Below are positions 1-23,936 of a stretch of DNA of 23,936 bases, piece after piece (the stretch's first letter is position 1; every line of letters begins with the position of its first letter). The stretch comes from a virus. Both the position numbers and the translations under genes were made by a program. A model generated the notes under the pieces. It was not told where the DNA came from. It searched no databases and saw only the letters and a list, made by a program, of their open reading frames with translations. The stretch covers positions 1-23,936 of IMG/VR virus record IMGVR_UViG_3300030116_006294; one strand, written 5' to 3'.

Positions 1-98
1 CGGCCGCCGACGCTCGAGCCTTTTTTGAGCATAAATCAAAAAGCCAAAAGTGACATCGCGGCCCGCGCCAGCCACCCCCCAACCCCAAAACGTAAACC
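1..98. other. Left edge, upstream of the small terminase gene
   Basis: No gene is visible here. The first 20 bases are GC-rich. A short A/T-rich stretch follows at about 21-52, and the last 29 bases before the terminase start are almost only A and C. In phages with a lambda-type terminase the cos site usually lies just upstream of the small subunit gene, so part of cos could be here, but I see no diagnostic cos sequence. I also see no convincing -35/-10 pair. The contig may simply have been cut or linearised at this point. Confidence 0.35.
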
Positions 99-620
99 AT
101 GAGCAGCAACGCAACCGATCTGAAACCAGATGCGTCACAGCCTGAAAAACTGACCGCAATCAATTTGGCGAAGGCTTTGGGCATCGCCCGCAAGACGCTT
201 TACCATCTGCGCAAGCATGAAGGCGGCCCGAAGGAAAACGACTTGCTTGCGTGGCAAGCCTACCTTGAAGAGCGCGCCCTGACTACGCGCGACGGCAAGA
301 GCGACGAGCACCTGACCCAAGACTTGCAGACCCTCAAGCGGCGACTGCTCACGGCCCAAGCTGGCAAAGAGGAGGCGGTGAGGCGGCTCAAGGAATTGCA
401 GTTGCAGAGGGAGCGTGACGGGCTTGTGCCAATGTCTGAAGCACGCGAGGCAATCAACCGCACGTTGCAACCCTTGCGCCAGTTGCTTGACGCCTTGCCG
501 AGAGCGGCGGCACTGGCGGCCAATCCAACCGAACCAGCGCACGCCGAGGAGGCGATTCGCGAGGAACTGGACAAGGTTTACCGCATGATACAGGAGGGGG
601 AAGATGAGCAAGACGCTTGA
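99..620 (+). CDS. Terminase small subunit, Nu1-like
   Basis: This is the probable DNA-recognition subunit of the packaging motor, which binds cos/pac DNA and recruits the large subunit to the procapsid. Of 173 aa, residues about 18-60 form a helix-turn-helix (NLAKALGIARKTLYHLRK) like the winged helix at the front of lambda Nu1. Residues about 70-105 are a charged, heptad-like helix suited to oligomerisation, and an acidic tail follows. The assignment rests on this layout plus the position directly before a GpA-type large subunit; the length is close to Nu1 (181 aa). The start at 99 has no Shine-Dalgarno and is preceded by an A/C-rich stretch. The end overlaps the large-subunit gene by 17 nt, which suggests translational coupling. 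Confidence 0.8.
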   Translation: MSSNATDLKPDASQPEKLTAINLAKALGIARKTLYHLRKHEGGPKENDLLAWQAYLEERALTTRDGKSDEHLTQDLQTLKRRLLTAQAGKEEAVRRLKELQLQRERDGLVPMSEAREAINRTLQPLRQLLDALPRAAALAANPTEPAHAEEAIREELDKVYRMIQEGEDEQDA

Positions 621-2406
621 CCAATTCGCACGTCAGGCGTTTGCGTATCGCGCGCCGTTATCGGTCGAGGAATGGGCGACAAAATCGGTTGAGCTTTCCG
701 AGCGAGTCACCGAACAGGCTGGCCCGTACACGACAAAAAATCATCCTTATGTGCGCGAGATAATCGAGGCAATCCGCAACCCAAGGATCAACCGCGTGTC
801 GCTTTGCTGGGGGTCGCAGACGGCAAAGACAACCAGCTTTTATGTAATGCTCGGCTTTGTAATTGACCAAAAGCCGAAGCCGATTTTGTGGGTTTTCCCC
901 AACGAAAAATTGTGCAAGACGTTTGCGGCTGACCGCTGGTTGCCATTCTGCCGAGAGTCGAGCGTGATCGCAAAACACTTACCTTTGAATGGCGAGGGCG
1001 GGATTGATTCGGACAAGTTTACGCTAACCAAGCAAGAGTTTTCACGCTGCACAATGAACCTTGTTGGCGCGGGATCATCGGCGAACGTGCGCAGTTATCC
1101 AGTGAGCGTTTTGGTGCTGGATGAGATCGACGTAATCCCCGAAGGCACGCGCCGTGAGTGCCTAGACAGGACAAAGGGAAAACAGGATTTTACGATCCTT
1201 CAAAGCTCGACCCCAATAAGCGAAACGGGCGGCATCTGGCAAGAGTTCATGGAAGGCGACCGCCGCCGCTTTCATATCCCTTGCCCGCATTGCGGGGAGC
1301 GTTTTGTTTTCCGCTGGCTGAATGATGAGGGAAAGCGCAATCTGCAATGGAGCGAGGAGGCAAAAGGCGAGGGCGGCGAGTGGAATATGCGCGAGGTCGA
1401 GCGGTCGGCGCGATACGTCTGCGAGCAGTGCGGGGAACCCATCAGCGACATCCATAAGATGAAAGCACTGCGCGCGGGCAAGTGGATCGCGGGCAACAGC
1501 AACGCCGAGCGGGGCGTGCGGTCTTATCACCTGAACAGCTTTTATTCGCCCGTGCTGACGTTTGGCCGGATCGCTGTTGAATACCTCAAGGCATCCAAAA
1601 CCATCGAGGGCGAAAAGGCTTTCACTAATGGCTGGCTTGCCGAGCCTTGGCGGCCAGACGTAGAGGGGCCAGTTGACGCCAAAGCGTTCAAGGATTTGGA
1701 AGGCGAATTTGAGCGGGGCGAAATCGCTGGCGAATACAGGCTGATTGCTGCCGACGTGCAGCGCGATCATTTTGTTTGGATCGTGCGCGGGTTTGATCGG
1801 GACGGGCGCAGCCATTTGATCGACAACGGGCTTGCATATACCTTTGAAGATTTGCACGCCATCGGTCAAAAATACGAGTGCGCAAAAGGCATCATCGACA
1901 CGGGTTATCGCACACAAGAAATTTATGAAGCTATCTTTAACTTTCGCCCATTTTGGTTTGGCGCAAAGGGTCAGGACAAAATGCAAACCAGTTACAGGAT
2001 TAACAACCTTGACCCGTTCGCCCATGACCAGAGAAACGGCAAGGCGACGGTCGTTTTGTGTCACATAAACAAAGACGTCTGGCAACAAGAGATGTTGCGA
2101 AAACGATCTGGCGCGGCAATGAATTGGCACGTCTACAAGGGTTTGGATTCGGAATATATCCGCCAAATCCTTTCAACCAATTTGGTCGAAAGCACAAACA
2201 AACGCGGCCAGATTGTGCGCGAGTGGAAAGTTGCAGGGCACAAACAGGATCACTTTTGGGATTGCGAAACCTATTGTCTGGCGTTGGCGCATATCTACGG
2301 ATTGACCGGAGCCAAGGCTAAACAACGGGACGAGGCCGACAAGGTTGAAAAGACACGCCGCCGCGCACCGCGTCGGCAGTCTCAAGACGAGGAAAGTATT
2401 TGGTAA
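604..2406 (+). CDS. Terminase large subunit, lambda GpA family
   Basis: This is the ATPase/nuclease that cuts concatemeric DNA and pumps it into the prohead. The 600 aa contain a Walker A-like loop (GSQTAKTT, residues 70-77) and Walker B VLVLDE (169-174). A zinc-ribbon-like pair of CxxC motifs lies at C227/C230 and C273/C276, as is typical of GpA proteins. A C-terminal RNase H-like nuclease has acidic candidates D384 (AADVQ), D432 (IIDTG) and D553 (DHFWDCE). The QDHFWDCETYCLALAH segment near the end is a GpA hallmark. The length fits the family (lambda GpA is 641 aa) and no key residue appears to be missing. The protein is expected to act with the upstream small subunit and dock on the portal encoded at 4123. 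Confidence 0.96.
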   Translation: MSKTLDQFARQAFAYRAPLSVEEWATKSVELSERVTEQAGPYTTKNHPYVREIIEAIRNPRINRVSLCWGSQTAKTTSFYVMLGFVIDQKPKPILWVFPNEKLCKTFAADRWLPFCRESSVIAKHLPLNGEGGIDSDKFTLTKQEFSRCTMNLVGAGSSANVRSYPVSVLVLDEIDVIPEGTRRECLDRTKGKQDFTILQSSTPISETGGIWQEFMEGDRRRFHIPCPHCGERFVFRWLNDEGKRNLQWSEEAKGEGGEWNMREVERSARYVCEQCGEPISDIHKMKALRAGKWIAGNSNAERGVRSYHLNSFYSPVLTFGRIAVEYLKASKTIEGEKAFTNGWLAEPWRPDVEGPVDAKAFKDLEGEFERGEIAGEYRLIAADVQRDHFVWIVRGFDRDGRSHLIDNGLAYTFEDLHAIGQKYECAKGIIDTGYRTQEIYEAIFNFRPFWFGAKGQDKMQTSYRINNLDPFAHDQRNGKATVVLCHINKDVWQQEMLRKRSGAAMNWHVYKGLDSEYIRQILSTNLVESTNKRGQIVREWKVAGHKQDHFWDCETYCLALAHIYGLTGAKAKQRDEADKVEKTRRRAPRRQSQDEESIW

Positions 2407-2407
2407 T

Positions 2408-3205
2408 ATGGCTGCTGTAAGACTTCAGGCAATACAACTTGATAAGGGGGTCAACTTCAAACCCTTTTACAAGGCAATGGAAAAACTGAAGAAACAACTT
2501 TCGCCGAAAGTTAATGACAAGCAGATGCTTGATTTAACGCGCTTGGTTGCTGGCAGAATTTTAGGCCAAGCCGCAAACAACACTGGCGTGACAACCAAGC
2601 GCGGGAAGTTTTCCAAATCACTTGGAACAGGTCGCGCGCACATCAAGAAAAAATACACTTGGCCAAAGCCAGCAACGCGCGGAAAAAATAAAGGCAGGGT
2701 CAAACCTGTTTACGAGTCAGCGGTCAAAAGCATAAAATATAATGGAAAGGTTTACACGTTCTCGGCTTGGGCGACGGGCACAATGTATTTCAGAAAATCG
2801 TTTTACGGCAAAATCATTCCCGTCGTCGAAAAGGGATTGACTAAAGCAAAGAACCGCGCGCTCAAAAGGTTAGGCTCAGGTAAGGCGGCTTGGTATTCAA
2901 TCGCCAAAACTCACAAGCTGCCAGTGTCATCGTTCAAAGATAAAGGCCAGCTTGGCATTGCACTGCGCGCTGTCACCGGAAGATACAAAAACGCAATCAA
3001 ATCAAAAGAGATCAACCGCAGCGGGCGCGTTGGTATCGAGTTCACAAACGCAGTTTTCAATTCAATAAATCCACACACGCGCGGCCTCGATGCTTTCCGC
3101 AAATCGGTCAAAGGTCAATCAAGTGCGGTAAATGTTTTGATCCGAAAAGGCTACATCACCAGCATTAAAAAAGCATTCTCTCACCTCAAGCACACCGCAA
3201 AATAA
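2408..3205 (+). CDS. Basic protein of unknown function in the head module
   Basis: I do not recognise this 265-aa protein. It is strongly basic, rich in Lys and Arg throughout, with few acidic stretches, no signal peptide and no membrane segment. That composition would suit contact with DNA or with the negatively charged inside of a capsid. I chose the ATG at 2408, one base after the terminase stop, because GAGGAAAG (2389-2396) sits at a usable distance; an upstream in-frame TTG at 2345 would extend into the terminase gene and is less likely. In lambda, W follows A directly, so this gene interrupts the lambda order. Its place between terminase and portal suggests a structural or packaging role, but this is inferred from context only. 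Confidence 0.75.
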   Translation: MAAVRLQAIQLDKGVNFKPFYKAMEKLKKQLSPKVNDKQMLDLTRLVAGRILGQAANNTGVTTKRGKFSKSLGTGRAHIKKKYTWPKPATRGKNKGRVKPVYESAVKSIKYNGKVYTFSAWATGTMYFRKSFYGKIIPVVEKGLTKAKNRALKRLGSGKAAWYSIAKTHKLPVSSFKDKGQLGIALRAVTGRYKNAIKSKEINRSGRVGIEFTNAVFNSINPHTRGLDAFRKSVKGQSSAVNVLIRKGYITSIKKAFSHLKHTAK

Positions 3206-3206
3206 C

Positions 3207-3220
3207 CCTGTTTTTTCAGG
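3207..3220. promoter_or_regulatory. CCTG-T6-CAGG palindrome (cassette copy A)
   Basis: A 4-bp inverted repeat around six T lies directly after the stop codon of the basic-protein gene, 23 nt upstream of the copy A -35 hexamer. Related CCTG-A6-CAGG elements precede copies B and C, and a degenerate form precedes copy D. The stem is too weak to be a convincing terminator. A DNA-level protein-binding site is equally plausible. Confidence 0.5.
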
Positions 3221-3243
3221 CTCAAAAAAAGTTAAATTTTCTC

Positions 3244-3281
3244 TGGACACGCAAGCGGTTTGCCTGTATCGTGTCCGAACA
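3244..3281 (+). promoter_or_regulatory. Promoter copy A, predicting a leaderless mRNA
   Basis: The -35 is TGGACA (3244-3249), the spacer is 17 nt, the -10 is TATCGT (3267-3272), and the ATG at 3282 follows 9 nt after the -10. A start point 6-9 nt below the -10 would leave 0-3 nt of 5' leader. An A/T-rich tract (3221-3243) could serve as an UP element. The spacer holds CAAGCGGTTTG, a variant of an 11-bp palindrome shared with the other copies. Confidence 0.75.
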
Positions 3282-3452
3282 ATGAACGACACGAAAAAAA
3301 CAAAAAACTTTACCGCAAAGCAACTTATCAATCTTGCTAACATGTTAAGGCATGAGGCCGCAATAAAGGACGGAAAAAGTGCAGACTTCAGAAACGCCTT
3401 GCTGGCGTGCGCAGTGAAGCACGAGAGACAGGCCGCATCTCTAAAATCCTAA
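3282..3452 (+). CDS. Small leaderless-type protein, cassette A, 56 aa
   Basis: I do not recognise this protein. It is 56 aa, starts MNDTKKTKNF, is basic, and is predicted mostly helical, with no membrane segment. The ATG sits 9 nt below the -10 hexamer of promoter copy A, so translation probably starts at or next to the mRNA 5' end. The AACAATGAACGA start context matches copies B and C at the other end of the window, and the N-terminus is similarly Lys/Asn/Thr-rich. It forms a two-gene unit with the gene at 3475. The pair sits inside the late structural region with its own promoter, which is typical of a phage moron. Confidence 0.7.
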   Translation: MNDTKKTKNFTAKQLINLANMLRHEAAIKDGKSADFRNALLACAVKHERQAASLKS

Positions 3453-3474
3453 ACCAACCAAACCCAAACAACCA
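3453..3474 (+). promoter_or_regulatory. A/C-only leader without Shine-Dalgarno
   Basis: The 22 nt between the two cassette A genes contain only A and C. No GGAG-like sequence can pair with 16S rRNA, and the tract should be unstructured. The same style of leader precedes second or later genes at 20439, 20935, 21946 and 23272, so it is likely a deliberate initiation region. Confidence 0.6.
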
Positions 3475-3849
3475 ATGAACTACAGCGAGCTTTGCAAAAA
3501 TTATTACGTTCACATATTTGATGAGCAAATTTCAGAAATCAAAAAATTGCCTAATGCTAAACACTATTTGGATAACGGATGGGGAGCATGGGCATCTTAT
3601 TCATACGCTGAAGAGGGTTTAGTTCAATGCAAAAAAACTCGCAGACGTTTTAGGATGACAGCCTGCATTGGCAAAATAGTTTTTAAATCTGGAAAAGAAA
3701 TAGATGAAAAACGATACAAGATTGGGCCTGAAATTGATTATGTTCAATATGTTCGAGATGTTTTAAATGTTAAAATCAAAGCAGGAATTCTTCCTGCTGA
3801 TTATGATGTTGAAAATTATGTCAAAACCTCGCCAAGCATGAATTACTAG
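3475..3849 (+). CDS. Hypothetical protein, cassette A, 124 aa, AT-rich
   Basis: I do not recognise this 124-aa protein. It is a mixed alpha/beta soluble protein with many Tyr and Lys and a Trp-rich patch near residues 36-41 (WGAWAS), without signal peptide or membrane helix. Its codons are clearly richer in A/T than the flanking terminase and portal genes, which suggests recent acquisition. It is the second gene of the moron-like cassette and starts after an A/C-only leader. The downstream joining-protein gene starts 37 nt later. Phage morons often alter host physiology or superinfection, but nothing in the sequence indicates that here. Confidence 0.75.
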   Translation: MNYSELCKNYYVHIFDEQISEIKKLPNAKHYLDNGWGAWASYSYAEEGLVQCKKTRRRFRMTACIGKIVFKSGKEIDEKRYKIGPEIDYVQYVRDVLNVKIKAGILPADYDVENYVKTSPSMNY

Positions 3850-3886
3850 ATTTGTGCACTAATGGGACAAACTCGCCAAGAATACA

Positions 3887-4126
3887 GTGGCGGCCAACCT
3901 GACATTGACACAGATGAAAACGTTGCGCGATAACCTCGTGACGGCGTACACGACATTGAGCGACAACCCAACCAAGCAATATTTGCTTGGGGATCGCAAT
4001 TTTATTTACGAGGATCGCGCGTCGATCTGGAAAGAGATTGGTCACTTGACGCGCTTGATCTGCTTGCTTGATCCGACCGAAAAGGCCAAAGGGTCGAACC
4101 GCGCTGATTTAAGATATTGGTCATGA
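3887..4126 (+). CDS. Putative head-tail joining protein, gpW-like
   Basis: This small 79-aa protein sits where lambda W lies, between terminase/insertions and the portal. gpW (68 aa) binds below the portal and is needed before the tail attaches. Visible here are a first amphipathic helix (residues about 8-25), a short turn or hairpin (GDRNFIYED), a second helix and a short tail, which matches the simple helix-hairpin-helix plan of gpW. The GTG at 3887 has no clear Shine-Dalgarno; the in-frame ATG at 3914 would give 70 aa, closer to gpW, so the start is uncertain. The stop overlaps the portal ATG (ATGA). The assignment is by position and size rather than strong sequence similarity. Confidence 0.6.
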   Translation: MAANLTLTQMKTLRDNLVTAYTTLSDNPTKQYLLGDRNFIYEDRASIWKEIGHLTRLICLLDPTEKAKGSNRADLRYWS

Positions 4127-5553
4127 GCATTATCGACAGAGCAAAGACGGCGGCCCGTGTGCTGTTCGGCTACGAGGCAATCGCAAACACACGTTATCGC
4201 CGCACGCGCGGCGTTGACCCGTTGCGCGGTGAAGAGGTCGAGTTGCAGGGATACGACCGCGACCGCTTGGTATCGACTCTGCTTAACCTGAAGCGCAATG
4301 ATCCTGTCGCCAAGGCAATCTCGCGGTTGCGCCGCACCGACGTTGTGGGCGGCGGGATAATTCCGCAACCGTCTACGGGCGACGATTCTCTTGACGATCA
4401 AATCAGCGAGATGTGGGCGCAATGGTCGGCCATGCCTGAAGTGACTTGCACGATGGATATGACCCAAATGCAACAAGAGATTGCAGACGCGCCGCTTTTC
4501 TTTGGTGACATTGGCGTGCTGCTGACTCGCGGCGGGCGCGTGCAGCTAATCGAGGGCGACCGCATCGGGTCGCCTACGCTTTCGGCGTCGGAAAGCAATC
4601 CAAACAAAAACGGCGTGATCGTCGGCCCAGCGGGCAAGCCGCGCACCTACCAGATCGGCGACCGGATAAACGGAACGCTGAAGAATTTCAGAGACGTTCC
4701 CGCGCGTAATTTTCTTTTGTTTTACAAGCGAATGAGGCCGCAACAATGGCGCGGCGTTCCAGAGCTTGCGCCGTGCGTGAACAGCTTGCAAGACGTTCGC
4801 GAATATGAAGGCATTGAAATGATTTCGGCCAAGGTTAGCGCGTCGCTGGCTGCCGTTATCAAGCGACAGGATTCGGTGCAGTTTGAGCTTTCAAACCGAC
4901 TCGACGCGAACGATCAAGATGAAGTTGGCCGCCTAGAAAGATTTGAGACGGGAAAATTTCATTACCTTGAGCCGAATGAATCAGTCGAAACAATCAGCGC
5001 AAACGGTCGCCCGAACGTGGACGGCATTGAATTCGTGATGTATCACTTGCGCAAAGTCGGCGCAGCGGTTGGCATTCCGGTTGAAATGATTATGTCAACA
5101 ATCGGCGAGTCATCTTTCAGTGCGTCGCAAGGTTTGATTCTGCAATATCAAAGTGCCATCGAGGACAACCAAAGACAGGTTGCCGCTTTCCTCAATCGGA
5201 TTTATCGCTGGAAGCTGGGACAATGGGTTGCCAACGGAATGTTGACTCCGCCTCAAAATATCAACTTGTTTTCTTGCCGCTGGCAGACCCCAGCCTTTCG
5301 GTGGGTCAACAAGGCCGCACAGGTCAAAGCCGACGCCGCTTATGTTCAAATGGGCGCGCAATCACTTGACGATGTGGCGAGCCAATTCGGTTATACCGCC
5401 GAGGCGTCAATGCGTCGCAAAGCGCAAAACATTCGGCAAGCTCAACAGATCGCTGAAGAGTTTGGCCTTGATGATTGGCGCGACCTGTTCAACCAATTCA
5501 ATACAACCGCACAAGTCAACTTGACCGAGTTGATGGAATCCGGAGACGAATAA
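4123..5553 (+). CDS. Portal protein, lambda GpB family
   Basis: This is the dodecameric ring at the capsid vertex through which DNA enters and leaves, and the docking point for terminase and neck. The 476-aa protein has the GpB-type beginning: a basic N-terminal helix, a Tyr/Arg-rich segment, the RLRRTDVVGGGI segment near residue 68, and later the GIPVEMIMSTIGESSFSASQG region that is common in lambda-type portals. The ATG at 4123 overlaps the previous stop, and I prefer it to the in-frame TTG at 4117. The lambda GpB is 533 aa; this one lacks a long C-terminal extension. It is followed after one base by a 57-aa gene. Confidence 0.93.
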   Translation: MSIIDRAKTAARVLFGYEAIANTRYRRTRGVDPLRGEEVELQGYDRDRLVSTLLNLKRNDPVAKAISRLRRTDVVGGGIIPQPSTGDDSLDDQISEMWAQWSAMPEVTCTMDMTQMQQEIADAPLFFGDIGVLLTRGGRVQLIEGDRIGSPTLSASESNPNKNGVIVGPAGKPRTYQIGDRINGTLKNFRDVPARNFLLFYKRMRPQQWRGVPELAPCVNSLQDVREYEGIEMISAKVSASLAAVIKRQDSVQFELSNRLDANDQDEVGRLERFETGKFHYLEPNESVETISANGRPNVDGIEFVMYHLRKVGAAVGIPVEMIMSTIGESSFSASQGLILQYQSAIEDNQRQVAAFLNRIYRWKLGQWVANGMLTPPQNINLFSCRWQTPAFRWVNKAAQVKADAAYVQMGAQSLDDVASQFGYTAEASMRRKAQNIRQAQQIAEEFGLDDWRDLFNQFNTTAQVNLTELMESGDE

Positions 5554-5554
5554 A

Positions 5555-5728
5555 ATGCCACGACCTAAACTTGAAAAGTATATTGAAACCAAAGACGCAA
5601 AACTCTGGGCGCAGTTGACGACCTGTGAACAAAACGAGTTGCGAAAGAAAAACCTTGCGCCAGATTCGGCGAAAGAAAAAGCCGAGCGCAAGCCTGTCAA
5701 GGTTGATCCGCCCAAGGGCAAGAAATAA
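5555..5728 (+). CDS. Small charged protein between portal and protease, 57 aa
   Basis: I do not recognise this protein. It is 57 aa, starts MPRPKLEKYIE, is very rich in Lys and Glu, and ends in a Lys/Pro-rich tail, with no membrane segment. It begins one base after the portal stop and ends directly against the GTG of the protease gene, so it is embedded in the head operon and probably translated by coupling. A small head-assembly or internal protein is possible, but its function cannot be read from the sequence. Confidence 0.65.
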   Translation: MPRPKLEKYIETKDAKLWAQLTTCEQNELRKKNLAPDSAKEKAERKPVKVDPPKGKK

Positions 5729-7489
5729 GTGCCTCCTTATTACCCAACCGACGCAATGGCTGAAGAGGCCGAGCGCGGCCTTGCTTGGCGCAAAGAGTTC
5801 AAGCGGGGCGGCACTCGCGTCGGAGTGACACGGGCAAACCAGATCGCGCGCAAGGACGGGTTGAGCCTTGAAACCGTCAAGCGCATGAAAAGTTTTTTTG
5901 CGCGGCACGAGGTTGACAAACAAGCCGAGGGATTTGATCGCGGAGAAAAAGGCTACCCAAGCGCGGGACGAATCGCTTGGGCGTTATGGGGTGGCGACGC
6001 TGGGCAATCTTGGGCCGAGCGGATAGTTGAAAAGGAAAACAAGAAACTGGCCGAACCGGATTCAAGCGTTGTTTCAGATGCGGTCGAAAAAGGTTTGCAA
6101 AATAAGCTGGAGAAACACCGCGAAGAGGTTGGGGCCGACAAGCGAAAGCAGACAACTCTTGCCAAGCTAAAAGTCGTCTACAATCGCGGGATCGGCGCAT
6201 ATAAAACAAACCCGTCATCTGTTAGGCCAACGGTCAAATCGGCAGAACAATGGGCAAGCGCGCGCGTCAATTCGTTCCTGTACGCGCTGCGTAATTTGAA
6301 ATACAGGAGCGGCAAACATGACACTGACTTGCTGCCTGAATCTCACCCGATGAGCGGCAAAGATGGAGAGAAAAAAATGAGCGAAGAAAACCAAAAACGA
6401 TTCACCTTCCAAGTCAACGTTGGAAACGTAGACCGCGAAAACGGCGTTTTGCGTGACGTTGTAATTATCGAGGCGGGCGAAGCGCGCGGCCATCGCATGA
6501 TGGTATCCGAGCGCACGCTTGACGCAGCGGTTGACCTTTTGGCCGATAATATTTTGCCCGCCTACATTACGCACAACGGCGCGTTTCAAGATCGACTTTT
6601 GAACGAGATCGGAGCGTTTGATGGATTCTATAAGGACGGCGACAAGATACGAGCCGAACGATTTGAAACGCTGCAATCGTGGCGCAAGGCCGAGCCTGAC
6701 AAGTACGAGCGGCTTTTTGACTTGGCCGAAAAAATGCCCAAGACGTTCGGCATTAGTATTGTTTTTGAGGGTACTCTTGCATGGGAGACGGACGGCGGCG
6801 AAGTGCCTTTTGCCAGCCTGAACGAAAAGCCAGAGGATTCACTTTTTGACCTGCCAACAATCACGCCGTCAAAGATACAGTCGGCGGATTTCGTTGACAC
6901 GCCAGCCGCAACGTCGGCCTTGTTCGCGGAGAATTGGGACAAACCCGCAAACGATGAAGAGGCTTTTATTATGCCCGAAGATATTGAACAACAAATTGAG
7001 GTCGCTGCGAGCGAATCGGCCAGCGCGGAGCTTGAGCGACGCCAAGCCGAAGAGGCTGCCGCCAGCGAAGAACCAAAAGCCGAAGCCGCTGAAGAAAAGC
7101 CGAAGCGAAAGAAAAAGCTGGAAGAGGCCGAGACTTTAGAAACCGAGCAAGTCGAGCTTGAGGAAATCGAAGAGGAGCAGACCGAAGCCATTGAAGAGGT
7201 CGAGCTTTCTGAGCACGCCGCGCAACTCAACGAGCGCGATTCTATGATTTCCGAGCAGCAATGCAGAATTGCCGAGCTTGAAAACCAAGTTGCCACGCTG
7301 AAAGCAGTGTTTGGCGGCGAAGATGAAATTGCTGACGATCTGGCTGCCGAAGTTGAGCCTGAGAAAACAAACGACCAACTCAAAGCCGAGTCGATCGAAG
7401 AACATTTGCGAGCCAATCCGCGCGATTCACGCATGACCGCCGTGCTTGCAGTCTACAAAACCAAGCCTGAGTTATTCAGCGCAAACTAA
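5729..7489 (+). CDS. Prohead protease-scaffold fusion with extra N-terminal domains
   Basis: This likely matures the procapsid: a protease processes scaffold and neighbours while the C-terminal part guides shell assembly, as lambda C/Nu3 do. Of 586 aa, residues 15-100 hold a conserved phage domain (VKRMKSFFARHEVDK, then GYPSAGRIAWALWGGDAG). Residues 140-208 hold a second one (RVNSFLYALRN, HDTDLLP). Residues about 223-405 look like an assemblin-type serine protease with candidate His282 (YITHNG) and Ser343 (TFGISIVF), followed by SADFVDTPAAT. Residues 430-560 are an acidic, Glu/Ala-rich coiled coil fitting a scaffold, and an internal start at 6971 could make it separately. The GTG at 5729 abuts the previous stop; an ATG at 5756 is an alternative. 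The catalytic residues are my inference from motif spacing. Confidence 0.82.
   Translation: MPPYYPTDAMAEEAERGLAWRKEFKRGGTRVGVTRANQIARKDGLSLETVKRMKSFFARHEVDKQAEGFDRGEKGYPSAGRIAWALWGGDAGQSWAERIVEKENKKLAEPDSSVVSDAVEKGLQNKLEKHREEVGADKRKQTTLAKLKVVYNRGIGAYKTNPSSVRPTVKSAEQWASARVNSFLYALRNLKYRSGKHDTDLLPESHPMSGKDGEKKMSEENQKRFTFQVNVGNVDRENGVLRDVVIIEAGEARGHRMMVSERTLDAAVDLLADNILPAYITHNGAFQDRLLNEIGAFDGFYKDGDKIRAERFETLQSWRKAEPDKYERLFDLAEKMPKTFGISIVFEGTLAWETDGGEVPFASLNEKPEDSLFDLPTITPSKIQSADFVDTPAATSALFAENWDKPANDEEAFIMPEDIEQQIEVAASESASAELERRQAEEAAASEEPKAEAAEEKPKRKKKLEEAETLETEQVELEEIEEEQTEAIEEVELSEHAAQLNERDSMISEQQCRIAELENQVATLKAVFGGEDEIADDLAAEVEPEKTNDQLKAESIEEHLRANPRDSRMTAVLAVYKTKPELFSAN
6971..7489 (+). CDS. 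Possible separately translated scaffold protein (Nu3-like internal start)
   Basis: An in-frame ATG at 6971 (Met415 of the protease-scaffold) is preceded by AAGAGG at 6957-6962, eight bases upstream, which is near-ideal spacing. It would make a 172-aa acidic, coiled-coil-rich protein that corresponds to the scaffold half. Lambda makes Nu3 from an internal start inside gene C in the same way, and excess free scaffold over protease is needed for assembly. The known precedent and the ribosome site support it; there is no direct proof. Confidence 0.55.
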   Translation: MPEDIEQQIEVAASESASAELERRQAEEAAASEEPKAEAAEEKPKRKKKLEEAETLETEQVELEEIEEEQTEAIEEVELSEHAAQLNERDSMISEQQCRIAELENQVATLKAVFGGEDEIADDLAAEVEPEKTNDQLKAESIEEHLRANPRDSRMTAVLAVYKTKPELFSAN

Positions 7490-7498
7490 AACAAAACA

Positions 7499-7876
7499 AT
7501 GGGTGACACTACATACAACGACGGGGCTCGGACGTTTCAAGCGACCGCTGCCGCAATCGCCGCCCATGCTCTTGTTGCCGTGGATAGCAACGGCAAGATC
7601 AGCGTGGCGGGAGACAATGCAACTGACAAGGTGATCGGCGTGACACTGGAGCCAATCGACGCGAGCGGCTACGGCGCGGTGCGCTTGCTGAATACTGGCG
7701 GCACTTCCGAGGTGTTAGCTGGCGGCGATACAATCGCTGTCGGTGATACTATTTATACTGACGGCAGCGGAAAGGTCGGCACTGACTCAAGCAACACAAA
7801 AATCGGTTACGCACTCGGCGCATCTGCTGCTGACGGCGACGTGATCGAGGTGTTGGTTCACGCGCACTTTATCTAA
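7499..7876 (+). CDS. Capsid decoration / DUF2190-like protein
   Basis: This 125-aa protein is a beta-rich, Gly/Ala/Thr-rich product of the type found between protease and major capsid genes. Repeating segments such as ALVAVDSNGKISVAG, VIGVTLEPI, AGGDTIAVGDTIYTDGSGKV and IGYALGAS are typical of DUF2190-like decoration proteins that sit on the capsid exterior and stabilise it against DNA pressure. It occupies the place of lambda gene D. The start follows the protease stop after nine bases (AACAAAACA) without a Shine-Dalgarno. It ends 23 nt before the capsid gene. Confidence 0.78.
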   Translation: MGDTTYNDGARTFQATAAAIAAHALVAVDSNGKISVAGDNATDKVIGVTLEPIDASGYGAVRLLNTGGTSEVLAGGDTIAVGDTIYTDGSGKVGTDSSNTKIGYALGASAADGDVIEVLVHAHFI

Positions 7877-7899
7877 TCATTTAACCAAGGAAAAAACTA

Positions 7900-8829
7900 A
7901 TGAGCTTTTTCGCATCATCCGCCGCCAGCTTCCAACCTGTTGTTGGCGAAGCAATAAACGAAGTAGATCGTCAGCAATTTGTTGGCGCGCAAATCCTGCC
8001 GCTGCAAGGCGTTGCCTCCAAAAAAGGCACTTACGTCAAAATCAAAGCGTCGCAGTTTGACAACGACATCAGCAAGCCGCGTTCCGCTGGGGCCAGCTTT
8101 GCCCAAACATCCAGCGAGTACGAGAGCGCAACCTTTGAGTGCGTAGAGTACGGCGTTGAAAATATGCTCGACGATCTCGACGTTGCTGAGGCTGAGACCG
8201 ACGCGCTGCTTGACATCGTGACCGTGACCAGCAACCAGCTTGCCGACAACATCATGGTGGGCCACGAGATTCGCGTTGCCAACGCTTTGAGCGGCGCGAG
8301 CTTCAACAGCACCGCCGCCACTGCGGTGATGTCCAACGCTGGGGCCGCGACTCCGATCGCTGACATCAATGCCGCCGTGCAACGCCTGAACGGCAACGGC
8401 ATATTCAACAACATCCAGTTGATCATGGAAGCCTCTCTGTACCAAGAGATGACCCAGACCGACGACATGCGCAACCTAATCAACGGCAGCGGCGCATTGG
8501 CTTTCAGCCAAGACCAAGTTGCCCGCGTGTTAGGCGTTGACGGTGTTGTGCTTTGCAATTCGCGCTATAACTCGGCCAAGAAAGGCCAAGCAGGAAGTCG
8601 CACAAAAATCTGGCCGACAACCTCCTTTTATGTTGCCAGCATCGCCAACGGCCCGCTGTCCAACGGTGGCATCGGTCGCACGCTGTTCTACAACGCGCGC
8701 GGAAACGGCGCGTTCACGAGCGAAACCTATCGCTCCGAACAACCCCCCGCCAACGTTGTGCGCGTTCGCTCGAACCTTGACGAGTTGATCGTCAACGAGT
8801 TCGCTGGCGAGAAGATCACAGGAGCCTAA
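7900..8829 (+). CDS. Major capsid protein, gpE-like
   Basis: This is the main shell protein, 309 aa, expected to have the HK97 fold. Support comes from its place after protease/scaffold and decoration genes, its size (lambda gpE is 341 aa), the strong Shine-Dalgarno AAGGA upstream of the ATG, and the intrinsic terminator directly after it. The sequence shows an N-terminal arm, a beta segment (GTYVKIKASQFDND), a helix-rich middle (LDIVTVTSNQLADNIM, near residues 102-120) and a C-terminal domain with beta segments (RTKIWPTTSFYVASIAN). There is no N-terminal scaffold domain, which agrees with a separate scaffold upstream. No insertion domains are visible. Confidence 0.88.
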   Translation: MSFFASSAASFQPVVGEAINEVDRQQFVGAQILPLQGVASKKGTYVKIKASQFDNDISKPRSAGASFAQTSSEYESATFECVEYGVENMLDDLDVAEAETDALLDIVTVTSNQLADNIMVGHEIRVANALSGASFNSTAATAVMSNAGAATPIADINAAVQRLNGNGIFNNIQLIMEASLYQEMTQTDDMRNLINGSGALAFSQDQVARVLGVDGVVLCNSRYNSAKKGQAGSRTKIWPTTSFYVASIANGPLSNGGIGRTLFYNARGNGAFTSETYRSEQPPANVVRVRSNLDELIVNEFAGEKITGA

Positions 8830-8856
8830 AGCATCCGCTAGGGGTGGAGAAACAAC

Positions 8857-8887
8857 GGGGCGGGTGCAAATGCGCCCGCCCCTTTTT
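8857..8887 (+). terminator. Strong intrinsic terminator after the major capsid gene
   Basis: An 11-bp stem (GGGGCGGGTGC paired with GCGCCCGCCCC, one G-T wobble) closes a four-base AAAT loop and is followed by TTTTT. It lies 27 nt after the capsid stop and 12 nt before the next gene. Genes downstream have no separate promoter that I can see, so it probably lets part of transcription through and keeps capsid mRNA more abundant than tail mRNA. Confidence 0.9.
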
Positions 8888-8899
8888 AGGATTTAAGAA

Positions 8900-9235
8900 A
8901 TGGCAAGCATAACGCAAGCGCAACTATCGGCTGACATGAATCACGCCCTTGAAGATTTTGGCGTGACGCTGACGGTTGTGCTGCCGTCTGGGTACACGGG
9001 CACGACATTCAGCGCAACGCGAACGTCAATCACTCAAGGCTTTATCTTGGAGACAAACGGGCGCGACGTTCAAATTGATTCGGCCTTTTATCTTAACCTC
9101 GTGAGCCTGTCGCCCGTGCCAGAAAAGGGTTGGATTGTAAACGACGGCACGCGCGACCTAAAGATTGCAATGACCGACAAAGACCCTAGCCGCAGCAGCT
9201 TAAAAATTGACTGCGTTCGGAGGCATTCAAACTAA
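8900..9235 (+). CDS. Putative head-tail joining / neck protein, FII-like position
   Basis: This 111-aa beta-rich protein sits directly after the capsid gene and terminator and before the tail terminator, where lambda FII (117 aa) and related head-closure proteins lie. These form the ring that closes the filled head and accepts the tail. Visible features are a first amphipathic helix (QLSADMNHALEDFG), then alternating beta strands and loops (TRTSITQGFILETNGRDVQ, YLNLVSLSPV). I infer the role from position, size and fold pattern; it is not a strong sequence match. AGGA about nine bases upstream supports the ATG. Its stop shares one base with the next start (TAATG). Confidence 0.62.
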   Translation: MASITQAQLSADMNHALEDFGVTLTVVLPSGYTGTTFSATRTSITQGFILETNGRDVQIDSAFYLNLVSLSPVPEKGWIVNDGTRDLKIAMTDKDPSRSSLKIDCVRRHSN

Positions 9236-9990
9236 TGGCGGCAACAAAACTTTGGGAAGTGTACGACATAGAAACGCCGTTTGAAAAATCGGCTGTTGCG
9301 TATATGACAACGATTTTTTCCGACGACCTTGCTCAATACTCCATTGTGCGAACAATTAACGACGACACGCTTTTGACGCCGCGCATCGAGGTAAGGTTTG
9401 AGCTTGGCGACGCAATGGAACCGATCCCGCAGCGCGGAGGAGGGGCGTCGCCATCCACCCTTGATTATAGAAATTTCAACGCGCAGTTTTTCGCCCGCGT
9501 AGTGACAGACAACGCACAAGATCAAGAGGACGATCACCACAAGGCGCGCGGCACGGTGCGCCAATGCCTCGCAGTTTCAAGTGATATATTCAGCACAACA
9601 GGGTCGGAAGGTTCGCCGCAGTTGTCGGGAACGGTTAACGGCAACCCCGCGTTGTCAAACGTGCTAAACGGAAGTGGCACCGAGTTCAGCGACGAGCTTG
9701 CGGTTGGCGATACAATCACCATCGTGTCAAGCGCGGGCACTGAAACCAAGGTTGTGCAGACGATAAACAGCAACACGCAGTTGCTTGTCACAAGTGACTT
9801 TGCGCTAAATCATAGCGGCGGCAATATCTTTCGGGTTCAGTCTTTCACCTATGGGCCGGCCTTGGAATATTTCACGGTCAACTACATCAAGCCAGAGTCA
9901 ACGGTCTACGAAACTGACGGCACTTTTAACGTTTCAGAGTTGACCTATAACATGGTTATAGGAATCCGATCAGATGCTTGGCCCGCCTAA
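9235..9990 (+). CDS. Putative tail terminator protein with inserted beta domain
   Basis: This probably caps the tail tube and joins it to the neck, as lambda gpU does; the role is inferred from order (neck protein before, tail tube after). Of 251 aa, residues 1-120 and about 200-251 read as one alpha/beta domain that resumes with a strand and a common C-terminal segment. Between them, at about 128-200, lies a separate module with GSGTEFSDELAVGDTI and TQLLVTSDF, resembling the small beta modules often inserted into phage structural proteins. That insertion explains why the protein is longer than gpU (131 aa). In the same frame after the stop, the codons encode WDKLAKCEICAEKADP before a second stop (see findings). 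Confidence 0.6.
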   Translation: MAATKLWEVYDIETPFEKSAVAYMTTIFSDDLAQYSIVRTINDDTLLTPRIEVRFELGDAMEPIPQRGGGASPSTLDYRNFNAQFFARVVTDNAQDQEDDHHKARGTVRQCLAVSSDIFSTTGSEGSPQLSGTVNGNPALSNVLNGSGTEFSDELAVGDTITIVSSAGTETKVVQTINSNTQLLVTSDFALNHSGGNIFRVQSFTYGPALEYFTVNYIKPESTVYETDGTFNVSELTYNMVIGIRSDAWPA

Positions 9991-10065
9991 TGGGACAAGC
10001 TGGCAAAGTGTGAGATATGCGCCGAAAAGGCCGACCCATAAAACCAAACTTGGAGGAATACAAAA
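9991..10065 (+). other. Short gap with in-frame continuation and a strong Shine-Dalgarno
   Basis: The 75 nt between the tail terminator and tail tube genes hold GGAGG eleven bases before the tail tube ATG. The first 51 nt continue the upstream frame past its TAA as a 16-codon open stretch with a CxxC pair, ending in TAA. No separate gene is supported. Confidence 0.5.
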
Positions 10066-10419
10066 ATGGCAGTTACAAGCGACGGAACCCAATCATTTGG
10101 CATTGAGGTTTCCCCCGTGACGATCAACAGCGTTGACTATGTTGCGGAAGATTTCAACGTGACCTATGCGGGCAACCGCGTAGACATCAACGACAGCAAT
10201 GGTGAACCGCTCGGATCAACGACCGTGCCACAGCGTGTCGAGTTCACCGCAACCTTGCAATATGCAACCGCATCAACTGCCAATCCTTCAATTGGGCAAG
10301 AGATGGTTCTAGCATCTGGCAGAAATCAAGCGACCTACGTCCTCACCGAAGTCGGCGACGCCCAGACCCAAGGCGATTACGCAAAGTGCAGTATCTCCGG
10401 ATACGAAAAAATTAACTAG
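10066..10419 (+). CDS. Putative tail tube protein
   Basis: This 117-aa, beta-rich, acidic protein lies immediately before the tail assembly chaperone and tape measure genes, where tail tube genes lie in lambda-like phages. It is shorter than lambda gpV (246 aa) because gpV carries an extra C-terminal Ig-like domain. Segments such as INSVDYVAEDFNVTYAGNRVDIND and VEFTATLQYA fit the beta-sandwich tube fold. GGAGG eleven bases upstream of the ATG gives a strong ribosome site, as expected for an abundant structural protein. A minor tail protein cannot be excluded from sequence alone. Confidence 0.6.
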   Translation: MAVTSDGTQSFGIEVSPVTINSVDYVAEDFNVTYAGNRVDINDSNGEPLGSTTVPQRVEFTATLQYATASTANPSIGQEMVLASGRNQATYVLTEVGDAQTQGDYAKCSISGYEKIN

Positions 10420-10428
10420 GGTTTTTGA

Positions 10429-11049
10429 ATGACCGCGCAAGAGCTTTGGGCCGAGTATCGGCCCAAGCTCGACGCCGCGCGGGATCGTGATCGAAAAGAG
10501 CAGCAAGGGGTTTTTCTTTCGGTTCCCGAAAACGTCGGCGGCGTCTGGCTTGAGCCTTTGACCATCGAGCGTTTTTTGCTGCTCGACGGAATTGATCACC
10601 CTATGCTTACGGGCCGAGGCGTGACGCCTGAATGCGTTGCGTCTTTTTGTTATATTCTGTCAACTGAATACAAGCACGGCGACCAGAAAGCGGCGCGCGA
10701 TTTCATCAAATCATTCTCACCGCCAGACGCAAAAAAATTTGGCGAGCAGTTGTCCGGATACGTTCAGGATCAATTCGATCTTGGCGGGGCTGACTCAAAA
10801 AAAGAAAACCAAAGCGGAGCAAGTGAAAGCTGGGTTTGCTCAACGATTGACTTGATTGCCTCTGAATACGGATGGAGCGAGCAAGAGATTTTGAGGCTGC
10901 CAATCAAAAGGGCGTTTACCTATGCCCGCGCAATCGTGTCACGAAAAAGCGGCAACAGCGTTGCGACATTTAGCAAACACCAAGATCGTGTCAAAGCCGA
11001 CTACCTCAAGAGCATGGCAAAAATAAGGAGCAAACAAAATGGCGAGTAA
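10429..11049 (+). CDS. Putative tail assembly chaperone (G/GT-like)
   Basis: This 206-aa helical, charged protein sits directly before the tape measure gene, where tail assembly chaperones that coat the tape measure during tube polymerisation are almost always found. Residues about 1-122 form an N-terminal domain resembling the gpG part. A Lys/Ser-rich linker follows at about 120-135, then a second helical domain (WVCSTIDLIASEYGW, FTYARAIVSRKSG). An A7G run at 10797-10804 falls in the linker with codons phased as A-AAA-AAA-G. A -1 slip there would stop after seven more codons, giving 132 aa, close to lambda gpG (140 aa). The stop overlaps the tape measure start by 11 nt. Confidence 0.68.
   Translation: MTAQELWAEYRPKLDAARDRDRKEQQGVFLSVPENVGGVWLEPLTIERFLLLDGIDHPMLTGRGVTPECVASFCYILSTEYKHGDQKAARDFIKSFSPPDAKKFGEQLSGYVQDQFDLGGADSKKENQSGASESWVCSTIDLIASEYGWSEQEILRLPIKRAFTYARAIVSRKSGNSVATFSKHQDRVKADYLKSMAKIRSKQNGE
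10797..10804 (+). other. Candidate -1 frameshift site (A-AAA-AAA-G)
   Basis: Seven A then G are phased so that the zero frame reads tcA AAA AAA Gaa, the classic X-XXY-YYZ slippery arrangement. The -1 frame adds seven codons (RKPKRSK) and stops with TGA at 10824-10826. I did not find an obvious stimulatory pseudoknot by eye. It lies at the domain boundary of the tail chaperone, where many phages frameshift. Confidence 0.45.
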
Positions 11050-13378
11050 AATTTCACTAACCGCATTTCTGGGCCTTGATTCTTCAGAAATGAAGAAAGG
11101 CGTTTCCGACGCTGAAAACACAGCAAAAAAAGGCGGCGCGGAAATAGGAAAATCTTTGGCGGCTGGCGTTGCGGTTTTGGGCGCGGCAGCGGCGGCAGCG
11201 GCGGCAGCGGCGGCGGCGGCGATTGCCTCATTTATCAAAAGCTCGATCGGTGAATTTGTAGAGTTTGAGGAAAAGATGAACGAGGTGTTTACATTGCTCC
11301 CCGATCAAAGCCGAGCGGCAGAGCAAAAAATGACTGAGGACGCAAAGAACCTCGCGCGAGAGTTTGGCATTTTACCGAATGAAGTTGTGCCCGCGCTTTA
11401 CCAAGCTATATCTGCGGGCGTACCGAAGGAAAACGTTTTTGACTTTATGGAAGTCGCCAGCAAGGCGGCAATCGGCGGCGTGTCCACTGTTGAAACTGCG
11501 GTTGATGGATTGTCTACCGCAATGAATACCTACGGGCAAGAAAACTTGAGCGCGAAGGATGCAGCGGATGCAATGTTTACTGCGGTCAAACTTGGCAAAA
11601 CAAACTTTGAACAACTCAGCACAACAATGTCAACCGTGTTGCCTGTCGCAAAAGCGATGGGCGTTGATTTTGATCAAGTCATGGCGGCTGTTGCTACGCT
11701 TACAAAACAAGGCGTGCCGACCGCTCAAGCCATGACTCAAATCCGCTCGGCCATGCAAGCCTTGGGATCACCGACAACAAGACAGTCGGAGTATCTGCAA
11801 CAGCTTGGCGTTGATACTGAGAAAATGAAGCAAGCACTCGCTGGCCCGAATGGCCTAGCGGTTGCCATGCAGATGATGGAAAAAGCGGCGGCTGGCGATA
11901 ACGAGAAACTGCGCAAGATGGTTGGCAGTGTTGAAGCGTTGCAAGGAATCCTTGGCGTTACTGCGCGCGGCGGATTTATCATGGCCGAGTCAATGGACGC
12001 GATGGCAAACAAAGCAGGGGCAAACGAAGTCGCATATAACAAAATGAACGAATCTTTGAAGCGCACATTTGAAGCACTAAAGGCGACCGTAAGCGTTGGC
12101 CTGACAAATGCGGGCGCGGCGTTCTCGCGTTTATTGGTTGCGATGGGGCCAGCGTTGCAAAGATTGGCCGACGCATTTGCCGATCTTGATTGGTCGTCTG
12201 TAACGATGGCGATGACAAATTTGGGCAAGACGATTGCGCCCACTCTGGGGAGGCTTGCCGAGGCACTTGGCGGATTGCTGCAAGATTTGGTCAACGTTGG
12301 CGGGGGAACCGATAGGCTTGGCAATCTTATCGTTGAAGTTTTGGAGGCACTTATTTCAGCGACCGAAGTGATAAGGATCACCTTGCTGCTAGTCACCGAA
12401 CTAAACAAGCTGCTGGGAAAAACGGGCGACGAGGGAACACAAGCCATTGGTTCAATTACTGAGGGGATGAAAGGATTGTTGAATCCAGCAACAATGTTTT
12501 TCGATGTCTTGAAAAAAATATTGGATGCGTTCGGAACCTTTGGCCCAGCTATTCGAGCGGCATTCACTGGTGACGTTTTCAAATTTGTTGGCGAGCTTGA
12601 AAAGCTGCTAATGAAACTGGCAAACATTGTAGAAAAAATTCCTATGGTTGGAAAGGATGCCGCTGCTTCAATAAGAGAGGGGGCGAAGGGCATCGGAAAA
12701 ATGGGCGAAGAGTTTCGGAAGATTGAGCAGCAAGCTGCAAACCAAAAAAAGCAGAAAGAACCTAAACCAACTGGGCCAAGTTTTATTGATCAAATGCTTG
12801 CGAAGAAAAGGGAAGAGGAGGCAAAGAAACTTGAAGAAAACCGCAAGGCATTGTTTGCGCTTACGAAAAAACCTTTTTGGCTAACCGCAACAGTCGAAGA
12901 TTTTAGAAAAGTAAACGAGGACATCTTGAAAAAAGCAAAGATTGCTTTAGAGGGTCAAACGATTGGCCCGTTGAAGGATTTAAAGATTGGGTCAAAGGTA
13001 AGAACACGCGCGGAAATAATCGCTGCAACAGGGATGACTCCGGAGCAAATCGCCGCAACCAAAAGGACAATAAGCATTGGCGAGGGCAAGCGGTTTGATG
13101 AAAGGCTTTCGGATATGTTTAGCAAATTTGAAAGTGCCTTGAAGGCGAGGACGACGCAAATCGCAAGCCGGCCAACCATTTCAAGCATTTTGCCAATGCC
13201 GCAAACGGGCCAGCCTATCGCTCGACCAGTTGGGACAGCGAAAACCCCAACTGTCAAGATTGACGCAAACGATATGCTCAAAAAAATGAACACCTTTTAT
13301 GGCACTGCAATCAAAGACATCCAGAAAAGTTTGCGCTCGATTGACAACAGCTTGAAAGGTAAATTTGTGAACCAGTAA
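11039..13378 (+). CDS. Tail tape measure protein
   Basis: This 779-aa protein sets tail length and leaves the tail with the DNA at ejection. Residues about 75-340 match the phage minor tail / TP901-type tape measure core, for example REFGILPNEVVPALYQAISAG, the KAAIGGVSTVETAVDGLSTAMN stretch and IRSAMQALGSPT, ending with EALQGILGVTARGG. The N-terminus (residues 1-45) is a charged helix, followed by a 13-Ala run and a hydrophobic segment to about 68. Hydrophobic helices also lie near 360-480, and residues about 565-610 are Lys/Glu-rich coiled coil. About 1.5 angstrom per residue predicts a tail near 115 nm. AAGGAG upstream of the ATG gives a good ribosome site. No lytic transglycosylase or peptidase domain is visible. 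Confidence 0.93.
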   Translation: MASKISLTAFLGLDSSEMKKGVSDAENTAKKGGAEIGKSLAAGVAVLGAAAAAAAAAAAAAIASFIKSSIGEFVEFEEKMNEVFTLLPDQSRAAEQKMTEDAKNLAREFGILPNEVVPALYQAISAGVPKENVFDFMEVASKAAIGGVSTVETAVDGLSTAMNTYGQENLSAKDAADAMFTAVKLGKTNFEQLSTTMSTVLPVAKAMGVDFDQVMAAVATLTKQGVPTAQAMTQIRSAMQALGSPTTRQSEYLQQLGVDTEKMKQALAGPNGLAVAMQMMEKAAAGDNEKLRKMVGSVEALQGILGVTARGGFIMAESMDAMANKAGANEVAYNKMNESLKRTFEALKATVSVGLTNAGAAFSRLLVAMGPALQRLADAFADLDWSSVTMAMTNLGKTIAPTLGRLAEALGGLLQDLVNVGGGTDRLGNLIVEVLEALISATEVIRITLLLVTELNKLLGKTGDEGTQAIGSITEGMKGLLNPATMFFDVLKKILDAFGTFGPAIRAAFTGDVFKFVGELEKLLMKLANIVEKIPMVGKDAAASIREGAKGIGKMGEEFRKIEQQAANQKKQKEPKPTGPSFIDQMLAKKREEEAKKLEENRKALFALTKKPFWLTATVEDFRKVNEDILKKAKIALEGQTIGPLKDLKIGSKVRTRAEIIAATGMTPEQIAATKRTISIGEGKRFDERLSDMFSKFESALKARTTQIASRPTISSILPMPQTGQPIARPVGTAKTPTVKIDANDMLKKMNTFYGTAIKDIQKSLRSIDNSLKGKFVNQ
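11183..11221 (+). repeat. GCG/GCA triplet tract encoding 13 alanines
   Basis: Three copies of the 9-mer GCG-GCA-GCG are followed by four GCG triplets, coding for alanines 49-61 of the tape measure protein. Slippage in such a tract adds or removes whole codons, so it could vary the length of the protein slightly without breaking the frame. Confidence 0.85.
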
Positions 13379-13387
13379 GGGGAAACC

Positions 13388-14029
13388 ATGCCAAGAAACG
13401 ACGACGCACCAAACACAGGATGGCAGACCGCTGTTGAAGTCTCCAGCGTGCCCAGAATCCTAACGCCGTTCGCTGGGATCGGAGACACGACCGCGAAAAT
13501 ATATGAGCGTGATTTTGTGCAAAATGGCGATTACTGGACGTCCCTCGCGCTTGATACTGCTGACAGTGTTTTCACGAGCGCGTTCCTTATTGAAGAAACC
13601 CAACCGCAGCAAATCGGCAACGGCCTTGTGAAATGGACGCGACGTTTTGGGACAGTGCCAAGCACGTTTTCACATTATAGCGCGGAGCAGTTCACCTTTT
13701 TCGGATATTATGACAGCTATGAAACAAACACCAGTTATCGCGACCCCTACCCGCGCGCAACTGTCACCGAGATCACAAACACCTTTATCAAGTCAACCGA
13801 TCCAGAAACGGATTTCCCTTTTGCATCTGGGGATCAAAAGCTGTTAAGCGTAAACGATCGCGGCGAGTTTGTGACATACGTTGACAATACGACCACTCCT
13901 GACATAAGCACATACGCAAGTTTGGTTGGGCTGGGCACTCAGATCGTGATTCGTGACCCGATGATCGAGCGATGTTACGGCAGCGGAAACATTTGGCGCA
14001 AACAAGTTTTCAAAGCGGAGGCTCAGTAA
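13388..14029 (+). CDS. Unknown tail protein, possibly distal tail
   Basis: I do not recognise this 213-aa protein. It is beta-rich and aromatic-rich (for example FTFFGYYDSYE), with no signal peptide or membrane segment. Its place directly after the tape measure gene is usually held by distal tail or tail-tip proteins, so a role at the tip is likely. The fiber starts one base after its stop, and the N-terminal part of that fiber may interact with it. AAGGGG five bases before the ATG supports the start. If this really is the only gene between tape measure and fiber, the tail tip is unusually simple. Confidence 0.7.
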   Translation: MPRNDDAPNTGWQTAVEVSSVPRILTPFAGIGDTTAKIYERDFVQNGDYWTSLALDTADSVFTSAFLIEETQPQQIGNGLVKWTRRFGTVPSTFSHYSAEQFTFFGYYDSYETNTSYRDPYPRATVTEITNTFIKSTDPETDFPFASGDQKLLSVNDRGEFVTYVDNTTTPDISTYASLVGLGTQIVIRDPMIERCYGSGNIWRKQVFKAEAQ

Positions 14030-14030
14030 A

Positions 14031-16001
14031 ATGCCCGTCCAAAATTTCTCAGGATTATCGTCGCTCGCAAACGAGGGTTACAAATTCGGCGGCACTTTTG
14101 CTATGGGCACGACGCCGACCTTGCTGGACAACACCGAGGCGCGGCGCGTTAAATGGTTCATTGAAAACATGGTGTTTAGGTCAGCGTTTGAAATCAACGT
14201 TGGCACTCCAGCAACGAATCAATTTCTTGCAGACTTTTCAAACGGCGAGGCGGTCAAGTGGCGGCTCGATCTTCAGACTGCTTTGCGTTACGACCGCGAG
14301 CCAAGGCTAGGCGCAAACCTAGACTTGCGAGGGCACGACATACTTTTCCGCGAGCTTTCGCGATTGGTTCAATGGGGCGCAAATGGTTTCCAGTTCCATC
14401 CGCAAAACTACCCAGCCGACACAGCCGACAATTTGCGCGTGATCCTCAAGTTGTTCGCGTGGGATTCTGAGACGCCGTATCATGTAGGATTTAAAACCGC
14501 ATCGGCGAGCGACTTGGCTGGCAGCGGGTCACTCGATTCAGACGATGGGCTTGTTTGGACGTTGCCGCATGAGGACGGCACAAGCGGGCAAGTTTTGCAA
14601 ACTGACGGCAGCAGAGTGTTGTCTTTTGTTGACGGCGGCAGTGGTCAAAATTTTGGGATCATTTCGGTTGCAGGGCAAAGCGATGTTGAGGCAGACCAGA
14701 GCAAGGACACGCTGACGCTGATCGCTGGCACTGGCATCAGCTTGACGACAGACGCCGCAGCCGATTCGGTGACTATTACAAACACCGATTACGGCGGCGG
14801 ATCGCTAACAGTAAAAGAGCAAGACGGCACGCCTAGCGTTTCCAATGTCACGACAATAAAATTTGATAACGGCACGGTGACAGATGACGGCAGCGGGGTT
14901 GTTTCTGTTACTAATTCAGGCGGAGGAAGTGATTTCCCTTTAACTGGAAACCAGAATGAAATTGTTACAATAGACGCAACTGGTGATCCGATAGTTTCAA
15001 CCGATATAAAATCAACAGGCGGCTCAGGAAATCTTGCAGACAAGTATCTGACTTTTGTTGATCTAAAAAATTCTGTTGATTATTTCTTTGGCAGAAAGAC
15101 AGATTCGCACGCAGACTGTGAAGGTCTTGGAGTTACGACCAGCGAATCAAATAAGCCTGTTGCTGAGTTTTATGATAGCGCATCAACGATTGGAAGTTAC
15201 AGAACACTTTCAATAGGTCATTCGCAGCACCAGATAAATGGCTCTGATCAAGCTGCCTACAATATAAACAACGCGCTAGATGTTCATGGCTCAATCACGA
15301 TACGCCCCGCATCAGTTGATCCTCAAAGTGATGACAACCAGTTCGGGCAAATAGTAAATGAGCAAACGAATAATGCGGGCAAAATCTATATGCCCAAGAA
15401 TACCTATAATGTCACTAATAGAACGCAAGCAATAGTTTGGAAAGTTGATCCTGACACTACGAATGACGAGATTACTTGGCATCAGGTCATAAGAGCGGGC
15501 GGTGAATTATCAAACATTTCAATAAATGCCTCTAGTGGTCTGCACGTTGTCGCCGATACTGGGGACAGTATGAGCACTGCTCAAGATGGGCAGGTGTTTT
15601 TGTACACGGGAGGAACTGACATTGAAACGACTTTAACAGATACAAGCACAAGCGGCAGTTACATATCAAAGACGGCAAGAGTTGCTTTTGATTATACTGG
15701 CGGCACAAGCGATGCAAGGCTCAAGAAAAATATCGAGCCGTTGAAAGGGGCAGCGGAAAAAGTCGCTGCATTGCGAGCGGTTGAATTTGATTGGTCTGAT
15801 GAAAAGCAGATCAAGAGAACGGGAAACGTGCATGACTTTGGGTTTGTTGCTCAAGAGGTGGAAAAGGTTTGCCCTGAGTTAGTTCGCGAAAAAAGTGATG
15901 GAATAAAAACAGTCGAGTATGGCCACGTTGTTCCTTTGCTTTTAGACGTCATTCAGGATTTAACAAAACGCATTGAAGTCTTGGAAGCCAAGGCCCAATG
16001 A
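14031..16001 (+). CDS. Tail fiber / receptor-binding protein with S74 chaperone
   Basis: This is a probable trimeric adhesin, 656 aa. Residues 1-160 form a mixed alpha/beta virion-attachment part. Residues about 160-310 are Gly/Ser/Thr/Asp-rich beta repeats (TSGQVLQTDGSRVLSF, AGTGISLTTD). The middle to about 545 is variable and would carry receptor binding. The last 97 residues, from Ser560 (SDARLKKNIEPL), are an intramolecular chaperone of the S74/ICA type, with FGFVAQEVEKVCPELV and a final coiled coil. In known members the polypeptide cleaves itself just before that Ser after trimerisation. From about 14940 the DNA becomes visibly more A/T-rich, which suggests an exchanged tip. The stop overlaps the glycosyltransferase start (ATGA). 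Confidence 0.85.
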   Translation: MPVQNFSGLSSLANEGYKFGGTFAMGTTPTLLDNTEARRVKWFIENMVFRSAFEINVGTPATNQFLADFSNGEAVKWRLDLQTALRYDREPRLGANLDLRGHDILFRELSRLVQWGANGFQFHPQNYPADTADNLRVILKLFAWDSETPYHVGFKTASASDLAGSGSLDSDDGLVWTLPHEDGTSGQVLQTDGSRVLSFVDGGSGQNFGIISVAGQSDVEADQSKDTLTLIAGTGISLTTDAAADSVTITNTDYGGGSLTVKEQDGTPSVSNVTTIKFDNGTVTDDGSGVVSVTNSGGGSDFPLTGNQNEIVTIDATGDPIVSTDIKSTGGSGNLADKYLTFVDLKNSVDYFFGRKTDSHADCEGLGVTTSESNKPVAEFYDSASTIGSYRTLSIGHSQHQINGSDQAAYNINNALDVHGSITIRPASVDPQSDDNQFGQIVNEQTNNAGKIYMPKNTYNVTNRTQAIVWKVDPDTTNDEITWHQVIRAGGELSNISINASSGLHVVADTGDSMSTAQDGQVFLYTGGTDIETTLTDTSTSGSYISKTARVAFDYTGGTSDARLKKNIEPLKGAAEKVAALRAVEFDWSDEKQIKRTGNVHDFGFVAQEVEKVCPELVREKSDGIKTVEYGHVVPLLLDVIQDLTKRIEVLEAKAQ

Positions 16002-17098
16002 AACACCCAAACCCCAAGCTGTTTGTTGTTATTCTGGGCGACCTTGGCGACCGTTGCTTTGATGCTTTAGATTCCCGCTTTCCCGCGCTCCAGAATGGCG
16101 CACAAGCGTTTTTGTTTGCGTCGGCCATTGGTAACGGGGTTGACATATTGAACGCCTCACAGTGGGCATCTCATCGCGGGCAAGAGCATTTGGCCGCGTG
16201 CTTTGATTGCGGTGACGAATCGGTTGCGCTGGGCGCGGCTTGCACGATAGCGCGGCCTTTCACAAGTCGAGGCTATGAAATCGAACCTGTTTGGATTAGG
16301 GGCAAGATTGAAAAGCCAAAGCGCATCAAATCTTTTTCTGTTGTCGCCACTCAAGAGGTCGCACAAGAGGCCGCGATTTTGATCGCGTCGCTGCGAACAT
16401 TCCACGCCGACCCGATTTTTGTTTTCTGCGATGAGGACGCAAAGGCGTTGATCAAGTCGCACAATTTTGACGGCGTAGAGTTTAAGACTGAGGCAGACGA
16501 AAAGACACTGGCCGCGCATAGCGACCGCTTGGCTGGCAAGGTCGCAGCCAAAAACAGCTTTCACCGTGTCGATTGTATCGCCGCGAAAATGGACGCTTGG
16601 CAATGGGCGATTGACGAAGCGGGCGCGAGTCTATTCCTTGACGCCGACATTGTTGCCGTCTCAAACCTAAACGGCGGGATGCGCGGCGAGGTTATGCTTT
16701 CTCCGCATTATCACGGCGGCCCGAAACTAGAACCCGCGCGCGACTTTGGCATATTCAATGCGGGCTATGTGTGGAGTGATCAACCGGACGCGCCAAAAAT
16801 TTGGCGCGAAATCTACGAGGGCAAGTCTAGGTTTTTTGAACAGGAGGGCATGACACTTTTTGCGCAGCACTTTGATGTCAGCTTTTATTCTCCGGATCAC
16901 AACGTTGGGTTTTGGCGTTGCCCAGATTTTGATTTGAACGTGCGAAGCTGGCACGCGCACATGACCGACGCACTCGACGAAAAAGCAAACAACGGTTTGC
17001 GCGTCAAATACCAAGAACACCGCAAGCGCGTTTTTGATTGGCTTGAATATCAAGGGCGCGACGATCTGATTGATTTTATTGAATGCGTGAAAAAATAA
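15998..17098 (+). CDS. Glycosyltransferase-like protein (GT-A fold)
   Basis: This 366-aa protein probably transfers a sugar from a nucleotide-sugar donor. The key motif is LFLDADIV (residues 212-219), whose D215-A-D217 is the metal-binding DxD of GT-A enzymes. GIFNAGYVWS (251-260) matches the FNAG acceptor/donor pocket seen in GT8-like families. A further segment, HNVGFWRCPDFDLNVRSWHAH, contains His residues that may complete the site. Residues 1-110 form a separate N-terminal region with no match that I recognise. The ATG overlaps the fiber stop and the end overlaps the sulfotransferase-like gene, so the two enzymes are probably made together. Likely substrates are host or virion surface glycans; the acceptor cannot be read from sequence. 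Confidence 0.72.
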   Translation: MKHPNPKLFVVILGDLGDRCFDALDSRFPALQNGAQAFLFASAIGNGVDILNASQWASHRGQEHLAACFDCGDESVALGAACTIARPFTSRGYEIEPVWIRGKIEKPKRIKSFSVVATQEVAQEAAILIASLRTFHADPIFVFCDEDAKALIKSHNFDGVEFKTEADEKTLAAHSDRLAGKVAAKNSFHRVDCIAAKMDAWQWAIDEAGASLFLDADIVAVSNLNGGMRGEVMLSPHYHGGPKLEPARDFGIFNAGYVWSDQPDAPKIWREIYEGKSRFFEQEGMTLFAQHFDVSFYSPDHNVGFWRCPDFDLNVRSWHAHMTDALDEKANNGLRVKYQEHRKRVFDWLEYQGRDDLIDFIECVKK

Positions 17099-17784
17099 TT
17101 TTTTGCCATTACGGAAAAGCGGGCGGCACTTGGGTCAATGAATATTTGTCTCTGATGTTGCGCCGCGAAGGCTACGCAATCCGAAACTCGTTCTACATGG
17201 GTTTAGGCAGAGACTTCACCGAGGATGAAGTGCTGCACGTTGCTAACACCTGCGAAGGCTTCAAAACTTACATTCACCAACAACATCTTTCTGTGACCGG
17301 CAAAGCCTTGGCGCACCTGAAGAGTAAAGGCTTTTGGTCGTTTATGTTTTTGCGCCCGCCTGAAGATGTTATTTGTTCAATTTATTTTTGGGCGTTGCGA
17401 AAGATTGAGGGCGGAGAACCTTGCCCGATTGGCCCGCACTTGAACCCAACCAAAATCGACCTTGGCGATTTTTTTGAAGAGGTCGCAAAGAATCAAAAAG
17501 CACTTTGGTCTTTGCCGACTTGGGTGAATCAAGTTGATAATGTGGCTATGATCTCAGAAAATAATTTTAGGGCATTTTTGCGCCAACATTTTTCGCATGA
17601 ATACGACCCCGATAAATACGGATTGAAAGAGCGGCACATGAACAGGTCAAACAATGAAGGCTTTGCGGAGTACGCAAGGCAAGGGCGCATTACATTGGCG
17701 CAGCAATCCGCCCTTGTTGGTTCGGATGAGTTTGCGGAATTTTCAAACCTAGCTCGGAGGCTGGGACATCGGAGGCAATGGTAA
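17083..17784 (+). CDS. Sulfotransferase-like protein
   Basis: This 233-aa protein has the two signature regions of PAPS-dependent sulfotransferases. A 5'-phosphosulfate-binding loop HYGKAGGTWVNEYL (residues 9-22) lies near the N-terminus. The FLRPPEDVICSIYFW segment (89-103) carries the Arg91 and Ser99 positions that grip the 3'-phosphate of PAPS. Such enzymes move a sulfuryl group onto sugars, lipids or proteins. It overlaps the glycosyltransferase gene by 16 nt, which suggests the pair adds and then sulfates a sugar. It ends against the first lysis-region gene (TAATG). A kinase-type P-loop was considered, but the second motif favours sulfotransferase. Confidence 0.72.
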   Translation: MREKIIFCHYGKAGGTWVNEYLSLMLRREGYAIRNSFYMGLGRDFTEDEVLHVANTCEGFKTYIHQQHLSVTGKALAHLKSKGFWSFMFLRPPEDVICSIYFWALRKIEGGEPCPIGPHLNPTKIDLGDFFEEVAKNQKALWSLPTWVNQVDNVAMISENNFRAFLRQHFSHEYDPDKYGLKERHMNRSNNEGFAEYARQGRITLAQQSALVGSDEFAEFSNLARRLGHRRQW

Positions 17785-17996
17785 TGGATTTGGCGAGCAT
17801 TATGCAAGCGGGCTTTGCGATAGCGATCGCGGTTGGTGGGTTTTTCTTTCGTAGAATACAAAGCACGATTGACGACCAAGCGCGCCGCTTGATCGGCCTT
17901 GAAATCAAGGTTGCGCGTCAGGAACAACAAACCGAAAACTTGATTGACAGATTGGATCGAATAGAGCAAAAGATTGACCAACTACTTAAAACGTGA
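17784..17996 (+). CDS. Small membrane protein with coiled coil, lysis region
   Basis: This 70-aa protein has one N-terminal transmembrane helix (residues about 5-22, GFAIAIAVGGFFF) and a long amphipathic heptad-rich helix after it (about 27-68). This resembles small phage membrane proteins of holin, spanin or hemolysin XhlA type, though XhlA has its membrane helix at the other end. I chose the ATG at 17784 because GGAGG at 17771-17775 is eight bases upstream; an ATG at 17778 is too close to it. The start overlaps the sulfotransferase stop, and the stop overlaps the next gene's GTG. Confidence 0.68.
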   Translation: MDLASIMQAGFAIAIAVGGFFFRRIQSTIDDQARRLIGLEIKVARQEQQTENLIDRLDRIEQKIDQLLKT

Positions 17997-18187
17997 GCTT
18001 TGACCCTATCAACGCAAGTGCTGGCTTTTTGGTCGGCGTTACATTGACCGCCCTTTTGTTTTTGCTTTTTGGAATGCTCACGCATTTTTATCAACTGGCG
18101 GATCAAGTCCAAGATATAATTGAGCAAGTGAAAGGTGAAGCTGATGACCCCGCAGGAGATCAAGAAAATGGAACAACCGAAAAATGA
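17993..18187 (+). CDS. Single-pass small membrane protein, lysis region
   Basis: This 64-aa protein has one strongly hydrophobic helix at residues about 10-30 (AGFLVGVTLTALLFLLFGML) and an acidic, charged C-terminal tail (about 35-64). The GTG start overlaps the previous stop (GTGA), so it is translationally coupled. The pattern suits a class III holin or i-spanin-like component, but the tail is short for a spanin. No homolog is recognised. Confidence 0.62.
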   Translation: MSFDPINASAGFLVGVTLTALLFLLFGMLTHFYQLADQVQDIIEQVKGEADDPAGDQENGTTEK

Positions 18188-18404
18188 CCCCGCGCGCAAA
18201 GGCGCGTTCACAAGCGAATTTATTTTTGCAATACTTTCGTGCGTGATGACCCTCGCAATCGTTGGCGGGTGGGTAGACCCTGAAGGCGGCGCAAGCATGA
18301 CCGACAAAATCGCCGCAATCGTTGGCGTTGCCCTGACAAGTTGCGGCTACACTTACGGGCGCAGTGCGATCAAGCGCGAGCAAATCAAAGCCGACGCCGA
18401 ATGA
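18168..18404 (+). CDS. Holin-like two-helix membrane protein
   Basis: This 78-aa protein has a charged N-terminus and two predicted transmembrane helices, about residues 16-34 (SEFIFAILSCVMTLAIVGG) and 46-62 (DKIAAIVGVALTSCGYT), followed by a basic/acidic tail. The arrangement resembles class II phage holins, including the SEF-start of helix 1 and the GYT-xx-R-x-xxK end of helix 2. Holins open the inner membrane to let lysis proceed. The ATG at 18168 has AGGAG nine bases upstream; ATG 18144 (with AAGGTG) is an alternative that would add eight residues. It overlaps the previous gene by 20 nt. Confidence 0.68.
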   Translation: MEQPKNDPARKGAFTSEFIFAILSCVMTLAIVGGWVDPEGGASMTDKIAAIVGVALTSCGYTYGRSAIKREQIKADAE

Positions 18405-18550
18405 AATTGCTTGCCGCATTCTTTGATTCATTGCTTAAGCATTTGACTCAATTATTGCGCCAAGACAAATCTGCAACAGATGCCACCACTCCTGAAGATA
18501 TGCGCCGCCGCTGGAATGATCACGTTCGCGACAGCTTGCGGGACGACTAA
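18401..18550 (+). CDS. Small amphipathic protein overlapping the lipoprotein gene
   Basis: This 49-aa protein begins with a hydrophobic/amphipathic helix (LLAAFFDSLLKHLTQLL) and ends in an Arg/Asp-rich segment. The ATG overlaps the stop of the holin-like gene (ATGA). Its last 71 nt overlap the lipoprotein gene in another frame, an out-of-frame nesting reminiscent of Rz/Rz1 spanin pairs, though it is far shorter than Rz. It is probably a lysis-cassette component, but there is no recognised family. Confidence 0.55.
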   Translation: MKLLAAFFDSLLKHLTQLLRQDKSATDATTPEDMRRRWNDHVRDSLRDD

Positions 18551-18707
18551 AGTTGTTTTCGTTGACACCCAAGCCGACCTTGTGAGACTCGGCCCAGACG
18601 TGCGCGGCACGGTGTACGTCAACCGTGGCGGCGAATGGATTAAATCAAAAAACAAAGTGACCTTGCCCGAAGGCTGGATTGCTGGCCCCCTACCAAAAAA
18701 TGATTAA
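18480..18707 (+). CDS. Small lipoprotein, lysis region
   Basis: This 75-aa protein has a signal peptide ending in a lipobox-like FATAC, with Cys20 as the predicted lipid-bearing residue. The mature part contains VRLGPDVRGTVYV and KVTLPEGWIAGPL, a combination common in small phage lipoproteins near holin genes. By analogy with Rz1 it might link membranes during lysis or stay at the outer membrane, but it is not Pro-rich like Rz1. The Ala at -3 of the lipobox is less usual than Leu. It is partly nested in the preceding gene, and its stop region overlaps the next ATG. A Gram-negative-type envelope would suit it. Confidence 0.7.
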   Translation: MPPLLKICAAAGMITFATACGTTKVVFVDTQADLVRLGPDVRGTVYVNRGGEWIKSKNKVTLPEGWIAGPLPKND

Positions 18708-18804
18708 GTTTCTAACCTATTGCTTTTGCCTACTTGTCCCCGCCTCATTTCTAGCGGGCTTGATCGCAAGCGCGATCTTGCTGTGGCGCGCCGTTCTTAA
18801 TTAG
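18700..18804 (+). CDS. Tiny hydrophobic membrane protein, 34 aa
   Basis: ATG at 18700 opens a 34-codon frame with one continuous hydrophobic stretch (about residues 3-29) between a Lys near the N-terminus and an Arg near the C-terminus. The ATG overlaps the end of the lipoprotein gene. Placement in a row of small membrane genes supports translation, and pinholin-like size is suggestive. No family is recognised and the frame is short, so confidence is moderate. Confidence 0.45.
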   Translation: MIKFLTYCFCLLVPASFLAGLIASAILLWRAVLN

Positions 18805-18824
18805 GACAAACAGCCCAAGGGTGG

Positions 18825-19586
18825 ATGGGCAAGGCGTGGAAAAAATTTGTTGCCGTCGGCGATAATCACGGCGCATTGATCGACCAAGACACTGCGCGCG
18901 CGGTGTTAAAGTTTTGCGATCATTGGAAACCTGACGCGCGGATTCACCTTGGCGATTGTTTCGACTTTGCAAGCCTCCGCGCTGGAATAAATCCGGACTC
19001 TGACGGCGTTGCGTGCGATGACCTGAGCGAGGATTTGTTTCAGGGTTTCAAATTCTTGGAGCAATTCAGGCCGCACGTTTACCTTGTCGGCAATCACGAG
19101 GATCGGCTTTGGCGCATAGCAACAAGCCACACGCAAGGTGTGATGCGTTACGCTGCGCGCGATGTGATCGAACGAATCGAAAAGCAGTGCAAGCGAATGC
19201 GTTGCAAGTTGTACCTGTATCACGCCGAGAACGGTGTTCATCACGAGGCAAACGGCAAGCTGGCTTTCGCGCATGGATATTCTGCAAACCAAAACGCGGT
19301 AAAGGAACACGCCACGCATTACGCAGCCGAAGGCGGCAGCGTTATCATGGGCCACTTGCACCGCGTGGAAATCCAGACAGGCAAACGCAAAGGCGGCACG
19401 CATGGATATTCTGCGGGATGCCTCGCAAACTTTTCAGCGATGGACTACGCCAAGAACCGACTAGCAACTGCAGGTTGGGAAAACGCTTTTGCGTTCGGCG
19501 TCTGGAAAGGTGAAACCGCAAACGTATGGATCGCGCGCAAGTGCGGCCCGCGCTGGTTACTGCCGACAGGCGTTGAAGAGTTTTAA
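18825..19586 (+). CDS. Calcineurin-like metallophosphoesterase
   Basis: This 253-aa protein holds the full set of metallophosphoesterase motifs: GDNHG (12-16), GDCFD (43-47), GNHED (89-93), FAHG (148-151) and GHLHR (176-180). These place two metal ions and hydrolyse a phosphomonoester or phosphodiester. The substrate is not predictable; phage members of this family include proteins that process nucleotides, cyclic nucleotides or DNA/RNA ends. There is no signal peptide, so it is cytoplasmic. It starts 20 nt after the last lysis-region gene with AAGGGTGG immediately upstream, and is followed by two small genes after two bases. No motif residue appears to be missing. Confidence 0.9.
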   Translation: MGKAWKKFVAVGDNHGALIDQDTARAVLKFCDHWKPDARIHLGDCFDFASLRAGINPDSDGVACDDLSEDLFQGFKFLEQFRPHVYLVGNHEDRLWRIATSHTQGVMRYAARDVIERIEKQCKRMRCKLYLYHAENGVHHEANGKLAFAHGYSANQNAVKEHATHYAAEGGSVIMGHLHRVEIQTGKRKGGTHGYSAGCLANFSAMDYAKNRLATAGWENAFAFGVWKGETANVWIARKCGPRWLLPTGVEEF

Positions 19587-19588
19587 CA

Positions 19589-19825
19589 ATGGACAAAAAG
19601 ACCGCATCAAAATTTGCGCAAGCACTTGGTTCGCTTGGTAAGGCCGACGTGATCCCTGAAGGATGGGCGACAGCAAGAGAGATCGCCGACAGCCAAGGCG
19701 TGTCCATGCCGCACATGCAAAAAAAGATTCGCGCCCTTGTCGAGTCTGGCACGGCTGAAATGCAGCGGTTCAAAATCAAAACCTCGCGCGGCTTTTATCC
19801 CGTGCCGCATTACCGGATCAAATGA
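19589..19825 (+). CDS. Small winged-helix-like protein
   Basis: This 78-aa protein carries a helix-turn-helix-like stretch WATAREIADSQGVSMPHMQKKIRALVESG (residues about 26-54), followed by a beta-rich wing-like tail ending in PVPHYRIK. That layout suits a small DNA-binding protein. It might be a regulator, but the regulated sites are unknown; the promoter family at 20141, 21598, 22940 and 3244 is a candidate worth testing. It sits between the metallophosphoesterase and another small gene, and its stop overlaps the next ATG (ATGA). Confidence 0.62.
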   Translation: MDKKTASKFAQALGSLGKADVIPEGWATAREIADSQGVSMPHMQKKIRALVESGTAEMQRFKIKTSRGFYPVPHYRIK

Positions 19826-20076
19826 AACGCTTGCCGCCCATTGGAACGCTTGCCCGCTTTCACTGGGATGATATTTGCGCGCACACTAACGCACTGGCCA
19901 GCGAGGCCAAGGTTGCGCGCTGCGTGACGATCGGATTGTTGCACGCAGCAAAGCGCGATCACATTGTTGTTTCGACTTCACTTTTTGAGGGCGACCAAAA
20001 AGGGCCGGACGCTTGCGGCGATTTCGTCGCAATCCCGCGCGGAGTGCTACGGAAGATTGAGCCAATCAAAAGCTGA
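19822..20076 (+). CDS. Hypothetical protein, 84 aa
   Basis: This 84-aa soluble protein resembles small phage accessory proteins that start with a Trp-Asp segment (RFHWDDIC) and end with an IPRGV(L)xKI strand, a pattern I have seen in several phage hypotheticals of unknown role. It is coupled to the winged-helix-like gene by ATGA. No membrane segment or catalytic motif is visible. Immediately after its stop come eight C and then the copy B control region, so it ends the upstream operon. Confidence 0.65.
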   Translation: MKRLPPIGTLARFHWDDICAHTNALASEAKVARCVTIGLLHAAKRDHIVVSTSLFEGDQKGPDACGDFVAIPRGVLRKIEPIKS

Positions 20077-20090
20077 CCCCCCCCGTTTCA

Positions 20091-20106
20091 CCCTGAAAAA
20101 ACAGGG
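20091..20106. promoter_or_regulatory. CCCTG-A6-CAGGG palindrome (copy B)
   Basis: A 5-bp inverted repeat around six A, 34 nt upstream of the copy B -35. The gap between the two is 34-35 nt in copies B and C and 23 nt in A and D, a difference of about one helical turn. This is the best-formed example of the element. Confidence 0.55.
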
Positions 20107-20140
20107 CCAAAAACTTTTTTCAAAAAAGTAAAATAATCTG

Positions 20141-20178
20141 TTGACAGGCAAGCGGCTTGGCTGTATGCTGTAAGCACA
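20141..20178 (+). promoter_or_regulatory. Promoter copy B, predicting a leaderless mRNA
   Basis: The consensus -35 TTGACA (20141-20146), a 17-nt spacer, and -10 TATGCT (20164-20169) are followed by nine bases and the ATG at 20179. The spacer contains CAAGCGGCTTG (20149-20159), a perfect 5-bp-arm palindrome around G, which could be an operator. The A/T-rich tract at about 20107-20137 could be an UP element. Confidence 0.85.
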
Positions 20179-20409
20179 ATGAACGCAGCAAACAAGACAA
20201 ACCAAATCAAACTCAACGGCACAACATACAACGTCGAGGAGGTAGTAACCACCGAACAACACCGCGCCGAGGGTCGCGTGAACGTAGCAAATCACCGCAA
20301 CCAAGTCGGCATTGTTGCTGACTTAATCCTGCGCCGCCCTAACGGCAAGAAGCTGCACCTCGCCTACACTTTCGCAAACGGACAAACCCAGTATGTCTTG
20401 AGCCTCTAA
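20179..20409 (+). CDS. Small leaderless-type protein, copy B
   Basis: This 76-aa protein starts MNAANKTNQIKLNG, whose codons 5-12 also appear in the gene at 21636. It is beta-rich after the tag, with NGTTYNVEEV and later NGKKLHLAYTFANGQTQYVLSL. That pattern is echoed in the gene at 21257 (DGETYTVTDL ... SGKRVHFTTTKGKTALVSL), so the two bodies look like distant paralogs. No family is recognised. The ATG lies nine bases under the -10, so initiation should occur at the mRNA 5' end. Confidence 0.7.
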   Translation: MNAANKTNQIKLNGTTYNVEEVVTTEQHRAEGRVNVANHRNQVGIVADLILRRPNGKKLHLAYTFANGQTQYVLSL

Positions 20410-20438
20410 CCTAAACCCAAACCCAAAAGCATAAGAAA
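20410..20438 (+). promoter_or_regulatory. A/C-rich leader, no Shine-Dalgarno
   Basis: This 29-nt gap between the copy B first and second genes is A/C-rich (CCTAAACCCAAACCC) and lacks a GGAG-like site. It resembles the leaders at 3453, 20910, 21903 and 23245. Confidence 0.55.
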
Positions 20439-20909
20439 ATGAATATTTTTGAAATAACCGAAGAGACAACAAACGCACGCGGCGAAACCTATTTGCCGCC
20501 TGTCAATGTCAACAACAAGGAAATCAACGCAACTTTGGTTTTTAGCAAACGGCCAACGGGCAAGAGCCAGACGATCACTTTTCAGGTTGACGCAGTGAAT
20601 GGCAGCTTTGGCGATGAGTGGCATGACACATACAACAAAATTTACGACAGCGAGAAACAGTGGCGCGCCGCGCACGCTCGCTACTTAAAAAAATACGCTG
20701 CACAACAGAACCCGAAAATCAAAATCACAAACAACATCAACCTGATGGCAAGGGCCATCCCATTGGCCTCTGCAATGGTGCACGCTGGCAAAACCTACAA
20801 TGCCAGCCATATCGACGCAGACGGATGGGCTGTTTCTCCGGAAGCTGGCTCCATGTTTCCGCCATGCTGCTTTGAGGTGATAGATCAAAAACCCGAAATG
20901 AACGACTAA
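20439..20909 (+). CDS. Hypothetical protein, 156 aa, early region
   Basis: I do not recognise this protein. It is soluble, with a beta-rich N-terminal half (INATLVFSKRPTGKSQTITFQVDAVNG), a basic helical middle (about residues 70-100, Lys/Arg/Ala-rich), and a C-terminal part with a CC pair (FPPCCFEV). There is no membrane segment. It is the second gene of the copy B operon and starts after an A/C-rich leader. Confidence 0.72.
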   Translation: MNIFEITEETTNARGETYLPPVNVNNKEINATLVFSKRPTGKSQTITFQVDAVNGSFGDEWHDTYNKIYDSEKQWRAAHARYLKKYAAQQNPKIKITNNINLMARAIPLASAMVHAGKTYNASHIDADGWAVSPEAGSMFPPCCFEVIDQKPEMND

Positions 20910-20934
20910 CCTAAACCCCAAACACAAACGACCA
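20910..20934 (+). promoter_or_regulatory. A/C-rich leader, no Shine-Dalgarno
   Basis: A 25-nt A/C-rich gap (CCTAAACCCCAAACACAAAC) sits before the ATG at 20935. Its first seven bases repeat those of the leader at 20410. Confidence 0.55.
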
Positions 20935-21252
20935 ATGAAAAAAGAAATCACCAAGCAAACAGGCTCAGAGCTTGAGGAGTTGAGACAATTCAAGCAGAGA
21001 GTGGAAACACTGCACAGAAAGTTTTTGAGGAGTCATATCAAAGGCGGCCCAAATGCACACAGCCCCGCCGCTGACGAGGCTCAGATTCTTGACAATATAA
21101 TTTCGGGCAAGCCTGAGTTATATCTGACAAGAATGGCCGAAGTCTTACATGATACGGTTGAAGCGTACAGACAAGAAGCAAAACGAAATCCTGAACACAA
21201 GCCAGAGCTTGAGAAATACGAAGAGCAGTTTAAAAACTTATCAATGGATTAG
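20935..21252 (+). CDS. Helical hypothetical protein, 105 aa
   Basis: This 105-aa protein is very rich in Glu, Lys and Gln and is predicted almost entirely helical, with coiled-coil-like stretches at about 8-35 and 70-100. No motif is recognised. Its first seven codons match those of the gene at 21257 except for codon 2 (AAA versus CAA), so the two genes share an N-terminal tag (M-K/Q-KEITK). Confidence 0.7.
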   Translation: MKKEITKQTGSELEELRQFKQRVETLHRKFLRSHIKGGPNAHSPAADEAQILDNIISGKPELYLTRMAEVLHDTVEAYRQEAKRNPEHKPELEKYEEQFKNLSMD

Positions 21253-21256
21253 CATC

Positions 21257-21553
21257 ATGCAAAAAGAAATCACCAAGAACGGGTTGCGCATCCTGCGCGA
21301 AGAAATCAACGGGTTCCAGATATGGGAAACCATACCGCGCCGCAATCACATCGGCGGCGTGATGCGCGAGGTTGGCGACGCCGTGACCATCGACGGCGAG
21401 ACGTACACCGTGACCGACCTTGCCGAAGCTGGCGCGCGTTGCCAGATTACAACAAAGCGCGTTGTGGATTACGAAACCGTATCGGGCAAGCGCGTGCATT
21501 TCACAACGACCAAAGGCAAGACCGCCCTCGTGTCTCTCTACAAATACCCCTGA
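21257..21553 (+). CDS. Small beta-rich hypothetical protein, 98 aa
   Basis: This 98-aa protein starts MQKEITKNG. I chose the ATG at 21257, four bases after the previous stop, because an upstream frame from 21149 would run inside that gene. After the tag it is mixed and then beta-rich. Its second half (DGETYTVTDL, RVHFTTTKGKTALVSL) echoes the gene at 20179, so a shared ancestor is likely. No catalytic motif is visible. Its stop TGA lies within the CCTG-A6-CAGG element of copy C. Confidence 0.68.
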   Translation: MQKEITKNGLRILREEINGFQIWETIPRRNHIGGVMREVGDAVTIDGETYTVTDLAEAGARCQITTKRVVDYETVSGKRVHFTTTKGKTALVSLYKYP

Positions 21554-21562
21554 AAAAACAGG
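21549..21562. promoter_or_regulatory. CCTG-A6-CAGG palindrome (copy C), overlapping a stop codon
   Basis: The 4-bp inverted repeat around six A overlaps the TGA stop of the gene at 21257, 35 nt upstream of the copy C -35. It belongs to the same element family as 3207 and 20091. Confidence 0.5.
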
Positions 21563-21597
21563 CTCAGAAATTATTTGAAAAAAAATAAAAAAAACGC

Positions 21598-21635
21598 TGG
21601 ACAGATCACAGGCAAGCTGCTAGAGTGTCAGCACA
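21598..21635 (+). promoter_or_regulatory. Promoter copy C, predicting a leaderless mRNA
   Basis: TGGACA (21598-21603), a 17-nt spacer and TAGAGT (21621-21626) are followed by nine bases and the ATG at 21636. The CAAGCTGCTAG variant of the operator-like palindrome runs into the -10 here, unlike copies A and B where it is seven bases further upstream. An A/T tract upstream (21567-21593) could be an UP element. Confidence 0.8.
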
Positions 21636-21902
21636 ATGAACGAGCGCAACAAGACAAACCAAATCAAACTTAATGAGGATATTTTACCTGTGACCCCCTC
21701 AATGCAGAAGTTTACAATTCAGGCAAACGCATTCAGCGCGGCTTGCTCATTTCTTCCAAAGCGCGACATACCAAAGACCGCCACAAAAACAACCGTGCAA
21801 TTTCGAGTTTTCCTCATTGAGTATATGGAAAACAACGAGTGCGACGCGATTGGAAATTTTCCCGATATGATTGACTTTGCAGTTTCTTGCTGCAAGCGAT
21901 AA
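21636..21902 (+). CDS. Small leaderless-type protein, copy C
   Basis: This 88-aa protein starts MNERNKTNQIKLNED and shares its first codons with the gene at 20179. The remainder is soluble with a basic middle and several Cys residues (C31, C77, C85, C86). No family is recognised. It is the first gene of a two-gene unit with 21946 and is predicted to be read from a leaderless mRNA. Confidence 0.7.
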   Translation: MNERNKTNQIKLNEDILPVTPSMQKFTIQANAFSAACSFLPKRDIPKTATKTTVQFRVFLIEYMENNECDAIGNFPDMIDFAVSCCKR

Positions 21903-21945
21903 CAAAACCAAACCAAAAACCAAAACCAAAACACACATAAAGACA
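21903..21945 (+). promoter_or_regulatory. A/C-rich leader, no Shine-Dalgarno
   Basis: This 43-nt gap contains repeated AAACCA/AAAACC units and ends AAAGACA before the ATG. It is the longest of the A/C-rich leaders. The same AAAGACA-ATG ending appears at 23272. Confidence 0.6.
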
Positions 21946-22854
21946 ATGAGTATGCACAAGTACGGAATCAAGGGCCGCGAGATCGTGGCAAAAACCTCCA
22001 ACGGAACAATCAACATTAGCACCTTTGGCTGGCTGTATCAGCTTGGTACGCGGTCATGGGAAGAAAACGGAGAGATTGAGCGGCGCGAGGATGCGGTTAT
22101 TGATCTATTCAACAAACGCGCGGTTGATTACACTGACCCCGCAACAGGTCACACGCAAAAGGTTTTGCCCTACGTTATCGAGTCGCACATCAGCAAGTGC
22201 ACACCACTTGACAAGACGGAAGTCTTTCCCGTTCGCGCAAATTGCCCGCGCAGGTTTTTCGTTGAAGGCTGGGGCGAGGCCAAAGGGGGCGAGGAAAGTT
22301 TCGGCAAGCTGGTCGGCTACATTTCACACAACGGCACGCGCTGGGTTTTCAAAACCTCTTACACCAAAAAGATAAAGGTTTATTGTGATGTACCTGTTGC
22401 TGATTCTCATTTCCAAGGAACAGAGTTGCAGGAGGTGGACGCTGTTTTTGGCTTGCACGCAACTGATGACAGCATAGTGCGAAAGGCGACTTACCATTTG
22501 CGCGGGTTGGATTTGACCTTTGAAAGGTACGGCAGAGATGCCAGCGGTGAATTCGATCTCAACCTTAACGGCGAAGAGTTTGCAACCTTACCTCAGCACG
22601 TCAAAGATGATCTGCGCACAAAGGCGTTTCAAATTATTGAGGATCGAAAGAAACGCGAAGAGCAGCGCACGCAAGAACTGCTTGAGATCAAGCGCAAGCA
22701 AAGGCTGGCAGCGCAGCAACGCGAGCTTGCGCAATTAGAACAGGCGCAACGCGAAGCCGAACAGGCCGCCGCCGAGGCCGCGCAAAAGGTCGAGGCCGCA
22801 CGCCGCAACCTGAGCCGCCCAGAGTTGCCGCCGCTCCCCAAGGTTGCCTCTTAA
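21946..22854 (+). CDS. Hypothetical protein with C-terminal coiled coil, 302 aa
   Basis: I do not recognise this protein. Residues 1-210 form a mixed alpha/beta globular part (GWLYQLGTRSWEENGE, GKLVGYISHNGTRWVF). Residues about 228-290 are a long Glu/Gln/Ala/Arg-rich coiled coil. A Pro-rich end (PELPPLPKVAS) follows. I chose the ATG at 21946, after the A/C-rich leader, over a TTG far upstream that lies inside the previous gene. The protein is followed by a perfect hairpin that may end its transcript. The coiled coil suggests oligomerisation or a partner-binding role. Confidence 0.75.
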   Translation: MSMHKYGIKGREIVAKTSNGTINISTFGWLYQLGTRSWEENGEIERREDAVIDLFNKRAVDYTDPATGHTQKVLPYVIESHISKCTPLDKTEVFPVRANCPRRFFVEGWGEAKGGEESFGKLVGYISHNGTRWVFKTSYTKKIKVYCDVPVADSHFQGTELQEVDAVFGLHATDDSIVRKATYHLRGLDLTFERYGRDASGEFDLNLNGEEFATLPQHVKDDLRTKAFQIIEDRKKREEQRTQELLEIKRKQRLAAQQRELAQLEQAQREAEQAAAEAAQKVEAARRNLSRPELPPLPKVAS

Positions 22855-22863
22855 ACCCAGCAA

Positions 22864-22894
22864 GGCGAGGGGCGGCCAAGCGTCGCCCCTCGCC
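22864..22894 (+). terminator. Hairpin after the 302-aa protein gene, probable terminator
   Basis: A perfect 11-bp stem (GGCGAGGGGCG with CGCCCCTCGCC) closes a nine-base loop. There is no T run after it, so it is not a classic intrinsic terminator; it could protect an RNA 3' end or terminate with a factor. It directly precedes the copy D control region. Confidence 0.6.
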
Positions 22895-22900
22895 AGATAA

Positions 22901-22916
22901 CCCCACAAAAACAGGG
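22901..22916. promoter_or_regulatory. Degenerate CCTG-A6-CAGG element (copy D)
   Basis: The right arm ACAGGG is kept but the left arm is CCCCAC, so pairing is lost except for outer C-G pairs. It lies 23 nt upstream of the copy D -35, the same distance as in copy A. It is reported as the homologous element on position and partial sequence. Confidence 0.4.
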
Positions 22917-22939
22917 CAAAAAAAAGTTTAAAAAAACCC

Positions 22940-22977
22940 TTTACAAACGACAGGCAAGCGGCTAGAGTGTCAGCACA
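22940..22977 (+). promoter_or_regulatory. Promoter copy D, predicting a leaderless mRNA
   Basis: TTTACA (22940-22945), a 17-nt spacer and TAGAGT (22963-22968) are followed by GTCAGCACA and the ATG at 22978. The -10 and discriminator are identical to copy C. CAAGCGGCTAG runs into the -10. Confidence 0.8.
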
Positions 22978-23244
22978 ATGAAGGTAGCAAACAAGACAAT
23001 GACAGAGGAACAAGCACGGCAAAAAATCAATTTAACCGTTGCGGCATTCTGGAGTAACAGAGCGTGCCAAATGTTTCACTCAGCAACAACTTGCAACATG
23101 GGAACATTTATTCCAAAGGGAATCGCAAACCTGAAGATCACAAAAGATTGGCCTTTGAAGCCAGCAACTTTTACTCGCCTCGCGGATGGTGCGAAAATGA
23201 AAATGCACCTTCAAGGCAACAAATTCAAAATCACAAAATCCTAA
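22978..23244 (+). CDS. Small leaderless-type protein, copy D
   Basis: This 88-aa protein starts MKVANKTMTEEQARQK. Codons 4-7 (GCA AAC AAG ACA) repeat those of the copy B gene. It is basic, with an N-terminal helix and a beta-rich remainder (KPATFTRLADGAKMKMHLQGNKFKITKS). No family is recognised. It is predicted to be translated from a leaderless mRNA and forms a unit with the gene at 23272. Confidence 0.7.
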   Translation: MKVANKTMTEEQARQKINLTVAAFWSNRACQMFHSATTCNMGTFIPKGIANLKITKDWPLKPATFTRLADGAKMKMHLQGNKFKITKS

Positions 23245-23271
23245 AACCAAAACCCTAAACAGCAAAAGACA
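23245..23271 (+). promoter_or_regulatory. A/C-rich leader, no Shine-Dalgarno
   Basis: A 27-nt A-rich, C-containing gap with AACCAAAACC and a final AAAGACA before the ATG, without a GGAG-like site. Confidence 0.55.
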
Positions 23272-23936
23272 ATGAAACAAATACAACAAATCCAATCTGA
23301 GCAAAGCCAGATCAAAAACGCAATGAGCGAAGTGCGCGAACGAGTGCAAAACGTTTTCTATTTAGATTTGCCACGCGGGCCAGTTTACAATCACCCGCAA
23401 TCTGGTTTTGCTGTTCAGGATCGCATTGCACCAGCCGGCACAAGCTCCGAGGCTTTGATGGAATGTTATTACTCCGATTTTAACAGCACCGAGAAAAGCC
23501 TGTTGCGCTGGCTCGCCAAATGGGAAAAGGCTGCGGGCGTTGACGCGCTCGCGCCATACGCTGAAAAGCTGAAAGCACTGCAAGTCGATCTTGAAGCCAG
23601 CAAAAAAGAACTGGCCGAAACTCGCGCCGCAATCAAAGAGGCCAAAGCACTAAAGGCCGCAGTCAAGCAAGGCTTGCTTACTGGCCCGCTCGGCGAATGC
23701 CTCAAAGACTTTCGCCCCGAATACGTCGCAAGATGTCTTGCCGTTTACGATATGCCAGACGGTGTCGGTTATGAAAAAAAGGTTGTCAAATATGTGAACG
23801 GCAAAAAAACTCTTGAGAGCGTCTTTGTCAAAAAAGGATCGCGCGAATGGGAGCGCAAAAAGGCGGAGGTTATCGAGTGCGCAAATCATTCGGTTGATGC
23901 CTACATTTACAAGCTCGCCGAAAAGATCGGCAAGAG
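23272..23936 (+). CDS. Hypothetical protein, cut by the window end
   Basis: An open frame of at least 221 codons runs off the right edge. The N-terminus is Gln-rich (MKQIQQIQSEQSQIK). Residues about 80-135 are a Lys/Glu/Ala-rich coiled coil, and the rest is mixed (GPLGECLKDFRPEYVARC). I do not recognise a family. It is the second gene of the copy D unit and starts after an A/C-rich leader. The length and domain order beyond residue 221 are unknown. Confidence 0.72.
   Translation, partial: MKQIQQIQSEQSQIKNAMSEVRERVQNVFYLDLPRGPVYNHPQSGFAVQDRIAPAGTSSEALMECYYSDFNSTEKSLLRWLAKWEKAAGVDALAPYAEKLKALQVDLEASKKELAETRAAIKEAKALKAAVKQGLLTGPLGECLKDFRPEYVARCLAVYDMPDGVGYEKKVVKYVNGKKTLESVFVKKGSREWERKKAEVIECANHSVDAYIYKLAEKIGK

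Follow-up and report, generated by a model that had tools for sequence, protein, structure and literature searches.

Copied promoter–start cassettes that probably give leaderless or near-leaderless mRNAs in a group of marine phages

The window, by which we mean the whole 23,936-nt stretch of viral DNA analysed, carries four copies of a compact unit, all on the + strand. Each consists of an A/T-rich block, a sigma70-type -35 hexamer, a spacer with a dyad, a -10 hexamer of the same type, an ATG and the first ~9 codons of an ORF; the ORF bodies behind them are unrelated. Cassette 1 (3206..3314) lies between the terminase and portal genes. A CCTG-T6-CAGG hairpin and then an A-rich block precede its -35 (TGGACA, 3244-3249), spacer (3250-3266, dyad centre 3257) and -10 (TATCGT, 3267-3272), with the predicted transcription start at A3279 and the ATG of a 56-aa ORF (3282-3452) at 3282. 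The second gene of this operon (3475..3849, + strand) is without a Shine-Dalgarno (SD) sequence and has a CA-rich leader ending ACCAATG. Cassette 2 (20091..20214) opens with a CCCTG-A6-CAGGG hairpin (20091-20106) and A/T tracts, followed by -35 TTGACA (20141-20146), the spacer GGCAAGCGGCTTGGC (20147-20163) and -10 TATGCT (20164-20169); its transcription is predicted to start at A20176, and its ORF (20179-20409) begins at ATG 20179 with the first codons MNAANKTNQIKL. Three + strand ORFs follow (20439-20909, 20935-21252 and 21257-21553), none with an SD and the first two with CA-rich leaders.

In cassette 3 (21548..21671), a CCTG-A6-CAGG hairpin overlaps the preceding stop codon and is followed by an A-rich block, -35 TGGACA (21598-21603), -10 TAGAGT (21621-21626), a predicted transcription start at A21633 and an ORF (21636-21902) with ATG at 21636 and first codons MNERNKTNQIKL. 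Cassette 4 (22902..23013) has a CCACAAAAACAGGG box, an A-rich block, -35 TTTACA (22940-22945), -10 TAGAGT (22963-22968), a predicted start at A22975 and an ORF (22978-23244) with ATG at 22978 and first codons MKVANKTM. Both are in register B, where the spacer motif has moved 7 nt with the -35, -10 and ATG spacings unchanged. The second genes of these two operons (21946..22854 and 23272..23936, both + strand, the latter running off the contig) are again without an SD and have CA-rich leaders ending AAGACAATG. We rejected the CCTG-A6-CAGG hairpin as an intrinsic terminator: a U-tract is lacking, and in several copies the hairpin is degraded or absent.

The arrangement -35/17 nt/-10/9 nt/ATG is exact in all four cassettes, from 3244, 20141, 21598 and 22940 to the ATGs at 3282, 20179, 21636 and 22978, and the hexamers, spacers, gaps and coordinates given by a first-pass annotation of this DNA were all correct. 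The pattern TKKACA-N17-TANNNT-N9-ATG has four matches in the window, all on the + strand, and none in 100 dinucleotide shuffles of it. We also scanned 210 ATGs from both strands, each opening a frame of 50 or more codons, for TKKACA and TAnnnT at a spacing of 15 to 19 and a distance to the ATG of 3 to 20. Only the four cassettes (4/210) had both elements, all at (17, 9). These sites are copies of one ~80-110-nt repeat (family D1) and are therefore not four independent events.

The same design is found in related marine phages. We tabulated 34 cassettes across eight records; they were selected at a 17-nt spacer, so that spacer constancy is partly due to selection, and they are not independent, falling into three lineages plus one single copy. 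The window holds 4 copies, genome G013 holds 12 and genome G018 holds 6. The first-pass annotation had overlooked that the first codons are part of the unit and that there are up to 12 copies per phage. The gap from -10 to ATG is 9 or 8 nt in the window group and G005, and 6 nt in 17/18 copies from two more distant lineages (12/12 in G013 and 5/6 in G018, the sixth G018 copy having 9 nt). A G018 copy with a 16-nt spacer keeps 6 nt to the ATG. Base 7 after the -10 is A in 34/34 cassettes, preceded by C or T in 29, and about half of the G013 -10 hexamers read CATNCT, a poor match. In some G018 copies a canonical terminator immediately precedes the promoter, and in one G018 copy the first codons make up a mini-ORF of 10 codons, 8 nt ahead of a DUF932 gene. 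Dyad-based patterns run against 2.9 million viral contigs matched mainly in this phage group. A motif scan of viral contigs with an over-specific pattern gave no match, four out-group contigs matching AACAAGACAAACCAAATCA (L083, L084, L085 and L087) held no plausible cassette, and a search for tRNA genes in the relatives found none.

Copies from a single phage share ~90-95% identity across the promoter and first codons but have unrelated flanks and ORF bodies. Among ten G013 copies, identity reaches 95% in the opening 24 nt of the ORF and 90% in the 60 nt upstream, but is 25-26% on either side of the cassette. Where ORF bodies in G013 and in G001/G014 are homologous, each has the cassette of its own genome, and between G014 and G001 common bodies occur with different starts, or common starts with different bodies. 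Within the shared start codons, indel lengths are multiples of three. Moreover, several similar promoter cassettes lie between shuffled accessory ORFs in the window, G013 and G018, as in the PeSLs of T4-like phages. These comparisons support a process in which recombination would homogenise copies within a genome and exchange cassettes between ORFs; newly acquired accessory ORFs would thereby come under the same promoter–start unit.

Transcription usually starts at base 7 after the -10. Counting from the A at this position, the predicted leader is 3, 2 or 0 nt long, the A being that of the ATG by construction in the 6-nt class. The 6-nt gap in the distant relatives therefore places the expected start on the A of the ATG. 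ACAATG is the start context also of SD-less genes inside operons, and so in the 9-nt class the A at base 7 may have its role in translation, not in transcription. No SD precedes any of the four window cassette starts. Within the window, an SD is found for 0/10 cassette-region genes versus 14/23 other genes (p = 0.0014), although many non-cassette genes of this phage likewise lack one. The contrast with SD-led structural genes drawn by the first-pass annotation is thus upheld in the window, but it is not clear in other genomes, where a crude ORF caller made the check uninformative. The same annotation's further suggestion, separate control when 70S monosomes dominate, is speculative. The predicted first 45 nt of the four window mRNAs all fold at 0.0 kcal/mol. 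Across the 34 cassettes the mean is -1.2 kcal/mol, compared with -8.5 kcal/mol further inside these ORFs, and A/C content is 80% in codons 2-11, against 53% inside the ORFs; CA repeats located downstream of the AUG increase leaderless translation (PMC9031893). The mRNAs probably begin at or within three nt of the start codon, as had been proposed. Comparison supports this well, through the 17-nt spacer and the 6-nt gap in distant relatives, with the starts themselves placed from geometry.

The spacer holds a 15-bp dyad, GGCAAGC-S-GCTTGCC. In each of three lineages its centre falls on base 8 of the spacer (p ≤ 0.0005 by permutation); four cassettes have half of the dyad only. The conserved dyad supports the earlier suggestion of a regulon: a dimeric regulator would bind it, making the copies one regulon. 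A candidate regulator is the 78-aa predicted winged-helix protein encoded just upstream of cassette 2 (19589..19825, + strand), which is conserved in G001 and G014, and in G018 at 42-43% identity. Because G013 has the dyad with no detectable relative of this protein, it may not be the sole regulator.

We favour the reading, at a probability of roughly 0.74, that these are mobile, homogenised promoter–start cassettes of ~80-110 bp that give rise to mRNAs with no leader or almost none, probably under the control of a single regulator. Host RNA polymerase would start at the A that lies seven bases past the -10, yielding 5'-ACA-AUG with a 3-nt leader in the window phage and 5'-AUG in the two lineages with a 6-nt gap. 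These mRNAs would be translated without SD pairing, aided by their unstructured A/C-rich first codons. More tentatively, and with the odds somewhat against it, the cassette may be a plug-in module that ends inside coding sequence and whose parts, namely the promoter, an operator in the spacer, the leaderless start and nine codons acting as a ribosome-loading tag, are copied and homogenised together. Any ORF captured behind it, or a 10-codon mini-ORF before a normal gene, would at once be transcribed, be translated without a ribosome-binding site and join one regulon.

Clear homogenisation and shuffling of the copies, and the position of some G018 copies directly behind canonical intrinsic terminators, as in promoter–terminator cassettes, would also be expected if ordinary sigma70 promoters start here, PeSL-like copying alone conserves the cassette and the short gap has no translational meaning. 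This is improbable, since the gap is fixed per lineage (9/8 versus 6 between lineages), always with A at base 7, and is still 6 where the spacer is 16; the A/C-rich unstructured first codons, needless for a purely transcriptional cassette, belong to the unit. The far stronger conservation of the first ~9 codons than of the ORF remainder is itself leader-like, and the G018 mini-ORF before the DUF932 gene likewise fits an untranslated 5' leader, the real translation start being a downstream start codon. Yet the indels in multiples of three, the in-frame joining of the same G014/G001 body to different starts, the lack of a later SD-led in-frame start in the window copies and of any further in-frame ATG in the 76-aa ORF of cassette 2 make such a leader very unlikely.

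The arrangement might also be the normal promoter–start architecture of a host from a leaderless-rich phylum, without a regulon of the phage's own. Such a view accommodates leaderless mRNAs; the only part of the favoured reading that it challenges is the phage-specific regulon. Several bacterial phyla commonly have leaderless genes led by TANNNT (PMC3160421, PMC12340547), and the many SD-less leadered genes in these phage genomes suggest a host tolerant of SD-less starts. We nevertheless consider it somewhat unlikely: the spacer dyad and the first codons that the copies share are specific, with dyad patterns confined mainly to this phage group, many structural genes of the same phage use an SD, and neither of two GTDB scans gave a host, the MCP (alignment A1) and TerL (alignment A2) searches returning no relatives. 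The MCP also had no match in INPHARED. Verrucomicrobia, a guess at the host, was dropped; a literature search found no paper linking this phylum to leaderless starts.

If the starts lie where the geometry of the cassettes predicts, these phages, for which no cultured relative was found, have a leaderless gene class that is phage-wide and can be identified purely from sequence, and mobile promoter cassettes and leaderless translation are joined in one unit that includes coding sequence. This would explain the same first residues in unrelated small phage proteins and offer a simple system in which to study how leaderless mRNAs attract ribosomes through A/C-rich first codons.

The copied promoter–start unit looks undescribed, whereas leaderless phage messages, start-associated repeats and mobile promoter cassettes are already known. 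Judged from PMC3594737 and PMC4503421, the undescribed system first proposed here stands as a variant only, phage leaderless regulons (phiYS40) and mobile promoter cassettes (PeSLs) having been described. In the Thermus phage phiYS40, as is predicted here, a class of phage genes is read as leaderless mRNAs, and a translational shift with IF2 up and IF3 down was proposed for its middle and late leaderless genes (Sevostyanova 2007 via PMC3594737). The phiYS40 starts come from experiment, whereas the window starts are inferred, and the phage types differ. Features that set the window cassettes apart from phiYS40 as described there are the -35, the dyad in the spacer and the common first codons. 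PeSLs resemble them in placing multi-copy regulatory cassettes between accessory ORFs, with module shuffling (Arbiol 2010, Comeau 2014 via PMC4503421), and some copies in G018 combine a terminator with the promoter. In contrast to PeSLs as described there, our unit extends past the start codon to take in ~9 codons and holds the ATG at a fixed distance, and the hairpin of the window, which not every copy retains, is without a U-tract.

SAS/ESAS elements of cluster K mycobacteriophages are likewise many short motif copies directly before the starts of unrelated genes, some with an inverted repeat, but SAS is a different sequence, the 13-bp GGGATAGGAGCCC, without the -35/-10 layout seen here (PMC3203893). 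This motif was not found before the cassette starts, where the start-proximal sequences are GTCAGCACA-ATG and similar. TA-led bacterial genes, as here, combine TANNNT roughly 10-12 bp before the start, a position that marks leaderless genes (PMC3160421), with the absence of an SD (PMC3160421; Deinococcus-Thermus, PMC12340547). They are scattered single cellular genes, whereas here a cassette with shared N-terminal codons has been copied. The window starts follow the TA-led pattern, the -10 ending 9 nt before the ATG in 4/4; in the relatives it ends 9, 8 or 6 nt before the ATG, with CATNCT in about half of the G013 copies.

The window, an IMG/VR virus record of 23,936 nt, encodes a tailed-phage gene set (small and large terminase, portal, major head, tape-measure and tail-fibre proteins). 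On its plus strand, the four promoter–start sites claimed by the first-pass annotation (−35 boxes at 3244, 20141, 21598 and 22940; ATGs at 3282, 20179, 21636 and 22978) proved exact. TKKACA-N17-TANNNT-N9-ATG matches 4 times in the window and 0 times in 100 shuffles. When spacing was left free in a scan of every ATG opening a frame of at least 50 codons, both boxes were paired only at the four known sites, each with a 17-nt spacer and a 9-nt gap between −10 and ATG (17/9).

The repeated unit exceeds these promoter–start sites. A repeat finder places all four in one 80-nt family, D1, and their alignment begins with a CCTG-A6/T6-CAGG hairpin or its remnant, followed by A/T tracts, the −35, the spacer motif, the −10, nine bases with ACA last, and the ATG. 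The 25 nt preceding the −35 are 78% A+T, against 49% for the genome. First codons are common to the window copies (for example, MNERNKTNQIK and MNAANKTNQIK), with unrelated sequence beyond. The hairpin (3206–3219, where the loop is T6, 20091–20106 and 21548–21562) lies near or overlaps the previous stop codon in many copies and has no U-tract. A strong GC-rich inverted repeat (GGCGAGGGGCGGCC..GTCGCCCCTCGCC) at 22862–22893, between the 21946–22854 gene and the fourth cassette, is possibly a terminator, likewise lacking a U-tract.

Searches with the large terminase (TerL) and major capsid protein (MCP) returned phages at 97–99% and about 56–73% identity in these proteins, plus more distant ones; no relatives were found in GTDB by either the MCP or the TerL alignment scan. 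The pattern search of related genomes that had been proposed at first pass bore the layout out: among 25 TerL/MCP-derived records it recurs, with a 17/9 or 17/8 geometry, in close relatives (G001, G002, G014 and L006) as well as in G005, which is more distant, and a local scan added a cassette in contig L005. Repeat searches revealed two more families, different in sequence, in the related phages G013 (11 repeats, mostly with the start MTTTNETKT) and G018 (start MLNGTN), where spacer 17 is combined with gap 6 in 17/18 tabulated copies, the remaining one (G018) having gap 9. The full table holds 34 cassettes from eight records; cassettes with other spacers would be missed because the scan demanded 17 nt, and one G018 copy outside this criterion has a 16-nt spacer with the gap to ATG still 6 nt.

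Sigma70 polymerase usually starts about 7 bases past the −10, at a purine that follows a pyrimidine. All 34 cassettes have A at base 7, and 29 of them have a pyrimidine (C or T) at base 6, counts that are not 34 independent tests because the copies are related; in the gap-6 class, base 7 necessarily coincides with the A of ATG. From these two bases we predict a leader of ACA at gap 9, AG at gap 8 and no leader at gap 6; each of the three gap values found across lineages places an A at the favoured start position. Conservation of ACA in the 9-nt class could instead have a translational role, since SD-less genes within operons use the same start context.

Identity among ten G013 copies is 95% across the opening 24 nt of the ORF; upstream it is 90% across 60 nt, and beyond the cassette, on both sides, only 25–26%. 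Two G013 protein bodies are homologous to G001/G014 proteins (27–35% identity), the proteins in all of these phages carrying their own genome's cassette and first codons. In G014 and G001, one common body follows different starts (MNERNKTNQIK versus MKAANNKLQATK), and one common start region (ITKQDLDDLKIDKSKPI) leads into different bodies. We take the shared first-codon stretch to be coding because its indels are multiples of three. The G018 cassette at L064:1655–1687, straight after a canonical terminator, opens only a 10-codon mini-ORF (MLNGINKNTN, then stop) ending 8 nt ahead of the ATG that opens a DUF932 gene (328 aa), and is probably a leaderless mini-ORF coupled to a normal gene.

The first-pass contrast between leaderless and Shine–Dalgarno (SD)-driven genes stands in the window, where an SD precedes 0/10 cassette-region genes and 14/23 others (p = 0.0014); the argument is confined to the window because a crude gene caller gave no clean contrast in other genomes. 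The first 45 nt of each predicted window mRNA are free of stable structure (0.0 kcal/mol in all four). Across all cassettes, mean fold energy is −1.2 kcal/mol versus −8.5 within the same ORFs, and A/C in codons 2–11 is 80% versus 53%. Leaderless mRNA translation is reportedly enhanced by CA repeats right behind the start codon (PMC9031893). SD-less, CA-rich leaders within the cassette operons (3453–3474, 20410–20438, 20910–20934, 21903–21945 and 23245–23271; for example, AACCAAACCAAAAACCAAAACC...AAGACAATG; A/C 88–96% over 25 nt) look like a second type of SD-less start in this phage.

The main alternative is that such starts are favoured by the phage's host itself. Our preferred reading is that the cassette would work like a leaderless regulon and a mobile promoter cassette combined, with predicted 5′ ends. 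Each element is already described, as are start-associated repeats, and the window cassette is a variant. Middle and late transcripts of Thermus phage phiYS40 are described as leaderless (PMC3594737), and mobile promoter–stem-loop cassettes, PeSL, are described in T4-like phages (PMC4503421). The copy-and-shuffle feature is common to PeSL and the window cassette; as to the terminator of PeSL, some G018 copies have a canonical one right ahead of the promoter, and the window hairpin, which has no U-tract, is lost or degraded in several copies. Judged by its sequence, the cassette also fits the leaderless gene type (PMC3160421), with a predicted 5′ end, and falls outside the definition of the start-associated repeats (SAS) of cluster K mycobacteriophages (PMC3203893).

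The spacer holds a dyad centred on its base 8, with consensus GGCAAGC-S-GCTTGCC near the window, GCACAGC-C-GCTTTGC in G013 and GGTTAAC-C-GTTTACC in a G018 copy, significant in each of the three lineages (column permutation, p ≤ 0.0005). A dimeric repressor bound there could block polymerase. Four cassettes (window 21598 and 22940 and their G001 and G014 relatives) have only the left half, shifted 7 nt, with promoter spacings unchanged. Adjoining cassette 2, a 78-aa protein (19589–19825) is predicted to form a winged helix (pLDDT 84); its Rrf2/TrmB matches are weak and under cut-off, and its top matches among solved structures are winged-helix proteins with weak E-values. It is only a candidate regulator because a relative exists in G018 (42–43%) but none was found in G013. 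Directly upstream of the cassette region lies a metallophosphoesterase-like gene (phrog_221, PF00149; 18825–19586), retained in G001. On three contigs outside the phage group, TTGACACACAAGCCGCTTGAGTGTATAATATAAGTATG precedes a 46-aa basic ORF, and the dyad recurs there together with a 17-nt spacer and a 6-nt gap (L072:6199–6236, L074:3372–3409 on the minus strand, L076:2114–2151), a resemblance due to chance or convergence. Contig L060 (G007) carries a tandem 12-bp repeat, CTATGAATTCAC, at its end (4316–4447).

Follow-up and report, generated by a model that had tools for sequence, protein, structure and literature searches.

Short orphan genes are numerous in phages, and the question of how open reading frames (ORFs) come to be expressed after their capture remains open. 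The gene at 20179-20409 of the window, by which we mean the whole 23,936-base virus record analysed here (also record G000 of our comparison of start modules), raises this question in a pointed form: what does it mean that its control region and its first codons recur on genes whose remaining sequence is different? An earlier note on this DNA had described four such copies, A to D, and had suggested either that a cassette of control region and start is fused to unrelated proteins, or that the first codons are needed for leaderless initiation. Here we find a block common to these genes that ends inside the gene and is followed by unrelated bodies, and we find the same bodies behind the cassettes of other phages.

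Four genes with a common start

The window encodes a terminase large subunit at 604-2406, and the four copies lie where they had been described, with ATG codons at 3282, 20179, 21636 and 22978. Genes A to D have in common an upstream module and first codons rich in Lys, Thr and Asn; the bodies beyond are unrelated. The features are as follows.

3244..3272, + strand: cassette A promoter, TGGACA-17-TATCGT, overlapped by a 21-bp imperfect palindrome at 3247-3267
3282..3452, + strand: cassette A gene, 56 aa, start MNDTKKTKN
20091..20140, + strand: upstream part of the module of B, inverted repeat CCTG-N6-CAGG and A/T tracts
20141..20169, + strand: cassette B promoter, TTGACA-17-TATGCT, with palindrome ACAGGCAAG-CGG-CTTGGCTGT at 20144-20164 (8/9 pairs)
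20179..20409, + strand: gene B, 76 aa, body recurring in G024 (L093:1238, minus strand) and G014 (L095:5642, plus strand) with other promoters and tags
20179..20217, + strand: N-terminal tag of gene B, MNAANKTNQIKLN
21598..21626, + strand: cassette C promoter, TGGACA-17-TAGAGT, with operator-like site at 21608-21628
21636..21902, + strand: gene C, 88 aa, tag MNERNKTNQIKLN at 21636-21674
22940..22968, + strand: cassette D promoter, TTTACA-17-TAGAGT, with operator-like site at 22950-22970
22978..23244, + strand: gene D, 88 aa, tag MKVANKT

The starts of B and C are nearly identical, as had been claimed, agreeing at 25 of the first 30 positions beyond the ATG (0.83). One refinement is needed: since the G024 ortholog of B reads MTNDSS followed by NQIKLNGTTYNVEEV, approximately the NQIKLN portion of the B/C tag may be native to body B. 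Gene D does keep ANKT, and gene A keeps ATGAACGA within its Lys/Thr/Asn-rich start. The tag of gene C, in the form MNERNKTNQI, is found on two further bodies in G011. A Pfam search of the four window proteins gave no matches. Among the viral contigs searched, no relative was found of the protein encoded at 21946-22851. A gene just upstream of cassette B, at 19589-19825, encodes a protein of 78 aa whose winged-helix/HTH matches are weak (Rrf2, E=0.0025, which is below cut-off); this protein is possibly a regulator.

The block ends inside the gene

We aligned the cassette genes of six records (G000, G003, G011, G010, G028 and G024) on their ATG codons and calculated mean pairwise identity in bins of 12 nt. 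Identity is 0.49-0.76 over the 12 nt immediately preceding the ATG. Within the gene it is 0.64-1.00 in the first bin and 0.61-0.83 in the second, and it drops to 0.38-0.58 in the third and to 0.25-0.36 in the bin at +36. The similarity therefore does run past the ATG, and in each of the six records it stops 24-36 nt beyond the start of the gene.

Beyond this point the proteins differ. When 41 cassette proteins were compared without their first 13 residues, a single one of the 121 pairs from the same phage was alike at E<=0.1, and weakly so (E=0.029); no pair within the window reached this threshold. Full-length homology of the tagged proteins, which would reduce their common start to ancestral similarity, is ruled out by this result, and the reading of a cassette fused to different proteins stands, the more so as the same bodies occur elsewhere behind other promoters and tags. 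Ordinary paralogy, in which diverged duplicates of one ancestor would have kept only their 5' ends, agrees with the observation that only the 5' ends are alike within each phage. We nevertheless consider it very improbable, because bodies are closer to those of other phages than to those of their own: body B, which has no match in its own window, is 86% identical to its G024 ortholog over residues 5-76, behind a different promoter and tag.

Promoter, palindrome and first codons

The promoters of A to D are of the sigma-70 type, with TTGACA, TGGACA or TTTACA separated by 17 nt from TATGCT, TATCGT or TAGAGT, and the distance from the -10 box to the ATG is exactly 9 nt in all four. The window module combines an A/T-rich stretch with this promoter and with an imperfect palindrome of 21 bp, of the type ACAGGCAAG-CGG-CTTGCCTGT. 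In A and B the palindrome begins within the -35 box; measured from the -10 box, its position in C and D is shifted 7 nt downstream. With up to 3 mismatches allowed, the promoter-start pattern ACAGGCAAGCNGCTNGNNTGTNNGCACAATGAA matches the window twice, at C and D, and matches none of 100 shuffled sequences. The palindrome exceeds shuffled sequences (p<0.05) in only 8 of 42 cassette copies, which are related by descent, and its half-sites vary between phages. Further upstream, the inverted repeat CCTG-N6-CAGG is also present at 21548 (C), with variants before A (3206) and D (about 22900). A terminator as part of the module is unsupported: a scan of the region returned 12 terminator-like sites against a shuffled mean of 12.0, none of them listed at these inverted repeats.

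RNA polymerase usually starts 7 nt after the -10 box. With the ATG at 9 nt, this predicts a leader of about 3 nt for the window cassettes; over the whole set, where the ATG follows the -10 box by 6-9 nt in 41 of 42 cassettes, the spacing predicts leaders of 0-3 nt. The first codons, which would then stand close to the 5' end of the mRNA, are unusual in composition. Codons 2-12 of 41 cassette genes contain a mean of 2.17 U per 33 nt; the corresponding mean is 6.96 for 231 other ORFs from these records and 7.10 for codons 20-30 of the cassette genes themselves. They are A/C-rich as well as U-poor, and nearly structure-free: the region from -3 to +42 has a mean fold energy of -1.05 kcal/mol (n=42), against a mean of -5.87 for 128 other ORFs with a minimum length of 120 aa and of -7.33 for more internal parts of the same genes. 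The p-values of these comparisons overstate the certainty, since the copies are related by descent and are not independent data, and the comparison ORFs were called mechanically. The near absence of structure in the first 45 nt disfavours a folded 5' RNA element, for example an antiterminator of the put type.

The -10 spacing and the U-poor, unstructured first codons are compatible with leaderless expression; initiation may require the first codons, and the cassette genes may be early. A role of such codons has precedents in the accessible parts of the literature: CA repeats after the start codon enhance both leaderless and leadered translation (review PMC9031893), and ACA motifs raise initiation in Salmonella (PMC3879156). 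The tag is not limited to leaderless genes, since one G024 gene (L092:11786, minus strand) carries MTNDNNSNQTK behind an A/C-rich leader with no promoter of this kind.

The cassette in related phages

Near relatives of the window phage, found through terminases at 97-98% identity and through pattern matches, carry the same type of cassette. Across the window, G003, G001, G002 and G011, 18 sites were listed, and a gene start lies close behind 17 of them; the exception is the operator site at L040:7012, where the next ATG is 56 nt away and belongs to a leadered gene. Three different genes of G011 start with MNERNKTNQI, MNERNKTNQI and MNEVNKTNEI. The G003 ortholog of the first has the same body (86% over the last 108 residues) and the start MKAANNKLQATK. 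The second (L020:5391) and the G003 gene at L040:5490 have their first ~28 residues in common (79%) and are wholly different thereafter, which indicates that junctions also occur, and that bodies can be swapped, deeper inside genes. In L005 and L006 a nearly identical first promoter precedes different bodies, and one body (98%) stands behind different promoters.

Distant relatives, whose terminases are 57-60% identical, show the same layout in other letters. In G010 the tag MLNGTN is found on four genes, with promoters TTTACA-17-TATATT/TAGATT and the ATG 6 nt after the -10 box; in G024, MTND is found on five genes, two of them with the palindrome ACGAGGCGGCCTCGT; and in G028, MTTTNETK or a close variant is found on 12 genes, L091:3802 among them, as part of a block of about 85 bp with mean identity of 0.73-0.96 per 12-nt bin from -60 to +24. 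The expectation that related phages would carry the module on other genes is thus borne out. Start-module repeats were recognised by eye, from flagged pairs, in 6 of 30 records, and absence among the others says little, as most of the 30 are fragments. Pairs of 5' ends in G023 and G017, antisense pairs in G028 and most pairs in G024 were left out because they looked like repeats within long ORFs or antisense readings, and a search for a second copy beside the one cassette-like gene of G014 found none. Outside the repeat set, two adjacent minus-strand ORFs of G027 (L079:4534 and L079:4641) are alike at 0.89 over 36 nt upstream and at 0.57 over the start (MAKFFG). A long tandem-like array of 'GAAGCAAAACGGCCTCTGTTTTTT'-type units occupies roughly 4900-6600 of L092 (G024, minus strand).

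Wider searches returned little. Terminase relatives were absent from the genome contigs searched for prophages or hosts; neither body B nor the G028 protein L091:3451 had a match in 50,697 phage records; the DNA of the window region had short matches only; and the G028 cassette had a single 37-base match, in its A/T-rich upstream part, to Streptococcus phages. PHROGs gave no matches for 10 of the 12 G028 cassette proteins.

These comparisons bear on whether the shared codons matter at all. Selection might act on promoter and operator only, the codons being shared passively because recombination tracts run slightly into the gene and have not diverged. Tags are indeed heterogeneous in the least homogenised records, G000 and G003, codons 3-4 differ non-synonymously in G000 and G011, and part of the tag shared by B and C may simply be the start of body B. 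Yet the letters of the tag differ by phage while its composition stays the same, with no U in the 24 nt after the ATG in four of the five phage versions examined (the AT-rich phage G010 has 5); the block ends within the same 12-nt range in six of six records; and in G010 identity just past the ATG (0.96) is higher than in any promoter bin. We therefore regard passive sharing as rather unlikely.

Bodies shared between phages

Six families of bodies occur in at least two phages with differing starts.

Family 1 (body B): G000 with MNAANKT; G024 with MTNDSS; G014 with MTENTTT
Family 2 (SDNNR): G003 and G011; G028 at 28%
Family 3 (HGSGQRKTVC): G003 and G028; G024 leadered, without the MTND tag
Family 4 (PQRTSND): G028 and G024
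Family 5 (KPVKTWG): tagged in G028; leadered in G003 and G024
Family 6 (LSDNSKFKKG): G028; G024 with the MTND tag behind a leader

The start thus usually follows the phage and not the body, and with the same genes behind different front ends in related phages, the front end resembles an interchangeable part. There are counter-cases: the tag stays with the body in L040:4277/L020:4169, and in L005:3654/L006:4666 the promoter differs while tag and body are kept together.

Could the tag peptide itself be what is conserved, as a short N-terminus rich in Thr and Asn whose role is to stabilise, target or mark the proteins of the phage? In the four MLNGTN genes of G010 the three variable codons differ only synonymously, which looks like peptide constraint, and the MTND tag that occurs without a promoter in G024 could be read in the same way. 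A role of the peptide alone is not favoured, since the letters differ between phages (MLNGTN, MTTTNETK, MTND, MNERNKTN) and codons 3-4 vary within G000 and G011; moreover, some orthologs of tagged bodies are leadered genes that lack the tag of their phage (L040:7470 and L093:984, minus strand). We judge this explanation quite improbable.

A second, leadered start module

Thirteen ORFs of G000, G003 and G011, picked by their leader motif, have A/C-rich leaders that mostly end in CAGCAAAAGACA-ATG or CATAAAGACA-ATG. Leaders of this kind, without evident Shine-Dalgarno sequence, precede the genes at 20439, 21946 and 23272 of the window, at L040:7089, 7470 and 7776, and at L020:7451 and 7655. The start MTTE is common to L040:7470, L040:7776 and L020:7655, and MNKDT to L040:7089 and L020:7451, on unrelated bodies in each case, and the body of L040:7776 recurs at 20439 of the window with a different leader and start. 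The leadered genes are thus modular in the same way, with the A/C-rich stretch placed ahead of the ATG. This favours a translation signal that may lie either before or after the start codon, and speaks against a role restricted to leaderless mRNA.

A model for the cassette

Taken on sequence evidence, the block is probably an exchangeable 5' cassette that serves near-leaderless expression and that recombination has spread and homogenised. The cassette would begin with an A/T tract, followed by a sigma-70 promoter with an operator-like palindrome between its -35 and -10 boxes, and would extend through the first 6-12 codons; transcription would start 0-3 nt before the ATG. One phage-specific version fronts many unrelated small ORFs. 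Recombination over the repeated block, either homologous or by annealing, would join bodies to the resident cassette or convert them to it, and the same process would keep the copies within a phage alike. A phage regulator would bind the palindrome and switch the whole set together. The U-poor, A/C-rich and unstructured first codons would help ribosomes to start on near-leaderless mRNA without a Shine-Dalgarno sequence, which may be why the cassette reaches into coding sequence. Annealing over the repeated block seems plausible given that RecT genes are present in five of the nine records searched (G003, G010, G011, G024 and G023); G003 also encodes a PD-(D/E)XK exonuclease, a RusA-type resolvase and an SSB-like protein. 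The same search found no RecT match in G028, the record with most copies, which may be incomplete.

It is tempting to go further, although here we are more tentative. The phage-specific combination of operator, promoter, leaderless start and tag might act both as an expression signal and as a recombination address, in a plug-in gene system by which almost any small ORF could be captured, co-expressed and exchanged, the tag being a portable enhancer of leaderless translation. A possible answer to the question of how captured ORFs gain expression is legible from sequence: a common front end that extends across the start codon and is present in as many as 12 copies within one record. Natural swaps of cassette and body serve as controls. 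The system also offers a way to test whether first codons can act as a portable signal for initiation when the mRNA is leaderless. In uncultivated phages, cassette and tag together may mark accessory genes and their correct starts.

Comparison with known systems

The nearest idea in the literature, as far as the accessible portions of these papers go, is that of the PeSLs of T4-type phages (Arbiol 2010; Comeau 2014), in which a promoter module is repeated and tied to gene shuffling between related phages (PMC4503421). Here too the cassette is repeated between non-homologous genes, and the six body families document shuffling between related phages. As described in those portions, a PeSL is an early promoter with a stem-loop that is an intrinsic terminator; in the phages studied here the terminator scan found none in the module, the block runs past the ATG into 6-12 codons, and a spacer palindrome and predicted near-leaderless starts are present.

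The SAS/ESAS repeats of cluster K mycobacteriophages (Pope 2011, PMC3203893) also stand before the starts of genes of different families. According to the consulted sections, they are paired with inverted repeats that have a subcluster-specific consensus, and were suggested as possible recombination targets (PMC3203893). Unlike our cassette, the SAS is a stretch of 13 bases upstream of the start, and shared codons are not mentioned in those sections (PMC3203893); read directly, the 13-base GGGATAGGAGCCC is absent from the positions directly upstream of the window cassette starts. Cluster O mycobacteriophages (PMC4351075) resemble our phages in dyad-symmetric repeats and predicted leaderless phage promoters, but most of their repeats are not at promoters, and the accessible part of that report describes no shared N-terminal codons. 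The CA/ACA enhancers (Martin-Farmer and Janssen 1999, as cited by others; PMC3879156) are similar in that CA/ACA-rich sequence near the start raises initiation, CA repeats doing so also on leaderless mRNA; as presented in the available text they are reporter or single-gene elements, in contrast to a phage-wide cassette. Open papers on leaderless phage modules with shared N-termini, searched with fixed words and available in part, yielded no recognised repeat that crosses the start codon. Set beside these systems, the cassette is real, and it is new in carrying coding sequence and in being phage-specific.
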